Shown here: positions 1 through 64,000 of the stretch, piece by piece
How the letters are laid out: the number at the start of each line of letters is the position of its first letter
Position numbering within the stretch: the stretch's first letter is position 1
Source: Verrucomicrobium spinosum DSM 4136 = JCM 18804
GTDB taxonomy: Bacteria > Verrucomicrobiota > Verrucomicrobiia > Verrucomicrobiales > Verrucomicrobiaceae
DNA length: 64,000 nt
NCBI RefSeq assembly: GCF_000172155.1
Contig: NZ_ABIZ01000001.1
Location: forward strand, 7,101,105 to 7,165,104
Direction: 5' to 3'
The notes under the pieces: model-generated
The model's input: only the letters and a program-made list of their open reading frames with translations
Databases searched by the model: none
What the model was told of the DNA's origin: nothing
Translations under genes and position numbers: made by a program

Positions 1-650
1 GGCATTTCTGCTGGCATGGCCACCCCCACCATGGGCAGCAACAGAAGGCCCACCAGAAAACCCGACCCAAACGAGTTGGTCGCCACCACACTCAATCCCA
101 AGGCAGCCACCCACCTCCAGGTCCGCCAGTTCTCTGCCGGGCGCAGCAACACCAGACCCGCCATGAGACAGGCCCCGGGGATGAAGTTCTGAAAGACAAA
201 ATCCCAGATCCACGTGTGCCCATGGGCACCTGTAAAGATGCTCAGATTCGCCAGCAACATCAGCACGGGCCCGCGTGCCCCCGCCCCTTTCCACAGCGGC
301 CGGGCCAGCAGCAGCACGGAGAGGGAAATGAGGAGCGAGAACCCCCAGCTCAATAACGGCAGCACGGACACATCGCCTCTCAGCCCATGCAGCGCTGCGA
401 AATAGAACAGCTTGCCCACGGTGGAGGGGTGCCCGTTGTGAGGGCGGAAGATCTCCTCCCACGCCGCACGGCCCTCCACCCAGTTCTGGTATTGCTCGAC
501 GAATGCCCAGGAATCGTGATACGGCAGGCGTGAGGCGAACGAGCCACACCAGTACAATACCACAAGTGCTGGAGACCAGGCCAGCAGCCAGAGAAGAAGA
601 TGCCAAAGCCTGGCAAGAGGAGGGGAGGGGAGATTCGATGCCGGCGTCAC
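1..650 (-). CDS. Multi-pass membrane protein, partial (3' end beyond window)
   Basis: An open frame on the minus strand runs off the left edge; about 216 N-terminal residues are visible. The start is taken as GTG at 650 because the frame is closed by a TGA near 683 and no ATG lies between; this start is uncertain. The N-terminus has a hydrophobic segment (LLLWLLAWSPALVVLYW), then a loop with HDSWAFVEQYQNW and HNGHPSTVGKLFYF, then at least three more hydrophobic helices. The layout resembles the large membrane proteins of glycan assembly (glycosyltransferase family 39-like or O-antigen related), which fits the sugar-epimerase and glycosyltransferase genes that follow. No catalytic motif can be named from the visible part. 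Confidence 0.7.
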   Translation of the reverse strand, partial: MTPASNLPSPPLARLWHLLLWLLAWSPALVVLYWCGSFASRLPYHDSWAFVEQYQNWVEGRAAWEEIFRPHNGHPSTVGKLFYFAALHGLRGDVSVLPLLSWGFSLLISLSVLLLARPLWKGAGARGPVLMLLANLSIFTGAHGHTWIWDFVFQNFIPGACLMAGLVLLRPAENWRTWRWVAALGLSVVATNSFGSGFLVGLLLLPMVGVAMPAEM

Positions 651-776
651 AATTTCCAGAATCGCATATGAAGCGCTTGTTCAACCATGAAAAAACCATT
701 CCGCTCAGGTTGACGGCCAGAGAGGACAAGCGGAGAGGCTCAGTCTCCTTCCCTTTTTACTCTTCTACCTAACGTC

Positions 777-1850
777 ATGCGTATTCTCGTCACTGGAGCC
801 TGTGGGTTTGTTGGCAGCCGGATCCTGCGCCAGTTGCGCGCCCTGTCTGAGAACTGGACCCTGGTCGGGCTGGACAATCTCTGCCGGGCGGGGAGCGAAC
901 AAAACCGCGGGGCAATGAAGGACCTTGGAGTGAAGTTTTTTCACGGAGACGTTCGGTCAGCAAGCGACTTTGAATCCCTGCCCGCTGTGGACTGGGTCAT
1001 TGACGCCGCTGCGAACCCCAGCGTGCTGGCTGGCGTGGACGGAAAGTCCAGCAGCCGCCAGGTGATTGAACACAACCTCATGGGCACCGTGAACATGCTG
1101 GAGTACTGCCGCCGTCACAACGCTGGATTCATCCTCCTCAGTACGAGCCGTGTTTATGGGGTCGAACCCCTCTGCCGGATCCCTTTGAAACAACAGGGCG
1201 ATCGTTTTGTGGTGGATGAGGCTCAAACACTTGCACAGGGACTGTCCCCCCGCGGGGTGGATGAGACGTTCTGCACGGCCCCTCCTGTGTCGCTCTATGG
1301 CGTGAGCAAGAAGATGTCTGAAGACCTGGCACTGGAGTATGGCTGCACCTTCAAGCTGCCGGTGTACATCAACCGCTGCGGCGTCATGGCCGGGGCAGGT
1401 CAATTCGGTCGGGCGGACCAGGGGATCGTCGCCTTCTGGATCCACTCGTGGAGGGAGGAGCGCTCCCTGCGTTATCTCGGGTTTGGCGGCCACGGCTGGC
1501 AGGTGCGGGATGCCCTGCACCCGGATGATCTGGCCCGGCTCCTCTTCAAGCAGGTGCAGGCGGGCGACGCCAAGGACAAACCGCGCCTCGTCAATGTCGC
1601 GGGTGGGGTGGAGAGCTCCTTTTCCCTGGCGGAGCTCAGCGCCTGGTGCACCACCCGCTACAGCAGGGAGGTGCCTGTGGCAAAGGACGGCAGCGAACGG
1701 CCGTTCGACATCGCGTGGCTTTTGCTCGACGATGCGAAGGTCCGCCAGGCCTGGGACTGGCAGCCAGAGATCACGAGAGACCAATTGTTTGAAGAGGTCG
1801 CCGCCTTCGCCGATGCCCAGCCATCCTGGATGGCAGTATCAGCGTCTTGA
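777..1850 (+). CDS. NAD-dependent epimerase/dehydratase (extended SDR)
   Basis: A 357-residue extended short-chain dehydrogenase of the nucleotide-sugar epimerase type. The N-terminal Rossmann motif TGACGFVG (residues 6-13) binds NAD and the catalytic YGVSK (YxxxK) sits before the helix MSEDLALEYG. The sequence LLSTSRVYG supplies the usual Ser/Thr region of the active site. Within the SDR epimerases it most resembles CDP-paratose/tyvelose 2-epimerase-like proteins, but the substrate cannot be read from sequence. It is convergent with the epimerase at 2093-3151 and close to a family 2 glycosyltransferase, so a role in making a surface sugar is likely. Start: ATG at 777, with the Rossmann strand directly after it. 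Confidence 0.9.
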   Translation: MRILVTGACGFVGSRILRQLRALSENWTLVGLDNLCRAGSEQNRGAMKDLGVKFFHGDVRSASDFESLPAVDWVIDAAANPSVLAGVDGKSSSRQVIEHNLMGTVNMLEYCRRHNAGFILLSTSRVYGVEPLCRIPLKQQGDRFVVDEAQTLAQGLSPRGVDETFCTAPPVSLYGVSKKMSEDLALEYGCTFKLPVYINRCGVMAGAGQFGRADQGIVAFWIHSWREERSLRYLGFGGHGWQVRDALHPDDLARLLFKQVQAGDAKDKPRLVNVAGGVESSFSLAELSAWCTTRYSREVPVAKDGSERPFDIAWLLLDDAKVRQAWDWQPEITRDQLFEEVAAFADAQPSWMAVSAS

Positions 1851-1907
1851 GGTGAGCGGGACGTCGAACCCAGGGACGAGAGAACCCCTGGGCCGATTGA
1901 GGCGTGA

Positions 1908-1931
1908 CCGCGTAAACGCGGAACTCCAACC
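1908..1931 (+). repeat. REP-like palindrome with conserved tail, copy 1
   Basis: A 24-bp unit: a palindrome with the stem CCGCGT/ACGCGG around AA, followed by the tail AACTCCAACC. It lies 57 bp after the epimerase stop codon at 1850. Three related copies lie at 18618-18641, 18746-18769 (minus) and 18817-18840, with a different stem sequence but intact pairing. Confidence 0.75.
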
Positions 1932-2046
1932 CTGTTGAAGGACCCTTTCCATTTGAGGAAGAGCGGAGAGCTCAGAAGGGCCAACGGCCCCTCACCTTCC
2001 GCCGTGCCAATTCACCCCCGATCTACTGCCTGCCTCCCAACTCAGG

Positions 2047-2081
2047 TCTTTCGTCTTCTGTCTTCAAGTCTTCCGTCTCCC
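2047..2081. repeat. Degenerate tandem heptamer (TCTTCNG)
   Basis: Five imperfect copies of a TCTTCNG-like unit lie next to each other 12 bp beyond the stop codon of the minus-strand epimerase (2093-3151). Read in the gene's direction it is a GAAGAC-type repeat. No gene or terminator was seen in the rest of 1851-2092 apart from the REP-like unit at 1908-1931. Confidence 0.6.
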
Positions 2082-2092
2082 ACGCAGCGGGC

Positions 2093-3151
2093 TCACAGCG
2101 ACGCCACACAGGCAGCGTGGATCTCCTCCAGCGTGCGCCGCAAGTCGTACTTGTAGTGCCAATCTGGATAGTGCTGCTGGAATTTGCTGACATCACTGAC
2201 GTACCAGATGTGGTCGCCGATGCGGTTGTCCTCTTTGTAGCTCCAGTCCAGCTTCTTGCCGCTGATCTCCTCGCAAAGGTGGATGGCCTCCAACATGGAG
2301 CAGTTGGAGTGGCGGGAGCCGCCAATGTTGTACACCTCACCACTGCGTGGCGCTTTGATGAAGTGGCAAAAGGCGTCCACGAGATCATGACTGTGGATGT
2401 TATCCCGCACCTGCTTGCCCTTGTAGCCAAAGATTGAATAAGGCTTGCCTGTCACCGTGCACTTCATGAGATAGGCCAGGAAGCCGTGCAATTCCGCCCC
2501 GGCATGGGCTGGACCCGTCAGGCACCCGCCGCGAAAAACGCCAGTCTTCATGCCGAAATAACGGCCGTACTCCTGCACCATCACGTCAGCAGCCACCTTG
2601 CTGGCCCCAAAGATGGAGTGCTTGCTGTCATCGATGCTCATGCTCTCATCGATGCCCTTGGCGTGAAAGGGATGATCCTCCGCAATCTCCCAGCGTGTCT
2701 CGGTTTCCACGAGCGGCAGGCGGTTCGGGGTGTCGCCGTACACTTTGTTGGTGCTGGTGAAGATGAAGACCGCATCCGGGCAGTGCAGGCGCGTGGCCTC
2801 CAGAAGATGCATGGTGCCCACAGCATTCACCCCAAAATCGGTGAGCGGTTCACGCGCTGCCCAATCATGCGAAGGCTGGGCTGCTGTGTGGATCACCGCT
2901 CCTGTGGCGAAACCGTATTTTTTGAACACTCGTGTCACCTCCCCCCAGTCGCGAATGTCCACAGACTCATGCCGGTAGAGGGGGAGGGCCTCCAACGTGT
3001 CACGCGACTTGGAGGTAGAGGCCTCTGCACCAAAGAAATAGCTGCGCATGTCATTGTCGATTCCGATGACAGCCGTCCCTTCGGCGTGGAGACGCTTGCA
3101 CGTCTCCGAGCCGATCAACCCACACGATCCAGTGACAATAGCCAATTTCAT
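2093..3151 (-). CDS. NAD-dependent epimerase (CDP-paratose 2-epimerase-like SDR)
   Basis: A 352-residue extended SDR. The NAD-binding motif TGSCGLIG is at residues 8-15. The active-site segment reads [18 protein letters not shown], so the usual YxxxK tyrosine is replaced by Phe while the lysine is kept; from memory this Phe is common in the close subfamily (HSxFGASK). [12 protein letters not shown] and the C-terminal NIGGSRHSN match CDP-tyvelose/paratose epimerase-like proteins. It is divergent from the glycosyltransferase at 3261, with 109 bp between that must hold both promoters. The likely role is nucleotide-sugar conversion for surface polysaccharide; substrate unknown. Confidence 0.9.
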
Positions 3152-3260
3152 GAGTCCGCCATGCTACGGTTTTCCGTTGATGCCGCAAAGATTTTCTCTA
3201 ATCTCGGCGCGCGCCGGGAGAGTCTCACTCTGAGCTCGTTGTCGCCTGAGTAATTCCGCC

Positions 3261-4046
3261 ATGAATGCGTTAAATCCGATCAAGTTGCTGAGCATCGTCA
3301 TCCCCGCACGGGATGAGGTGGGAAGCGTTCCCTACACGGTGCGGCACCTGTATGAAAAACTGACGGCTAACGGCATCGGACACGAGATCCTGGTAGTGAA
3401 CGATGGGAGCACGGATGGGACTTGGGACCTGCTTCAGGAATTGAAATCAGAGATCCCCACCCTGGCACCCGTGAACAACGAAGGTCCCAATGGTTTTGGC
3501 CGGGCCATTATTTGCGGACTAAACGCCATGCGTGGCGACGCCGTGGTGATCATGATGGCGGATGAGTCCGACAGCCCCGACCACGTGGTAGGCTACTACA
3601 ATCTGCTCAACCAAGGCTACGAGTGCGTGTTTGGCAGCCGGTTTGTACGCGGTGGTGAAGTTCAGGACTACCCACCGCACAAACTCGTGCTCAACCGCCT
3701 GGTCAACTGGTGGATCAAGCTGGTCTTCAACATCGGCCTTAACGACACGACCAACGCCTTCAAGGCCTACCGTCGGGAGGTCATCGAAGGCTGCCGCCCG
3801 TTCATCGCGCCGCATTTCAACCTGACGGTGGAAATTCCCCTCAAGGCCATCGTGCGGGGATACACATGGGCGACCATGCCAATCTCGTGGCAAAACCGCC
3901 GGGCAGGCGTGGCCAAGCTGAAGCTGAAGGAGATGGGCAGCCGCTACCTTTTCATCATTTTGTACGTCTGGCTGGAGAAGTACTTCAGCCGCGGAGACTA
4001 CCGCCGCCAGATTCAATCGATAGAGAAAGAAATGATCGCAGGGTGA
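3261..4046 (+). CDS. Glycosyltransferase family 2 (dolichol-phosphate mannosyltransferase-like)
   Basis: A 261-residue GT-A fold enzyme. The N-terminus has the family start LSIVIPARDEVGSVPYTVRHL, then VVNDGSTDGTWDLL with the first Asp pair, then VVIMMADESDSPDH where the usual DxD is present as ADESD. The middle (FGSRFVRGGEVQDYP, then NDTTNAFKAYRREV) is typical of DPM1/polyprenol-phosphate sugar transferases. It lacks the C-terminal GtrA-like or transmembrane domain seen in some relatives and ends in a basic stretch, so it is probably a soluble or peripheral enzyme. It would move a sugar from a nucleotide donor to a polyprenyl phosphate. It is followed after 32 bp by the SGNH-like gene. Confidence 0.9.
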   Translation: MNALNPIKLLSIVIPARDEVGSVPYTVRHLYEKLTANGIGHEILVVNDGSTDGTWDLLQELKSEIPTLAPVNNEGPNGFGRAIICGLNAMRGDAVVIMMADESDSPDHVVGYYNLLNQGYECVFGSRFVRGGEVQDYPPHKLVLNRLVNWWIKLVFNIGLNDTTNAFKAYRREVIEGCRPFIAPHFNLTVEIPLKAIVRGYTWATMPISWQNRRAGVAKLKLKEMGSRYLFIILYVWLEKYFSRGDYRRQIQSIEKEMIAG

Positions 4047-4078
4047 GAGGCGTTTGGTCTAGTCTCTTTGCCCAAACC

Positions 4079-5014
4079 ATGAAACGTCTCCTCGCCGGAA
4101 TCATTGCTCTCTTCTCCGGGCTGGCCTCAATGCAGGCCGCCCCCACTTTTGAGTTCCAAGACCACGACCGCGTCATTCTCCTCGGAGGCACCCTCGTCGA
4201 ACGGGAGCAGAAGTACGGCTTCCTGGAGTCTGCCCTGACCCTTGCCGCTGGCGAGGACAAGCACGTGAGCTTCCGCAACCTGGGCTGGAGCGGGGACACC
4301 GTCTTTGGCCATGCCCGGTCCTACTTTGGCCCGCCCAAGGAGGGGCTGGAACGGCTGAGCCGCCACGTGGAGCAGATCAAGCCTACGGTCCTGATCGCAT
4401 GCTACGGGGCAGACCTCCCGTTTGAAGGCCTTATCAAGATGCCAGAGTTCATTTCCGGCTACCGGGAAATGCTGGACCTGGTACGGGCCAAGAGCCCGAA
4501 GGTCCGCGTCATCATCATCGCCCCGCCCCCGCTGGAGAACCTGGGTGCCCCGCTCCCGGATCTCACGGCCGCCAACAAGAAGATGGAAGCGGTGCGCAAT
4601 GCGCTGAAGGAGTTCGCTGGCAAACAAGCCGCGACCTTCGTGGACAGCTTTGAGTTGATGGGAGGGGCCAGCAAACAACGCCCTGAACGCCCCCTGACTG
4701 ACAACGGCATCCACTACGGTGAGGCTGGCTACCGTGCCTGGGCCGCAAAAATTGTCGAAGGCCTCGGCCTGACTGCTCCCAAGCTGCCCCCTGCGGCAGT
4801 GGATCCACTGCGCCAGACCATCATCAAGAAGGACCAGCTTTTCTTCAACCGCTGGCGCCCGGCCAACGAGACCTACCTCTACGGATTCCGGAAACACGAA
4901 CAAGGGCAGAACGCCGCTGAAATCGAGCGCTTTGACCCCCTTGTGACGGCGGAGGACGACAAGATCCACGAGCAAAAGGTGGCGGCACTGGAAGCCGCAA
5001 AACGACTTCCCTAA
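4079..5014 (+). CDS. Secreted SGNH/GDSL-like hydrolase, nucleophile replaced
   Basis: A 311-residue exported protein. The ATG at 4079 is chosen because it begins a signal peptide (MKRLLAGIIALFSGLASMQA). Block I of the SGNH fold, normally GDS, reads VILLGGTLVER, so the nucleophilic Ser is missing; NLGWSGDTVFG follows, and the C-terminal block keeps the Asp/His pair as DNGIHYG. The block III GxND is not recognisable. In PVC bacteria such domains often precede, or are fused to, PVC-type haem-binding proteins, and here the next gene at 5116 is one. The C-terminal tail (YLYGFRKHEQG, then FDPLVTAEDDKI) is the linker usually seen between the two domains. Catalytic activity is doubtful. Confidence 0.8.
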   Translation: MKRLLAGIIALFSGLASMQAAPTFEFQDHDRVILLGGTLVEREQKYGFLESALTLAAGEDKHVSFRNLGWSGDTVFGHARSYFGPPKEGLERLSRHVEQIKPTVLIACYGADLPFEGLIKMPEFISGYREMLDLVRAKSPKVRVIIIAPPPLENLGAPLPDLTAANKKMEAVRNALKEFAGKQAATFVDSFELMGGASKQRPERPLTDNGIHYGEAGYRAWAAKIVEGLGLTAPKLPPAAVDPLRQTIIKKDQLFFNRWRPANETYLYGFRKHEQGQNAAEIERFDPLVTAEDDKIHEQKVAALEAAKRLP

Positions 5015-5115
5015 CCCTCTGCTCCAGCAGCGCTCCCTGGGGCCTGCTGGCTGACTTCCGCGTCTGCGCCCTCATTTGGGCCCTTACCCTGTACTGACCG
5101 TTTTTTGATCCGACT

Positions 5116-8100
5116 ATGAAGTATTCCGCATCGCTCCTGCTGGCCGCCTCCCTGGCCCAGTTGACTTATGCCTCGCAGCCCAAATCCATGGCTGACCTTC
5201 CTGACCCCTCGGTGGAGGCAGAGAAAGCCGCCTTTGTGGTGCCAGAGGGCTACGAAATCTCTCTCTGGGCAGGTGAACCCCTGGTCCGCAAGCCCGTGCA
5301 GATGAACTGGGATGCCCAAGGCCGTCTCTGGGTGGTGAGCAGCGTCACCTACCCGCAGATCAAGCCCGGCGATGACCCCATCGACCAGATCGTGGTGCTG
5401 GAAGACACGGACAAGGACGGCAAGGCTGACAAAAGCACCGTCTTCGCGAGCGATCTGCAGATCCCCACCGCCGTGATCCCGGCAGATGGTGGATGCTACG
5501 TCGCCAACTCCACAGAAATCCTCTTTCTCAAGGACACCAACGGGGATCTGAAGGCCGACGAACGCCAGGTGGTGCTCAGCGGCTTCGGCACTGAGGACAC
5601 CCACCACCTCGTCCACACCTTCCGTCATGGTCCAGACGGTCAGATGCACTTCAACCAGAGCATCTACATCCACAGCCACATTGAGACCCCATGGGGCCTG
5701 CGCCGGCTCATGGGCGGCGGCGTCTGGGAGTTCCGCCCGGAGACCCGGAAGCTGGAAATCATCGCCAAGGGGCTGATCAACCCCTGGGGCTATGAGTTCG
5801 ACCGCTGGGGCCAGAGCTTTGCCACGGACGGTGCTGGCAGCGAGGGCATCAACTACATCTTCCCCGGCGCAGTGTTCGCCACCAGCCCGGGTGCCAAACG
5901 CATCGTCAAGGGCCTGAACCCCGGCCAGCCCAAACAGTGCGGCCTGGAGATCATCGAGGACGCACACTTCCCGGATGACTGGCAGGGCACCCTGGTGACC
6001 TGCGATTTCCGCGGCAACCGCGTCAACCGCTTCCACCTCACGGAGAGCGGCAGCAGCTACATCAGCAAGCAACTGCCTGATGTGCTGGCCAGCACCCATC
6101 GCGGCTTCCGGCCCATCGACGTGCGCACCGGTCCAGACGGCGCTCTTTACATCGCCGACTGGTTCAACCCCATCATCCAGCACGGTGAGGTGGATTTTCG
6201 CGACCCCCGTCGTGACCGTGTGAACGGCCGAATCTGGAAACTCACCGCCAAAGATCGCAAACTGAGCAGCAGCCCGGACTTCTCCAAGGCTGAGATCCCC
6301 GCCCTCCTGGAGGAACTGAAGAGCCCCCGCCGCTGGAACCGTCTTTTCGCCAAGCGTGAACTCCGCACCCGAGAGCCTCAACTGGCCCTCGCCTCCATCG
6401 ATGAATGGGCGCTGGCTCTCAAGAAGGAAGATCCCAACTACTGGAACAACCTCCTGGAAGCTGCCTGGGCCCGGGAAACGCTCAACGCCTGCTCCCCTGC
6501 CCTCGTTCGGCAGCTCCTCGGCTCCCCGGACCATCGCATCCGCGCGGGTGCCCTTGGCATCCTGCGCCATCGCCTCACGGAGTTCCCGGATGCGGACGCC
6601 CTCCTGGCCACCGCCATCGCCGATGACAACGCCCAGGTCCGTCTCTGGGCCGTGGCCATCGCCCGGGACATGTTCAAGCCCCAGGCCATGGAAGTGGCGC
6701 TCCGGGCGCTGGACAAGCCGGTGGATGAAAGCATCGATTTCCTCCTCGAACTCACAGCACGTGAACAGGCAGACATCTGGCTGCCCGTGTTCGTCAATGG
6801 CGGCATCAAGCTCGACGCCAATCCCAAGCACCTGGTGTACGCCTTGAAGGCGACCGGCCGCCCGGAAGCGCTGCCGCCGCTCATCAAGGCCCTCGGCAGC
6901 GGCAAGCTCGCCGAAGAAGACGCCGCAGCGGTGCTCGCCATGGTGGGTGACGTGGCCAGCCCTGCTGAGCTCAGCCAGCTCTTCCCCATCTTCAAAAGCG
7001 AGTCCACAAAGACACGCCGCGTGGGCATTCTGGACGCCTTCATCAAGGCCGGACAGCGCAAAGCCACGCCGGATGCTGCTGCCGCCCTGAAGGATCTCCT
7101 CACCGCTCTCATCAGCGGCACCCCTGACGACGCGGACCTCGCAGCCCGTGGTGCCTTGCTGGCGGGCCTCTGGAAGCAGGAGACCCTGCGTAGCCGGCTC
7201 GAGGAAATTGCCAGCGGCGACAATACGCCCGCCAGCCTTCGCGACAGTGCCATCAAAGGCCTGGTGTCCCTCGGCGGTGAACCCACGAAGAACTACCTTC
7301 AGGCGCTGGCTTCCGGCGAAAAAGCAGTGAGCACCCGTGCCTCCGCGCTCTCCGGCCTCTCTGAGCTTTCCCCGCCCCTCGCGGCGAAACTCGCCGTGCA
7401 GTTCCTCGGCAACGCCAAGACCGTGGATGAAGCCCGCCCCGTGCTGGAGGCGTTCTTGAAGAACAAGCAACTCCCGGTGCTGCTCGCCAGTGAGCTGAAG
7501 GACAAGCAGGTGCCCGACTTCGTCGCGGTGGAGGGCATCCGCATGGCCAGCTCGCGTGGTTTGCAGTCCCTCATCGAGGAATCCCTCCGCAAGGCGGGTG
7601 GGGTGAAACAGATGGATCGCCCCCTCACCCCGGAGGAGATGCACGCCCTGGTCACCAAGGTGCAGGCCCAGGGCAACGCCGCCCGCGGGGAGGACGTGTA
7701 CCGCCGCCAGCAACTGCTCTGCATGAGCTGCCACGCCATCGGCGAGAGCGGCGGACTCATTGGCCCCAACATGGTGAGCCTGGGCTCCAGCGCCCCGGTG
7801 GACTACATCATCGAGTCTCTCCTCGAACCCTCCAAAAAGGTCAAGGAAGGCTACCACATGACCATGATCACCACCAAGGCCGGCCAGGTAGTCGCGGGTG
7901 GAATTGTGCAGGACGGGGATGAAGTGGTGGTGCGAGATGCAGCCAACCAGTTCCACAAGGTGGCCAAGGCCGACATCGCCCAGAAGATCATCAGCCCTGT
8001 CTCCATGATGCCGCCTGGCCTCACCGCCAGCCTTCGTGAAGACGAGTTTGTGGACCTGGTGAAGTTCCTCTCCGAACTGGGTCGTGAAGGGGACTACAAG

Positions 8101-8553
8101 ACGCAGCCCAACCGCTACGTCCGCACCTGGCGCACCATGGGCAAGATCGAGCAGGCCGATAACGACCATGTGCGCCACGTGGGCCTCCAGGCCCTGAGCG
8201 ACCGCAAGTACGCCTACCCCTGGCAGATGACCCTGAGCAAGGTCAATGGCGACCTGCCACTCGGTGAGCTGCCCATTGCTGCGAAGATGTACCCCATCTT
8301 CCCGCGCATTGCCCAGTTTGACCTCCAGCTGGACGCGGACGGCCCCGTGACACTCGGCCTGCCCTCCACGCCTGGCCTGGTGCTGGTGGTGGATGAACAG
8401 AAGTTCGAGGAAGTCACTCCGCAGATGAAGCTCAACTTGAAGGCGGGCAAACATGTCGTGACTGTCCTGGTTCCCAAGTCCGCTGGCGACGTCAGCGCCC
8501 TGCGGGTGGAGTTGCTGGAAGGAGCCGCCAAGGTGGTCACCACCCTCCAGTAA
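5116..8553 (+). CDS. PVC-type haem-binding protein (beta-propeller, HEAT, cytochrome c)
   Basis: A 1145-residue secreted protein found mainly in Planctomycetes and Verrucomicrobia. A signal peptide covers residues 1-20. Residues about 35-400 form a beta-propeller of the membrane-bound dehydrogenase/glucose-sorbosone type (EGYEISLWAGEPLVRKPVQM, DGALYIADWFNP). Residues about 410-820 are helical HEAT-like repeats. A c-type haem site CMSCH is at residues 869-873, with a likely axial Met further on (ISPVSMMPPG). A beta-rich end follows (residues about 1000-1145). Such proteins are thought to oxidise sugars or related compounds in the periplasm and pass electrons to the haem. It follows the SGNH-like gene by 101 bp and is followed by a GNAT gene after 18 bp. 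Confidence 0.9.
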   Translation: MKYSASLLLAASLAQLTYASQPKSMADLPDPSVEAEKAAFVVPEGYEISLWAGEPLVRKPVQMNWDAQGRLWVVSSVTYPQIKPGDDPIDQIVVLEDTDKDGKADKSTVFASDLQIPTAVIPADGGCYVANSTEILFLKDTNGDLKADERQVVLSGFGTEDTHHLVHTFRHGPDGQMHFNQSIYIHSHIETPWGLRRLMGGGVWEFRPETRKLEIIAKGLINPWGYEFDRWGQSFATDGAGSEGINYIFPGAVFATSPGAKRIVKGLNPGQPKQCGLEIIEDAHFPDDWQGTLVTCDFRGNRVNRFHLTESGSSYISKQLPDVLASTHRGFRPIDVRTGPDGALYIADWFNPIIQHGEVDFRDPRRDRVNGRIWKLTAKDRKLSSSPDFSKAEIPALLEELKSPRRWNRLFAKRELRTREPQLALASIDEWALALKKEDPNYWNNLLEAAWARETLNACSPALVRQLLGSPDHRIRAGALGILRHRLTEFPDADALLATAIADDNAQVRLWAVAIARDMFKPQAMEVALRALDKPVDESIDFLLELTAREQADIWLPVFVNGGIKLDANPKHLVYALKATGRPEALPPLIKALGSGKLAEEDAAAVLAMVGDVASPAELSQLFPIFKSESTKTRRVGILDAFIKAGQRKATPDAAAALKDLLTALISGTPDDADLAARGALLAGLWKQETLRSRLEEIASGDNTPASLRDSAIKGLVSLGGEPTKNYLQALASGEKAVSTRASALSGLSELSPPLAAKLAVQFLGNAKTVDEARPVLEAFLKNKQLPVLLASELKDKQVPDFVAVEGIRMASSRGLQSLIEESLRKAGGVKQMDRPLTPEEMHALVTKVQAQGNAARGEDVYRRQQLLCMSCHAIGESGGLIGPNMVSLGSSAPVDYIIESLLEPSKKVKEGYHMTMITTKAGQVVAGGIVQDGDEVVVRDAANQFHKVAKADIAQKIISPVSMMPPGLTASLREDEFVDLVKFLSELGREGDYKTQPNRYVRTWRTMGKIEQADNDHVRHVGLQALSDRKYAYPWQMTLSKVNGDLPLGELPIAAKMYPIFPRIAQFDLQLDADGPVTLGLPSTPGLVLVVDEQKFEEVTPQMKLNLKAGKHVVTVLVPKSAGDVSALRVELLEGAAKVVTTLQ

Positions 8554-8571
8554 ACTGCGCCGTCCCACCTC

Positions 8572-9144
8572 ATGAATCTGTCCCACCTGCCGACCAGCCT
8601 TGTCGTCCGCGAATACACTCCGGATGACAAGGACGCCTGTCTGGACATCTACCGCTCCAACGAGGACCTGCTGCCCGCCGACTTGATCGAAGCGTATGCA
8701 GACTGGCTGGAAATGGGCACATCCTACATGCTGGTGATCGAGCAGGCGGGCCGGATCCTGGCCTGCGGCGGTCTGGAGATTGATGGCAGCAAGAACTCCA
8801 ACCAGATCAACTGCGGTCTGGTGCGGCGCGACCACCACCGCAAGGGGCTCGGCACCCTGCTCAACCTCACCCGCCTGGCCCTGGTGCCCCAGGACCATGA
8901 CCCGGCCTTCGTCGGCATGGAGACCAGCGTGCTCAACGAACCCTTCTTCAACAAGTTCGGCTTCGAGCGCCTCAACAAACCCGTGAGCCGCTATGCTGGT
9001 GCCTCGTATTTCCTCGACATGGGAATGTGGCTCCCCGCCAGTCAGAAACCGGAGCTGCTGACCCTGTTGAAGTCGTTGCCGGTGGAGTTCCGGGTGGATT
9101 TTGAAGAGTCCATGGCCGGCGCAGCGGAGGGAGGAGAGGAATAG
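8572..9144 (+). CDS. GNAT family N-acetyltransferase
   Basis: A 190-residue acetyltransferase. The acetyl-CoA pyrophosphate loop is RRDHHRKGLGTLL (about residues 84-96), matching R/Q-x-x-G-x-G/A. The start REYTPDDKDACLDIYRSNEDLLP is the typical first strand and helix of the fold, and NKFGFERL is the usual late strand motif. It begins 18 bp after the cytochrome gene and is probably co-transcribed with it. The acceptor is unknown. Confidence 0.85.
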   Translation: MNLSHLPTSLVVREYTPDDKDACLDIYRSNEDLLPADLIEAYADWLEMGTSYMLVIEQAGRILACGGLEIDGSKNSNQINCGLVRRDHHRKGLGTLLNLTRLALVPQDHDPAFVGMETSVLNEPFFNKFGFERLNKPVSRYAGASYFLDMGMWLPASQKPELLTLLKSLPVEFRVDFEESMAGAAEGGEE

Positions 9145-9281
9145 GGCGCGACGGCTATTGCTGGGTTGAATTCATCCGAAGGAGTTGTGGCGGTCTGAAA
9201 GGCTCGCACGCGGTGAATGTAGAAGAAGCGTCCCGGTCATTCTTACCTTGATCGCGTCAGCCAGAAGACGACGAATCTTCG

Positions 9282-10667
9282 TCACATCTCCACCTCGCCC
9301 ATGTCATGCTTGGGCTTGATGATGAAATAAAGCGCCAGGGCCACCACCAACACGGCGGCCGCAATCAATGGAGCCGTGCGATTGGCGGGATCGGCGCTCT
9401 GGATGGCACTCATCACCCGCACGACAACGAGCGACGCGCAGACCAGGGCCCCCAGAATCGGCACGATCACCGGGACCTCGAACCCTCCTTTGGGCTCGTC
9501 TTTCCGCCGTTTCAGGATCACAAGCCCAATATTCACGACCGTGAAGACTGTGAGCAGCAAGAGCACGGTGGACTCAGCGAGCGCTTTCACGCCCCCGCTC
9601 AGAATCAAACCGGTCACGATCACAAACAACACCGCGATCGCAACGTGTGGCGAATGACGGCGGGGATGCACCCTGCCGAGCACCTGGGGCAGCAATCCCT
9701 GGCGGCTCATCCCATAGAGCAAACGTGAGCCCATGATGTAGTTGAGCAGCGCGGTGTTGCCGATCGCAAAGATGGAGATGCCCACATAAATCTTGTCGAT
9801 GCCCCTGAACCAGGGTGCCGCCCGGTGGGCCACTTCCATCAGCGGGGTCTTGCTGGCGGCCAGCTCCTTCCACGGCACCACGGATACTGCCGTGATGGCC
9901 ACGGCCATGTAGATCAAGGTGGCCAGGATCATCGCGCCAATGAGACCAAAGGGAATGTCACGCCGGGGATTCTTCACCTCCTCCGACACATTGAGGATGT
10001 CCTCAAAGCCAATGAAGGAGAAAAACATCAGCACCGCCCCTTGCAACACGAGAGCAAGCGTGATGCCCGACCCCAAACCGCCCTCGATGGTATCACCCGG
10101 TGTCTCCAGATAATTCACCCCACCCCAGAAGCGCATGCCCACCACAATGATGAACAACAACCCAGCCGTCTCAACCACCGTGCACACGATGTTGGCCCAC
10201 ATGCTCTCACGAATGCCGCGATAAATGATCCCGCCCACCAACGCCACCAGTCCTATGGCAACGAACTTGATCGGCAGCGCCATGCCCAGCGCTTTCTCCA
10301 GATTCTCTGCGATAGCTTGTGAGCCGGTGGCCATGCTGGTGAGCCCGCTCATCATCACCGCAATGCCCACCACGTAGCTCAGCCAGGAGTACTTGAAAGA
10401 ACGATGGGTGACATACGCCGCCCCACCGGCCTTGGGATAGCGGCTGCCGGCACAGGCATAAGAGAGCCCGGTCAACAGCGCAGCTACCATCGCCGCCAGA
10501 AAGGCAAGCCAGATAGCATTGCCAAGACTGTCGGCCGCCCGCCCCACCAGCGCGTAGATGCCCGCTCCGAGCATTGACCCCAGACCATAAAACAAAATCT
10601 GCCACGGACCCAGCGTCTTCTGAAGCGCTGGCTGTTGGGGAGGAGTGTGGGAGTCAGGCTGGTTCAT
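9282..10667 (-). CDS. APC superfamily amino acid permease
   Basis: A 461-residue inner-membrane transporter with about 12 hydrophobic helices. The first helix carries the APC signature GSMLGAGIYALVG, in which the unwound GAGI segment binds the substrate amino group. YPKAGGAAYVTHRSF and FIGFEDILNVSEEVKNPRRDIP are the typical family segments after helices 2 and 6. It ends in the short polar tail IIKPKHDMGEVEM. The substrate is likely an amino acid or amine. It stands alone on the minus strand, 93 bp after the stop of no other gene on its own strand except the oxidoreductase upstream (10761-11786), with which it may share a transcript. Confidence 0.9.
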   Translation of the reverse strand: MNQPDSHTPPQQPALQKTLGPWQILFYGLGSMLGAGIYALVGRAADSLGNAIWLAFLAAMVAALLTGLSYACAGSRYPKAGGAAYVTHRSFKYSWLSYVVGIAVMMSGLTSMATGSQAIAENLEKALGMALPIKFVAIGLVALVGGIIYRGIRESMWANIVCTVVETAGLLFIIVVGMRFWGGVNYLETPGDTIEGGLGSGITLALVLQGAVLMFFSFIGFEDILNVSEEVKNPRRDIPFGLIGAMILATLIYMAVAITAVSVVPWKELAASKTPLMEVAHRAAPWFRGIDKIYVGISIFAIGNTALLNYIMGSRLLYGMSRQGLLPQVLGRVHPRRHSPHVAIAVLFVIVTGLILSGGVKALAESTVLLLLTVFTVVNIGLVILKRRKDEPKGGFEVPVIVPILGALVCASLVVVRVMSAIQSADPANRTAPLIAAAVLVVALALYFIIKPKHDMGEVEM

Positions 10668-10760
10668 GGGGGCCGTTCATTCTGAGCAAACGAACGGCCA
10701 ACGTCCACGATCAAATGCCACCATTTTCGGCATACGCCCCCCGAAGAACCAGCGCGATGG

Positions 10761-11786
10761 TCAGGGTTTGGCCGCGACTTCCGCTTTGGTTTTGTCCAGC
10801 ACTTCCTTCAAGGTGACCTCTGCACCGCCGCGGCGCTTGCTCTCGTCCGCAGCCTCCATGAAGGCATAGATCTCGACCGTCTCTTCCATGCTCACCGGAG
10901 GCTTCCCGGTACGGAACATTTCAATAGCAGCCACCAGGAGCGGGTCGTAGCCATCGTAGGTTCCCACTACAGCTTCGCCCTTCTCACCTTTGGCAGTGCC
11001 GCCATAGGCCTTGGATTTGTCCGTGCTTTGGCGGAATGCGCCCTTGCGCCCACCTTCCCAGGTGCCGGTGACTTCAATCCGACCATCCGTCGTAGTGCCG
11101 CGCTTCACTGAGACACACCCTGTGCCCATGACGGTGAAGAGGGATTCCACACCGTGGATACCATACCAGAAGAGGTCGGGATGGGTGGGCTCCAGGCTCA
11201 CTGGGCTGTGGGTCTCTGCTTCCAGCACCTTGCCGATGGACCCACCACGCACAGCGAGCGTCCCTTTGCCAAATCGCAGGGAAGAAGAGGAGAAAATGGG
11301 CACACCGGCCTTCTTTGCTTCATCAAAAATACGCAACACATCCGCCAGCGAGGCAGCCATGGGCTTGTCCACAAACACCGGCTGTTTGGCTTTCAGCACC
11401 GGGCGGATCTGTTCCAAATGAGGACGACCATCATTGGTTTCGAGCAGAATTGCATCAGTTTTGCCCAGCAACTCCTCAATGGAACCCACGATCTCGCCAC
11501 CCAGACTTTTCACTTTCTCCGTGTACTCAGGCACGCGTTTGGTGCTGCTCTCGATGTCCGGGCTGCCCTTGGGGTAGGCCGCCACCATTTTGGCACCCGC
11601 CAGTTTTGCGGCATCTTCAGGGTTCTTGGCCCCCTTGTTCAAGGCCTGGGTGAAGGACGTGGCGTGGGAAGTGTCCAGACCAATGATGCCCACCCGCAGT
11701 GACTTGGGCTCATCTGCCCGTCCGATGGCGGGCAGACAGACGGCAGATGTGGCGGCGGCGAACAGGAAAAACAGACGTCTTTGCAT
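10761..11786 (-). CDS. Exported Gfo/Idh/MocA family oxidoreductase (Tat-type signal)
   Basis: A 341-residue NAD(P)-dependent dehydrogenase. The start is set at ATG 11786 because it opens a signal peptide MQRRLFFLFAAATSAVCL; the RRLFF pattern fits a twin-arginine signal. A Rossmann fold follows (LRVGIIGLDTSHATSF). The family EKP motif appears as VFVDKPMA, with GRPHLEQIRPVL before it. The C-terminal half is the alpha/beta substrate domain. Tat export would let it leave the cytoplasm folded with its cofactor, as glucose-fructose oxidoreductase does. It probably oxidises or reduces a sugar in the periplasm. The frame stays open upstream to 11882, but that part is not signal-like. Confidence 0.85.
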   Translation of the reverse strand: MQRRLFFLFAAATSAVCLPAIGRADEPKSLRVGIIGLDTSHATSFTQALNKGAKNPEDAAKLAGAKMVAAYPKGSPDIESSTKRVPEYTEKVKSLGGEIVGSIEELLGKTDAILLETNDGRPHLEQIRPVLKAKQPVFVDKPMAASLADVLRIFDEAKKAGVPIFSSSSLRFGKGTLAVRGGSIGKVLEAETHSPVSLEPTHPDLFWYGIHGVESLFTVMGTGCVSVKRGTTTDGRIEVTGTWEGGRKGAFRQSTDKSKAYGGTAKGEKGEAVVGTYDGYDPLLVAAIEMFRTGKPPVSMEETVEIYAFMEAADESKRRGGAEVTLKEVLDKTKAEVAAKP

Positions 11787-11947
11787 ACCCAGAAACCAAC
11801 GCAGCAGCCGTGGCCGCGTCTTGCAAAACCACCCCCTCGAACTCTGAGTGTCCAATGCCCAGTTTTGGTAGGATTGTGACAATCACCTCACCGTGCGCCT
11901 CAGCGCTTTCTCTGTGCAGGGATGGAAGTTGGTGGTAAAGAGCGCCC

Positions 11948-13225
11948 ATGACCCTCTCAAACCAGAGCTGGTGGACCCCCGGCAAGATTCTGGCTCTGCT
12001 CATCGTCATCAATCTCTTCAGCTACATCGACCGCTACGTCCTGGTGGCAGTGGAGCCGGAGTTGCGCGCAGAATTTCTGGCGGGTGACGCCATGGCCAAG
12101 ACCAAGTCGGGGCTCTGGCAGACGGCATTCATGATCTCCTACATGCTGATGGCCCCGCTCTTCGGATGGCTGGCCGATCGCACCTCCCGCTGGCTGTTGA
12201 TCGGGCTGGGCCTCTTGCTGTGGAGCGCCGCGAGTATCGGGTCCGGGATCGCGACAGGATTCACCATGCTCCTGCTCACGCGGGCCATGATCGGGGTGGG
12301 TGAGGCAGCCTATGGGCCTGCGGCCCCTGCCCTGATCGCAGAAATGTATCCCGTCCATCGGCGCGGCATCGTCATGTCCTGGTTCTTCATGGCCATCCCC
12401 GTGGGGAGCGCTCTAGGTTATGCTCTGGGCGGGCTGGCCAACAGTTACCTGGACTGGCGCTGGGGTTTCTGGCTGGCAGGGGTACCGGGCATCCTCCTCG
12501 CCATGGTCTGCTTCTTCTTGAAGGATACACGGCGCAGCCAGGCCGCCGCCGCAGGACAGGCTCACCACGCCCCGGGGTTTGCCGACTACAAGCACCTGCT
12601 TCGCATCCCCTCCTATGTCATCAACGTGGCCGCGCAGACGGCCATGACCTTTGCCATCGGGGGCCTTTCTTTCTGGCTGCCTGCCTACATCACCGAGTAC
12701 CGGCAATATGGCACGCTGGGGCAGGTCTCTACCCTGGTGGGTGCCATCACCGCCGTGTCCGGCCTGGGGGCCACGCTCTTCGGGGGCTGGCTGGCGGACC
12801 GCTTGCGCAGCCGCTTTGCCGCCTCTTATTTCCTCGTCTCCGGGGCAGGCATGGCCCTGGCCTTTCCCTGCACGCTGGCCATGCTGTTTGCCCCCTTCCC
12901 TCTGGCTTGGGTGTTTGCATTCGGCGCGGTGTTTTTCCTGTTCTTCAACATCGGTCCGGCCAACACCGCCCTGGCCAACGTGGTGCCAGCCTCGGTGCGT
13001 TCCAGTGCCTTTGCCCTGAACATCCTCACGATTCACGCGCTGGGAGACGCCATATCGCCGACGCTGATCGGAGCGGTGGCCGATCGCTCCAACATGAACC
13101 TGGGCTTCATGCTCGTGTCCGGCACCATGCTGGTGGCGGCCGTGCTCTGGTTCATCGGCATGCGGTGGCTGCCGCAGGATGTGGAGCGCGCCGCAGCGCG
13201 GGATGCGGAGAAGCAGCCGGTGTGA
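11948..13225 (+). CDS. MFS transporter (spinster-like)
   Basis: A 425-residue major facilitator with about 12 hydrophobic helices. It starts with the family helix ILALLIVINLFSYIDRYVLV, followed by the loop 2-3 motif GWLADRTSRWLLIGLGL (DRxxRR/K-like), and the repeat of that motif in the second half as GGWLADRLRSR. YGPAAPALIAEMYPVHRRG is the typical spinster/sugar-phosphate antiporter segment. The residues FSYIDRY and the lack of a large loop favour the spinster group; the substrate is unknown. It is divergent from the exported oxidoreductase with 161 bp between, so joint control is possible. Confidence 0.9.
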   Translation: MTLSNQSWWTPGKILALLIVINLFSYIDRYVLVAVEPELRAEFLAGDAMAKTKSGLWQTAFMISYMLMAPLFGWLADRTSRWLLIGLGLLLWSAASIGSGIATGFTMLLLTRAMIGVGEAAYGPAAPALIAEMYPVHRRGIVMSWFFMAIPVGSALGYALGGLANSYLDWRWGFWLAGVPGILLAMVCFFLKDTRRSQAAAAGQAHHAPGFADYKHLLRIPSYVINVAAQTAMTFAIGGLSFWLPAYITEYRQYGTLGQVSTLVGAITAVSGLGATLFGGWLADRLRSRFAASYFLVSGAGMALAFPCTLAMLFAPFPLAWVFAFGAVFFLFFNIGPANTALANVVPASVRSSAFALNILTIHALGDAISPTLIGAVADRSNMNLGFMLVSGTMLVAAVLWFIGMRWLPQDVERAAARDAEKQPV

Positions 13226-13323
13226 GATCGAATCCGGGCCTAAAAGCAGCGCGCAGGCAGTTCGGCGAAGAATCAGAAGCAACCGGCAACGTTACCACCC
13301 GCGATCAACGCATGTTCCTCATC

Positions 13324-13587
13324 GAACCCGAAGGGTTCACCATGAATAGCCATGGGTGAAACGAGCGTAGCGAGTGCAACCCATGGAAGTCGCCCCCTCC
13401 CTCTACTGCGGAGCGGTAGGCCCATCGTCCTGCGCCACCCGACGCGTCATCCCGCGATCTCACCCATGCAGACTGTTGTCCGCCATGGCCTACCGCTCCG
13501 CGGTAGAATTCGCCTTACAACACACCATGGGTAGTCCTCGCTACGCTCGGCCGACCCATGGCTACGCATGGCGAACCCTCAGGGTTC
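13324..13587. repeat. 264-bp imperfect inverted repeat, MITE-like
   Basis: Arms at 13324-13374 and 13537-13587 are reverse complements at about 42 of 51 positions. Inside them lies a second matching pair ACCCATGG (13379-13386) and CCATGGGT (13525-13532), and an inner pair at 13403-13422 and 13487-13506 matching at 19 of 20 positions. The inner pair itself contains a small palindrome around GCGGAGCGG. The element fills most of the 421-bp gap between the MFS gene and the azurin fusion. No open frame in it looks like a gene. It could fold into one long hairpin and resembles a non-autonomous mobile element. Confidence 0.75.
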
Positions 13588-13604
13588 CTGAGATAACTCC
13601 CGCA

Positions 13605-13644
13605 ACACTGACACACTGACACACTGACACACTGACACACTGAC
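13605..13644. repeat. Tandem octamer ACACTGAC x5
   Basis: Five exact copies of ACACTGAC end 2 bp before the stop codon of the minus-strand gene 13647-17699. In that gene's direction the unit reads GTCAGTGT and starts right after the stop. A degenerate version of the same repeat follows the gene at 32989-37632. Confidence 0.9.
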
Positions 13645-13646
13645 TC

Positions 13647-16600
13647 CTACTCCACCTTCAACACCCCGTTCATCACCAACCAATGCCCCGGGAAGGTGCA
13701 CAAGTACGGGTACTCCCCCTTCTCCTGCGGGGCATTAAAATGGATGGTGAACTTGTGGCTGGGCTGCACCATGTCTGTGTACACCAGGACCTCCGGCGAC
13801 TCCGGCACATAGTGCCGGGCCAGCCCGGCGGGATCGGTGATCATCTTGTTCGCCAGATCACCCACGCGCTGCAAGGCCCCGGGTTTGATGAACAACACAT
13901 TGTGCGGAACGGCGTCCGGATTGCTGAACTCCAGCGAGAGCCGCTCGCCGCTTTTGGCCACCAGTTGCTTTTGCGCGAACTGCAGCCCCAGAGCGGCCTC
14001 CAGTTTGACGGAACGACCGCCTTCGCCTTTCGCCCAGGGATTCACTCGGGTGGGTTCCGTCGTCACGGCGAGATTTCCTGCGGGCACGCTTAGCGCCTTC
14101 GCCACCAGGGGTTTGGCCCCGGGGAAATCTGTGAACGGCTGACCAAGCTGATGCACTGTGCCGTAGAGGTCGGCAAATTTGTCCGGACCCGTCATGACAT
14201 GCAGATGGATCTGACTTGCCGGCATCAGTTCCGGCACCTCCAGGAAGAGCCTGCGTCCGCCCTCCAGCACCTGCACCGAGGTCACCTCCAGCGCATCGTG
14301 CCCGGCGGTTTTTGGGTGTTTCACCGACCACTCCTGTGAACCATAGGCGCTCGAGGTGAGGTAGTTCCAGACCTGGACAAAGTGTTGGCGGGCATCCCGC
14401 GTAACCGCGGCATCCACCGGATGGTTAAAGGTAATCATCACCCCGTTCCGCCGCACCTCCCAGCCCACCGGCAGAGGCTGCGTCCCGCCCGTGAAACGCA
14501 CCCGCTGCAGGCAGCCGTCCTTGGGCCCATAGCAGCCCCAACCATACATGCCACTCACATAGAGCTGCCCGTCCTGCCCGTGAAAACGGCCGCGTTGCGC
14601 GCCGGAGAGGAAATCCGCCGGCAACTCCCAGGCCGCCCCCTGAGCCTGCCCCGATGCCACATCTCTCAACACCACCAGCCCCGTGCAGGCCCCGCAGGAG
14701 AAAGTGAGCAAGGTGCCGCGCGGCACGCCCCATGCATCACTTTCCACGTAGCACTGGCCGCCGGATGAATTGTCCACCCCGCGCGGGAGGTAGAGCAGCG
14801 GGGGTTCAACGGTCTTGCCCGGACGCGGCCCGCCCAGACCATAAAACCCGCCTTCCTTCACCTCGCACACCATCGAAGCTGGCGTCCAGTCGCCCTCCTG
14901 GCAGGAGGTGGTGGTGCGTCCTTCTGCTGAAAGACCCAGGCCATTGGGATTGCGAAAGCCCGTGGCCAATACTTCCACCTCCCCTCCCGGCTTGACGCGA
15001 CACACCCCTTGATTGCCAGAGGAAAAGTAGAACCGCCCCTCTCCATCCCATTGCAGGCCACAGAGGTAGTCGTGCCCGGAGGGGGAGGTGATCATCGCAT
15101 TCGTCACGCACTCGTAGAAGTCCGCCTCGTCATCGCCGTTCACGTCATGGAGCCGGGTGATCTGATCTCGCCCCAGCACGCAGATCTTCCCGTCTGCCAC
15201 CACCAGCCCCTGGGGCTGATGCAGACCGGTGGCGAACCGCTTCCAGGTGAGCCTGGCCAGGGATGCATTCACTCCTCGAACCAACCAGACCTCCCCTGTC
15301 ATGGTACAAAGGGCCAGCGTGTCATCAGACAGAAAGTCGTGATCGCTCACAAAGAAGAGAGCGCCATACGGGTTGTCATAGGGCAGGGTCAGCGTGTCGA
15401 GCGCATAGGGTCTGCCTTCTCCCAGCGTCCCCTTTGTCTCCAGCACCTGCGTCCACCGGGCCGGGCCGCCGTTGCGCAGGTCTTTCCAGGGATGCGCCTC
15501 CGCCCTGGCCCGCAGGCGCACAGGGGTGCCATTGTCGATCCCCATCGCGTCCAGCATCTCCACGCCGTCGAGTTGATAAGCGAACAATACGCGGTTCCCG
15601 TGCCGGTAGAAGCCGTGGTACTTGAGCGAGGCAGGTAGGGGTGGCAGGGCCGACTTTTGCAACGTCGCTCCGCCGGGTTTGGCCGCCTCCATGAAGCCAT
15701 GCCGCACTTCCGAGAGTTTGATGAAACCACCCTTCCACACCAGGGGAAACGAGACCGTCACCGGGTCGAAGCAGGCTGCAAGTTCGCCCTCGCCCCCCAA
15801 GCGCACACTGACCCCTTTGGGCACCACGAGGCCGTCCCCCTTCAATACGCCGCTGAAGAGGTTTCCCATATCGGATCCCCTCCAGCGGCCGTCCCGCCAG
15901 GTGTCATCGCTCTGGTTTCCCCAATGCCCCTGCGTGCCACCATCCAGCCCCGGATAAGGAGGAAGCAACAGCCCCTCCGCCTGGCGTCCTTTGAACGCCA
16001 CCGCCTGCTTGGGGTAGTAGTCGTAAATCCGGTCCCGGTTGACGGGCTCCTGCCGGTTGGGCCATTGGCCAGGATTCAGCGGATCCCGGACGTAAGAAAA
16101 CGGCTCAGGTTCGAGGGATGAACTCGATGCCTCCTTCTTCAGGACCTCGATGTTATCAAAATTCCAGAGCCCGATGGTCGCATCCGTGGGCAGCAACGGC
16201 TCACCGCGGCCCACGGGATTGGAGTTGCCGCGGGCAATGCGCACCTCATCAATGATCCCGTCACAGGAGAGCCCCCTCTCCACCAGACGGCCAAAGGCAA
16301 TGCCCTGGGTAGGATGCGACTTGGGCGCGGTCGGCGTCACCGGGACGTCCAGCACCTGCTTGTTGTCCACCTTCAGCCGTACCCGGTCAGATTCGATGAC
16401 CGCGCTCAAGCGGTGCCACTGGCCATCGCAGATGTTGGTCTGTGATTTGTACTCGCCACCCCTGCCGGGCATGTAGAGGCTGAACACGCCGCTGCCCGCG
16501 TAGGAGTACAGCTCCCAATGCAGCGGAGAAGTTTTTGGCTCGCACGCCACGAGGATGTTGAACCCCCTGGCACTGTCCAGCCGGGCGAGACACTCCACCG

Positions 16601-17699
16601 TGATGGGGAGTTCATGGAAATCATCTTTCCCCGCCAGCACCAGTCCGCCCTTGAGCGCCTTCCCTAGAACCTCGCTACGGGAGGGAACCAGCTGTGGCCC
16701 CTGGCTTTGCACCGCCGCAGAGGGGGCGTCCCCCTTCCCACCAGCCGGTGCAGGAGCCTTCCATGAGCGGGGCACCGGGCGTGGCCCTGCTTCGCCCCCG
16801 TCGAGTTGTTTCACCAGCCAGCGCAAGCCGTCGAGATTGTCCTGCAGGCGGGCTTCAGCATCCTCGTTGGTGTGGTTGAGGATGCCGATGGGCCCCTGAT
16901 AGCCGCTGTCACGGATCACGCGCAAAAGTTGCAGATCCAGCTCCCCCTGCGCAATGGGGACGATCTTCTGCCCCTTGGCCTCGCCATCGGGCACCATACC
17001 GTTGAGATTCAGGCAGAGCAGATGCGGAATCATCCGGCGAAGCACTTGCGCCAGCCGGTCCACCTGGCTGTGGCCGTGATGCAGGTTGTACACCATGCCC
17101 ACATTGGACACGCTCTGCTGCTGGAGCTTCTCGATGATCTTGAGCTGCGTCTCGGGTTCGCCGAACCAACCTCCGTGATTGTACAGGCCCACCTTCACGC
17201 CCGCATCGGCGGCGGCAGCAGCCAGCGGCTTGATGCGCTCCACCTCCTGCGTCAGTCGCGTCTCCTCCTCTGCCGGCGTGGCAGGGGCCGGGCCACCCCC
17301 GGTGATCCAGAGATCGCACTCCTTCAAACCATGACGCTTGATCAGATCGAGGATGTGCTTCGCCTCTGGCGTAAGCGAGGTGGGGAACCACCAGCCCGTG
17401 AGCCGGACGTGATGCCGGGCCAGCGCTTCGATCTCCGCCTCAAAGGTGGGCACGTGCTCCGCCCGGTAGTCATAGACGAGGCGCGTGATGCCCAGCTTCT
17501 CCAGCATGGCGGCACGTTCCTCAGGGCCGCGCTTTTTGGCGTCGAACGGCACGATGCACCACGCCGCCAAGTTGGACGACGCAAAGACTGCGTTGCGATC
17601 TCGTGCCGGCTTCACAGTGGAGGCCGGAGCCGCAGGCGGGGCAGCGTACACTGGCGAGGCGGCAAGGCAGAGCAGGGCGGGGAGGACAAACCATCTCAT
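13647..17699 (-). CDS. Secreted fusion: sugar-isomerase-like TIM barrel, LamG, beta-propeller, azurin-like domain
   Basis: A 1350-residue exported protein; ATG 17699 is chosen because it begins the signal peptide MRWFVLPALLCLAASPVYA. Residues about 35-300 are a xylose isomerase/sugar-phosphate isomerase-like TIM barrel (GVKVGLYNHGGWFGEPE, NLHHGHSQVDRL, LNLNGM). Residues about 350-530 are a LamG/concanavalin-like sandwich (LDSARGFNILVACEPK, IIDEVRIARG). Residues about 550-1150 form the PVC dehydrogenase-like region with a propeller (YFSSGNQGVCRVKPGGEVEV, NPNGLGLS). The C-terminus is a type 1 copper domain: His1266 in PHN, then Cys1334, His1339, Met1343 in CTFPGHWLVM, the exact C-x4-H-x3-M spacing of azurin. 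It may bind, process and oxidise a carbohydrate and pass electrons to copper. The AraC gene lies directly upstream. Confidence 0.85.
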   Translation of the reverse strand: MRWFVLPALLCLAASPVYAAPPAAPASTVKPARDRNAVFASSNLAAWCIVPFDAKKRGPEERAAMLEKLGITRLVYDYRAEHVPTFEAEIEALARHHVRLTGWWFPTSLTPEAKHILDLIKRHGLKECDLWITGGGPAPATPAEEETRLTQEVERIKPLAAAAADAGVKVGLYNHGGWFGEPETQLKIIEKLQQQSVSNVGMVYNLHHGHSQVDRLAQVLRRMIPHLLCLNLNGMVPDGEAKGQKIVPIAQGELDLQLLRVIRDSGYQGPIGILNHTNEDAEARLQDNLDGLRWLVKQLDGGEAGPRPVPRSWKAPAPAGGKGDAPSAAVQSQGPQLVPSRSEVLGKALKGGLVLAGKDDFHELPITVECLARLDSARGFNILVACEPKTSPLHWELYSYAGSGVFSLYMPGRGGEYKSQTNICDGQWHRLSAVIESDRVRLKVDNKQVLDVPVTPTAPKSHPTQGIAFGRLVERGLSCDGIIDEVRIARGNSNPVGRGEPLLPTDATIGLWNFDNIEVLKKEASSSSLEPEPFSYVRDPLNPGQWPNRQEPVNRDRIYDYYPKQAVAFKGRQAEGLLLPPYPGLDGGTQGHWGNQSDDTWRDGRWRGSDMGNLFSGVLKGDGLVVPKGVSVRLGGEGELAACFDPVTVSFPLVWKGGFIKLSEVRHGFMEAAKPGGATLQKSALPPLPASLKYHGFYRHGNRVLFAYQLDGVEMLDAMGIDNGTPVRLRARAEAHPWKDLRNGGPARWTQVLETKGTLGEGRPYALDTLTLPYDNPYGALFFVSDHDFLSDDTLALCTMTGEVWLVRGVNASLARLTWKRFATGLHQPQGLVVADGKICVLGRDQITRLHDVNGDDEADFYECVTNAMITSPSGHDYLCGLQWDGEGRFYFSSGNQGVCRVKPGGEVEVLATGFRNPNGLGLSAEGRTTTSCQEGDWTPASMVCEVKEGGFYGLGGPRPGKTVEPPLLYLPRGVDNSSGGQCYVESDAWGVPRGTLLTFSCGACTGLVVLRDVASGQAQGAAWELPADFLSGAQRGRFHGQDGQLYVSGMYGWGCYGPKDGCLQRVRFTGGTQPLPVGWEVRRNGVMITFNHPVDAAVTRDARQHFVQVWNYLTSSAYGSQEWSVKHPKTAGHDALEVTSVQVLEGGRRLFLEVPELMPASQIHLHVMTGPDKFADLYGTVHQLGQPFTDFPGAKPLVAKALSVPAGNLAVTTEPTRVNPWAKGEGGRSVKLEAALGLQFAQKQLVAKSGERLSLEFSNPDAVPHNVLFIKPGALQRVGDLANKMITDPAGLARHYVPESPEVLVYTDMVQPSHKFTIHFNAPQEKGEYPYLCTFPGHWLVMNGVLKVE

Positions 17700-17803
17700 G
17701 GCAGGAGGGGAAGCGAAAGACGTGGGACAGAACGTTCCCAAGATGGGCTGCTCTTTGCCCAAATGATAGAAGGGCAGCGTCCTCTCTTGGTACAAAAGCG
17801 GCG

Positions 17804-18484
17804 TCACACTCTTGCCGCCGTGGCGTAGCGCTGCTGGTACTCTCGCGGCGTCATGCCCGTTTCCTTGCGAAATTCCCGGGTGAAATGGCTCTGGTCGCAG
17901 AACCCGTGGTCGTCTGCCACCTCTGCCAGGGTGCGATGCCCAAAGACGAGGGCATGGCAGGCCAGCCGGACCCGCAGTCTGCGGACATACTGCTGCGGTG
18001 CCACATGAAAAAGCTGGCGAAAGCGGCGCTCGAAGGCCCGGACGGAGAGCCCCGCCATGCGCGCCAGGGCGGCCGTCTCCAGCGGTTGCGCAACATGCGC
18101 CCGGATGACCGACACCACGGCAGACAAGCGGGCGTCTTCTACAGCCAGGACGGCTTCAGCCTCCCCCACGGCTCGAGTTGTCCCCGCCGTGCCGAACAGC
18201 CGCCCCCGCGAATCCCGCACCAGCACTTTGTTGGTGATGGACCAGGTGGCGGTGTGATCAAAACGCCCCACCAGTTCCACCCGGTTGACGATCCGTCCCC
18301 CGGCCAGCACCCATTCATCATCGGTGCGAAACTGGTCGGCAAGATGCGCCGGGGAGAGGTCGGCATCGGTCTTCCCCACCACCTCATCCAACTGCTCCAG
18401 GGAGTAGTTCAGCAGGAAGGCACGATTCACCCACTGGTACCGCCCCTGCCGGTCCTTGATCCAGGCCTGGCGTGGTGGGCCCAA
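17804..18484 (-). CDS. AraC family regulator with PAS domain, N-terminus probably frameshifted
   Basis: The last 100 residues are an AraC DNA-binding domain with two helix-turn-helix units (LETAALARMAGLSVRAFERRF, then RTLAEVADDHGFCDQSHFTREF, and the end GMTPREYQQRY). Before it is a PAS-like sensor (WIKDRQGRYQWVNRAFLLNYS, about residues 8-100). The only start in this frame is TTG at 18484, which leaves the PAS domain without its first strand. In the next frame, ATG at 18554 gives a plausible 30-residue leader ending GLLEMLGPTTPG just where this frame takes over, so a frameshift around 18460-18484 is likely. A GGAG 4 bp before the TTG is the counter-argument. It lies 105 bp before the azurin fusion on the same strand and probably controls it. 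Confidence 0.75.
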   Translation of the reverse strand: MGPPRQAWIKDRQGRYQWVNRAFLLNYSLEQLDEVVGKTDADLSPAHLADQFRTDDEWVLAGGRIVNRVELVGRFDHTATWSITNKVLVRDSRGRLFGTAGTTRAVGEAEAVLAVEDARLSAVVSVIRAHVAQPLETAALARMAGLSVRAFERRFRQLFHVAPQQYVRRLRVRLACHALVFGHRTLAEVADDHGFCDQSHFTREFRKETGMTPREYQQRYATAARV

Positions 18485-18617
18485 GCATCTCCAGCAGACC
18501 CAGCACCCCGGTGGCCGGGAGATGGGAGAGGGGGTTGTTGGGAGGTGATGGCATGGCGGGACCTATTAGCCGTGCGTGGAAAGCAAGAGCGGGATTTCTT
18601 CAAGAAATGCTCCTTAC

Positions 18618-18641
18618 CCGCCTAAAGGCGGAACTCCAACC
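18618..18641 (+). repeat. REP-like palindrome with conserved tail, copy 2
   Basis: Stem CCGCCT/AGGCGG around AA, then the tail AACTCCAACC. With one more base on the left (18617) it is an exact 25-bp reverse complement of 18746-18770. Between the pair lies a further hairpin, CCTTCTC (18652-18658) with GAGAAGG (18669-18675). Confidence 0.85.
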
Positions 18642-18745
18642 CCGGTGCACACCTTCTCGGAAAAACTTGAGAAGGCTTCATCCCTGTTGAAGTGAATCAT
18701 GAGCAGCGGGTTGCATGCTCAACGTTGAAAGGACCTCCGCGCCGT

Positions 18746-18769
18746 GGTTGGAGTTCCGCCTTTAGGCGG
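18746..18769 (-). repeat. REP-like palindrome with conserved tail, copy 3 (inverted)
   Basis: Exact inverted copy of 18618-18641, 104 bp away, so that copies 2 and 3 form a head-to-head pair like a bacterial BIME. No gene was found in 18555-18919; open frames there translate the repeats. Confidence 0.85.
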
Positions 18770-18816
18770 GTCAATAACCAATGTGCCCATGACACCCTTT
18801 TTCGCTCGACAATACG

Positions 18817-18840
18817 CCGACTCAAGTCGGTACGCCAACC
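18817..18840 (+). repeat. REP-like palindrome with conserved tail, copy 4 (variant stem)
   Basis: Stem CCGACT/AGTCGG around CA, then the tail TACGCCAACC. The stem differs from the other copies at paired positions so that pairing is kept, and the tail differs at two positions. Confidence 0.7.
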
Positions 18841-18919
18841 CCGCTACGGACCATCTGAGGAAACTCGGGAATGTATTACCGCGCCATGGGCCTGAAAGGC
18901 CCCGAGGCACCTCCCAGCA

Positions 18920-20512
18920 TCATGCCCCGGCATTCTTTTGCGGCTTCTTCCTCGCCGCAGGCACTGCCTTCGTCCCTTTCAAAACATCCGGCTCCACGGT
19001 GTTGGGCTGCGCTGCACCCGCCGTACTACGCCCGTCTGCCACATATTTCTCCAGCAATTTCGTGAGCCGCTCCACCACCTCGGGCTGTTCCGCCTGGACA
19101 TTCTTTGTCTCAGCAGGATCGACCGACAGGTCATACAACTGCACCCGGGCCGCCCCCGCATCCTCTTGGGCCGGGCGCGGGTCGCTCCACCCACCGGAGC
19201 CGGGGCAGAGCTCCAGTTTCCACGAACCCTGCCGGATGGAGAACGCACCCGTGATGGAGTGGTGCACCACCGCCTCGCGCACCGGGGAATCCTGCCCCAT
19301 CATCGCAGGCAGCAGGCTCACGCTGTCCTCCGCGGCATCCGCTGGCAACTTGACCCCCAGGGCATCCGCACAGGTGGCGGTGAGATCCACCAGACATACT
19401 GGATGGGCGTAGCTCGTGCCGGGCCTCACCACCGCCGGCCACTGCACGAGGAAGGGCACACGATGACCGCCTTCATAGATGTCCGCCTTCGTGCCACGCC
19501 ATGCTGCACTGGGGTTGTGCCCCTTCGCGGTGAGGGTGGGGTAGTCCGCGCTGGGGGAGCAGCCATTGTCACTGGTGACGATGAGCAGGGTGTTTTCCTC
19601 GATCCCCTTCTCTTTCAGCGCCGCCGCCACCTGGCCGATGGCATCATCCGTCTCCATGACGAAGTCCGCATAGGGATTAAGCCCGCTGCGGCCCTGCCAT
19701 TCCTTGGAAGGCATGATCGGGGTGTGAGGTGAAGCCAGCGGGAGGTAGAGGAAAAACGGCTGCTTTGCCTCCGCCTGCGTGTGCACATACTGCACGGCCC
19801 TGCTGGTCAGTTCAGGCAGCACTCCGGCACCATCAAAGCCCGGCGAGCCCGGGCCCTCGCGCGTCCAGCTTTCCTTGCCGCCCTTGTTCATGGGCAGCTT
19901 GATCATGGCGGAAGGCGACTGGGTGACGCGGTCGTTCTCGATGAAACAATACGGCACCATGTCGAGCGAGGCACTGATGCCGTAGTAGTAGTCAAAGCCC
20001 ACACTGTTGGGTCCATTGGTGATAGGCTGGTCATAGTCCACATTCCGCACCTGATCCGGCTTTTCGATGCCCAGCTCAGTCACTTCCTTGCCCGGGAGCT
20101 TCACCCAGTCCATCCCGAGGTGCCATTTGCCTATGCATGCCGTGGCATAGCCCTCGGACTTGAGGAACGACGCGACCGTCAGGCGCCCGGGCTCGATCAA
20201 CCGGGGGCTCAGCCCACCCAGCACTCCGTTTTGCAATCGTGACCGCCAGTTGTAGCGTCCCGTCATCACCCCATAGCGAGTCGGCGTGCAGACGGATGAA
20301 CTGGTGTGAGCATCGGTGAACTTCATGCCTCGCGCAGCGATGGCGTCCATCTGCAGTGTCGCGATCTTGCCCTCGGGGTTGAAGCACTTCACATCGCCAT
20401 AGCCGAGATCATCACAGAGAATGAAGACCACATTGGGCCGGGTGGCAGCATGGGTGCCCATACAGTCAAAGGCAGCCAGCAGGGGGAGCAGGAAGAGGGC
20501 ACGCAGTCTCAT
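18920..20512 (-). CDS. Secreted sulfatase (arylsulfatase family)
   Basis: A 530-residue sulfatase; ATG 20512 begins a signal peptide (MRLRALFLLPLLAAFDCMGTHA). The metal-binding start NVVFILCDDLGYGDV is present, and the formylglycine site is Cys75 in VCTPTRYGVMTG, matching C-x-P-x-R-x4-TG, so an FGE-type activating enzyme is needed. GKWHLGM and LIVTSDNGCSP are the other conserved active-site stretches, and DIYEGGHRVPFLVQWP is typical of the family. It would cut sulfate from a polysaccharide or ester outside the cytoplasm. A 35-residue Ala/Lys-rich tail follows the domain. Verrucomicrobia carry many such genes for sulfated glycan use; here it is divergent from the cyclase-fold gene at 20591. 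Confidence 0.92.
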   Translation of the reverse strand: MRLRALFLLPLLAAFDCMGTHAATRPNVVFILCDDLGYGDVKCFNPEGKIATLQMDAIAARGMKFTDAHTSSSVCTPTRYGVMTGRYNWRSRLQNGVLGGLSPRLIEPGRLTVASFLKSEGYATACIGKWHLGMDWVKLPGKEVTELGIEKPDQVRNVDYDQPITNGPNSVGFDYYYGISASLDMVPYCFIENDRVTQSPSAMIKLPMNKGGKESWTREGPGSPGFDGAGVLPELTSRAVQYVHTQAEAKQPFFLYLPLASPHTPIMPSKEWQGRSGLNPYADFVMETDDAIGQVAAALKEKGIEENTLLIVTSDNGCSPSADYPTLTAKGHNPSAAWRGTKADIYEGGHRVPFLVQWPAVVRPGTSYAHPVCLVDLTATCADALGVKLPADAAEDSVSLLPAMMGQDSPVREAVVHHSITGAFSIRQGSWKLELCPGSGGWSDPRPAQEDAGAARVQLYDLSVDPAETKNVQAEQPEVVERLTKLLEKYVADGRSTAGAAQPNTVEPDVLKGTKAVPAARKKPQKNAGA

Positions 20513-20590
20513 GAAAAAGGGAGTGAAGAGCCGGGTGGGAGAACGACCAGAGATCTGGCTTCTTTCTGGCCTTGATCCATTCGCCGGGGA

Positions 20591-21526
20591 TTGACGGCTT
20601 ATCCGCCTGTGGGTTACTGGAATCGCGTGATCACCAGCACCCGCAGCTTCCGCCTCGAAATGCTCCAAGTGGCCCGCCTTGCGCCCAAGGTACTGGGGGA
20701 CTCGGCAGAGCTTGTGGCAGGGTTTCTGCAACGGCACCTCACTCCCGAAGGAGGCTTTGCCGACCGGGCAGGACGCCCGGATTTGTATTACACCGTGTTT
20801 GGCCTGGAGTCGCTCCTGGCACTGCGCAAGGAAGCCTCTCTGGAGGCGACGCGCGCCTATGTGCAGTCGTTCGGCGATGGTGCGGGCCTCGACTTTGTGC
20901 ACCTGTGCTCCCTGGCCCGCTGCGCAGCCAATCTGGGACGTGACGTGCTCACAGAAGAAGTGAAGACAGGCCTGGCCGCCCGCATTGAAGCCTACCGCAC
21001 TCCTGACGGCGGGTACCATGGCTCACCCGGCAAGAGTGATGGCTCCGCCTATGGCGATCTCCTGGCATGGGGTGCGTACTCGGATCTCGCCCTGCCCATG
21101 CCGGAGGAACATGGCCTGCTGCAATCCCTGCTGACGCTGCAGCTTCCCGATGGCTCCTTTGCCAACGAACGGGACATGCCCCAAGGCACCACGCCTACAA
21201 CCGCAGCCGGCGTCATCCTGTGCAGCCATCTGGGCCACAAGCCAAGCCCTCTCACCGGGGAGTGGCTCATGAAGCAGGCCCACGCCGGGGGCGGCTTTCT
21301 GGCGGTGCCTGGAGCCCCCCTGCCGGATCTGCTGAGCACGGCCACAGCGCTCCACGCATTGGAGAGCCTGCAAACCAACTGGCAAGTCCTTCGTGAACCC
21401 AGCCTGGATTTTGTGGACAGTCTGTGGAATGCGGAAGGTGGATTTCACGGTCACTGGGCAGACGATGATCTGGATGTGGAATACACTTCCTATGGCCTCC
21501 TTGCGTTGGGTCATCTGAGCAGCTAG
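20591..21526 (+). CDS. Prenyltransferase/squalene-cyclase-fold repeat protein
   Basis: A 311-residue protein made of alpha/alpha-barrel repeats like those of protein prenyltransferase beta subunits and terpene cyclases (LTPEGGFADRAGRPDLYYTVFGLESLLAL, RTPDGGYHG, LPDGSFANE, NAEGGFHGHWADDD). In the segment that carries zinc ligands in true prenyltransferases (DxxHTCYxLSG) it reads DVEYTSYGLLALG, so the zinc His is a Tyr; the cyclase DxDD motif is not seen either. A catalytic role is therefore uncertain and a binding role possible. The start is uncertain: TTG at 20591 gives the longest frame, while ATG at 20660 (MLQVARLAP) is where relatives often begin. It precedes the roadblock/GTPase pair on the same strand by 151 bp. 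Confidence 0.75.
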   Translation: MTAYPPVGYWNRVITSTRSFRLEMLQVARLAPKVLGDSAELVAGFLQRHLTPEGGFADRAGRPDLYYTVFGLESLLALRKEASLEATRAYVQSFGDGAGLDFVHLCSLARCAANLGRDVLTEEVKTGLAARIEAYRTPDGGYHGSPGKSDGSAYGDLLAWGAYSDLALPMPEEHGLLQSLLTLQLPDGSFANERDMPQGTTPTTAAGVILCSHLGHKPSPLTGEWLMKQAHAGGGFLAVPGAPLPDLLSTATALHALESLQTNWQVLREPSLDFVDSLWNAEGGFHGHWADDDLDVEYTSYGLLALGHLSS

Positions 21527-21677
21527 ACGATCGGACTTTTATCTTGCCTTCCTTTCGCGCGAAATTTAAGGTACATTAGAAGTCGCACTTGGCTTCATAG
21601 TCGTTCACCTCAACCTCGCTCCCAGTCAGTTCGCGTTCTTTCACCCGCACACGCTGTGTGCGGTCACTCCCAGCGTC

Positions 21678-24600
21678 ATGGCGTTCTCCTTCCGCAGCTT
21701 CTTCGGCAAAGACAAACCGGACAACGGTTCGGCAGGAAGCTCCGCGATGACATCCTCCCCACAGTCGCATCAGGGAGGCTACCCCTTTCAGAAGGGGAAC
21801 CAGACTGGCACCTACTCCACCAAGGACGTCTTTCTGGGCGCGTCCACGCCAGCGAACGGCAACGGGGCCAGTTACCACGGATCCAGCCCCTTTTCGCCCG
21901 CCATCTCCGTGCCGAGTACTGGCCTGACGGTGGAAGACATCCTGCCTTCCCTGCCGCCGGATGTGGCGAAGCCCGGTGGCGTGCCTCCGGGACAGCCCCT
22001 GCAGATTCCCAATGAGCTGCTGGAGCGGGCTCTGCGCAGCGGCCAGGCGGCGCTGCCGTTGTTCGAGATTTATCGGGTGTGTCCGGCACTGTTCCGCACG
22101 CCGATTGCCCCGCAAGATGCCAGGTTCGTGGCCCTGCCTCCTCATAAACTGGGCGGTCTGGCGGCGCTGATGCACAAGCAACTGCCCCCGCAGGCCCCTG
22201 CCCCGGCACCCCATGCCGGTCAGCCCCTCTTCATGGGGGGCAACCCCTTTCAGGAAGCGGCCGAACCTCCTGCTGGTGGCACCTCCGGAGGAACCACCTT
22301 GTTTCATCCGTCTCCGTTCCATGCCGAAGGCGTGAACGTCCCCGCGCAGCCGATGCCGCCGTCCACGGTGCAGACGCCTGTCAGTGCCTTTAGTCAGTTT
22401 GGTGCCCCGGCACCTGCCGAAGCCCCCGCGTCGGCCGCAGACGAGCGGAGCGGCACGCCTCTGCCGAACGCCCTGACCGGGAACCCGTTCGCTCCCTCTC
22501 CGGCAGTCACCAGTTCCAGCTCCACCGCTCCCTTCCCTCCGATGCCGGGAGGGGCCGGCCAGCCCTTTGCACCCTTCGGACAGCCGGCACCCGCCGCTTC
22601 TCCTTTTGGCACCTCGAACCCGGAGCCCATGCCTCCCGTGCCGGCGTTTTTCGGCACCCCGGCGGATCAATCAGAACACGCTACGCCGACAGCTGCCCCC
22701 CCGGCCATCTCGCCACCCGTTTCCCCGCTGTTCACCTTCAGCCATTCCGCTCCGACTTCACCAGCCTTTGCTGGTCAGCCGACTCCGGCGCCTGCGAGCC
22801 CATTTGGCAATTTCCTCCCGGAGAATCCGCCAGCTTCTCAAGACGCCTTCCTTCCGCCACCGACCAGCGCCCCCCAACCGCTGTCCCAGCCCCAGTTTCC
22901 CACTGCTGCACCCAATCCCTTCTTCCAACCACCCTCAACCACGAGCGGCAGCGCCGGGGTTCCTCCGACTCTGACACCCGCTCCAGGTCAGGCCGTGAAT
23001 CCTTTTGCCTCTTTCGGTCTGCCTTCGGCACCTCCGGAACCAGTGCCTGCGCCATCGGTCCAGCCGAAGGCAGCGGAATCAGCTCCGCCCCACGGGGCAG
23101 CCTCCTGGCAGGCATTTGCTCCCGCCCCGGCACCACCTTCCGTGCCAGAGGTGCCGTCTGGCCCCTTCGGCAACGCCTTCAGCCCTGGCCCGAGTGCGTT
23201 CCCTGAAGCCCCCCCAGCACCAGCCAGCGCCAACCCCTTTGATCGCATCAAGGCTCTGGGCTCGCTGCCGGACCCCTCTGCGAATGCAATGCCGGCAGCA
23301 CCCCATGGATTGTTTGGCCCCGCTCCCGCTCCAGTCTCCGCAACTCCCCAGCCCACCGTACCGGCTCCTCCGACACCCCCTCCCGTTTTCTCAGGGGTTC
23401 CTGGCCCCCTAGCTGAGGGGACTCCTGCCTCGGCTCCTCCGCCTGCTCCCGCCAAGGAGAAGGCCGTCTTCAGTCTGGCGACAGTGTTGTCCCGATGCTC
23501 GGAGCAGGAAATCGGCGTGAAGCCCGAGCAAATTCCCTCCTGGATCACCGTGGGCTTCCCAGTCACAACGTTGGTGGACCAGCTTGCCAGTGGAAGAGTT
23601 ATCGTGAAGCTGGCGGAGATCATGCGTGGTCTCGAACCCGAGTTCCGCAGCATCATCTCCCCCTCCCGGCCAGACATTGTGGTGGAACTGCCCATCAACG
23701 ACGTCTTCCACGCCCTGCCCTCGACCGCCACGCCCGCAGGCCTGCCGCTTGCCCAGCTGACGCCGCAACCGGTTCCGGCCGGGGCTCCCGCACCGCCCGT
23801 CACCAAGTCCGCAGACATGCTGGGCAGCGAGGCACTGGCAGCGATGGCCGCCTTTAAGCCCGCTTCGGCTGCCAATTCACCTGAAAGTCAGGCTGCCCTG
23901 CCCTCCCTCTTCAATCCGCTCAGGCCCGAGGACAAGGAAACCACTTCCAAACTCCCCTCTGGCGTGCCCTGGCCGTTTGAAGCCGCCCCCGCCCTGCCGG
24001 GGCCTGAGACTCCCGCTGCCGCGTCTCAGGCAATGTTTTTTGGGAATCCCATTGCGACGGAGGATCCGCCCGCCATCCCGCCACCCTACCATCAGCAGCC
24101 CAAGGCGGAGCCCGTTTTCACTCCTGAACCTGCGTCCCCTCTCTTCCAGTCCACGAGTACCCTGCTGGGGCTGCCCGTGGATCCCCCGGCCAGCAGCCGT
24201 TCCATCCGCTCCGAGGCCATCTCCTTCGGACCCGGAGTCAAGGCAGAGTTTACCGCGACTCCGCCCGCCCAACTCCGCGCCAGCCGGGACCGCAACAAAC
24301 AGCTCCTGCTGCGCGTGCTGCTGAGCACCGAGGATGATCTGGAACTGGAGGACGTCATCCGTCTTACCGGCGCGCTCCCCGGTGTGTCAGCCGCCGTCTG
24401 CCTGCAGGAAGGCACGATCATGGGGTATGCCAGCAACGGCACTAGCGAGGCGGAAAACTTCATCCGCCAGGCCACCCAGATCTACGGACACCTGCAGCCC
24501 TTGATCCAACTGACCGGCATCATGGATACAGAGACCCTGAGCATGAAAAGCGACCAGCTCATGGCCTCCTTCTCCCTGCAGGGTGAACTCGTGCTGGGCG

Positions 24601-24695
24601 TGCTGCACGACCCGGGCAAGAACGAGCCGACCCTGCGCGAGCGCATCACCCTCATCGCCCGCGAGCTCAAGTCTGTCGTGGGTGCCGCCTCCTGA
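21678..24695 (+). CDS. Pro/Ala-rich protein with duplicated motif and C-terminal roadblock/LC7 domain
   Basis: A 1005-residue protein without a signal peptide. About 700 residues are low-complexity sequence rich in Pro, Ala, Ser and Phe, with recurring NPF- and FG-type words, and are probably disordered. Two ordered islands share a motif: residues 114-158 (LLERALRSGQAALPLFEI) and 631-675 (TLVDQLASGRVIVKLAEI), 15 of 45 identical without gaps. Residues about 873-1005 look like a roadblock/LC7 domain (LELEDVIRLTGALPGVSAAV, then ASFSLQGELVLGVLH), the fold of MglB, the GTPase-activating partner of MglA. The next gene, 34 bp on, is an MglA-type GTPase, so the two probably form a complex. The function of the duplicated motif is unknown. 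Confidence 0.75.
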   Translation: MAFSFRSFFGKDKPDNGSAGSSAMTSSPQSHQGGYPFQKGNQTGTYSTKDVFLGASTPANGNGASYHGSSPFSPAISVPSTGLTVEDILPSLPPDVAKPGGVPPGQPLQIPNELLERALRSGQAALPLFEIYRVCPALFRTPIAPQDARFVALPPHKLGGLAALMHKQLPPQAPAPAPHAGQPLFMGGNPFQEAAEPPAGGTSGGTTLFHPSPFHAEGVNVPAQPMPPSTVQTPVSAFSQFGAPAPAEAPASAADERSGTPLPNALTGNPFAPSPAVTSSSSTAPFPPMPGGAGQPFAPFGQPAPAASPFGTSNPEPMPPVPAFFGTPADQSEHATPTAAPPAISPPVSPLFTFSHSAPTSPAFAGQPTPAPASPFGNFLPENPPASQDAFLPPPTSAPQPLSQPQFPTAAPNPFFQPPSTTSGSAGVPPTLTPAPGQAVNPFASFGLPSAPPEPVPAPSVQPKAAESAPPHGAASWQAFAPAPAPPSVPEVPSGPFGNAFSPGPSAFPEAPPAPASANPFDRIKALGSLPDPSANAMPAAPHGLFGPAPAPVSATPQPTVPAPPTPPPVFSGVPGPLAEGTPASAPPPAPAKEKAVFSLATVLSRCSEQEIGVKPEQIPSWITVGFPVTTLVDQLASGRVIVKLAEIMRGLEPEFRSIISPSRPDIVVELPINDVFHALPSTATPAGLPLAQLTPQPVPAGAPAPPVTKSADMLGSEALAAMAAFKPASAANSPESQAALPSLFNPLRPEDKETTSKLPSGVPWPFEAAPALPGPETPAAASQAMFFGNPIATEDPPAIPPPYHQQPKAEPVFTPEPASPLFQSTSTLLGLPVDPPASSRSIRSEAISFGPGVKAEFTATPPAQLRASRDRNKQLLLRVLLSTEDDLELEDVIRLTGALPGVSAAVCLQEGTIMGYASNGTSEAENFIRQATQIYGHLQPLIQLTGIMDTETLSMKSDQLMASFSLQGELVLGVLHDPGKNEPTLRERITLIARELKSVVGAAS

Positions 24696-24729
24696 ATTTC
24701 CTTCAACCCGTCTTCATCCATCCCTTCCC

Positions 24730-25389
24730 ATGGCTGTGATTCACGCCGACCGCAGGACGGTCAACTTCAAGATCGTCTATTGCGGCACCCCCATCGGCGG
24801 CAAGACCACCAACTTGCAACACATCCACGCGTGCCTGGACCCGAAATCACGCGGGGAGCTCGTGAGTCTTTCCACCACGGCGGACCGCACCCTGTTCTTT
24901 GACTTCCTCGCTGTGGAGGCCCCCATTCTGAATGGCTACACCGCCAAGTTCCAGCTCTACACGGTGCCGGGACAAGCCGTGTACAATGCCACCTACCAGC
25001 TGGTGCTCCAGCAGGCGGACGGGCTGGTGTTTGTGGCAGACTCCCAGATGGACCGCATGCGGGAGAACGTCCAGGCCTGGGACAACTTCCGGAACAACCT
25101 GCGGCTCAACGGGCAGTCCCTCGACGAACTGCCCCTGGTCATCCAGTACAACAAGCGCGACCTTCCCAACGCAGCGCCGGTGGAATACCTGGAGTACCTC
25201 ATCAACCAGAGCACGCTCCGTTGCCAGAGCTTCGAGGCCAGCGCGGCACGAGGACATAACGTCCTGACCACGCTCAACGCCATCTCCCACGAAGTGCTTG
25301 GCCGCTTCATGGCCAAGATGCAGCAGGGCCAGGTGCCCCAGTCCATGGCCGGCCGATCCTCCAGCGCCGCTGCGATGGCAGGCGTCTGA
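24730..25389 (+). CDS. MglA-type small Ras-like GTPase
   Basis: A 219-residue GTPase; ATG 24730 is the start used by the family. The P-loop is GTPIGGKT (residues 19-26). Instead of the usual DxxG the switch II motif is TVPGQ (residues 78-82), the MglA hallmark, and NKRD (141-144) and EASAARG give base specificity. Arg53 (in DRTLFFDF) and Gln82 sit at the positions reported as the built-in catalytic residues of MglA. MglA proteins switch cell polarity or organise surface machinery and are turned off by roadblock MglB proteins; the gene before it encodes a roadblock protein. The tail (SSSAAAMAGV) has no Cys, so it cannot be prenylated at the C-terminus. Confidence 0.9.
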   Translation: MAVIHADRRTVNFKIVYCGTPIGGKTTNLQHIHACLDPKSRGELVSLSTTADRTLFFDFLAVEAPILNGYTAKFQLYTVPGQAVYNATYQLVLQQADGLVFVADSQMDRMRENVQAWDNFRNNLRLNGQSLDELPLVIQYNKRDLPNAAPVEYLEYLINQSTLRCQSFEASAARGHNVLTTLNAISHEVLGRFMAKMQQGQVPQSMAGRSSSAAAMAGV

Positions 25390-25668
25390 CACCACGAGGG
25401 CAGGCAGTCATCGGGCAAATAACGCCCATCCCTCCCGTGAGTTTGATCAGATTTCACCCGCTGCAGTGAGACATCTGGGAGACTGAGTGTGCATGATGAA
25501 ATCTAATCCATGCTGCCAACCCTTCCGCAATGCCTTTAGAATGGGCAAAGCGCCAGGTTCTATGAAATAGATGCCGGGTCCCCGGCTGCACGAACCCGCG
25601 GTCACCAGGGGATTGGCACGCATGGTGCAAGGTCGCTGAGGCTTCGCTTCAACCTTCCTCTCCCATCC

Positions 25669-27897
25669 ATGCATCCCACCTCGCTCAAGAGACCCTCCCT
25701 CGCGGGAAAATCCTGCCATGCGGCCATTGCAGCCTGCCTTCTTTGCGCCACGCTTGCCCCGGCCCAGAACCCTTCACCAGCGACCGGCAGCCTCGCAGAG
25801 GAGGTCGAACTTCCCACGGTAACCGTCACGGCGGAGACCGCCCTGCGAACCACTGAAGACCTCCGGAACATCCCTCAGTCTGTCACCGTGGTGGACAAGG
25901 AGACGCTGGAACGTCGGCAAGCGCGCACTCCGGTGGAAATGCTTCAGGAGGAGCCCGGGGTGTGGGCAGTCAGTGTGGCTGCCCAGGGCTCTCCCATCCT
26001 GCGTGGCCAGATCGGCAACCGCGTGCTCTACCTCTGGGACGGCATTCGCATCAACAACGGAGCCCTCTTTGGTGGCCCCAACGGTTTTTTCAACCAGTTC
26101 CCGGTCGGTGCGGTGGATCACATGGAGGTCATCAGGGGTGCCGGGGCCGTACAATATGGCAGTGACGCCATCGGAGGCGTGATCAACATCTTCTCAAAGC
26201 GGGCAGACTTTACGGACACGGTGCAAACCGGCGGCGAGCTCTACGGTCGCTACGGCACTAATGATCGCGAAAACACAGAGACCTTCGATTTCCACGTCAC
26301 CGGTCCCACCATGGCCTTCTCCGCAGGCCTTACTCACCAGGATGTGGACGACTACCGCGGCCCTGGTGAGGGTCGGTTGAGCCCCACCGGGTTTGAAGCT
26401 CTGGGTGGCTATGCCAATCTTGCCTTCCGGCCGGCCGAGGGGCACACTTTCCGCCTCTCCTGGATTCACAACGAACGGGAAGATGTGGACAGCTACGTAC
26501 AGTCCAAGCTGAATGCGAACGGTGTCCCCCGGCTCTTCAGCCCCACCGAGCGCCGTGGCATCGTGAAGTTTGACTACACAGCCGAGGACCTGGGTTCGTG
26601 GAGTCAAGAACTCAAGGTGTACGGGTACTACCAGTACTATGATGGCGTTCGTGATCGCCGGGTGCAGAGCGGCTCCACCATGACCACCACCCGCACGGAC
26701 ACTGAGCAGGATGTCCTCGGGGCGGGCATTCAAAACGCCGCGCAGTGGGGCAGGACACGGCTGATCTACGGCATGGACTACCGCCGGGAAGACCTCGGCT
26801 CCACGCTCACCCAGACGACGCGCCGCCCGGGTTCCACAACGGTTGCAGAGCCTTTTGGCAATACTCCTGACGGCAACTACGATGTGTTCGATGCATTCAC
26901 CACACTGGAGTTCCGCCCCACAGACGCCCTCCTGCTCTCGGTCGGTGCCCGCTTTGAAAACTCCCATCTCGACTCCGGCCCCGTAGCGAGGGATGTCATT
27001 CCGGACGCCGGCTATGATGTGGACGACCTGCGCGTGGACAAGTCCTGGCAGTCGGTGACATGGAACATCGGTGCCATCTACAGCCTCAACAAAGAGTGGG
27101 ACCTCGTGGCCAACATCGGCTCCGGCTTTCGCGCTCCGACTTACTCTGATCTCCTGAGTGCCGGACCCCCAGTGTTCTCCAGCAGAGTCGCCTCACTGCC
27201 CAGCCCCGACCTGGATCCTGAGAAGTCCATCTCCTACGAGGTTGGGCCCCGGTTCCACTCGCAACGCACCTCCGCCTCCCTTGTGGGGTATTGGACCCAG
27301 CTCTACGATCTCGTGGCTACGGAAACCTCAGGCACGGTGGTGATCCCTGGCCAGGGCACGTTTGAGGCGCAACGGAAGTCCAATAATGGGGAAGGCTATG
27401 TGGCAGGTGTTGAGTTTGCCCTCACCTACGATCTTGATGACAACTGGACGCTCTTTGGCAATGCCACCTACACCTATGGTGAGGATACCAATGCCAATGC
27501 CCCACTGCGCTTCATGCCACCCTTGTATGGCGTGGTGGGGCTCCGGTACACCGCTCCCTCCCGCCGTTGGTGGGTGGAGGTGGTGGAGGTCCTCGCCGAC
27601 CGCCTCCGCCGGCACGCCCCCACCGATGAGCAGGATGCCGGCTTCTCCACCGATCCGGCCTATGGCTCCCCCAACAGCTCCAACAACCCGCCTCTGCGGG
27701 ATGACTACGAGATCCCCGGCTGGGCAGTGACGAATGTCCGCACCGGCTTCAACATCTGGCAGCGCGACAACCGGTCCTTTGACGTCACGGTGGACTTCAA
27801 CAATGTTTTTGATACCCGCTACCGGGAGGCTTACTCCCAGCAGCAGAAGGTGGCTCCGGGCTTTGGGGTTGTTGTGGGCGCACGGTTGACCTTTTAA
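25669..27897 (+). CDS. TonB-dependent outer membrane receptor (haem-type candidate)
   Basis: A 742-residue outer-membrane receptor. After a signal peptide (to about residue 33) comes a TonB box region (LPTVTVTAE) and the plug domain (NIPQSVTVVDKETLERR, RGQIGNRVLYLWDGIRINN, VIRGAGAVQYGSDAIGGVIN). A 22-strand barrel follows and ends with NNVFDTRYREAYSQ and a terminal Phe (GARLTF), as needed for barrel assembly. The plug matches the haem/cobalamin group of receptors. It begins a tight operon: the CobN-like gene starts 3 bp after its stop, then ExbB-like and DUF2149 genes. The substrate is probably haem or another metal tetrapyrrole. The 279 bp upstream hold an 8-bp inverted repeat (25449-25456 and 25497-25504) but no clear riboswitch. 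Confidence 0.92.
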   Translation: MHPTSLKRPSLAGKSCHAAIAACLLCATLAPAQNPSPATGSLAEEVELPTVTVTAETALRTTEDLRNIPQSVTVVDKETLERRQARTPVEMLQEEPGVWAVSVAAQGSPILRGQIGNRVLYLWDGIRINNGALFGGPNGFFNQFPVGAVDHMEVIRGAGAVQYGSDAIGGVINIFSKRADFTDTVQTGGELYGRYGTNDRENTETFDFHVTGPTMAFSAGLTHQDVDDYRGPGEGRLSPTGFEALGGYANLAFRPAEGHTFRLSWIHNEREDVDSYVQSKLNANGVPRLFSPTERRGIVKFDYTAEDLGSWSQELKVYGYYQYYDGVRDRRVQSGSTMTTTRTDTEQDVLGAGIQNAAQWGRTRLIYGMDYRREDLGSTLTQTTRRPGSTTVAEPFGNTPDGNYDVFDAFTTLEFRPTDALLLSVGARFENSHLDSGPVARDVIPDAGYDVDDLRVDKSWQSVTWNIGAIYSLNKEWDLVANIGSGFRAPTYSDLLSAGPPVFSSRVASLPSPDLDPEKSISYEVGPRFHSQRTSASLVGYWTQLYDLVATETSGTVVIPGQGTFEAQRKSNNGEGYVAGVEFALTYDLDDNWTLFGNATYTYGEDTNANAPLRFMPPLYGVVGLRYTAPSRRWWVEVVEVLADRLRRHAPTDEQDAGFSTDPAYGSPNSSNNPPLRDDYEIPGWAVTNVRTGFNIWQRDNRSFDVTVDFNNVFDTRYREAYSQQQKVAPGFGVVVGARLTF

Positions 27898-27900
27898 GCC

Positions 27901-30900
27901 ATGCCTCCATCACGCCTCCTCTGGGGTGGGTTGTTCGCGGCGCTGCTGTTGGGCAGCGCCGCTCTTCCCCTTCAGTCAGCCACCGCCCCGCCTCCTCCCA
28001 CAAAGATCGCCTTTGTAGGGGTATGGGACCGGTCCATGGCCTTGGTGGATGCCGCCTGCCGCGAGCAGGGCCTGGCAGCCGTCTTTGCCAGGGCGGGTGA
28101 GTTTGGCAGGAGCACGGAGGCGGAGAATCCGGAGACGTTTCCTCTGGTCATGGTCTTGAACTTGGAGGCCGCCGAATCTCCCGGCCTGACAGACAGACTG
28201 AAAGCCACCAGGGAGAAAAACCCCCAACAGCGGGTGCTGGCCCTGGACACGCGGAGCAGTCATGTGGAGCTGGACAAGGCGGGCCTCCTGGAACAGGACC
28301 CAAAACTGATGGCCTACTGGCGGGCCAATGGTCCCGTCAACCTGAAACGCCTGATGCAATACTGCCGCGTGACCTACCTGGGCGCAGAAGGCGTGATCGA
28401 GCCGCCGGTGATCATTCCGGAGTTTGGCTATTATGATCCTGATCACGAGGCGTCGTTCGAGGAGTTCACCGCCTACCGCGAATTCAAACGATCCAGGCAC
28501 CGGTGGAAGGAAGATGCGCCCACCGCGGTGATCATCATCCAGCAGTCTTTCTGGATCACACGGGACCTGAAGGTGGTGAACGCCCAGATCACCGCTCTTG
28601 AAAAACAGGGGTTGAATGTCGTGGTGGTGTTTGGAGATCGCGAAGGACGCATGACAGAGCTGGTGAAAGCCGCCCACCCCACGTTGCTTGTTGAGGACCG
28701 GCATGGCTCCATGTGGCAGAGCAATGCCGTGATCAAGGAACTGGATGTGCCTTACCTGCGGCCCATTTCCATGCTGGGGTACACCGTGGATGAATGGCGG
28801 AAGGATCCCCGCGGGCTGTCTGTGAGGGATGTGGGCATGTTTATGTCCCTCCAGGAATCCTGGGGCACCATCGAGCCCGTGGTGGTGGGCGGCTTGCATG
28901 CGAACATCCAGGGCTTTCGGCTCCATGAGCCCATACCTGATCGCATTGAAGCCTTTGCGGCCCGTGCCGCCCGCTGGGCAAGGCTCAAGACGAAGCCTGC
29001 CGCCGGGAAGAAGCTGGCCCTCATCTACTACAACAAGGGGCTCGGACAGGATGATCTGGTTCGCGGCAGCCCCACAGGCGCCTTTCTGGACGGGCCGGAG
29101 AGCCTGGTGCGCTTTCTGCCGAGGCTGCAGCAGGCTGGATACCAGGTCAAAGACCTGCCCGCCTCCGCAGCAGAACTCATCTCAACGATGAAAAAGCGCG
29201 GCCGCAATCTCGGCCCATGGGTGCAGGGCGACCTTGAGAAACTTGCCGATGAAGGCAATCCCGTGCTGATCCCCCTTTCGACGTATCAGCGCTGGTTTCA
29301 GGAAAAACTAAACGAGGCCGGCCGGAAGGCGGTGGTGGAGAAATTCGGCCCGCCCCCGGGACGTCTCATGGTGGTGAAGCGCAATGGCGAGCCCCATCTG
29401 GTGATCCCGCGCATCGACCTGGGGAACGTGATCCTCACGCCGCAGCCTGAGCGGGGTGAGAAACAGGATGACAAGCTTTTGCACTCCCGGGATGTGCCCC
29501 CACCTCACAACTACCTCGCCTTCTACTGGTGGCTGGAGGAAGGATTCCACGCCGACGCCATCGTGCACTGGGGCACGCACGGCACTCTGGAACTGCTGCC
29601 CGGCAAAGAAGCGGGGCTCTCAGAAGATTGCTGGAGTGACATCTGCGTGGACCGGTTGGCGGTCGTGGACCTCTGGATCACTGACAATCTGGGTGAGTCC
29701 ACGCTCGCCCGTCGCCGCTCCTATGCCGCGCTCGTGGATCACATGGTACCGCCTGCCGTGGGTGCCGGATTGAAGGATGAGTTCAAAACCCTGCACGACG
29801 ACATTCACAAGTTCAACACTCTGGAAAACGGACTGCTGCGGGAGGAGTTCAGGAAACGCATCAGCCAGCAGGCACGTGCGGAATCCCTCCATGACATCGC
29901 CAAAGCATCTGCGGGAGAGGACCCGTATGCCGACGAGGCGATTGCCCGGGTGGACCAACACCTGCACGAGCTCTATGATTCCCAGACCCCGCTACGACTT
30001 CATGTCCTGGGCCAGCCGCCCGTAGCTGAGGATCTGGCACCGTACCTCGTTTCCATCCTTGGAGAGGGCTTTCTGCAGCATCTGGGTGATGCCAGTCCCT
30101 TGATCAAGAATCTGGCCCCGGAGAAACAACAGCAGCGCGACGCGGCAGCTCATCTCCTGGGCGGGGTGCTTGATGGCAAAGCAAACCCACCCTTCACCCC
30201 GACTCCTGACCTTGAAAGGGATCTGGCCTTCGCCCGGGAGATGAAAGACCGGCTCATGCAGGCAGATCGCGAGATCACGGGCATGCTCCATGCACTGGCG
30301 GGCGGATACATTGAAGCAGGCCCGGGTCCTGAGCCCATTCGCAACCCCTCCACCGTGCCCACGGGGCGGAATCTTTATTCCCTCAATCCCGAAGAGATTC
30401 CCAACAAGGCAGCATGGGAGGTGGCCCGGAAACTCGTGGACGATCTCCTGGCCACCCGGCACCCCAAGAAGATCGCCATGGATCTCAATGGCATGGAAAC
30501 CATGCGCGACTATGGTGTGATGGAAGGCCAGATCCTCTATCTCCTGGGTGTGCGCCCGGTGTGGAACCGGAGCAATCTGGTGATCGATGTTGAACTCATT
30601 CCCGCAGAGGAACTCAAACGCCCGCGTGTGGATGTGTTTGTGGCCATGGGAGGACAGTACAAAGAAAACTTCCCCTCCCGCGTGACCTTGCTGGACAAAG
30701 CCGTGAAGCTGGCCGCCTCCGCACCGGAAGCAGGCAACCCCGTGAAGGCAAGCGTGCAGGCCATGGAGGCACGGTTGCAGCAGCGCGGCTTTTCCAGCGC
30801 CCGGGCCAGCCAGTTCGCCGGAGCCCGCATTTTTGGCACCAAACCCGGCAACATGACCGGTACCAACATCCTGCATCTCGTGCCCCGCTCAGGGGTGTGG

Positions 30901-31857
30901 GACAAACCCGACGAGATCACCGGGGTGTACATGGACAACATGAGCTTCGTGTACTCTGGTGACGTCTGGGGGGAGAAGATTGAAGGGCTCTACGAAGAAG
31001 CGCTCCAGGGCACGGACACGATTCTCCGGGTCTGGGCCTCGAACATGACAAGCCAGCTCTCCAATCACCATGCTTATGAGTACCTGGGTGGACTCAATAT
31101 GGCAGTGAAGAAAGTGACTGGCAAAACACCGCAGGCTCTCATCGCGGATGTGCGCAGTCCCTCAGGAGCCCGGGTGAGGGACTTCGAGGAAGTGCTGGCC
31201 ACCAACCTAAGATCGGAACTCCTCAACAGAAAATGGCTGGAGGGCATGAAGGGCCACGACTATGCCGGGGCAGGACACATCACCGAGCTGGTAAAGAACT
31301 CCTTCGGTTGGTCCGTCACCCGCCCGGAGAGCATCTCACAAGACACGTGGAAGGACATCTACGAAGTGCTCGTCAAAGACCGGTACGAACTCGGCCTGGA
31401 GGCCTGGTTTGAAAAGGTCTCTCCACACGCCCGGCAGGAAATCACCGCCACCCTGCTGGAGGCAGCCCGCAAGGGCTTGTGGCAGGCCACCCCTCAGCAG
31501 ATCGAAGACCTCTCCCGGATTTACGCGGAGTCCATTCAGCGTCACGGTGAATCAGGCGGACTGGTCGGCGGCGGGAACACCCGCCTCGTGGACTACTCCA
31601 CTAAAGCTCTTCAGATGACCGGGGCCGACGACGATGCCCGGCGCGTGGCCGCGATGCAGGAATCCCTGGCTCAATCTGCCGGAGGCGAATCCAAGGAGAA
31701 AGTTGCGGGAACGAAGCTGGACCAGAAGCCCGTGCAAGAGACACGGCAGGAACTGGAGCCCCCCGCCACCAAGCCCCAGCTCTGGAAGTACGCCGCAGCG
31801 ACGCTGCTGGCACTTCTGCTCGCGGCAGGCTTCTTCAAGAAATCAGGTGCCCTATGA
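27901..31857 (+). CDS. Membrane-anchored CobN/HmuS-like chelatase
   Basis: A 1318-residue CobN/BchH-superfamily protein. The diagnostic motif HWGTHGTLELLPGKEAGL starts at His556, and DLNGMETMRDYGVMEGQILYLLG plus NMTGTNILHLVPRSGVWDKPDEI are the other conserved blocks. Unlike cytoplasmic CobN it has an N-terminal signal-like segment (LLWGGLFAALLLGSAALPLQSA) and a C-terminal membrane helix (YAAATLLALLLAAGFF), so it should face the periplasm and be tethered to the inner membrane. No CobS/CobT ATPase genes are nearby. With a TonB receptor, an ExbB-like channel and DUF2149 it matches the Bacteroidota HmuS context, where the protein is reported to remove iron from haem. Dechelation of imported haem is the favoured role; cobalt insertion is less likely. 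Confidence 0.88.
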   Translation: MPPSRLLWGGLFAALLLGSAALPLQSATAPPPPTKIAFVGVWDRSMALVDAACREQGLAAVFARAGEFGRSTEAENPETFPLVMVLNLEAAESPGLTDRLKATREKNPQQRVLALDTRSSHVELDKAGLLEQDPKLMAYWRANGPVNLKRLMQYCRVTYLGAEGVIEPPVIIPEFGYYDPDHEASFEEFTAYREFKRSRHRWKEDAPTAVIIIQQSFWITRDLKVVNAQITALEKQGLNVVVVFGDREGRMTELVKAAHPTLLVEDRHGSMWQSNAVIKELDVPYLRPISMLGYTVDEWRKDPRGLSVRDVGMFMSLQESWGTIEPVVVGGLHANIQGFRLHEPIPDRIEAFAARAARWARLKTKPAAGKKLALIYYNKGLGQDDLVRGSPTGAFLDGPESLVRFLPRLQQAGYQVKDLPASAAELISTMKKRGRNLGPWVQGDLEKLADEGNPVLIPLSTYQRWFQEKLNEAGRKAVVEKFGPPPGRLMVVKRNGEPHLVIPRIDLGNVILTPQPERGEKQDDKLLHSRDVPPPHNYLAFYWWLEEGFHADAIVHWGTHGTLELLPGKEAGLSEDCWSDICVDRLAVVDLWITDNLGESTLARRRSYAALVDHMVPPAVGAGLKDEFKTLHDDIHKFNTLENGLLREEFRKRISQQARAESLHDIAKASAGEDPYADEAIARVDQHLHELYDSQTPLRLHVLGQPPVAEDLAPYLVSILGEGFLQHLGDASPLIKNLAPEKQQQRDAAAHLLGGVLDGKANPPFTPTPDLERDLAFAREMKDRLMQADREITGMLHALAGGYIEAGPGPEPIRNPSTVPTGRNLYSLNPEEIPNKAAWEVARKLVDDLLATRHPKKIAMDLNGMETMRDYGVMEGQILYLLGVRPVWNRSNLVIDVELIPAEELKRPRVDVFVAMGGQYKENFPSRVTLLDKAVKLAASAPEAGNPVKASVQAMEARLQQRGFSSARASQFAGARIFGTKPGNMTGTNILHLVPRSGVWDKPDEITGVYMDNMSFVYSGDVWGEKIEGLYEEALQGTDTILRVWASNMTSQLSNHHAYEYLGGLNMAVKKVTGKTPQALIADVRSPSGARVRDFEEVLATNLRSELLNRKWLEGMKGHDYAGAGHITELVKNSFGWSVTRPESISQDTWKDIYEVLVKDRYELGLEAWFEKVSPHARQEITATLLEAARKGLWQATPQQIEDLSRIYAESIQRHGESGGLVGGGNTRLVDYSTKALQMTGADDDARRVAAMQESLAQSAGGESKEKVAGTKLDQKPVQETRQELEPPATKPQLWKYAAATLLALLLAAGFFKKSGAL

Positions 31858-32492
31858 TGGAACTCATTCAAAACTCCCTCCACCTGCTGTCCAACACGCT
31901 TCTGCTGCCCACTCTGCTGACCATGTTGGGACTGACGGCCTGGACCGCACTCCTGACGGGTGGACTGCTTCGTGAGGCCTGCATGCGACCACGGGTTCGC
32001 GGACTCCTCCGCCGTGCCTCAAGTCTGGCCAGGGTTCAGCCAACAACCTCAGCCCAGGCCTCACCTACCATACAAACCATGGAAGCCCTGCGCAGTTGCC
32101 CGGTGGGAATTCCCGCACGATTCATTGAGCGTCTGGGCGACGCCCATGATGACCGGCTGGAATGCCACAAGGCACTGGAGGATGTGGAGTCTGATGTCGC
32201 CGCAGCCCTGGCCAGGCTCACCTGGCTCACTCGAGTGGCCCCCATGCTGGGACTCATGGGCACCCTCATTCCGCTGGGTCCGGCTCTGACCGGCCTGGCA
32301 GCTGGAGACATGGCGATGCTCTCTGGAAACCTCGTGGTGGCGTTCACCGCCACGGTCATCGGCGTACTCATCGGTTGCGTTTCCTTCTCGCTCGGCCTCG
32401 TGCGGCGCAACTGGTACCAGCGCGACATGAGTGACCTCGAATACATCATTGCCCGTCTGCATCCGCCACCTCCCACCTCCAAAAGTATATGA
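31854..32492 (+). CDS. MotA/TolQ/ExbB proton channel family protein
   Basis: A 212-residue inner-membrane protein. Its first helix (LLPTLLTMLGLTAWTALLTGGLL) and the later pair (RVAPMLGLMGTLIPLGPALTGLA, then NLVVAFTATVIGVLIGCVSFSLGLV) are the ExbB/TolQ layout; the Pro/Gly-rich GLMGTLIPLG is the family signature. Its ATG overlaps the chelatase stop codon (ATGA), and its own stop overlaps the next start, so the three genes are translationally coupled. It probably couples the proton gradient to the TonB receptor or to the chelatase step, with the DUF2149 protein in the place of ExbD. Confidence 0.9.
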   Translation: MMELIQNSLHLLSNTLLLPTLLTMLGLTAWTALLTGGLLREACMRPRVRGLLRRASSLARVQPTTSAQASPTIQTMEALRSCPVGIPARFIERLGDAHDDRLECHKALEDVESDVAAALARLTWLTRVAPMLGLMGTLIPLGPALTGLAAGDMAMLSGNLVVAFTATVIGVLIGCVSFSLGLVRRNWYQRDMSDLEYIIARLHPPPPTSKSI

Positions 32493-32845
32493 TCCGCAAA
32501 AAAAGAAAGTGGGATGACGCCAGCGACGAAGATCCGGGTGCCGGATTGCTGAACCTCTTTGACGTCTGGATCGCCTTTGCCGTAGCCCTGCTGCTCGCGC
32601 TCGTCAGCTATGACACCCTGGCCCAAAAAGCCAGCACCTCCCGCACCGTCACCGTGATCAAAAACGAAGGCACTCCCGAGATGGAGATCATCACCAAAGA
32701 GGGACAGAAGATGGAGCGCTATCGCGCCAGCACGGAAACGCTCGGCGGAGATGGCGAACGGCTCGGTACGGCGTACCGCTTGAAGTCAGGGGAAGTCATC
32801 TATGTGCCGGAATCGGCCATGCCCAAATCAGCCCCCGGTCCGTAG
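32489..32845 (+). CDS. DUF2149 domain protein
   Basis: A 118-residue protein with one membrane helix near the N-terminus (LLNLFDVWIAFAVALLLALVSYD) and a small C-terminal domain (GERLGTAYRLKSGEVIYVPE) typical of DUF2149. The topology, short cytoplasmic arm, helix, then periplasmic domain, is that of ExbD/TolR, and it directly follows the ExbB-like gene with a 4-bp overlap. It is likely the stator partner of the channel. The operon ends here; 143 bp separate it from the convergent cytochrome gene. Confidence 0.88.
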   Translation: MIRKKRKWDDASDEDPGAGLLNLFDVWIAFAVALLLALVSYDTLAQKASTSRTVTVIKNEGTPEMEIITKEGQKMERYRASTETLGGDGERLGTAYRLKSGEVIYVPESAMPKSAPGP

Positions 32846-32956
32846 TCACGGCATGGAGGGATCACGGAAATGAGCCGATGGTGACATTGGGACCTGGCGG
32901 GCCGAGGAATTCTCCGCGCCCGCACCGCCTACCGCGCCAGAGCCAACGCATTGGCC

Positions 32957-32982
32957 TGACGCACTGCCCACTGACACACTGG
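32957..32982. repeat. Degenerate CACTGAC-type tandem repeat
   Basis: The stretch GACGCACTGCCCACTGACAC and the bases after it hold about three imperfect CACTGNC units, ending 6 bp before the stop codon of the minus-strand gene 32989-37632. It shares CACTGACACACTG with the exact octamer array at 13605-13644, which also follows a minus-strand stop codon. Confidence 0.55.
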
Positions 32983-32988
32983 TTCATC

Positions 32989-35900
32989 TCACTTCGCTTC
33001 CAGTTTCAAATAATCCAATCCCACCATGAAGGCCTGGGCCGCGGCAGGATTCGCACCGCTGATCTTCACCACCAGCTTGTGATCCCCCGGTTGCAACACA
33101 TGGGTGCCCCAGTCCAGTTCTCCGGTGGAGATTACCGAGACGCTGTAAAGGTCCAGACTGGCCGCGGGAATGACCTCCCCGTCCAGGATCACCTCAATCG
33201 AGGCGTAGTCACGCGCTTTTGTGAGCGCAGCTTTGAGCGTGTACTTGCCGGCCTTGGTCACGGGAAGCGTGATCGCCATCGTCTCGCCGGGCGTGCCACC
33301 GGTCCACCAGAGCTGGCGCGCCTGGCTCCATTGGCCGCCAAAGCCACCCATGTTCTGGGCCCTCGCCTGCCCCTTGCTCACCGTGACTCCCTGCATGGTT
33401 TCCCCTTCGATCGCCCCTTCCACTTTGGCCGCCGCAGCGGCTCCCCCTCCGGCCGTCTGCTGCTGAAGGTACGCCACCAGATTCACCACCTGCTCCGGAG
33501 GCAGCGCGTCGAACTGGCCTTCGGGCATGGTGGAGAACTTCGAAATTTCGCGGCTTTTCACCTCTGCCTTCGTCAGGCTGAATTCCACCCCGCCCGGCAT
33601 CACCACCTTGTACCCGCTGTCTGTCTCCTCCTGCACGATGCCGCTGAGCACGCGCCCGTCATTCATGGAGAAGAGGTTGAGCTGATACGCCTTGCCGATG
33701 ACGGCATTGGGATCCAGCACGTTCTCCAGAAGATAGTCCAGATTGCCCCGGTTCGAGCCTGTCAGATCCGGTCCCACGTTCGCCCCTTCACCCAGCATGC
33801 GATGGCAGGCTCCGCAGGTGCCTCCGTACATCAGCTTGCCCTGGACCAGATCCGCCTTCTTGAGGCGTTCAGGAGTCAACAAGGCCTTGTACTTCGCCTT
33901 CCGTTGGGGCAGGTCCGCCTTGCTGGCGTTCACGGTGCCCCATACCTTTTCAATCAGGCCATCCACCTCCGGATTCTTGAGCGCCTGCAACTGCCGCACG
34001 AGGAAGGGCGACAAAGCATCCCGGGCAATGGACTTGTCTTCCACCCCTCTGAGAAGCGCCTGGGCCCCCGCAGCCGAAGATGCCAGCGTGGCCACGGCAT
34101 CCGCCTTCTCGGCCGGAGCAAGCGAGGCATACACCTTCGTCAGAACGACCGGCGTCTCCGGATGTGAAAGGGACGCCAGCGCCTGCACCGCACTGCGGGT
34201 GAGCGCAGCATCTCCATTCACCACCAGCTGCTGCATGAGCACCGCACTTTGATCATCCCGCACCTGCAAAAGCACTTGCAGAGCACGGTCCCGACGTGAA
34301 CCCGCAGCGGCCTTGTCCATCAACAACTCCCGGTGCTTCTGCACTGCGGCCGGGTCACCAAAGTACGCAGACAGTTCATCCACCAGCGCCTTCACCGGCT
34401 CGGAGGCTCCGGCGCGGAGTTTCCCTGAGATGCCTGCCCACTCTTTGGGCGCCGCGAGTTTCCCAGAACCCCTGGCGGAGGCCACCAGCAGGTTGAGCAG
34501 CCTCTCCCTTTCGCCAGCATCATCATTCACCGCTATGGCCGCCAGAATGGCCTGCCGCCCCTCATCGCTGCCCGCCATGCGGCGGTAGATGTATCCAGTC
34601 ACCTGTTCAAGCTTGCTGGAGGCCGCAAGCTTCAGCCCTGCTTCGCCATCCGCCCCGACAAGAGGCTCAATGCCATACCAGAGCAGGAGCGGGATGTTCG
34701 GATCCTGCTTGTCTTCCTCGCGCCCGATCAAACCCAAAGCGATCTTGGATCGCTCTGGCAACGGAAGACGCTGCAGCAACGAAGCGAGCTCGCGACGCAC
34801 CAGGGGCGACTTCTCCTGCTGGGCAAGTCGCTCCAAAGCATCGTGAAGGGCAGGCCGGTAAGCGATGCCCAACTGGCCCATCAGGCGCACCGACCAGGCA
34901 CGCAACTCAGGCTCGGGCCGGTCCAGCAGGCTGGTCAGGAGAGTTTGCTCAACGGAGCCGATGACCGAAAGCCCCCACAAAGCCTTCAACCGGCGCTCCA
35001 CCGGACCAGATCCATTCAGGGCTGCCCGCAGAGCGTCTTTGGCCGGGTCATCCACCCGCCCGTCTTCCGCCTTCTCCATCAACAGGCGCTGCGCCATCCT
35101 AGCCTGCCAGGAGTTCGAGGAGTCCAGGAGCATTCCGACCAGCGCCGTATCGCTTTTGCCCGCAGGCAGGTCCTTCGCCCATGCAGTGTTGAGCTGGTCA
35201 TACACCACCCGGAAAATTCTGCCGTTTGTGCGGTTCCAGATCTGAACGTCCTTGTGGTGGCAGGTCTGCTCGTCATACCAGTCCGAGACATACAGCGCCC
35301 CGTCCGGCCCCACCCGCTGGGTCACGGGAATGAACCAGTGATCGTTCGACCTCATGAAATCCGGCCGGCGCTGCCCGGTGTACCCACTCAGGGCGGGCTC
35401 CACCGCATTGTGCACCAGGCGATGCCCGTGGAGGTTGCCAAAGAGCAGCGCGCCGCGGTAGAGTTCAGGGAAATTATCTCCCTGGTAGATGGCAAGCCCG
35501 CAGTGGGCATGGCCGCCGCCGGCCTGGTCGGTGCTGGCGGGCACAGCCAGGTTTTTCAGCTCCTTGCGATCGCCCCAGGCGGCATGGTCCTTGACCTCGC
35601 CGGCGTAGTGACGGTGCTCGGCGATGGTCTTGATGTCGTCATACGTGTAGGGGTTGAAATGCTGCCCTGCCTGCCGTTGATACCTTCCACCCGGCAGGAT
35701 GTGGTAGAGGTGCGGGATGACACACGCGGTGACAAAGAACTCGCCGTGGTCATTGAAGTCCAGCCCCCAGGGATTGCTGGTGCCGTGGGCAAACACCTCA
35801 AACTTGTGCTGCGTGGGATGATACCGCCACACGCCGGCGTTCAGGGGCTGGCGCTCCTTGTCCGGAGTACCTGGCCTGCCCACCAAGGAGTGCGTGAAGA

Positions 35901-37632
35901 CCCCATGACAGCCATAGAGCCAGCCATCCGGCCCCCAGATGAAGGAGTTCAACGTCTCGTGCGTGTCCTGGTTGCCCCAGCCGTCCAGCAGGGCCACGGG
36001 CTCCCCGTCCGGCTTGTCATCGTGATCCTTGTCAGGAATGAAGAGAAAGTTGGGAGCGGCCCCGATCCAGACACCACCGAAGCCCACCTCAATGCCACTC
36101 ACGAGGTTGAGCTTTTCCATAAACACCTTCCGGGTCTCAAAGCTGCCATTGCCGTCCATGTCTTCAAAGATGAGGATGCGGTCCCTGCCCTCACCCGGCT
36201 TCGCTGGCTGGGGGTAGGTGTTCCCCTCCACCACCCAGATGCGCCCGCGCTCGTCCCAGCACATCGCAATGGGCTGCACCAGATCCGGCTCGGCGGCAAT
36301 GAGGTCCACTTTGAACCCCTCCGGCACGACCATGTTCTTCACGGCATCCGCCGCTGACTGCCCCACGACATACGCCTCCGACCTGAGGGAATCCGGTCCA
36401 TAGATCTTCCGCGGCTGGAACTGGGCGTACCGCGCTGCCTCCACCTGCTCGCGTTTCTGGACGAGGACATAACATCCCGCCTTGTTCCCGATGACCACGT
36501 CCACCAGCCCGTCACCATTCACATCACCCGTGGTGAGCTGCGTGCCCACCCCGCTGGCGCTGTCCATGAGATGGGGCACAAAGCTGACTCCGCCCTTCTT
36601 GTCCCGCTGCGTCTTGAACCAGTAGATGACCCGCGGGTCCCGCTCGTTGGGATCATGCCCGTTGTGCGCCCAGTAGCGCTTCCCGGTGATGATGTCCTTC
36701 AGACCGTCCCCGTCCACATCCACCAGCGCAAGGGCATGCGGCTGGCTGAAGCGCACGCCGTATTCATTCTCCCAGGGCTCCTGACCCACGATCGTGTGCT
36801 TGACCCAGCTCGGCCCATCGCCTCCCTTGCCGGCCTGGTTTTCAAACCACGCCACGCCGAACTGGTGCGCATTCAACGAGGAAACAACATCATTGTCTCC
36901 GTCTCCATCGAAGTCATAAGCGAACATCTGCGCCCCACCCCCGCCTGTGAGTTGAAAGGTCCTGGAGGGCCACACCGCCTCACCGGGCGTATTCTTCCAC
37001 CAGCGTCGCGACTCCAGCAGATCCAGCCTGCCGTCACCGTCCACATCCCCCACTCCCATGCCGTGCGTGAAGCGCTGCACCTTCACGTCATCGGTTAGAG
37101 GAACAAACTCCCATTTCGCGTTTGAGTCCGCCGCCGGGGATGCGTAGCCAAAGCGGCCGTTCTGTGAGCACACAATTTCCGGTTTCCCGTCCCCGGTGAT
37201 GTCCGTGAACTCCGGTGATTCATTGTCCACCACGTCCAGCACCACATGCATTTTCCAGGTGGCGGTGTTTGCGCCCGGGTTCTCATACCAGCGCGCCTCC
37301 TTGCCCGGGAAGCCCAGCACCAGCACATCCTGCCACCCGTCGCCGTTCAGGTCCGGCGTGTACACGAAGAAATTGTCTGAGTACCCGTTATTGGAGAACT
37401 CCTTGCCCGGATAGAAGGTGTGACGCTTCGTCAAGTCCGGTCCCTCCCACCAATACGGTCCGTACACGATGTCGCTTTTGCCGTCGCGGTTCAGATCACC
37501 GACGGCCGATCCTTCACCAAAGAAGCGGGTCTCCAGTTGTTGTTTTTCAAACCGGATCAGGGTCTCTGCCGATGCCGCACCAGCAAGAGCCAGCGTGGTC
37601 GTCAGAATGAGTGAAAGTCGGACATTGGCCAT
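32989..37632 (-). CDS. PVC-type cytochrome c protein with VCBS/FG-GAP propeller
   Basis: A 1547-residue secreted protein. Signal peptide residues 1-22. Residues about 35-410 carry FG-GAP/VCBS repeats with calcium-loop patterns (DLNRDGKSDIVYGPYW, DVDGDGRLDLLE, DVNGDGLVDVVIG). Residues about 430-830 are the PVC dehydrogenase-like propeller (VPEGFKVDLIAAEPDLVQPIAM, GRIWVVEGNTYPQP, DGALYVSDWYDEQT). HEAT-like repeats follow (about 850-1200). The haem site CGACH is at 1273-1277 with a likely axial Met in FSTMPEG. The end (about 1410-1547) is a carbohydrate-binding-like sandwich (MAITLPVTKAGKYTLKAAL). It probably oxidises a carbohydrate in the periplasm. A 32-bp element 50 bp upstream is shared with the third cytochrome gene. 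Confidence 0.9.
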   Translation of the reverse strand: MANVRLSLILTTTLALAGAASAETLIRFEKQQLETRFFGEGSAVGDLNRDGKSDIVYGPYWWEGPDLTKRHTFYPGKEFSNNGYSDNFFVYTPDLNGDGWQDVLVLGFPGKEARWYENPGANTATWKMHVVLDVVDNESPEFTDITGDGKPEIVCSQNGRFGYASPAADSNAKWEFVPLTDDVKVQRFTHGMGVGDVDGDGRLDLLESRRWWKNTPGEAVWPSRTFQLTGGGGAQMFAYDFDGDGDNDVVSSLNAHQFGVAWFENQAGKGGDGPSWVKHTIVGQEPWENEYGVRFSQPHALALVDVDGDGLKDIITGKRYWAHNGHDPNERDPRVIYWFKTQRDKKGGVSFVPHLMDSASGVGTQLTTGDVNGDGLVDVVIGNKAGCYVLVQKREQVEAARYAQFQPRKIYGPDSLRSEAYVVGQSAADAVKNMVVPEGFKVDLIAAEPDLVQPIAMCWDERGRIWVVEGNTYPQPAKPGEGRDRILIFEDMDGNGSFETRKVFMEKLNLVSGIEVGFGGVWIGAAPNFLFIPDKDHDDKPDGEPVALLDGWGNQDTHETLNSFIWGPDGWLYGCHGVFTHSLVGRPGTPDKERQPLNAGVWRYHPTQHKFEVFAHGTSNPWGLDFNDHGEFFVTACVIPHLYHILPGGRYQRQAGQHFNPYTYDDIKTIAEHRHYAGEVKDHAAWGDRKELKNLAVPASTDQAGGGHAHCGLAIYQGDNFPELYRGALLFGNLHGHRLVHNAVEPALSGYTGQRRPDFMRSNDHWFIPVTQRVGPDGALYVSDWYDEQTCHHKDVQIWNRTNGRIFRVVYDQLNTAWAKDLPAGKSDTALVGMLLDSSNSWQARMAQRLLMEKAEDGRVDDPAKDALRAALNGSGPVERRLKALWGLSVIGSVEQTLLTSLLDRPEPELRAWSVRLMGQLGIAYRPALHDALERLAQQEKSPLVRRELASLLQRLPLPERSKIALGLIGREEDKQDPNIPLLLWYGIEPLVGADGEAGLKLAASSKLEQVTGYIYRRMAGSDEGRQAILAAIAVNDDAGERERLLNLLVASARGSGKLAAPKEWAGISGKLRAGASEPVKALVDELSAYFGDPAAVQKHRELLMDKAAAGSRRDRALQVLLQVRDDQSAVLMQQLVVNGDAALTRSAVQALASLSHPETPVVLTKVYASLAPAEKADAVATLASSAAGAQALLRGVEDKSIARDALSPFLVRQLQALKNPEVDGLIEKVWGTVNASKADLPQRKAKYKALLTPERLKKADLVQGKLMYGGTCGACHRMLGEGANVGPDLTGSNRGNLDYLLENVLDPNAVIGKAYQLNLFSMNDGRVLSGIVQEETDSGYKVVMPGGVEFSLTKAEVKSREISKFSTMPEGQFDALPPEQVVNLVAYLQQQTAGGGAAAAAKVEGAIEGETMQGVTVSKGQARAQNMGGFGGQWSQARQLWWTGGTPGETMAITLPVTKAGKYTLKAALTKARDYASIEVILDGEVIPAASLDLYSVSVISTGELDWGTHVLQPGDHKLVVKISGANPAAAQAFMVGLDYLKLEAK

Positions 37633-37681
37633 GGTAAGTGCGGGAGGAAGACGCTGAGCCAGTTACGGGAGGGTGCCCGGC

Positions 37682-37713
37682 ATCTAGCGGACATGTTTTA
37701 TGCGAAATCGGTC
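37682..37713 (-). promoter_or_regulatory. Conserved upstream element of PVC cytochrome genes, copy A
   Basis: A 32-bp stretch whose near edge is 50 bp before the start codon of 32989-37632. It matches 59905-59936, 45 bp before the start of 56108-59860, at 26 of 32 positions without gaps. In gene direction the shared core is GACCGATT, then CATAAAA, then TGTCCGC and AGAT. It is not a sigma-70 promoter by eye; an activator or repressor site is more likely. The rest of 37633-37878, between divergent genes, holds no gene. Confidence 0.6.
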
Positions 37714-37878
37714 ACGTGGGACCAAACATCACGCAAATTAACCAACCCTGGCTTCGGCAATCCATTGAGTGAAATCTCAATGCTCTCTGTCACATCCAGT
37801 CTTGGCCTGACAAGCTTTTGCATAGAAGAGTCAAGCCCCATTTCCCCCGCATAACCCCAGGCCTTGTCCCCTGAAGTC

Positions 37879-40056
37879 ATGACCGTCACATCCCCACCTC
37901 CCCCTCGCCAGCGATTGCTGGCCCTCCCCGCCCTGGCGGCGTTGCTCGTCGCCGCGTATCCCCACCCCATGCCCGCTGCCGATGAAGTCATCGGTGTGGG
38001 GGGCTTCGGCGGGAAACAGGCCACCATCATCAATGAGCCCTCCAAAGGTGGCACCACAGCCCCGCTTCCCGGTGCTGGCGTCCCTCTGCAACCGGCAGCG
38101 GTCCCCTCAACACCGCCCCCGGCCGGAGCCCAGACCCGGCCCGCCGCGCCAGTGCCCCCAGCCGCACGCCCTGGTGCGACGCTGACGCCGGGGGTGATCA
38201 ACGAGCCCAACATCACCAGCTTTCCAGCCAAGTCGCCACCCCCTTTCGGCGGCATGGCCCCTGCTCCCTCCCGTTTGGGTGAGGGATCGGCGCCCTTCCA
38301 GAATCCAGGGTTCCCGCCGGTGACGGATCCTGCCCCGAACCAATCAGGCAACGCGGCCGCACGGTCCATGCCCGCCCCTGCTGGCTCCCAGGCCCCAGCC
38401 TCCTCCACCCCGACGCCTGCCGTCCCACCGACTTCGTCAACGTCCACTTCAGCCCCGCGCTCCACCCCCGAGCCCTCGGTGGCACCGACCTCGACCACCC
38501 GTCCGACACCCACCCCCGCACCACCAGCGACTCCTGCACCCGCACCTGCGACTCCTGCACCCGCACCTGCACCTGCTCCGGCCACCCCTCCCACGGTCCC
38601 CGCGGAACCGGCGGGCGCTCCACCCACAGGAGGCGCCCCTGCCAAGGTGATTGACTTCGGCGATCGTCCGGCCAATCCGCCCAGTGCCTCCGCCACGACT
38701 CCTGCTTCGGCCCCCGTGGCCACCGCGGAGTCGGGGCGGCCCCTGGGGGCTGCTCCCTCAACCACCGCCTTCCCTGCCAAGTCGCCCCCCCGCTCCATGG
38801 GTGCACTCAATCCGGCTGCCCCTGCGGCGGCAGCCCCGGCCCCGGTGGTGACGCTGACCCCGCCACAACCCGCCCCGACTCCGGCTCCGGCAGTTGCCAC
38901 AGCACACGCCACTCCCACCGCCCCAATGTCAAAGGAGGAGGAAACTCTGCGGGAAGCGGTGAAAAAATCAGAAAAGGCCAAGAAACCCGACGACTGGTTC
39001 TCCGCCAGTCACGACCTTTGCGTGTATCTCTACCGGGATGGCCGTTACCAGGAGGCCCGTGACGCAGCCGCAGAACTGGTGGCCAGGGCCGTGAAGACCC
39101 TGGGCAAGGACCACAAGGACACCCTCCAATACTGCAACGACCTAGGGGCCTTCCATTTCTTCCTCAACGAGTATGCAGAAGCGGAAAAGTTCTACCGCAT
39201 GGCGCTGGAGGGGCGCGAAAAGACTCTGGGCAAAGACCACCGCGAGACGCTACAGAGCTCAAACAACCTCGCCGTGCTCCTGAAAGCCAAGGGCGACCTC
39301 CGCGGTGCGGAAGCCCTCTACCGTGCGAACCTGGCCATCAATGAACGCACCGATGGCAAAGACCACCCCTCCACCGCCGCCACCCTGAACAACCTGGGCC
39401 TGGTGCTCCTGGATCTGGGTGAACCCGTTGAAGCCGAGCAATGCATCCGCCGCGGACTCACCATCCGCGAGAAAGAACTGGGCCCACAATCCACCGACAC
39501 CCTCGACAGCCAGAACAACCTGGCCCTCATCCTTGCCAGCAAGCGGGAGTTTGAAGAGTCCGCCAAACTCTACCGGAAGGTGCTCATCGCCCGCGAAGGC
39601 CTGCAGGGGAAGGAACACCCTTCCACCCTGAAAGTGGCCGAGCGCCTTGCTGGCGTACTGGGCAATCTCACCAAGCATGAAGACTCCATCATGCTCTACA
39701 AGCGCGTACTTGATGCCCAGGAACGCAAACTGGGGCCGGACAGTGAGGACACCCTGCTGACAGTGACCAACCTGGCCTACGCCTACTACCTCGACGGCGA
39801 ATTCGAAGCCGCTGAACCCCTCTTCGAACGGGCCATGACCGGACTCGAAAAACTGCTGGGGCCTGACCACCCCTATGTCGCCCAGTCCGCGCACAACTTC
39901 TCCCTCATGCGTGAAAAACAGGGGAGAATGGACCAGGCCACCGTCCTGGCCGCCAAGGCAGTCGCCGCTGCGCAGAAGTCCCTGCCCGACAGTCACGTAC
40001 AGCGGGCCGCGTATGAGACGCACCTCGCCAGCCTGCGCGCGTCCGGATCAAGGTAA
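37879..40056 (+). CDS. TPR (kinesin light chain-type) repeat protein with Pro-rich region
   Basis: A 725-residue protein; ATG 37879 is preferred over the in-frame TTG at 37864. An N-terminal signal or anchor (RLLALPALAALLVAAYPHPMPAA) is followed by about 300 residues rich in Pro, Ala and Thr, with the phrase FPAKSPPP twice. Residues about 365-715 are at least seven 42-residue TPR units of the kinesin light chain kind (LGKDHKDTLQYCNDLGAFHF, then NEYAEAEKFYRMALEGREK, and LGPDHPYVAQSAHN). Such repeats bind protein partners. The protein is probably exported and anchored through its Pro-rich linker. It is divergent from the second cytochrome gene. The 427-codon frame on the opposite strand is only a shadow of the Pro-rich code. 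Confidence 0.88.
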   Translation: MTVTSPPPPRQRLLALPALAALLVAAYPHPMPAADEVIGVGGFGGKQATIINEPSKGGTTAPLPGAGVPLQPAAVPSTPPPAGAQTRPAAPVPPAARPGATLTPGVINEPNITSFPAKSPPPFGGMAPAPSRLGEGSAPFQNPGFPPVTDPAPNQSGNAAARSMPAPAGSQAPASSTPTPAVPPTSSTSTSAPRSTPEPSVAPTSTTRPTPTPAPPATPAPAPATPAPAPAPAPATPPTVPAEPAGAPPTGGAPAKVIDFGDRPANPPSASATTPASAPVATAESGRPLGAAPSTTAFPAKSPPRSMGALNPAAPAAAAPAPVVTLTPPQPAPTPAPAVATAHATPTAPMSKEEETLREAVKKSEKAKKPDDWFSASHDLCVYLYRDGRYQEARDAAAELVARAVKTLGKDHKDTLQYCNDLGAFHFFLNEYAEAEKFYRMALEGREKTLGKDHRETLQSSNNLAVLLKAKGDLRGAEALYRANLAINERTDGKDHPSTAATLNNLGLVLLDLGEPVEAEQCIRRGLTIREKELGPQSTDTLDSQNNLALILASKREFEESAKLYRKVLIAREGLQGKEHPSTLKVAERLAGVLGNLTKHEDSIMLYKRVLDAQERKLGPDSEDTLLTVTNLAYAYYLDGEFEAAEPLFERAMTGLEKLLGPDHPYVAQSAHNFSLMREKQGRMDQATVLAAKAVAAAQKSLPDSHVQRAAYETHLASLRASGSR

Positions 40057-40086
40057 CACCCTGAACCGCCGGCCCTGGGTGAATCT

Positions 40087-40428
40087 TCAATCCACCTTGA
40101 TGCGCGGCTTCATCTTCTCAAAAGTTTTGTCGCCGATCCCTTTGACGTTTTTCACGTCCTCCACCCTCTGATAGGGACGGCCTTTGATAATCGAGTGCGC
40201 CGTCTCCGGCCCGACTCCCGGCAATGTTTCCAACTGGACCGCCGTGGCCGTATTGAGATTGAGCACTGCTGTGGCGGGGTCATGAAATTTCCGCCAGGCC
40301 GCGATGCCCGCTGCCGCCAGGATCAAGACGGCCACCAGCGCGAGAAACAAGTAGTTTCCACGACGCGACGCTGCCTTACGTTCTTCCCGCCGGCGGACCG
40401 CCGCAGATTCATCGTAGAGTTCGCCCAT
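40087..40428 (-). CDS. ComEA-like helix-hairpin-helix protein with membrane anchor
   Basis: A 113-residue protein: a charged cytoplasmic start (RRREERKAASRRG), one membrane helix (YLFLALVAVLILAAAGIAAW), and a C-terminal HhH DNA-binding domain (LNLNTATAVQLETLPGVGPE, then VKNVKGIGDKTFEKM). This is the ComEA layout: outward-facing DNA binding for DNA uptake, though many bacteria have such proteins with no proven competence role. No other competence gene is in the window. It is convergent with the TPR gene, with 30 bp between stops. Confidence 0.88.
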   Translation of the reverse strand: MGELYDESAAVRRREERKAASRRGNYLFLALVAVLILAAAGIAAWRKFHDPATAVLNLNTATAVQLETLPGVGPETAHSIIKGRPYQRVEDVKNVKGIGDKTFEKMKPRIKVD

Positions 40429-40491
40429 TTGCCTGGAAGCATACTGGGAATTCCCGCGGAGGGCAACTCACCTGTCTGAGCAGCACCCCAC

Positions 40492-41040
40492 TCAGGTGGT
40501 GGTCCAGTTCACCACGACGGTCTGCTCCCGCTGATTACGGTCGAGGTACTTCACGTGACCGTGCTCGGCCCCGTACTCGTGGATGCACTTGGTAACCTTC
40601 ACGTCATAGCAGCAGTACTCGGCAATCTCCGCGAGTTTGCCCTGCTGCCACCAGCGGATGGCCTCCAGACCGTCTGCTGTCTTGCCCGCGCCGAGGGTGG
40701 CACTGGCCAGGGACTCTAGCTTCAAACGGTGTCCGACCTTGGTCTCAATGTCCGCCATCAGGTCCAGGCTCTGGAGTTCCTCCTTCAGGTCAAAGGCGTA
40801 GTAGCCCATGAGCACTCCATAGTCGAAGCTGATGTGGTTGAACCCAATCACGAGATCTGCCCGGCGCAACTGGGTGATGAGATCCTGCACCGTGTTCTCC
40901 GTGTAGATGTGGTACTGGCCCGTCTTGCTGCTGTAGGTGCAGCCGATGGACATGCCCATCTGGTGCTTGTTCTGCCAGCCTCCGACATCGTTGGCGGTGC
41001 GCTGGGTCTCGAGGTCAAAGTAAACAATATCGCGGGCCAT
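40492..41040 (-). CDS. DEDDy-type exonuclease, RNase H-like fold
   Basis: A 182-residue stand-alone nuclease domain. The start at 41040 is preferred because AGGA lies about 7 bp before it; ATG 41061 is possible. The catalytic set can be seen: the DLET pair (YFDLETQ), an Asp in GFNHISFDYG, and YCCYD (Y-x3-D) near the end. It is most like the RNase H-like 3'-5' exonuclease domains found in YprB and helicase-linked proteins. No helicase domain is attached. Substrate unknown. Its neighbours (ComEA-like, RDD) give no further clue. Confidence 0.78.
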   Translation of the reverse strand: MARDIVYFDLETQRTANDVGGWQNKHQMGMSIGCTYSSKTGQYHIYTENTVQDLITQLRRADLVIGFNHISFDYGVLMGYYAFDLKEELQSLDLMADIETKVGHRLKLESLASATLGAGKTADGLEAIRWWQQGKLAEIAEYCCYDVKVTKCIHEYGAEHGHVKYLDRNQREQTVVVNWTTT

Positions 41041-41068
41041 GGGTTCCTGTGTCCATGGCATGCAGTGG

Positions 41069-41857
41069 TCACTTTGGCAAGTTGCGCATGGCCTCCAGCA
41101 CTTCCTTGCTCATCAGAAGGGTGAGCACACCCAGCACCAGAAGGATGGCGACCAGACCCGCCAGCACCACCATGCGCCAGGGCTCCGGCTGACCATGCTC
41201 CACCCGAGTGTGACAACTTTCATCCCAGGACGTGAACCCTTTCTGGAGTAAACGGATGCGCCACCAGGCCATGGCGATGAGGGCGACGACGGGCACCAGG
41301 CAGAGCCCCATGCCCTTCAACCATACCTGGACAGACCGCATCAACGCCTGCTGGTAAGTGGGCAGGCTGCCATCCAGACTGCGCACCCGAATACGCAAGA
41401 GCGCCTTGCCAGGGGTAGTGCCCCGCTGACTCAGAAACCAGGCTTCCAGCGGTGCAAAAAGCAGCAGCGTGACAGAATTGAACAACAACTGCTCCATCCC
41501 CGGCCGCATGAGGACCTCCACCGCCTCAGGTGGCAGCAGGCCTCTCAAGGCGAGGCCCAGCGTAAAGCTGAACCAGAAGTAGTCCACCATGCGCGCCCAG
41601 AAGCGCATCCATGGCCGCGGGCGATCCAGATCCTCCGGGACCACATGCTTGGCGGCCTCTGCCGCCGCCACCACATCCGGGGCGGGCGGCCAGTATCCGT
41701 CGAATTCATCCAGCTCCCTGAGGGGCACCCAGTTCGGCACGCCGAGGCGCCACACCAGTTCATCGCCCTTCAGCAGACCTTCACGGATCTGCTCAATGAT
41801 CCGAAACTGCGAGTGCGGACCACTCCGGTCGCCTGCGATGGAGAGATGATATTCCAT
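41069..41857 (-). CDS. RDD family membrane protein with N-terminal GYF_2 domain
   Basis: A 262-residue protein. Residues 1-55 are a GYF_2-type domain (YHLSIAGDRSGPHSQFRIIE, LVWRLGVPNWVPL), which in bacteria often sits before membrane domains and is thought to bind Pro-rich peptides. Residues about 80-210 are an RDD domain (RPWMRFWARMVDYFWFSF with the Arg and Asp; QRGTTPGKALLRIRV), with two to three helices. A last helix (MVVLAGLVAILLVLGVLTLL) is near the C-terminus. Transport function is suspected for RDD proteins but not shown. It lies 28 bp before the exonuclease on the same strand. Confidence 0.88.
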   Translation of the reverse strand: MEYHLSIAGDRSGPHSQFRIIEQIREGLLKGDELVWRLGVPNWVPLRELDEFDGYWPPAPDVVAAAEAAKHVVPEDLDRPRPWMRFWARMVDYFWFSFTLGLALRGLLPPEAVEVLMRPGMEQLLFNSVTLLLFAPLEAWFLSQRGTTPGKALLRIRVRSLDGSLPTYQQALMRSVQVWLKGMGLCLVPVVALIAMAWWRIRLLQKGFTSWDESCHTRVEHGQPEPWRMVVLAGLVAILLVLGVLTLLMSKEVLEAMRNLPK

Positions 41858-41923
41858 CCTCAGGAAAGGTAGGCAGCGTGGCTCCGTCCACCATGGACAG
41901 GCCCGAGCCGAAAGTAAGACCGA

Positions 41924-42328
41924 TCAGAGACGATAAACAATACGGGCTTTGTCGCCGTCATAGTGGGACATTTCCAGCTTTACCTGGTCACCAATGACGA
42001 GACGAATGAACCGCTTGCGCATCTTGCCGGAAATGTGGGCGAGGACTTCGTGGCCGTTCTGGAGCTTCACGCGGAACATGGTGCCAGCGAGCACGGCGGA
42101 AACGGTCCCTTCCAGCTCGATCGGCTTGTCCTTGTCTTCCATGCCCTCAGGGCTCTGGCCCAACTGAGGACCAGGGCGCCCCATGAAACCACGTCCACGC
42201 GGACCACCACGGTGACCCCCGCGACCGCGACCACCTCCGCCACTCCGACGCGGAGGGCCAGCATTTCGGGGTCCAATCCCGCCTTGCGGGGAATCATTGC
42301 GGTTCGGTTGATTCGGCTGGGGTGTCAT
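41924..42328 (-). CDS. infA: Translation initiation factor IF-1 with RGG-rich N-terminal extension
   Basis: The last 72 residues (from Met at 42142) are a complete IF-1: [51 protein letters not shown]. The frame is open upstream to ATG 42328, giving a 134-residue form with a 62-residue leader rich in Gly and Arg ([18 protein letters not shown]). IF-1 binds the 30S A site during initiation. The long start has no clear ribosome site; the short start has GAGG only 2 bp before its ATG. Which is used cannot be decided by eye, but the GC-rich leader reads as protein (RGG boxes) rather than noise. Confidence 0.88.
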
Positions 42329-42449
42329 ATTTGATCTACAAAAAAACAAAGGCACAGAGATTGCCCGAAGGTGCCGCCTGAGAGGGGGGCTGACAAGCTG
42401 AAAGTGGGCAATCCCACCCACCCTACACCCGTTTTCCAATGAATTCCTC

Positions 42450-44510
42450 CTATCTTGGAACAAAAATCAATGTCCCGGTGGCAGTGTCTTTCACATACTT
42501 CACAGCCACAGACTTTTCACCCCTGCCGCGGGGCAGCAACCAGCCCTCCAGATCGAACTCATACGTGCGCCCGTGGGAATAGCGCGTCCACCCCTGGCAC
42601 AGGCCCTGTTTGTCGTACACGTACACATCACGCCAGGCCTTGCGGACGGTGAGCAATGGATCCACATACGCCTTGGCCCCGGTGCGTTCCAGGAACTCAG
42701 GCAGCAGCACCTCGCTCAAGAGCGTGAGGTTGTATTGGCGAAGGTGATACCGGATCGCGGGATTGGGCTCCTGCCACGAGGCGGTGAGGCGGCCGTCATT
42801 CTCGCGGAGGATCCCGTAGTCCACGAGGCGCTGCTGGGCGGCCTTGATGGCCTCCTTGGCCCCCGCTTTGGAGGAAGCGCCAATGAGCGCCTGCAACTCC
42901 GGCGTAGGCAGGGTCCAGAGATCCAGCCGGTCCGCCACTTGGGACACTGCCAGCTCCATCCGCCCGGCCAGGGGGTTCTCGCCTTCCGTGAGTTTCGATT
43001 TGAGGCTTTCCTGGAGCTTCTTTTGAGCGTCCTCCGCCGCAGCCTTGTCCGCGCCGACGCTGAGCTTTCGCCAAGCCTCCTGTGAAGGAGCGAGGTCAGA
43101 AGCCAGACTTTGGAAGGCGTTCGCCCCTTCCTTGCCCAGTGCTTCCGTCAGCAGGCGGCTCCCCTTCGCCGTTCCGTCACTTCCCAATTTGCGACCCAAC
43201 GCGAGCCAGCGAAGGTCCGTCTCCGCAGGCAATCCCAGATCGGGATTGCCGGCATCATAGCAAATCTCCTGAAGCCGACCCTCGGCATCGTAGAACCGCA
43301 TTTCGCTGGCTGGCATGGCGAAGCAGACAAACGCCGGGGCCGACCAGGTGACGCCATTGCCTACGAAAACGCCCACATCCACCCGATGCGAGGTGATTCC
43401 TGTCGCGGCCTTCGTTTGCGGTTGCCACTTCACCGTGATGCGGGCCGTGTCCCCACTGCCCTGTGGTTCGATCTTCACCCGCTCAGGGTCCCCTTGCAGC
43501 AGCACCCACTTGTAGGTCAGGGGACGACTCATGAGATCGGGCGACTTCCTCGCTGTGACCACGATCTGCCGCTCTTGAGCAGCCCCTCGAAAAACACGGG
43601 CAATGACACCCGGCACATTGCCCAGCTTTTCATCTGTCACGGTATCCAGCTCAAAGAAGTCCTTGTTGGGCGTGGCCCCGGTCTCCTCCAGCACTTCCAA
43701 GATGGCCACCGGAGGAATGAGTGGGGGCAGCATGTCATGTGCCTCCGCCACCATCTTCGCCTCATCGATCTGGTTGCCGTCAAAAACCGGAGGATGCGCC
43801 GCACCGGTGAAGTAGTCCGCCTCACTTTTCACCACCCGGTTGCTCCTGCGGAACACGGCCTGCAAGGTGGGTGCCAGGATGCGGTTGCGCAGCAGCACCT
43901 GTTGGGTTTCAGGCGGCAGGGCGGCGGCCGCGCTGAAGAAGGCCTTAAGGAAGGGCTGATCCGTAAAGGACGAGCCCTGGGAGATCACCACGAAAGGTGT
44001 GTTCGCCGGAAACAGATCGCCCCAACCATTGCGACCATTCCACCCCGGGTCGTAGTCCTGATGCTCCGGGTAGAAGTAGAGATTGTTGCCCAGATACTGT
44101 GCGTTGAGAAACTCGAACCCCTGGCGGTTGCCCATGTAGAGGCGGGGCAGGCTGCCGCCTTTGTCGGCTGCGGCTGACATGGAGCAATTCCCAAGCACGG
44201 GAAACGGGCGCACTTGATTGGCGGGGCCAATCTCCGCCTTTCGCTCCTTTTCGACCGCTGTCGGCTGATAGAGCTGCACCTGCGGCCAGACCTTGATGTC
44301 GTACAGGGAGTGCCCGCCATCGCGGTTTTCGTACTGGAAACCATTGAGCCCCGCTGCCGTGCCCTCGCCGTGCCACTTCAGGATGAGCTTCCCCACCTCG
44401 TCCGTCCGGGTCGTGACCTGCGCAAAAATCCCCGTCTGCAGGAAAAGGCAAAGAGCCGCGTACAGGCCCGGTCGAACGCCGGGACTTTGCCAAATGGTGC
44501 CGTGCTGCAT
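42450..44510 (-). CDS. Secreted protein of unknown function
   Basis: A 686-residue protein with a signal-like N-terminus ([18 protein letters not shown]). I do not recognise the family. It has [20 protein letters not shown], then [27 protein letters not shown], an Ig-like middle ([31 protein letters not shown]), a helical part (about 470-570) and a basic end ([20 protein letters not shown]). The middle resembles the Pro/Ig part of other verrucomicrobial surface proteins. It sits between IF-1 and the lipid kinase; the former is on the same strand and 122 bp away. Probably periplasmic or surface located. Confidence 0.75.
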
Positions 44511-44704
44511 GTCGTTGCCTTTCCGTGCCGTAATTCCTCCCCCTGCATTCCCTCTCGCAACCCCTGCCCACGTTTAGCCACCAGGCCAACGAGTGTCAAC
44601 GCAGCTCCCCAACTGAAACCAGAAAACCTGACACTGCATCCTGTCAGATGTGACAAAGCCAAGGTTGCGGGCGGACGGAACCACGCTAGAGCACCGCATC
44701 GTCC

Positions 44705-44726
44705 AGTACGGCGTTTGCGCCGTACT
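44705..44726. other. Perfect 9-bp hairpin
   Basis: AGTACGGCG (44705-44713) and CGCCGTACT (44718-44726) are exact reverse complements around TTTG, 53 bp before the lipid kinase start. Just upstream, TGACA, TGTCA and TGACA (44629-44654) form a nested dyad. No T-tract follows on either strand, so this is not a clear terminator. The 269-bp gap 44511-44779 has no gene. Confidence 0.5.
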
Positions 44727-44779
44727 CCTACCACCAGTTGCCTGTTCGTTGATCCCGTCCGCCACCTGCAAAATTCGGA

Positions 44780-45667
44780 ATGGCCATTCCCATCATCATC
44801 AATCCCGCTGCCAACAGCACCAAGGCTTCCGCCCAGATGGAGCGCATCCGGAACCTCCAGCCCACCCCTGAGATCCATGTGACGGAGGGCATCGGCAGCG
44901 CTCGTGAGATTGCCGCCCGTCTCGCCGCAGAGGGGCACCCCATCGTGGTGGCGGCAGGAGGCGATGGTACCGTAAACGAGGTGGTGAACGGACTCGCCGC
45001 CCACCATTTGTCCATCCCCGATGCAGCACAGCACACGACGCTGGGCATCCTGCCGGTTGGCACCATGAACGTCATGGCCTACGAGATGGGGCTGCCGGGC
45101 CGGAACCTTGAAGCCTGCTGGGACATCATTCACAGGGGAGCCACACGTGAGATCGATCTCTGGCAGGCCAATGAGCAGTACTTCGCCCAGCTCGCAGGCG
45201 TGGGGTTCGATGCCGAGATCGTGCAACAGACTCCGTGGGAGATGAAGCGTCGCTATGGCCCCCTCAGCTACGTGATGACCGCCGCCCGCATCCTCGGTCA
45301 GGAGGCACCGGTGCTCTCAGTGGAAATCGAAGGCCGCCCACCACTCTATGGCTCCGTGGTACTGCTGGGCAACGGCCGCCACTACGGTGGCCCGGTGCCT
45401 GTCTTCCGCGATGCCTCCCACACCGACGGCCTGCTGGACGTCCTGATCCTACACCAGCGGCGTCCCCTGGAAGCCTTCCAGTTCCTCGCCGCCCTCGTGG
45501 CTACGGGTTACCAGGAGTGCAACGACATCGACTACCTGCAGGTAAAATCCCTCAAGGTCACCTCACAGCAGACGGTGCCCTATGAACTCGATGGCGAACT
45601 CGGCCTCAACACTCCGGTGGAGATCAGGCTCGCGCCCTTCAAACTGAAGGTGCGGGCAGGAGCGTAG
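44780..45667 (+). CDS. Diacylglycerol kinase family lipid kinase
   Basis: A 295-residue DAGK-catalytic protein of the YegS/BmrU type. The nucleotide-binding motif is VVAAGGDGTVNEVVNGLA (GGDGT), followed by LGILPVGTMNVMAYEMGLP (GTxN), as in bacterial lipid and sphingoid kinases. The C-terminal sandwich has DGLLDVLILH and VPYELDGELGLNTPV. It phosphorylates a lipid hydroxyl using ATP at the inner face of the membrane. It is convergent with alaS, and a strong hairpin at 45723-45754 lies between. Confidence 0.9.
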   Translation: MAIPIIINPAANSTKASAQMERIRNLQPTPEIHVTEGIGSAREIAARLAAEGHPIVVAAGGDGTVNEVVNGLAAHHLSIPDAAQHTTLGILPVGTMNVMAYEMGLPGRNLEACWDIIHRGATREIDLWQANEQYFAQLAGVGFDAEIVQQTPWEMKRRYGPLSYVMTAARILGQEAPVLSVEIEGRPPLYGSVVLLGNGRHYGGPVPVFRDASHTDGLLDVLILHQRRPLEAFQFLAALVATGYQECNDIDYLQVKSLKVTSQQTVPYELDGELGLNTPVEIRLAPFKLKVRAGA

Positions 45668-45722
45668 CGCAGATTGTTAATCTGCTGTGCCGCCGACAGG
45701 CAATCGGCATCAGTCAAAAACA

Positions 45723-45754
45723 AAGCGGCCTTCGAGTTCCCCCGAAGGCCGCTT
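45723..45754 (-). terminator. Strong hairpin terminator of alaS, possibly bidirectional
   Basis: A 12-bp perfect stem, AAGCGGCCTTCG with CGAAGGCCGCTT, around an 8-base loop. On the minus strand it is followed by TTTGTTTTT, giving a proper rho-independent terminator for alaS; on the plus strand only a weak T stretch (TTGTCATTT) follows. The bases 45768-45781 are two TGAAAAC copies. Confidence 0.85.
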
Positions 45755-45798
45755 GTCATTTCAGCAGTGAAAACTGAAAACTTGAATCTGCAAACACC

Positions 45799-48552
45799 CT
45801 ACGCGCCCACCAGTTTGCGGGCCTCATCCAGAGCCGCATCCACCTTGGCCACTTCCTTGCCACCGCCGCGCGCGAAGTCGGGCTTGCCGCCGCCTTTGCC
45901 GCCCACGATGGGGGCGATGGCCTGGATGATCTTGCCCGCCTGAAGCTTGGCCTGATGATCCTTGCTCACTGTGGCGATAAGCGAGACGTTGCCGCCGGCG
46001 GTGCCGGCGACCACAACGATGCCACTGAAGAGGCTCTTAAGCGCATCGCTCACGGCCATCGCATAATCGCCATCCACCTCGCCCAGATTGGCGATGATGG
46101 CGTCATTGCTGGCTAAGCCGAGGAGAGCCTTCGCACGCGCCGCCGCTTCGCGCTGCTGGGCGGACTTGAGGGCTTTTTCCAGCGCCTTCTGCTGATCCAG
46201 GAGCGTCTCGATCTTCTTCTCGAGATCCAGCGTGCCTTGAGCCAGGACCTTGCCGGCGAGAAGCTTCAGCAGGTCCGCATCGCTCCGGGCCGCGCGATAG
46301 GCTTCAAGTCCGGCAATGGCCTCAAGACGACGCACCCCGGCGCTCACAGCACTCTCACTGACGAGGCGGAACAGACCAATCTCACCCGTGGAGCGGGTAT
46401 GCGTGCCGCCGCAGAGTTCCATGCTGTAACCGTTGAGCGCGTGAGCCTGGCCGCCGACTTGCACGACGCGAACCTTGTCCCCATACTTCTCTCCGAAAAG
46501 CTGCATGATGCCGGGGTTGGACTTCACCTCCGCATACGGAAGCTCGTCCCAGGAAACAACATCATTGGCCACGATTCGCTCGTTCACGAGACGCTCGATG
46601 TCGGCAAGCTGGGCAGCAGTCAGGGCGGCGCTGTTGAAGTCAAAGGTGAGTTTGTCAGGTCCGACGAAGCTGCCCTTCTGGGTGGCTTCCTTGCTCACCA
46701 CTTCATGCAGCGCCCAGTGCATGATGTGCGTGACCGTGTGGTGACGCTCGATGGCGCGCCGGCGGGAAGGCTCGACCGCGAGTTGCGCTTCCACGCCCAC
46801 GGAAGGCGTGTCTTCCCCATCCAGGAAGTGCAACCAGGTGTTGCCCACCTTCTGGGTGTTCGAAATGGGGAAACTGTCCGCACCGATGATCAGCGCCCCA
46901 GAGTCGCCCACTTGACCACCCATCTCAGCATAGAAGGGAGAGCTGTCGAGTACAACGGCCGTCTTGTCCTTCATGGAAACAACCTCCAGCACTTTGGCGG
47001 GCGCCTCGAGGTTGTCGTAGCCGATGAACTTGGTCGGCTCCTTGGTTTCGATCTCGCTGAGGGAAACGACTTGCTTCCGGCCTTTGCTGTCTTCAGTGCT
47101 CCGCTTCTTCTGCTCTGCCAGCAGGCGCTCGTACTCGGGGACGTCCACCGTCAGGCCACGTTCGCGAGCCAGCAACTGGGTCAGGTCGATTGGGAAACCG
47201 AAGGTGTCGGAAAGGCGGAATGCCACCTCGCCCGTGATCTCGGTGCCTTTGCCAGCGAGCTTGTCGGCCTCGGACTCAAAGAGGCTGATGCCGCGATCCA
47301 GCGTGCGGTTGAAGCTTTCCTCCTCCATCTTGAGCACAGACTTCACATGCTCCTTGCGGGCGCGGAGTTCAGGAAACACCTCACCCATGTGCTGGGCCAG
47401 CACGTCCACCAGCTTGTAGAAGAATGGCTCCTTGAACCCAAGGGTGCGGCCATACTTCACCGCACGGCGCAGAATGCGGCGCAGGGTGTAGTTGCGGTCG
47501 TTATTGCCGGGGGAGATGCCGTCGGCGATGGAGAAGCTCAGGGTGCGGATGTGGTCGGCGAGGACGCGGAAGGCCACGTCGATCTTCTCCTGCTCCGTAT
47601 CACCCGTGCTGCCAGAGGCGGGCAAAGTGCTGGCATAAGTTTTGCCGCTCATCTTCGAGATCTCGTCGAAGATGGGCTTGAAGACGTCCGTGTCGTAGTT
47701 GCTGATCTTCGCGTTCTCGAAGTCCGTGAAGTTCCTCGTGCCCTGGATGATGCTGGTCACGCGCTCAAAACCCATGCCCGTGTCCACATGCTGGGCGGGG
47801 AGCTTCGAGAAGGTCTTGTCCGCATTTGCATTGTACTGGATGAACACGTTGTTCCATATCTCAATGCAGTCAGCACTGCTGCCGTTCACCAGTTTGGCAC
47901 CTTCGCGCTGGCGGCCCTCGTCCAGGTCGCGGGGACCAGGCGTGAGGTCGATGTGGATCTCTGTGCAGGGACCGCAGGGACCGGTCTCCGCCATCATCCA
48001 GAAGTTGTCCTTCTTGTTGCCGTTGACGATATGAATCTCCGGATCCAGCCCCACGCTGCGGAACTTCTCCGCCCAGTAGCCCCAGGATTCTTCGTCACGC
48101 TCGGCGGGATCACCCTCACCCGGCTGGTAGATGGTCGCAAACACGCGGGTCGGCGGGAACTTCCAGCGCTCGATCACAAGTTCCCAAGCCCAGGAGATGG
48201 CGTCCTTTTTGAAGTAGTCGCCAAAGCTCCAGTTCCCCAGCATCTCGAAGAACGTGTGGTGGTAGGTGTCCAGACCCACGTCCTCCAAATCATTGTGCTT
48301 GCCGCCGGCGCGGATGCATTTCTGGGTATCCGCCGCCCGGGTGGGCAGGCCCTTGTGCAGGACGCCCGGCCAAGTATCCACATCCGCCGGACGCTCCCCC
48401 AGGAAGATGGGGACGAACTGGTTCATCCCGGCATTCGTGAAAATGCGTGCTCCATCCCGGCTCGTGTAGCCGACATTGTCGCTGGGCACGATGGTGTGCT
48501 GCTTCTCTTTAAAGAAGTCGAGGAAACTCTGGCGGATCTGGGCGCTGGTCAT
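45799..48552 (-). CDS. alaS: Alanyl-tRNA synthetase
   Basis: A 917-residue class II synthetase; ATG 48552 (MTSAQIRQSFLDFFKEK) is the family start, the frame being open 54 bp further. The catalytic domain has GMNQFVPIFLGERPAD and TFFEMLGNWSFGDYFKK. The editing domain has the zinc ligands HHTVTHIMH and CGGTHTRSTGEIGLF. The C-terminal DHHA1 domain ends with GGKGGGKPDFARGGG. It is somewhat longer than the E. coli enzyme (about 876), due to inserts in the tRNA-binding part. It charges tRNA(Ala) and clears Ser and Gly errors. A 782-codon frame on the other strand is a shadow. Confidence 0.98.
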   Translation of the reverse strand: MTSAQIRQSFLDFFKEKQHTIVPSDNVGYTSRDGARIFTNAGMNQFVPIFLGERPADVDTWPGVLHKGLPTRAADTQKCIRAGGKHNDLEDVGLDTYHHTFFEMLGNWSFGDYFKKDAISWAWELVIERWKFPPTRVFATIYQPGEGDPAERDEESWGYWAEKFRSVGLDPEIHIVNGNKKDNFWMMAETGPCGPCTEIHIDLTPGPRDLDEGRQREGAKLVNGSSADCIEIWNNVFIQYNANADKTFSKLPAQHVDTGMGFERVTSIIQGTRNFTDFENAKISNYDTDVFKPIFDEISKMSGKTYASTLPASGSTGDTEQEKIDVAFRVLADHIRTLSFSIADGISPGNNDRNYTLRRILRRAVKYGRTLGFKEPFFYKLVDVLAQHMGEVFPELRARKEHVKSVLKMEEESFNRTLDRGISLFESEADKLAGKGTEITGEVAFRLSDTFGFPIDLTQLLARERGLTVDVPEYERLLAEQKKRSTEDSKGRKQVVSLSEIETKEPTKFIGYDNLEAPAKVLEVVSMKDKTAVVLDSSPFYAEMGGQVGDSGALIIGADSFPISNTQKVGNTWLHFLDGEDTPSVGVEAQLAVEPSRRRAIERHHTVTHIMHWALHEVVSKEATQKGSFVGPDKLTFDFNSAALTAAQLADIERLVNERIVANDVVSWDELPYAEVKSNPGIMQLFGEKYGDKVRVVQVGGQAHALNGYSMELCGGTHTRSTGEIGLFRLVSESAVSAGVRRLEAIAGLEAYRAARSDADLLKLLAGKVLAQGTLDLEKKIETLLDQQKALEKALKSAQQREAAARAKALLGLASNDAIIANLGEVDGDYAMAVSDALKSLFSGIVVVAGTAGGNVSLIATVSKDHQAKLQAGKIIQAIAPIVGGKGGGKPDFARGGGKEVAKVDAALDEARKLVGA

Positions 48553-48695
48553 GGGATGCGGGCGGAAAATGAGCGGGGACACTAGCCCCGTTTCGGCGGT
48601 CGGCATAGGAAAAAGTGGGACTCCGGACCGCGGGAGGCCATTCGGGCAAGTCGGCGCTTGCCCCCACCGGGGGGTTTGTTCTATCTTCGGCCCGT

Positions 48696-49169
48696 ATGGA
48701 CTACCAATCGCCGCCCCCGCCGCCCGAAGGTCCGAAACCGGAAATCCCCCCCACGCCGCCCCCGGCAGCTGAGATTCCGTCGGCCCCTGCCGAGGGCTCC
48801 CACCCCGGACTGCCCGGCATGGGCATCTCCCAGGAGGAACGGAACATGGCTATGTTTTGCCACTTGGGCAGCCTGGCGGGGTATGTCCTCCCGTTGGGCA
48901 ACCTCCTGTTACCGCTCATCCTATGGCTGGTGAACAAGGACAAAATGCCCTTCGTCAACGATCAGGGAAAGGAGTCCGTCAATTTTCAGATCTCCATCAC
49001 CATTTACTTTTTGGCCTCCTTGGTAGTTGGCTTCCTGACCTGCGGGTGGGGCCTGCCACTCGCCCTCCTGCCGCCGATTTTCTCCCTGGTCATGGCCATT
49101 ATCGCCTGCCTGGAAGCCAACAAAGGCATTGCCTACCGCTATCCCCTGTGCATCCGGTTGATCAACTGA
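48696..49169 (+). CDS. DUF4870 domain membrane protein
   Basis: A 157-residue protein with a Pro-rich N-terminus (PPPPPEGPKPEIPPTPPP) and a DUF4870/Tic20-like region: SQEERNMAMFCHLGSLAGY, LPLILWLVNKDKMPFVNDQG, and KESVNFQISITIYFLASLVV. Three to four membrane helices. Function unknown. ATG 48696 is chosen as the start of the Pro-rich arm. It is divergent from alaS with 143 bp between. Confidence 0.88.
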   Translation: MDYQSPPPPPEGPKPEIPPTPPPAAEIPSAPAEGSHPGLPGMGISQEERNMAMFCHLGSLAGYVLPLGNLLLPLILWLVNKDKMPFVNDQGKESVNFQISITIYFLASLVVGFLTCGWGLPLALLPPIFSLVMAIIACLEANKGIAYRYPLCIRLIN

Positions 49170-49258
49170 CCCATGCAATGTAGGCCGGTCCTTCTCCCAC
49201 CCGGTCCCTTTTCGCTATTGTTTCTCCGACATCAACCACTCCCTCCTCTACTCTCACT

Positions 49259-49600
49259 ATGGACGAAAAAATACTCTCCAAGCCAAAAGACCCCCTCGAC
49301 GAGTCACATGACGCTGTCGGACTGATGGACGCCCTGATGGACTTCTCGTTCAAGACCGCGATCACGCCCAAGATCGCGCATGTTCTCTACATCGTCGGCC
49401 TCATTGCCGCCGCCCTTTTTACCGGTCGCTGGGCTCTCGACTCCTTCCAACGCGGCATCATGGGTGGCATGACGTCCCTGCTCTTCGCCCCCGTCCTCTT
49501 CATCCTCTACGCCCTGCTCACCCGCATCCTCCTCGAGGTCGTCGTGGCCCTTTTCCGGATCCTGGAGCATCTGAAGAGCATTGACCGGAAGACGAAGTAG
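49259..49600 (+). CDS. DUF4282 domain membrane protein
   Basis: A 113-residue protein with two membrane helices: ITPKIAHVLYIVGLIAAALF and LFAPVLFILYALLTRILLEVVVALFRI. The preceding FMDFSFKTAITPKI-like segment (here LMDFSFKTAITPKI) is typical of DUF4282. Function unknown. It follows the DUF4870 gene by 89 bp on the same strand. Confidence 0.88.
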   Translation: MDEKILSKPKDPLDESHDAVGLMDALMDFSFKTAITPKIAHVLYIVGLIAAALFTGRWALDSFQRGIMGGMTSLLFAPVLFILYALLTRILLEVVVALFRILEHLKSIDRKTK

Positions 49601-49620
49601 GGTGCCCCGGCGCTTTATTT

Positions 49621-49658
49621 CTGTTTGTAGTTCGAACTAGAGTTTGAACTACAAACAG
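49621..49658. terminator. Hairpin between convergent genes
   Basis: CTGTTTGTAGTTC (49621-49633) and GAACTACAAACAG (49646-49658) pair perfectly over 13 bp around a 12-base loop. No T-tract follows on either strand, so it may end transcripts of the convergent genes by a weak or stem-stabilised route. Confidence 0.55.
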
Positions 49659-49701
49659 CTTCTACCGGCGATGCCCCCTGTCACGCCGACACCCCGCGCC
49701 A

Positions 49702-52503
49702 CTACGACTTCTTGTCGTCCAAACCTCGCTCGATCTTATAGAGCACGAACTGGGCATGGGCCTGATTGGCCGCTGCCACAGGGTTCTTCTGGTACTGCGC
49801 CTGGATGGTCCGCAACTGGACCAAGGCCACACTCTGCACCGCTGGCTGGTACGCCCGACCATTCACGATGTTGAGCAGCCGGTCCACATAGTCGAGCTGG
49901 AGGTTCTGACGCAAGGTGCTGACAGAGGCATCCGCTGCCTCACCCGTCATGACGGCAGCAGTGAGATCGCTCATCATGGTACCGAGGACATAACGATTCC
50001 CATAAAGCGTGCTGTCCAGGATGCGGTGCTGAGTGTTCGGGTGCATGAGCTGGTCCAGCAGGGAACGCTGGACCTTGAGGGCGCGCTCATGCAGTTTGGG
50101 ATCCTCCCCGTTGTCACGGAAGTCAAACCCACGACGCTGCTGCTGAAGGTGGGCGAGGAGCTGCTCCGGCGCGACCCAAGCCTCCGGACCGAAGCCGTAT
50201 TGGGCCAGGGCCCGCATGGCCGCCTTCTGCTTCTCCAGCTCGACCGGGCGGAAAGGTGAGGGCGGGTTGTCCTTCACCTGCCCCACGTAAGCGCGCTCTA
50301 CATACACGCCACCAATGTACCGGGAAATGGCCGTGAGGGCATTGCTCGACTCCGAGGTGAGGGAGATGTAGGCATTGGTCAGCTCCTGCCAGCTCTTGCC
50401 CTGGGTGGGATAGTCCGCGAGCAACTTGCCCGTAGCCTGCTTGACCAGTTCACAACGGGCCACGCCATACGCGACCGGGTCGCTGCTCATGTCAAAGAGC
50501 ATGGCCCGCGGGTCGATGGCCTTGCCATTGGCGCGCATGTCGTCCGCGTCATTGGCAAAGGCAAGCTGGGGCTCGTGCGAACGGCCCGCAATGGCGGCGA
50601 GGCGTTTACTTTCCTCCTGCGGCTCCGGTGCGGCCACGCTGTAGCCGTACTCGATGGCCCAGTCATCATACGGCCCAGGGGCATTGATGTAATATTGCCC
50701 CTGGCGCGCCCGGTCCGGCCCCAGATTCAGCGGCATGTAGTCCATGACGGATCCGCTCAAGCCGGTCTTCTCCGTGAGGGCACGGTTCTGCAGCTCCTCC
50801 GGGGAGTGCAGATGACTGGCGCGGAAGTTGTGGTTCAGCCCGAGCGTGTGGCCAAGCTCGTGCAGGATGAGCTGGGTGAGGCTTTCCTTGAGCAGCACAT
50901 CGAAGTCCACATCATCCGCCTTGCGCAGGCGCATCATCTGGTTCCCAAAGAGCAGCCCCTGCTGCATGACGTTGGCGGCCATGCACGAGTTCTTGTCAAA
51001 GAGGTTGCCTCCCTCGGCAGCATCCATCCCGGCCAGTCCCACCTCATTCCAGAGACGGCGGGCCATGAGGCGGTTCTTCACAAACACAAACTCCAGCATG
51101 ATGTCGGAGCCCAGGATCTGTCCGGTTCGAGGATTCACAAAACTGGGGCCGTAGCCGCCGAAGGGGGCCTTGGGCGAGGAGGTCCAGCGCAGCACGTTGT
51201 ACTGGATGTCGTCCGCATCCCAGTCCGCATCATCCGGCTGCTCCTTGATGATGAGGGCATTCTTGAAGCCGATCTTCTCAAAGGACTTGTTCCACTGGAG
51301 GGCGGCGAGACGGATGGTGTCACGGAACTCGATCGGGGTCGTGTTTTCGATCCACCAGACGATGGGCTCCACGGGCTCGCTCAGCGGTGCATTGGGGTCC
51401 TTCTTTTTGAGGTCCCAGCGGTGGATGAAGTCGCGCCATGGGGTCACCTCCGTGGAGGTCTGGTCCGTGAGCTGGGTCATGAAATAACCCACCCTCGGAT
51501 CATCCACACGGGGCTGGTAGCCGTTGTCCGGCATGGCGATGAGCGTGTGCTGGATGGTCACGCTCACATAGCGGGGGTCCGTCACATCGCCCAGTTGTTT
51601 GTCATCGTCGTTCCGGGGTGGCGTCGGATTGTCAAACACATACTCCACCGAGCAGAGCGTGTTCTTGGGGTAGGACTTCAGCTTGGTGAACTTGGTCTTC
51701 GTGTCCGAGAGCTTGCCGAGGAACGCCTTTTCCCCGCCGCCAGGCTTCACCTGCAACAGGGTTTCCTTGAGGAAGAGGTTACCGGCATTCAGCAGCACGC
51801 CCTCAGTATTCTCCGCCACCACAGCCTCAACCGCCATCACGGCATGGCTGGTGTTGGCCTGCGCGGCACGAGCCAGCGGGTGCATGGGGTCGAAGTAGAA
51901 GGCGGTGTTCTGCTTGATGAACTCCACCTTGTCGTAGCTGCGCTTCATCACGAACACGGTCTCATCATGGAACTGGCCGCGATTGTGACCGGCAGCGAGC
52001 ACCCCTTCCACCGTGTGGGAGAAGTAGATGAACTCACGCTCCATCTGGTCCTTCCGCACAAACAGATAGACCGTCCCATTCTCGCGATCACGATGCAGGT
52101 TGAACAGGCCTTTGATCTCATCGCAGTTCTTCGTCACATCGGCGATGGTCTTCTTCTTGGGCGGAGCGGGCACCACCGTCACGGGCGCAGGTCTTTTTTC
52201 CTCCACCTTGGCAGCAGGTGCTTCCACAGGATTGGGTTTCACCTCCGGTTTGGCCTCTGGCTTGGCAGGTACTGGGGACGGTGTTGGAGCAGGCGTAGGC
52301 GCAGGTGTCGGGGCCGGTTCAGGCTTGCCAGGGGGCGCTGGTGCAGGTGCAGGCGTGGGACCAGAACCGGGCGCTGGCGCGGGAGCCGGGGCAGGGTTAG
52401 GGGCAGGCTTCGGAGCAGGCTCCTGGGCAGCGCTCCAGACGGCGATGATCAAACAAGTCAGAGGAAGCGCGAGCATCCCGGCTGGGCGGAGAGAGAATTT
52501 CAT
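49702..52503 (-). CDS. Zinc-dependent metalloprotease (DUF5117/DUF4953 type)
   Basis: A 933-residue exported protease. Signal peptide, then a Pro/Ala-rich linker (residues about 28-95, PAPAPAPGSGPTPAPAP), then DUF5118/DUF5117-like domains (NRDRENGTVYLFVRKDQM is of that region: DRENGTVYLFVRKDQMEREF). The zinc site is HELGHTLGLNH at residues 548-558, the HExxHxxGxxH metzincin pattern, followed by the DUF4953 part. The Met-turn is likely SGSVMDYMPLN. Such proteins are common in the Bacteroidota and PVC groups and are thought to degrade proteins outside the cytoplasm. The 703-codon frame opposite is a shadow. Confidence 0.92.
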   Translation of the reverse strand: MKFSLRPAGMLALPLTCLIIAVWSAAQEPAPKPAPNPAPAPAPAPGSGPTPAPAPAPPGKPEPAPTPAPTPAPTPSPVPAKPEAKPEVKPNPVEAPAAKVEEKRPAPVTVVPAPPKKKTIADVTKNCDEIKGLFNLHRDRENGTVYLFVRKDQMEREFIYFSHTVEGVLAAGHNRGQFHDETVFVMKRSYDKVEFIKQNTAFYFDPMHPLARAAQANTSHAVMAVEAVVAENTEGVLLNAGNLFLKETLLQVKPGGGEKAFLGKLSDTKTKFTKLKSYPKNTLCSVEYVFDNPTPPRNDDDKQLGDVTDPRYVSVTIQHTLIAMPDNGYQPRVDDPRVGYFMTQLTDQTSTEVTPWRDFIHRWDLKKKDPNAPLSEPVEPIVWWIENTTPIEFRDTIRLAALQWNKSFEKIGFKNALIIKEQPDDADWDADDIQYNVLRWTSSPKAPFGGYGPSFVNPRTGQILGSDIMLEFVFVKNRLMARRLWNEVGLAGMDAAEGGNLFDKNSCMAANVMQQGLLFGNQMMRLRKADDVDFDVLLKESLTQLILHELGHTLGLNHNFRASHLHSPEELQNRALTEKTGLSGSVMDYMPLNLGPDRARQGQYYINAPGPYDDWAIEYGYSVAAPEPQEESKRLAAIAGRSHEPQLAFANDADDMRANGKAIDPRAMLFDMSSDPVAYGVARCELVKQATGKLLADYPTQGKSWQELTNAYISLTSESSNALTAISRYIGGVYVERAYVGQVKDNPPSPFRPVELEKQKAAMRALAQYGFGPEAWVAPEQLLAHLQQQRRGFDFRDNGEDPKLHERALKVQRSLLDQLMHPNTQHRILDSTLYGNRYVLGTMMSDLTAAVMTGEAADASVSTLRQNLQLDYVDRLLNIVNGRAYQPAVQSVALVQLRTIQAQYQKNPVAAANQAHAQFVLYKIERGLDDKKS

Positions 52504-52552
52504 ATTGCAATGGCTATTGCCAAAGACGCGCCGATGGGGCGGTTTTTTAGGA

Positions 52553-53548
52553 CTACTTTGCCGCGAGGTCAGAAGAATCCCAATCCAGGCTCACAAAAAC
52601 GGGTCGATGATCCGAGCCAAAGTCAGGCCCCACCTCCCGTCCACTCACTTTCCAGTCAGACGAAACGAAGACGTGATCGATCATGATCCGGTCTGGCAGC
52701 CACACATGCCGGGTAGCCTCAAAGAGCCGCCCCTGACTGGTGTCCACCAGATGGGTCTGATACAGGAAGTCCTTGTAGAGCCAGGCCCAAGGAGTGCAGT
52801 TGAAATCGCCCGCCACGATCACCGCGCGCCCCTCCTGCTGACGCTGCACGCTCCACAGCCTGATCTCTTCATGCATGACATGGCGGTCCGCAATCTCAGC
52901 CGCTGAGGTCGGGTGAGGGGCGTGCACATTCAGCAAACTCACGGGCTGCCCCTTAAAGTCGAACTCCGCGACCATCCCAAGCTTCTTGGGCCCGCTCTCC
53001 CCCAGCTTGTGGAGTCCGACTTTTTCCCAGGCCCCCCGGCTCAGGATGGCCAGGCCCCACGATCCTTTGCGATGATACTCCAGCCACTGGTGGGGATAGA
53101 GGTCCTTCAGACGAGGCAGCATCTCCGCCCAGCCTGGCGACACCTCCTGTAGGACCACCACGTCCGGCTGGCGATCCCTCAACAAGGTCTCCAGCGCAGC
53201 GTGATTCTGATTCCGACGGAGCAGGTTGATGGTGGCGATTTCCAGTGTCGAGCCCTTGGCCACCACGGTCGTCGGAGCCGCGGCAGGCCGGGCATGAGGC
53301 CACAGCGCAGCGATGTTCAACGCCAAGCCCGCAGCACTGAGGCCGACCAGCTTCCACCGGCGCAACCCCAAGCAGAACAACAGCCCAAGTGCGAACGCCA
53401 CCACATATTGGGGTCGCAGATGATTGTAAAGATCTGGATACCAATGCCAGCGTCCCGCAAATCCCAGCAGAGTGACCGCGAGCCCAGCCGACAATCCCGA
53501 CTCCAGCCAGTGCCGGACAACAAACCGGAAGAGTCCTCGCACTTTCAT
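52553..53548 (-). CDS. Endonuclease/exonuclease/phosphatase family protein
   Basis: A 331-residue protein. Two to three N-terminal membrane helices (SGLSAGLAVTLLGFAG, YVVAFALGLLFCLGL, LVGLSAAGLALNIAAL) lead to an EEP domain that faces outward. The active site can be read: LEIATINLLRRN (Asn), VVLQEVSPGW (Glu), NVHAP, VAGDFNCTPW (Asp and Asn), IDHVFVSSDW and FGSDHRPV (Asp-His). Members cut phosphodiesters in nucleic acids, lipids or sugar phosphates. Membrane anchored EEP proteins of this layout (YafD-like) have unknown substrates. Confidence 0.92.
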   Translation of the reverse strand: MKVRGLFRFVVRHWLESGLSAGLAVTLLGFAGRWHWYPDLYNHLRPQYVVAFALGLLFCLGLRRWKLVGLSAAGLALNIAALWPHARPAAAPTTVVAKGSTLEIATINLLRRNQNHAALETLLRDRQPDVVVLQEVSPGWAEMLPRLKDLYPHQWLEYHRKGSWGLAILSRGAWEKVGLHKLGESGPKKLGMVAEFDFKGQPVSLLNVHAPHPTSAAEIADRHVMHEEIRLWSVQRQQEGRAVIVAGDFNCTPWAWLYKDFLYQTHLVDTSQGRLFEATRHVWLPDRIMIDHVFVSSDWKVSGREVGPDFGSDHRPVFVSLDWDSSDLAAK

Positions 53549-53572
53549 TTCCGCAGAGCGGGATTCACTGGG

Positions 53573-53977
53573 TCAGTTCAGCCCAAAGATCTCCGCATCC
53601 CTCACCACGGGATAGGCACGCCCGCCCTTTTCACTTTCCGTCAGCAGCAACAACTGCTGCAAGCCAGCGGGGATTTCAGAAAACAACAAGGTGACCTGGA
53701 ACTCAGGTTCCGCCTCGCTCACATCCAGCGGGGTGCATTCGATCACCCACCCCTGCACACTCCATTCACGATGAAGCCCAAGCAGATCCGTCTGGATCGA
53801 GAGGGCAAGTTCTGAAGAGACTTCCAAGGCCCGACTGCTGGCGAAGATCACGCCAGTAGTGCTGATGGAACACATCCGGGTGACAACACTGCCCCCGCTC
53901 GCCGCTTTTGCCTTCCGTTGGTTCGCTCGTGTACCCATGGCTTTGCCTTGGTTTGTGCAACGGAAGGGAAGCTGCAT
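53573..53977 (-). CDS. PilZ-like domain protein (degenerate)
   Basis: A 134-residue protein; ATG 53977 is chosen since GGAG lies 6 bp before it, while a longer frame to 54031 is possible. The start RANQR gives the RxxxR of PilZ and SISTTGVIFAS gives the (D/N)xSxxG strand, with Ser in place of Asp/Asn. Strands such as WVIECTPLDVSEAEPEFQVT support the fold. If a true PilZ it would bind cyclic di-GMP, but the altered motif makes this doubtful. Its near neighbours are an ABC permease and an EEP phosphatase. Confidence 0.5.
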   Translation of the reverse strand: MQLPFRCTNQGKAMGTRANQRKAKAASGGSVVTRMCSISTTGVIFASSRALEVSSELALSIQTDLLGLHREWSVQGWVIECTPLDVSEAEPEFQVTLLFSEIPAGLQQLLLLTESEKGGRAYPVVRDAEIFGLN

Positions 53978-54027
53978 GGGGTGCTCCACGGTGTCAACCG
54001 AGTTGCATGTGAAAGATGAACATCTTC

Positions 54028-55020
54028 TCAATCTGAAGAACGCGGATCGAAGGCGTCCCGCAGCCCGTCACCGAGGAAATTTAGCGCGAGCAATGAGGTG
54101 GACATCAAGCCTGCAGGGAAGGCGAGCAGCCACCACTTGCTGTCGAGCGGATTGATGACCTGCGCCCCATCCTTGAGCAGCGAGCCCCAACTGGCCGCCG
54201 GATCCTCGATGCCCAGGCCGAGGAAACTGAGGAAGCTCTCGTCCCGGATCACCGCCGGAATGGTCAGGGTCAGATAGGTCAGCACAATGGTGCTAAGGTT
54301 GGGCCAGAGATGCTTCCAGATGATGGACCAGCCCTTCTGCCCCATGGCACGGCTGGCAGTCACGAACGCCAGTTCCTTCAGCACCAGCACCTGGCCACGG
54401 ACAATGCGAGCCATGGTGAGCCACTGGATGAACCCCAGGGAGAGCACCAGGAGGAAGATCCGCTTGTACGGGATCATCGCTCCAGCCCAGGCTTCCAACC
54501 AGCCCCATTTCTCCCGCTGACCCCAGAGGCGCAGACCGTCCAGGGCATCAGTGAAATAACCATCAAATGCCGCGATGAAGATCATCACAAAGAGCAGGCT
54601 GGGCACCGAGTTCAAGATGTCCACCAGACGCATCATGCCGCCGTCCACCCGCCCCCCGGCATAGCCGCTGATCATGCCGTAGGTGCCGCCAATGATGAGG
54701 CTCACCAATGCTGCCACCAATCCCACCCCCAGACTCACCCGGGCCCCTGTGAGCAGACGGTAGAAAAGATCCTGCCCGTTCACATCCGTGCCCAAGAGGT
54801 GCCTCGACATGCCCCCATCACACCAGGACGGCGGCACATAGGAAGACTCGCTCACCATCTTCACCTCCGCTGGCAGAAACGCCGGCACAAAAATCGCCGT
54901 CAGCGCCACCCCCAACAGGTACCAGAAGCAGAGCATGGCCACGCGATTGCGTCGCAGCACCTGCCAGCCATTCGGCGGCGAGCCTGCCCATCGATGAGGG
55001 GTCGCAGCAGCGTCAGGCAT
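54028..55020 (-). CDS. ABC transporter permease, OppC/DppC type
   Basis: A 330-residue inner-membrane protein with the binding-protein-dependent transport domain. An N-terminal OppC helix (LRRNRVAMLCFWYLLGVALT), the HLLGTDVNGQDLFYRLLTGARVSL loop and the EAA-type loop (ASRAMGQKGWSIIWKHLWPNL) are present. The start overlaps the stop of the OppB-type gene by 8 bp. The second domain has DESFLSFLGLGIEDPAASWG. It forms the membrane channel with the OppB-type partner; no ATPase or binding protein lies in the window. Confidence 0.92.
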   Translation of the reverse strand: MPDAAATPHRWAGSPPNGWQVLRRNRVAMLCFWYLLGVALTAIFVPAFLPAEVKMVSESSYVPPSWCDGGMSRHLLGTDVNGQDLFYRLLTGARVSLGVGLVAALVSLIIGGTYGMISGYAGGRVDGGMMRLVDILNSVPSLLFVMIFIAAFDGYFTDALDGLRLWGQREKWGWLEAWAGAMIPYKRIFLLVLSLGFIQWLTMARIVRGQVLVLKELAFVTASRAMGQKGWSIIWKHLWPNLSTIVLTYLTLTIPAVIRDESFLSFLGLGIEDPAASWGSLLKDGAQVINPLDSKWWLLAFPAGLMSTSLLALNFLGDGLRDAFDPRSSD

Positions 55021-55930
55021 GCAACTGGATGCGTTTGTCGAGGAACGTGTACATGACGTCCACCACGAAGTTAAAGAATACCAGCAGGGCGGAGTACACC
55101 ACCACCGCCCCCGTCAGCAGGAAAGGGTCCGTATTCTGAATGGCATTCACAAACACCATGCCCAGTCCGGAAATGTTGAAGACACTCTCCACCACGAAGG
55201 AGCCTGTGAGCACATACGCGGCCATGGGCCCGAGGTAGGTGACGACAGGCAGAATCGCCACCTTCATCCCATGCCGGGCCAGGGCGGTCGCGTCATCCAG
55301 TCCCTTTGCCTTGGCCGTGCGCATGTAGTTCTGCGACTTCACATCCAGCAGGCTGTTCCGAGTCAGGCGGGCCACATAAGCCAGAAACGGCAGCGCCAGA
55401 CAAATCGATGGCATGATGAGCTGTGCGATCGTGCCAAAGCCCCCGATGGGCAGCCAGCCTAGCTTCAGGCCGAACAAAGCCACAAAGAGCGGCCCGGTGA
55501 TGAAGGACGGAATGCTGATGGCCGCAAGGGCTAAGAACATGCTGGTGACGTCCAGCGCCGAGTCCTTGCGCATCGCCGCCAGAAACCCCATCGACACACC
55601 GCCCACGGCGGCGATGACAAAGGCACTGCCACCCAGTATCAGAGAGTTGGGCAGCTTCTGCCCCAGAACTTCCGCCACAGAAAGATTCTGATACCGCAGC
55701 GAAACATTGAGGTCCCCTTTCAGCAGGCGCTTCACATAGCGCGCCAACTGCCACCACTTGGGACCATCCAGTTCCGCATTCTTTTCCCGCTCCGCCTTGG
55801 CCGCCGCGGTGAGTTTCTCCCTCTCAAACGGTCCGCCCTTCTGGGAGATGGACAGCAAAAACGTCAACGACACCACGAACCCCAGCACCACGAGGCTGCT
55901 GAGGAATCGGCGGAGGATGAACGCGAACAT
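55013..55930 (-). CDS. ABC transporter permease, OppB/DppB type
   Basis: A 305-residue inner-membrane protein with the OppB layout: MFAFILRRFLSSLVVLGFVV, a periplasmic domain, then helices with the EAA loop (LLDVKSQNYMRTAKAKGLDD). The substrate is probably an oligopeptide, but glycosides are also carried by this group. Its stop overlaps the start of the OppC-type gene, so the pair is translated together. Confidence 0.92.
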   Translation of the reverse strand: MFAFILRRFLSSLVVLGFVVSLTFLLSISQKGGPFEREKLTAAAKAEREKNAELDGPKWWQLARYVKRLLKGDLNVSLRYQNLSVAEVLGQKLPNSLILGGSAFVIAAVGGVSMGFLAAMRKDSALDVTSMFLALAAISIPSFITGPLFVALFGLKLGWLPIGGFGTIAQLIMPSICLALPFLAYVARLTRNSLLDVKSQNYMRTAKAKGLDDATALARHGMKVAILPVVTYLGPMAAYVLTGSFVVESVFNISGLGMVFVNAIQNTDPFLLTGAVVVYSALLVFFNFVVDVMYTFLDKRIQLHA

Positions 55931-55986
55931 CGGCCCCCGACTTAGGCGCGACAGCGCTCAAGGGCAAGAGGCAAACTGGAAATGAT

Positions 55987-56092
55987 AAATTCTGAATTTG
56001 GAATGAGGAATGAACAGCCAACACCCTGCCCAGAATCAAGAGCTCCGCCGTTTGGTGCATTGCCCTCAATTCATCATTCCTAATTCAGAATT
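55987..56092. repeat. AT-rich inverted repeat (about 25-bp arms)
   Basis: AAATTCTGAATTTGGAATGA (from 55987) and TCATTCCTAATTCAGAATTC (from 56074) are reverse complements at most positions, with arms of about 25 bp and a gap of about 55 bp. It begins within 16 bp of the stop of the minus-strand cytochrome gene. AT content is far higher than in the flanking genes. No gene is seen in 55931-56107. Confidence 0.65.
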
Positions 56093-56107
56093 CCTGATTT
56101 TCTGCCG

Positions 56108-59100
56108 CTACTCGAGAGTAATGCCGCCCCAGTAGCCAAACTCCCAGGCCCAGCCGGTGGCGGCACCTTCGAGCTTCACATCCACTTCCTGGCCGGCGAA
56201 TTCACTGAGGTCGGCGGCGACGGTCTTCCAGCGGTCGCCATCGTGGCCGATGACCTGCTTCTTGATGACCTTGTCCCCCACCTTGATGCGGAGCTCCCAG
56301 TCGCCCTGATCATGGGACGCCACCACCACGGTGAGCTTGTGCGGTTTACCCGGGGCCAGCTTGACCTTGCGCTCCAGAGTGGCGGGTTTGTTCTCCGCAA
56401 ACGGGTGCATGAGGAGCACATTCTTCCGCCCCTGGTACTCTGGCAGCTTCACCGGGGTCCGCTCGAAGTCCGGTGCCGAGACCTTCCAATCCGGATTCCA
56501 CAGAGACACGCTCTCCCAGTCGATGGCCCGCCAGTTAGTTCCGCCGGAGGGCTTCTTCGCCACCGGGGCGTCCATGTTGGTGCTGAGGGCGATCTTCTTC
56601 TCCCTGGTCAGCGGCCCCTCTTCTGGTGGAGCCAGGATGTACCAGATGAGGTTGCGGAAGGCATCATCCGGCAGCGCGCCGAACCCCATGGGCATGAGGC
56701 TCTGGTGAGTGTTCTCCACCTTGGCCACCTGATCCCGCGGCACGATCTGCTCTGCACCGCCGATGGCCAGCACCTTCACATGGGAGGGCGTGTCCTCCAC
56801 CACGCGGCCGCTCACCGTGCGGTTGTCCTTGGTGGTCACGTTCACCGCTTCATAGCCATTGCCGATGATCTGGTTGGGATCGATCACATTGGACAGCAGC
56901 GCATCGAGGTTGCTGCGACCACTGCCAATCAGTTCCGGCCCAACCTTTTGACCACCGCCGAAGAACTCATGGCAGGTGGCACAGGTGGCCTGGAACATGA
57001 GCTTGCCAGCCGCCAGATCCGGCTCCCCTTCCAGGCTCGCTTTGCGCTTGGCAGCGATGAGGGCCTTGACGTCCGCATTGGATTCACGCCAGACGCCCAG
57101 CAACTCTTCCGCCCGCCTCTTCAATGCCGCATCCTTCTGAGTGGCGAAGAAGCGGCTCACAATCACCGGTACATCGGCACGGGCCACACGATGGTCCTTC
57201 ACCGCATCCAGCAGCAAGGCGGCCCATTGCGGGCGGCTCGTCAGGGTTTGGGAAATAGCAGTGCGCACCGCCGGGCTGCCTTTGGCCCAACGCTGCAAGA
57301 GCAGGGCAGGCATGGCCTCACCACCCGCCTCCGCCGTGGTGCGTACGGCTTCCAGCAGCAGCGGCTCGGGAACGTCCGACTTCACGAGCGATTGAAGCCC
57401 GTCCAGGATGGCGACACCACCGGCCTTGCGCGCCACTTGCAGCGCATCGATGCGCTGTTGCAGCGGGGTCTTGTCATTGAGCACCAGCGTCATCGTCTCG
57501 GCCACCGCGGCCTTGTCACCCCAGAGCACCGCCAGGTTGTGAGCCTGCTTGCGCACCTCTCCGTTCTTGCTGGCGCGCCACGCTGCGAGCTGCGCGGAGG
57601 GATCGGCCGTGGGTTTCAGCACACCACTCTCCTGGCCCTTCACCAAGCCGTCGAGCGTGGTGGCGAGAAGGGCCTCTTCACCCTCCAGTCTGGCGGCGAA
57701 CTGCAGCGCGAGATCCATGTTCTTTGCATCTCGTGTGTCTGACAGACGGCGCATGGCCTTGTATGCCAGCGTGCGCGACATGGGCTGGGAAGCCGGAGCC
57801 ACCGTGGCCAGCCATGGCACCCACTTGTCCGGCTTCGCGGAGAGGTTGGGCTCGAGAGCCATCCAGAGATGGAAGGCGATGAGACGGTCGTTCTCTGCGC
57901 CGCTGGATTTCAGGAGGTTTTCGAGCGCCACAGGGTCGAGATCCCCAATCGCGTAAGAGAACGGTAAAGGATAAAGTTCGCGTTCCAGTGCCTTCACGTT
58001 TGGTTCTGGGAGACGACTGGTACGCCCCAGAGGAGTTGGCATAAAGTACTTCTCCACCATCACCCCTCTTAGGGCCACTGCCGCAGCTTTTCGGACCGTG
58101 GGATCGGCATCAGAAGCCAGCTTTTCCAGGATGGGATAGAAGTGCCGCTTCACACTCTGCCCTTCACGGACATACTCCACTCCGTAGTGCAGCATGTTGT
58201 CTGGCGTCTCTCCCGTGAGTCGGGCCGCCCAGATGCGCAACGCCGGATCGGCATCCGTCGCCGCAAGTTTAATGGCTTCCAGAATCTGCTGAAAATCTCT
58301 CACGCCGCCGGCATTGAGGGCCCACAGCGCCTCCATCCGGGTGCTGGGTTCCCTGGAGGTTTTGAAAAGCTCAAGAAGAAGGGGTGCCGCAGCGCGATCA
58401 TTCAGCTCCTCCAAACAGCGGCGGGCCGTGCGCCGCACCCAGTTGTTGCTGTGACCCATGAGCTTCACCAGTTCCGGCGTGCCCAGCTTCTCCAGATTCA
58501 GGTCCTTTGATTCCCTCGAACCCACGCCGGCCTTGGCCAGCGCGGGATCATCCTTTCCGGTGTACACCACCCGCCAGATACGACCACGGGCGCGGTCCAC
58601 GCCTTCGGGATTGGCCTTGGCATTCTGATAGCAAGGGTACTTGTCGCACCAGTCCATCACCCAGAGGAACCCATCCGGCCCCGTCTTCGTACTCACGGGG
58701 CGGAACCACCCGTCATTGGCCCGCAGGAAGTCGCGCACCGGGGCGGCCTTGAAGCTGGCCCCCATCGGGTTCACCACTTCCTCATGAATGGCGTTGTCAT
58801 GGATGTTGCCGATGAACAGGTGCCCGTTCGCATCAGCGGGATAGCGGCCCCCTTGATAAATCTGAATGCCCGCGTAAGCGGCGCGGAAGTGCTTGAAGTT
58901 CACGATGCTGGGCAGCAGCTCGTACGAGTACGGATTCTCCGGCGCTCCACCCTGACGGACATAGAGCCCACCCGGGGACATATGAAACAAGTGATCGATG
59001 ACGCAGGCGCTGACGAAGTGATTGCCCGCAGCGTCAAAATCACATCCCCAAGGGTTGCTGGTTCCGTCTGCATACACCTCAAACATCCACGGAGCAGCCT

Positions 59101-59860
59101 TGGACTTGTAATGCGCGTCAGAAGCCCAGGATTCCACCGGCTTGCACCGCCCGATGCCAGCGTTGAACACCACCCCCTGATCCTTGGGATCTCCCGGGCG
59201 GCGCACCTTGGAGTGGGTGAACACCCCGTGCGTCATGTAGAGCCAGCCATCCGGCCCCCAGGAGAAGGAGTTCAGCAGCTCGTGCGTGTCCTCGCGGCCA
59301 AAGCCGGTCAACACGACGCGCCATTCATCCGGTTTGTCATCGCCGTCGTTGTCCCGGAAGTGGAGAAGATGCGGCTGCTGGCCGATGTACACGCCGTTGT
59401 CCCCATAGAGAATACCGCAGGCGAGATTGAGGCCCTCCAGGAACACTGTACGCTTGTCGGCCACGCCATCATTGTCTGTGTCTTCCAGAATGACCACGCG
59501 ATCTCGCGGAATCGGCCCCTTGAGATCCGGCATGGGGTGATAGAGATCATCCTTGGCCTCGCCACCGAAGGGCGCAGGGGCCGTGGAGCCTTCCGGGTAT
59601 TCGTAGAGCTCCACCACCCAGAGCCGCCCCTTGGGATCCCAGGCCATGCCCACGGGATTCTCAATCATCGGTTCGTGGGCAAAACACCGCACCTCATACC
59701 CGGGCGGCACAGTCATTTTCTTCTGCGCCTCCTCAGGGGTGGGACAGATGGAGTTCGCGGGAGCGCGCTCGCCCACCAGCTCTTTGCTGGCGGTTTGGGC
59801 TGAGGCGGTCCCCACGAGCCCCAGGGCGAGGAGCGACAGGAAAAGGGTGGGAGTTCTCAT
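56108..59860 (-). CDS. PVC-type cytochrome c protein with C-terminal sandwich domain
   Basis: A 1250-residue secreted protein; ATG 59860 starts the signal peptide MRTPTLFLSLLALGLVGTASA. Residues about 40-450 are the PVC dehydrogenase-like propeller (VPPGYEVRCFAHEPMIENPVGM, GRLWVVELYEYPEG, DGFLWVMDWCDKYPC). HEAT-like repeats cover about 460-900. The haem site CATCH is at 960-964, with a likely axial Met in QSLMPMGFG. Residues about 1090-1250 form a sandwich domain of the carbohydrate-binding kind (LAPGKPHKLTVVVASHDQGD, GWAWEFGYWGGITL). Its proposed role is as for the other two large cytochromes in the window: oxidation of a sugar-like compound in the periplasm. Confidence 0.9.
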   Translation of the reverse strand: MRTPTLFLSLLALGLVGTASAQTASKELVGERAPANSICPTPEEAQKKMTVPPGYEVRCFAHEPMIENPVGMAWDPKGRLWVVELYEYPEGSTAPAPFGGEAKDDLYHPMPDLKGPIPRDRVVILEDTDNDGVADKRTVFLEGLNLACGILYGDNGVYIGQQPHLLHFRDNDGDDKPDEWRVVLTGFGREDTHELLNSFSWGPDGWLYMTHGVFTHSKVRRPGDPKDQGVVFNAGIGRCKPVESWASDAHYKSKAAPWMFEVYADGTSNPWGCDFDAAGNHFVSACVIDHLFHMSPGGLYVRQGGAPENPYSYELLPSIVNFKHFRAAYAGIQIYQGGRYPADANGHLFIGNIHDNAIHEEVVNPMGASFKAAPVRDFLRANDGWFRPVSTKTGPDGFLWVMDWCDKYPCYQNAKANPEGVDRARGRIWRVVYTGKDDPALAKAGVGSRESKDLNLEKLGTPELVKLMGHSNNWVRRTARRCLEELNDRAAAPLLLELFKTSREPSTRMEALWALNAGGVRDFQQILEAIKLAATDADPALRIWAARLTGETPDNMLHYGVEYVREGQSVKRHFYPILEKLASDADPTVRKAAAVALRGVMVEKYFMPTPLGRTSRLPEPNVKALERELYPLPFSYAIGDLDPVALENLLKSSGAENDRLIAFHLWMALEPNLSAKPDKWVPWLATVAPASQPMSRTLAYKAMRRLSDTRDAKNMDLALQFAARLEGEEALLATTLDGLVKGQESGVLKPTADPSAQLAAWRASKNGEVRKQAHNLAVLWGDKAAVAETMTLVLNDKTPLQQRIDALQVARKAGGVAILDGLQSLVKSDVPEPLLLEAVRTTAEAGGEAMPALLLQRWAKGSPAVRTAISQTLTSRPQWAALLLDAVKDHRVARADVPVIVSRFFATQKDAALKRRAEELLGVWRESNADVKALIAAKRKASLEGEPDLAAGKLMFQATCATCHEFFGGGQKVGPELIGSGRSNLDALLSNVIDPNQIIGNGYEAVNVTTKDNRTVSGRVVEDTPSHVKVLAIGGAEQIVPRDQVAKVENTHQSLMPMGFGALPDDAFRNLIWYILAPPEEGPLTREKKIALSTNMDAPVAKKPSGGTNWRAIDWESVSLWNPDWKVSAPDFERTPVKLPEYQGRKNVLLMHPFAENKPATLERKVKLAPGKPHKLTVVVASHDQGDWELRIKVGDKVIKKQVIGHDGDRWKTVAADLSEFAGQEVDVKLEGAATGWAWEFGYWGGITLE

Positions 59861-59904
59861 GGGAAGGAAGATGCGTGGTCGAATGCTACGAAAAACGGCC
59901 TGGG

Positions 59905-59936
59905 ATCTGGCGGACAACTTTTATGACGAATCGGTC
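59905..59936 (-). promoter_or_regulatory. Conserved upstream element of PVC cytochrome genes, copy B
   Basis: Matches 37682-37713 at 26 of 32 positions with no gap, at nearly the same distance (45 against 50 bp) before the start codon. Outside it the two upstream regions do not resemble each other, so the match is not a recent duplication of the whole promoter. Confidence 0.6.
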
Positions 59937-60019
59937 GTCAAGGTTCAAGGCGTACTCCCCTTTGCCCCACTGCCCAAGATGCACCTTGTGACAGTGAAAA
60001 TTCTCTCCAACGTCCTCCC

Positions 60020-61027
60020 ATGCAGAAAAAGCGGACGATCAAGATCAACAAGCCCCCGATTCTTTACCCGGAAACTCAGCGAATCATCACCCGGGTGGAA
60101 AAGAAACTGGACGGCCCCTTCATCGCCTACTGGTCCAGCGGCAATGGTTCTGTGTGCCACAACGACGTGGCGGCCTTCTTCGAAGTGCTGAAGAACCTCG
60201 GTCACCAGAAGCATCTCTATCTTTTCATCAAGTCCAACGGCGGCAACGGGCAGGCTGCCCTCCGCATCGTGAACCTGCTGCGCCAGTACGCCACCAAGAT
60301 CACCGCCCTGGTGCCGCTGGAGTGCGCCAGCGCTGCCACGATGATGGCGATCGGTGCCGATGAGATCAAGATGGGCCCCCTGGCCTATCTCACCGCGGTG
60401 GACACCTCCCTCACCCACGCGCTCTCCCCGGTGGACCGTAACAACTACGCGGTGGCCGTGAGCCAGGACGAGCTGAACCGCGTGCTGCGCCTGTGGCGCG
60501 AGTCCTCCCAGGCCGGCGACACCAACCCCTACAAGAATCTCTACGATCACGTGCACCCGCTCGTGTTTGGGGCGATCGACCGCGCCAGCTCCCTGTCCAT
60601 CAAGATCTGTGAGGAGATCCTCTCTTATCATTTAAAGGACGCGACCGAGCGGGAGCGCATCAGCAAGCACCTCAACTCCGCCTACCCCAGCCACGGCTAT
60701 CCGATCATGTTGCGCGAAGCCAAACGCGTCGGCCTGAAGGTCACCGAGCTGGATCCCGAGCTGAACGATCTGCTGGTGAGCCTGAGCGAGCGCTACTCAG
60801 AAATGGGGCAGCAGGCCATCACGGACTTCGACGAGAAGAACTACCACGACCATGAGATCCTCAACATCATCGAGGGCAAGGGTGTGAGCTTTAACTTCCA
60901 GAACGACAAGGACTGGCACTACCGTGAAAACGAAAGGCGCTGGGTGCCGCTCAATGACCAGAGCGCCTGGAACAAAAACACCATGGTGGCCGGCAAATTG
61001 CGCACGACCCGCTTCCACATTCGCTAA
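60020..61027 (+). CDS. Clp-fold serine protease-like protein (SDH family)
   Basis: A 335-residue cytoplasmic protein with a Clp/crotonase fold: HLYLFIKSNGGNGQAALRIV gives the oxyanion strand-turn and CASAATMMAIGADEI the nucleophile helix, with Ser104 the likely nucleophile. MGPLAYLTAVDTSL follows, as in ClpP and SppA-like enzymes. This is the Ser-Asp-His 'SDH' group; the Asp and His cannot be fixed by eye, though Asp128 and His133 are near. The C-terminal third (YSEMGQQAITDFDEKNYHDH) is specific to the group. Substrate unknown. It sits between the third cytochrome gene and a parvulin, both of which act in the periplasm. Confidence 0.75.
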   Translation: MQKKRTIKINKPPILYPETQRIITRVEKKLDGPFIAYWSSGNGSVCHNDVAAFFEVLKNLGHQKHLYLFIKSNGGNGQAALRIVNLLRQYATKITALVPLECASAATMMAIGADEIKMGPLAYLTAVDTSLTHALSPVDRNNYAVAVSQDELNRVLRLWRESSQAGDTNPYKNLYDHVHPLVFGAIDRASSLSIKICEEILSYHLKDATERERISKHLNSAYPSHGYPIMLREAKRVGLKVTELDPELNDLLVSLSERYSEMGQQAITDFDEKNYHDHEILNIIEGKGVSFNFQNDKDWHYRENERRWVPLNDQSAWNKNTMVAGKLRTTRFHIR

Positions 61028-61072
61028 GTTAAGAGCACTCCCCGGGGCCACTCGTCACCCACTCCTCCTGGC

Positions 61073-62128
61073 ATGAAGCCCCACACCTGCCCTCGGTCCG
61101 CCTTGCCAGCCCATGGGCTTTCCTGGCCCGTGGCGCTGGTGATGGTGGCTCTGATCGCCTCTGTAGCGGCCTATTGGTGGCATCTACAGGACCAGGCGCA
61201 CGAGGCGCGGGTGGTGGCGCGAGTAGGACCGGCCACTGCCACACAAGAGATCACCCGCCATCAGGTTGCCGAGGCCTTGAGATCCCTGCTCTGGCGGCGC
61301 AGTGAGACCTGGGAGTCGCTGTCTCCCCAGCTTCAGCAGCAACGCCGCCTTGAAGCGCTCGACAGCCTGGTGAGCTCGCATGCACTTCATCTTTGGGCGC
61401 TCACCCAGCCAGGGAATGAGCACCCGACAGCAGCGGAGGATGCCCTGCAAACCTTCATCAAACAGTTCGAGATCCCTGACTCCTGGCGGCAGCGTTCCAA
61501 ACTCCAGCAGATGAATGAAGCCCAGCTACAGGCTTGGGTGGAAGAGGAAACCCGGCAACGCCTGGCGTTCGACGCCGAGATGAGTCGCCGGATGGCCAGG
61601 GTGACGCCCGATGAGATCAAGGCATGGCTCCGCGATCACGCCACTGAGGTACAGATCCCAGAGCGACTCTCTGCCAGCCATGTCTTTCTAAGCGGTCACG
61701 ATAAGGACAAGCCAGACCGCACCGCAGAAATCACCGCGTATCATCGTCGCATCATCGCAGGCGAGACCACACTCTCCGCACTGGCGGGTGAGGTCTCCGA
61801 AGATGGTCGCAGCAACAAGCTAGGCGGAAGTCTGGGCTGGTTCAGTCGCGACCGGGTGCCTGCCAACTTCGCGGAAAAGGCCTTTGCCCAGAAGGTTGGG
61901 GAGCTTAGCGCCCCTTTCCGCACGGAACTTGGTTGGCACATCGTCTTGGTCCATGCGAAGCGCCCCGCCCGCCCCGCCACGTTGGAGGAAGCACAGGCCG
62001 AAGTCGCCGCCCATCTCACCTCCGTCCGGCGCAGCGCCGAATCCGCCAAGTTGAAGGAGGAGATCCTGAAGCTCATTCCCGTGGAAAAGCACCTGGACCG
62101 CCTGACCGGCGTGGCCCCGGAAAACTAG
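61073..62128 (+). CDS. Peptidylprolyl isomerase of the parvulin (PpiC/SurA) type
   Basis: A 351-residue protein with a membrane anchor (WPVALVMVALIASVAAYWW). A SurA_N-like helical region (EITRHQVAEALRSLL and LQTFIKQFEIPDSW) is followed by a PpiC domain (residues about 205-305): SASHVFLSGHDKDKPDRTAE, GGSLGWFSRDRVPANFAEKAF, and FRTELGWHIVLVHAKRPA. These proteins isomerise prolyl bonds and help fold outer-membrane or secreted proteins. The start is ATG 61073, 45 bp after the Clp-fold gene, and the two are probably in one transcript. Confidence 0.9.
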   Translation: MKPHTCPRSALPAHGLSWPVALVMVALIASVAAYWWHLQDQAHEARVVARVGPATATQEITRHQVAEALRSLLWRRSETWESLSPQLQQQRRLEALDSLVSSHALHLWALTQPGNEHPTAAEDALQTFIKQFEIPDSWRQRSKLQQMNEAQLQAWVEEETRQRLAFDAEMSRRMARVTPDEIKAWLRDHATEVQIPERLSASHVFLSGHDKDKPDRTAEITAYHRRIIAGETTLSALAGEVSEDGRSNKLGGSLGWFSRDRVPANFAEKAFAQKVGELSAPFRTELGWHIVLVHAKRPARPATLEEAQAEVAAHLTSVRRSAESAKLKEEILKLIPVEKHLDRLTGVAPEN

Positions 62129-62187
62129 GGGCAATCGACGCTGCGCAACCTCATTGCGTATTCCAGCAGTCCGCCTACTCTAGCGCC

Positions 62188-64000
62188 ATGTTTGGCAGCA
62201 AAAATAACAGCGTGGGCGTCATCGGCCTTGGCATCATCGGAAGCCGGGTGGCCGAGCGCCTGCGCAATGCGGACTTCAACGTGTATGTCTGGAACCGCTC
62301 CATCAAGCCTGAGCCAAACTTCATGGCCTCCCCTGCCGAGGTGGCGGAAGTCGCCCAAGTGATTCAGATTTTCGTACGTGATGCCGAGGCACTCGTAGCG
62401 GTGATGGAAGACATGAAAACGGCCCTGACGCCGGATCATGTGGTGCTCTGCCATTCCACGGTCAACTCCTGGGGCATTCGCCGGGCCGTGGCCATCGCCG
62501 ACAGCGTGGGGGCAGCCTTCCTGGACGCCCCTTTTACCGGCAGCAAGACGGCGGCAGAGAAGGGCCAGCTTGTTTATTATATTGGCGGCGATCAGGCACC
62601 CCTGGATCGCGCCCGAAAAGTCCTGGAAACCAGCGGCAAGAAAATCATCACCCTGGGGAAGGCGGGCGACGCCACCGTGCTCAAAATCGCGACCAACCTC
62701 ATCAGCGCCGCAGTGATCGAAGCACTCGCTGAAGCCATGGCCATCACCAAGGCTGAAGGCATTGATGTTTCCAAGCTGCAGGAAGCGCTGGCTGACAACG
62801 CGAACTCCTCCGCCCTGCTCACCATGAAGCTGCCCACCATGGCAGCCCGCAGTTACGCCCCGCATTTCTCCCTGAAGAACATGCTCAAGGACGCCCGCTA
62901 CGCCCAGGCGATTGCGGACGAGAAGGGCCTGGCCCTGCCCGTGCTGAATGCCTCCGCCTTGGCCATGGACCGAGGGGTGCGGAGCGGGCAGGGTGAGTTT
63001 GACTACTCCGTGGTGCTGGAAAACTTCGCCCCCATGCTTCGCGCCGTCGAAGAACGGGCAGCCCGGTTCAAGGCCAAAGAAGCCGCTGCCGTGCCGCCGC
63101 CCACACCAGTAGAGGCCGCACCAGTAGAGCCCACGCCAGTAGAGCCCACGCCAGCTGAGCCCACGCCAGCTGAGCCCACACCAGCTGAGCCCACACCAGC
63201 TGAGCCCACACCAGCTGAGCCCACACCAGCTGAGCCCACACCAGCTGAGCCCACACCAGCTGAGCCCACACCAGCTGAGCCCACACCAGCTGAGCCCACG
63301 CCAGCTGAGCCCACGCCAGCCGCGGAGACACCGCCACTGGAAACTGAAAAGAAGAAGGCGGAGGCGGACGCCGTGAAGACAGAGGAGGCTGGCAAGGTGA
63401 CACCTCCTGCGGATGCCGCAGCAGAGAAACCCAAGGAGTCTCCCCTCAAGCCCCTGGCACCCACATCCGCCTCAGCCGACGCGCCTTCCCTTGCCAAGAA
63501 AGACGAAGCCGCAAAAGACAAAGCTGCACCTGAGCCGTCATCCGAACTCCCTGCAACCATCACCAAGGATGCCGAAAAGGCTCCTGCTGAAAAAGAAATC
63601 TCCGAAAGCAAAGACGCAAGCACCGCCACCGCGGAAACCAAAGACCAGCAAAAGGACGAGAAAAAAGAGAAGGACGTTCCTGAGATCAAGGTGGCGGGAG
63701 ATGCTCCTGCCGAGAAGAAAGAGGGTGAAAAAAGCGCTGCCGAAAAGGCCCAGAAAACCGCCAGGGATTCTGATGAGAAAAAGGCGGAGCCAGATGCGCC
63801 GACTCCTTCCGGTCTTCCTAAACCTCCTGCCATTGCCAAGGCTGGGCTGAAGCCCTCCGCCCCCGGCTCAGACAAGACCGAGGACATCCCAGACAGCAAG
63901 TTGGCCGAGGGCACAGCAGACTCGTCCAAAGTTGAGAAACCCAGCTCTGCCCCAGCCCAGACCGAAGTCGCCCCAGCAGTCAAACAGCCCTCCTTTGTCA
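62188..64000 (+). CDS. NAD(P)-dependent dehydrogenase with long repetitive tail, partial
   Basis: At least 604 residues; the 3' end is outside the window. Residues 1-290 are a 3-hydroxyisobutyrate dehydrogenase-type enzyme: GVIGLGIIGSRVAERL binds NAD(P), FLDAPFTGSKTAAEKGQL is the substrate motif (DAPVSGG-like), and GDATVLKIATNLISAA carries the catalytic Lys. From about residue 300 the sequence is a low-complexity tail: 13 copies of a PxEPT pentapeptide, then Lys/Glu/Ala/Pro-rich sequence. The enzyme part could reduce or oxidise a beta-hydroxyacid or glyoxylate-type compound; the reason for the tail is unknown. It starts 59 bp after the parvulin stop. Confidence 0.88.
   Translation, partial: MFGSKNNSVGVIGLGIIGSRVAERLRNADFNVYVWNRSIKPEPNFMASPAEVAEVAQVIQIFVRDAEALVAVMEDMKTALTPDHVVLCHSTVNSWGIRRAVAIADSVGAAFLDAPFTGSKTAAEKGQLVYYIGGDQAPLDRARKVLETSGKKIITLGKAGDATVLKIATNLISAAVIEALAEAMAITKAEGIDVSKLQEALADNANSSALLTMKLPTMAARSYAPHFSLKNMLKDARYAQAIADEKGLALPVLNASALAMDRGVRSGQGEFDYSVVLENFAPMLRAVEERAARFKAKEAAAVPPPTPVEAAPVEPTPVEPTPAEPTPAEPTPAEPTPAEPTPAEPTPAEPTPAEPTPAEPTPAEPTPAEPTPAEPTPAAETPPLETEKKKAEADAVKTEEAGKVTPPADAAAEKPKESPLKPLAPTSASADAPSLAKKDEAAKDKAAPEPSSELPATITKDAEKAPAEKEISESKDASTATAETKDQQKDEKKEKDVPEIKVAGDAPAEKKEGEKSAAEKAQKTARDSDEKKAEPDAPTPSGLPKPPAIAKAGLKPSAPGSDKTEDIPDSKLAEGTADSSKVEKPSSAPAQTEVAPAVKQPSFV
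63121..63315 (+). repeat. 15-bp tandem repeat coding (P[A/V]EPT) x13
   Basis: Thirteen head-to-tail 15-bp units, two CCAGTAGAGCCCACG and eleven CCAGCTGAGCCCACA/G, inside the dehydrogenase gene. Units are nearly identical at DNA level, so the array is young or kept uniform by recombination. Copy change adds or removes five residues without breaking the frame. Confidence 0.95.

What the first reader, a model, noticed from the sequence alone, without database searches (positions are those of the whole stretch)
25669..32845. Four-gene TonB receptor/CobN-like/ExbB/DUF2149 operon resembling a haem dechelation system
The four genes are tightly packed (3-bp gap, then two 4-bp start-stop overlaps) and have the same make-up as the Bacteroidota Hmu locus, in which a CobN-like protein is reported to strip iron from haem. 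The chelatase here has both a signal-like N-terminus and a C-terminal membrane helix, so it should work in the periplasm beside the receptor. No CobS/CobT gene is near. A verrucomicrobial version is little described to my knowledge.
Basis: partly seen in the sequence, partly recalled or inferred. Interest (0 to 1): 0.72.

Follow-up and report, generated by a model that had tools for sequence, protein, structure and literature searches.

The report
Sister lineage of haem-stripping HmuS operons
A verrucomicrobial bacterium carries a compact four-gene set that probably pulls a metal-bearing pigment such as haem into the space between its two membranes and takes the metal out; the key enzyme is a close cousin of a recently described gut-bacterial enzyme, but not the same one.

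Summary
In detail: receptor R, CobN-like S, ExbB-like U and DUF2149 V lie in line, spaced +3, -4 and -4 bp. The haem reading is partly supported. S is not a cobaltochelatase: it groups with HmuS (100/100), apart from CobN; it has signal-like and anchor segments; CobT was not found in the genome. It keeps both active-site histidines of HmuS (His560, His1057); the second occurs in 21 of 21 distinct rows of its clade and 0 of 18 CobN-type rows. But it is not HmuS: it forms its own clade across four phyla, lacks the Met-rich insertion, and has Leu for the haem ligand Met79. The operon lacks hmuY and hmuT, and its annotated make-up matches zinc-regulated PA1922-1925 of Pseudomonas, so gene content alone does not show haem; the receptor's haem label failed a control. 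Best reading: a periplasmic reverse chelatase, substrate probably haem. Verrucomicrobiota also hold a different, HmuS-clade type. A same-genus genome lacks the operon at the same place.

The parts
25669..27897 (+). R: TonB-dependent outer-membrane receptor, 742 aa, plug and barrel
   Evidence: PF07715, PF00593; best NCBIfam TIGR01785 TonB-hemin 213.6 bits, under its cut-off of 316.85; profile of 17 receptors best matches PhuR 8the, E 2.4e-62; the control shows the haem label is not discriminating. A signal-like start is seen by eye only; the hydropathy scan gave no segment over threshold
27901..31857 (+). S: periplasmic CobN/ChlH/HmuS-fold protein, 1318 aa, proposed reverse chelatase
   Evidence: PF02514 976 bits; best PDB sequence match HmuS 9d26, E 2e-165; tree sister to HmuS 100/100; model of residues 32-1230 pLDDT 82.2, Foldseek best 9d26
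27901..27987 (+). signal-like N-terminus of S (residues 1-29)
   Evidence: hydrophobic stretch 6-24, KD 1.89; no dedicated signal-peptide predictor was available
28702..28704 (+). His268 of S = HmuS His254 (haem site 1); the partner Met79 is Leu88 here
   Evidence: alignment: His 21 of 21 distinct clade rows, Met79 3 of 21
29578..29580 (+). His560 of S = HmuS His538, essential for dechelation in HmuS
   Evidence: H538A result read in PMC12583661 section 20; conserved in every row counted, CobN included
31069..31071 (+). His1057 of S = HmuS His1209, second active-site histidine
   Evidence: 21 of 21 clade rows, 26 of 28 HmuS-clade rows, 1 of 6 other-cassette rows, 0 of 18 CobN-type rows
31078..31080 (+). 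Glu1060 of S = HmuS Glu1212
   Evidence: 21 of 21 clade rows, 26 of 28 HmuS-clade rows, 1 of 6 other-cassette rows, 0 of 18 CobN-type rows
31780..31836 (+). C-terminal membrane anchor of S (residues 1294-1312)
   Evidence: KD 1.68; a C-terminal hydrophobic segment in 15 of 18 relatives with a complete C-terminus
31854..32492 (+). U: ExbB/MotA/TolQ-type proton-channel subunit, 212 aa
   Evidence: PF01618 41.3 bits; conserved GTLIPLGPAL and VAFTATV stretches in an alignment of 17
32489..32845 (+). V: DUF2149, 118 aa, one N-terminal membrane helix with an invariant Asp25, then a soluble tail
   Evidence: PF09919 94.9 bits; Asp25 in 18 of 18; helix at 21-39; profile comparison with one ExbD gave no significant match
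25390..32916 (.). stretch absent at the same place in a same-genus genome (G217), where 621 bp lie between matching flanks
   Evidence: flanks 89% and 92% identical on one contig; within the 621 bp only a 32-bp match to window 32855-32886 was found

Best explanation
The operon is a metallo-tetrapyrrole salvage system that works like Hmu. The receptor R brings a metal-bearing tetrapyrrole, most likely haem, through the outer membrane. S, exported and tethered to the inner membrane by its C-terminal helix, holds it in the central cleft between His560 and His1057 (backed by Glu1060) and runs the class I chelatase reaction backwards, releasing the metal and the empty ring in the periplasm. The metal, if iron, would then enter through FeoB, for which the genome has a candidate elsewhere. 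U and V form an ExbB-type proton-driven motor that energises the receptor, S, or both. Shown here: gene set, order, conservation, phylogeny, active-site residues, hydrophobic segments, no CobT found. Inferred: export, direction of the reaction, haem as substrate, role of U and V. S belongs to its own clade, sister to HmuS.
For: Tree of 35 rows: window clade 100/100, HmuS clade 100/100, the two together 100/100, CobN apart at 100/99 (same relation of the main groups with 75 rows). The residue pair read as the dechelation site of HmuS (His538/His1209, Glu1212; PMC12583661 section 14) is complete in 21 of 21 distinct clade rows, while position 1209 is His in 0 of 18 CobN-type rows and 1 of 6 other-cassette rows. 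His254 of haem site 1 is kept in 21 of 21, against 0 of 18 CobN-type and 1 of 6 other-cassette rows. HmuS 9d26 is the best sequence match and best Foldseek match, TMq 0.81. No CobT; no ChlID-like subunit over cut-off; no cobalamin riboswitch found in the genome (150 of 842 candidates scored). A FeoB candidate is present, a 734-aa frame with 200.7 bits to FeoB_N. The receptor profile best matches the haem receptor PhuR over most of its length.
Against: S lacks features that PMC12583661 calls HmuS-defining: Met79 (Leu88 here) and the Met-rich insertion (67 aa without Met, against 127-316 aa in three Bacteroidota HmuS), and also Arg256, Gln299 and Trp1202. VIA-align ranks CobN 7c6o (Z 48.2) and ChlH above HmuS 9d26 (Z 41.1), so the fold does not discriminate. 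The receptor's TonB-hemin label is also the top one for the receptors of a hydrogenase-linked (205 bits) and a cobamide-linked (236 bits) cassette, while receptors of three hmu operons score 83-140 bits. No invariant or nearly invariant His in 17 receptors. No Fur-like site upstream better than shuffles. L039, inside the clade, has its S-U-V next to a cobalamin riboswitch and B12-salvage genes; and the one other-cassette row that shares His1209/Glu1212, Azospirillum L072, also has a cobalamin riboswitch just after its V gene. No activity was tested.
Confidence: 0.56

Rival explanations
1. Zinc (or other non-iron metal) acquisition: the operon is the counterpart of Pseudomonas aeruginosa PA1922-1925, and S strips zinc from a carrier or tetrapyrrole.
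For: PA1922-1925 is annotated as TonB receptor, CobN-like, ExbD family and DUF2149 in the same order, and is in the Zur regulon (Table 2 passage of PMC9431628; passage of PMC8456098). That is a closer match of gene content than hmuYRSTUV.
Against: No Zur-like site upstream of the window's operon better than shuffles (a weak test with a recalled proteobacterial consensus). The HmuS-type His/Glu pair is kept. The PA1923 sequence could not be obtained, so its clade is unknown.
Confidence: 0.17
2. Cobamide or cobalt salvage (the BtuS idea of Rodionov 2003, as cited in PMC6460266): R imports corrinoids and S acts on them.
For: L039, inside this clade, has S-U-V 62 bp upstream of a cobalamin riboswitch followed by a BtuF-like (PF01497), a PF02277 and a CobS (PF02654) gene. 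Related cassettes in Trichlorobacter (L073) and a Comamonadaceae plasmid (L080) lie just downstream of cobalamin riboswitches, and Azospirillum L072, which has His1209/Glu1212, has one just after V.
Against: 1 of 21 clade loci scanned has a cobalamin riboswitch (L040, L053, L054 not scanned, several loci cut upstream), none in the window and none found in the host genome (150 of 842 candidates scored). L073 and L080, the two cassettes downstream of such riboswitches, carry Asp, not His, at position 1209.
Confidence: 0.16
3. Ordinary cobaltochelatase subunit CobN misplaced next to a receptor.
For: Superfamily-level similarity: PF02514, and VIA-align's top chain is CobN 7c6o.
Against: Separate clade, signal-like N-terminus and anchor, no CobT, no ChlID-like subunit over cut-off, none of the letters common in CobN-type rows at 1198/1209/1212.
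Confidence: 0.02
4. The four genes form a true HmuS system that merely lost hmuY and hmuT.
For: Sister position and shared His/Glu site. Some HmuS-clade rows are also short in the insertion (L013, L014, L023, L026, L030 under 90 aa) or deviate at Met79 (L078).
Against: S lies outside a 100/100 HmuS clade that holds both Bacteroidota and verrucomicrobial members; 21 of the 21 verrucomicrobial rows with that region keep Met79 and 22 of 22 His-Gly-Arg.
Confidence: 0.09

Closest known systems
HmuS haem de-chelatase and the hmuYRSTUV operon of Bacteroidota (PMC12583661, PDB 9d26)
   Same: Class I chelatase fold, membrane-tethered periplasmic CobN-like protein next to TonB-receptor, ExbB-type and DUF2149 genes; His538/His1209/Glu1212 and His254 positions kept
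   Different: No HmuY, no HmuT, no Met-rich insertion, Met79/Arg256/Gln299/Trp1202 changed, Asp1208 is His; separate clade
Pseudomonas aeruginosa PA1922-1925 (PMC9431628, PMC8456098)
   Same: Four genes annotated as the same types in the same order (the third as ExbD family)
   Different: Zur-regulated there; no Zur-like site found here by a weak scan; PA1923 sequence not compared
B12-riboswitch-linked CobN-like cassettes (Trichlorobacter lovleyi plasmid L073, Comamonadaceae plasmid L080)
   Same: CobN-like, ExbB and DUF2149 genes together
   Different: Gene order U-V-S, cobalamin riboswitch upstream, Asp instead of His at position 1209, extra DUF2162 gene in L073
Verrucomicrobial HmuS-clade genes, often U-V-S (for example L005, L013, L014)
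   Same: Same phylum, CobN-like with ExbB and DUF2149
   Different: These keep Met79, His-Gly-Arg, Gln299 and group with Bacteroidota HmuS; no receptor was detected in the 18 kb read around these three
CobN cobaltochelatase (PDB 7c6o, 9uk9)
   Same: Fold and superfamily-wide His538
   Different: CobN works with CobS/CobT (general knowledge); here signal-like start and anchor, no CobT found, different active-site letters

Membership tests
HmuS | Placement inside the HmuS clade | tested here: not met
   Sister clade, both groups 100/100
HmuS | Met-rich insertion in domain IV | tested here: not met
   67 residues with 0 Met in the window; 127-316 residues in three Bacteroidota HmuS; but 68-352 in 25 verrucomicrobial HmuS-clade rows, five of them under 90
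HmuS | Met79 axial haem ligand | tested here: not met
   Leu88 in the window; Met in 3 of 21 distinct clade rows; in HmuS-clade rows with that region 23 of 24, L078 has Arg
HmuS | His254 with Gly255-Arg256 | tested here: inconclusive
   His 21 of 21 and Gly 20 of 21, but Arg256 0 of 21
HmuS | His538 in the HFG(T/A)HG motif (superfamily-wide) | tested here: met
   His560 in HWGTHG; 21 of 21
HmuS | His1209 and Glu1212 (LSLDHxxEFMGG) | tested here: met
   His1057 and Glu1060 in LSNHHAYEYLGG; 21 of 21; 0 of 18 CobN-type rows. Other letters of the motif differ
HmuS | N- and C-terminal membrane segments | tested here: met
   Hydropathy scan residues 6-24 and 1294-1312; the N-terminus looks like a cleavable signal, by eye
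HmuS | hmuYRSTUV operon | tested here: not met
   R-S-U-V only; PF14064 HmuY not found in the genome, though no control rang
HmuS | NADH-dependent release of PPIX and Fe(II) from haem | not testable with these tools
   needs protein
CobN cobaltochelatase | Clusters with CobN of cob operons | tested here: not met
CobN cobaltochelatase | CobT partner in the genome | tested here: not met
   TIGR01651 none; the control Caulobacter rang
CobN cobaltochelatase | CobS partner in the genome | not tested
   its own model was not searched; TIGR02442 (ChlID-like subunit) had no match over cut-off
BtuS (B12-regulated CobN-like) | Cobalamin riboswitch control | tested here: not met
   none in the window; none found in the genome, 150 of 842 candidates scored
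PA1922-1925 type | Four gene types in the same order | tested here: met
   by annotation only, from the gene table in PMC9431628, where the third gene is called ExbD
PA1922-1925 type | Zur control | tested here: inconclusive
   no site above shuffles with a recalled consensus
PA1922-1925 type | S groups with PA1923 | not tested

The most novel reading that the evidence does not exclude
In this family and its relatives the ExbB/DUF2149 pair is the motor of the chelatase itself rather than of the receptor: CobN and ChlH are driven in the cytoplasm by ATP-burning AAA+ partners (general knowledge), and where the enzyme has moved to the ATP-free periplasm a proton-driven ExbB-type motor has taken their place. 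The window clade would be a version with an altered first haem site (no Met79, no Met-rich insertion) that might take other metallo-tetrapyrroles as well. Support: U-V stays beside S where no receptor was detected in the stretch read (L039, L055, L080, L123, L124, L125; searched with five receptor queries at E 1e-3), while 6 of 6 annotated CobN plasmid loci gave no U or V match. Against: seven verrucomicrobial HmuS-clade genes gave no U or V match in the 15-20 kb read (L116-L122), nor did Cupriavidus L071, and HmuS alone is reported to make PPIX in vitro with NADH (PMC12583661).
Probability: 0.23. Interest if true: 0.82.

Novelty: new variant of a known kind. Interest (0 to 1): 0.52.

Why it matters
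[quoted passage not shown] This operon defines a second, well-supported lineage next to HmuS, spread over four phyla, which keeps the proposed dechelation site but has an altered first haem site and no Met-rich insertion. It is a natural experiment on which parts of HmuS are needed, and it warns that receptor, CobN-like, ExbB and DUF2149 genes together do not by themselves mean haem.

Tried and rejected
Receptor family label as proof of haem: rejected after the control (both receptors beside the Pseudoalteromonas cassette even pass the TonB-hemin cut-off, and the second Trichlorobacter receptor is B12-type). Promoter and terminator scan: 4 promoter-like sites against 1.4 expected, one of them (25513-25542) upstream of R; 7 terminator-like against 6.4 expected; not used. 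DUF2149 as an ExbD homologue: the invariant Asp25 near the start of the helix looks like ExbD, but hhalign against one ExbD gave probability 0.1%, and the DUF2149 model was poor (pLDDT 62.6), so no fold search was made with it. Fold comparison of S: all class I chelatases match, and Foldseek and VIA-align disagree on the first rank, so it was not used to choose. Recent foreign origin from base composition: operon 61.1% G+C against 61.6% for the window; third codon positions 0.69-0.74 against 0.71 and 0.77 in two neighbouring genes; no clear support. Haem auxotrophy as an argument: PF00762 is missing, but also in the sister genomes that lack the operon, so it does not explain the operon.
Full report
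Observation. The window lies in an 8,220,857-bp single-contig genome with one PF02514 match. Identification with Verrucomicrobium spinosum rests on my recall of its genome size; no call names it.

Conservation. Scanning one genome per species with two peptide patterns gave 40 distinct loci. Of these, 24 (L031-L054) are close, 46-75% identical in the best segment, from Verrucomicrobiota, Planctomycetota, Acidobacteriota, Lentisphaerota and one MAG titled only 'bacterium' (two loci). 15 of 24 show R-S-U-V in order, 7 are cut or fragmentary, and 2 have S-U-V without a receptor directly upstream. No other gene family recurs in more than 3 of the 25 stretches compared. Two peptide patterns mean limited recall.

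Accessory status. In a same-genus genome (G217) the flanks match at 89% and 92% on one contig, but 621 bp, with only a 32-bp match inside, stand in place of the 7,527-bp stretch 25390-32916. None of the six other sampled genomes of the family has a PF02514 match. Base composition does not betray a recent arrival.

What S is. The best sequence match among solved structures is HmuS 9d26. In a 75-row tree and a 35-row careful tree the window clade, the HmuS clade, a mixed group of other cassettes and CobN are each well supported; the window clade is sister to HmuS at 100/100. Many rows deviate in letter make-up and L071 is a long branch. The CobN-type rows were assigned by the tree; six of them are annotated CobN on plasmids. 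PF02514 occurs in 46 of 387 phylum genomes; 30 of these loci were read. Apart from three R-S-U-V loci (L001, L004, L008) and two others (L002, L003), 25 are HmuS-like: 14 show U-V beside S in the order U-V-S, 7 do not, 4 are cut by contig ends (L029 and L030 were not in the tree).

Active site. Residues described for HmuS (PMC12583661: abstract, sections 12, 14, 20, 21 and passages seen) were mapped on Bacteroides finegoldii HmuS (L076), whose numbering equals B. theta's at Met79, His254 and His538; later positions were shifted by 104 on the LSLDH motif. Distinct rows: His1209 in 21 of 21 window-clade, 3 of 3 Bacteroidota HmuS, 23 of 25 verrucomicrobial HmuS-clade, 1 of 6 other-cassette and 0 of 18 CobN-type rows. 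His254 in 21 of 21 window-clade, 1 of 6 other-cassette and 0 of 18 CobN-type rows. Met79 in 3 of 21 window-clade rows; Arg256, Gln299 and Trp1202 in 0 of 21. The Met-rich insertion is absent from the window (67 residues, no Met). These markers are not absolute: L078 has Arg at 79, five verrucomicrobial HmuS-clade rows have short insertions, and Trp1202 and Ser1014 vary in that clade too. Reading: the proposed dechelation site is intact, the first haem site is altered.

Export and partners. S has a signal-like start and a C-terminal hydrophobic segment (the latter in 15 of 18 relatives with a complete C-terminus). The genome search found no CobT, no ChlID-like subunit over cut-off, no cobalamin riboswitch (150 of 842 candidates scored), and one good FeoB candidate. 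HmuY was not found, but no control genome rang. V has an invariant Asp in its helix in 18 of 18; a test for ExbD kinship was negative.

Which metal? Gene content does not decide. P. aeruginosa PA1922-1925 is annotated as the same four genes under Zur. Trichlorobacter and Comamonadaceae cassettes lie behind cobalamin riboswitches, and an Azospirillum cassette, the one other-cassette row with the His/Glu pair, has one just after V. A Runella plasmid cassette lies between hypF and hypCDE with a protein weakly like NicO and DsbD_2, below both cut-offs. In the window clade, L039 neighbours a B12-salvage operon. The receptor looks haem-type, but so do the receptors of the Runella and Trichlorobacter cassettes. 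What favours haem is the His/Glu site shared with HmuS and the sister position.

Structure. The model of residues 32-1230 (pLDDT 82.2, pTM 0.78) matches 9d26 best by Foldseek (E 8e-72) and 7c6o best by VIA-align (Z 48.2, against 41.1 for 9d26): the fold confirms the superfamily only.

Literature. Searches 'HmuS heme' (30 of 124 listed), 'CobN/DUF2149' (20 of 231), 'PA1923 zinc' (8 of 9), 'BtuS CobN TonB' (15 of 41), 'Verrucomicrobium spinosum heme' (12 of 13), 'CobN nickel TonB hypF' (8 of 24) and 'Verrucomicrobia HmuS' (8 of 18) listed no title on a verrucomicrobial HmuS-like operon; only open-licence papers are held. PMC6460266 (passages) names the BtuS class after Rodionov 2003 and reports that a B. 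fragilis btuS1 btuS2 mutant grows poorly on haem iron yet still forms PPIX, which conflicts in part with the 2025 enzyme data. PMC13227078 (passages and section 3.1) also finds HmuS apart from CobN and ChlH, and names haem sites I and II in P. gingivalis HmuS. PMC3403914 (passages) already noted for the Trichlorobacter plasmid that its CobN has no CobS/CobT and a distinct role, exactly which being unknown.

Verdict. Real, conserved, not cobaltochelatase; a distinct sister lineage of HmuS that probably strips a metal, likely iron, from a tetrapyrrole in the periplasm. Interest 0.52.

Noticed in passing
whole genome G000 and Verrucomicrobiota: No ferrochelatase (PF00762) match in the window's genome or in any of the 7 sampled genomes of its family (own included), though HemB is present and AhbD has only matches far under its cut-off; 116 of 387 phylum genomes have PF00762. 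A cytochrome c domain protein is encoded right beside the operon, so haem is needed: an unknown ferrochelatase or haem uptake is implied.
   Followed up: partly
Of 46 phylum genomes with a PF02514 match only 3 (G134, G162, G320) have PF00762, against 113 of the other 341; this is confounded by shared ancestry.
   Followed up: no
L077 1572-9606: Runella slithyformis plasmid: TonB receptor, a protein weakly like NicO, ExbB, DUF2149 and CobN-like genes sit between hypF and hypCDE, hinting at nickel taken from an organic complex.
   Followed up: partly
L116-L122: Seven verrucomicrobial HmuS-clade genes stand without detectable receptor, U, V, T or Y genes in the 15-20 kb read.
   Followed up: partly
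L039 11440-11639: Cobalamin riboswitch 62 bp after DUF2149, followed by BtuF-like, PF02277 and CobS genes; the only such case in 21 clade loci scanned.
   Followed up: yes
L072 10465-10682: Azospirillum brasilense plasmid: CobN-like protein with the HmuS-type His/Glu pair, ExbB and DUF2149, then a cobalamin riboswitch and ABC-transporter genes.
   Followed up: no
window 32989-37632 (-): 1547-aa protein with FG-GAP, DUF7133, HEAT and cytochrome c matches downstream of the operon, on the other strand.
   Followed up: no
window 24727-25389 (+): Small Arf/Ras-type GTPase gene directly upstream; a 1005-aa Pro/Ala-rich protein without Pfam match precedes it.
   Followed up: no
L071 5542-14606: Cupriavidus plasmid holds a CobN-like gene, a long branch in the tree, and a CobN-type gene with one frame between them.
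   Followed up: no
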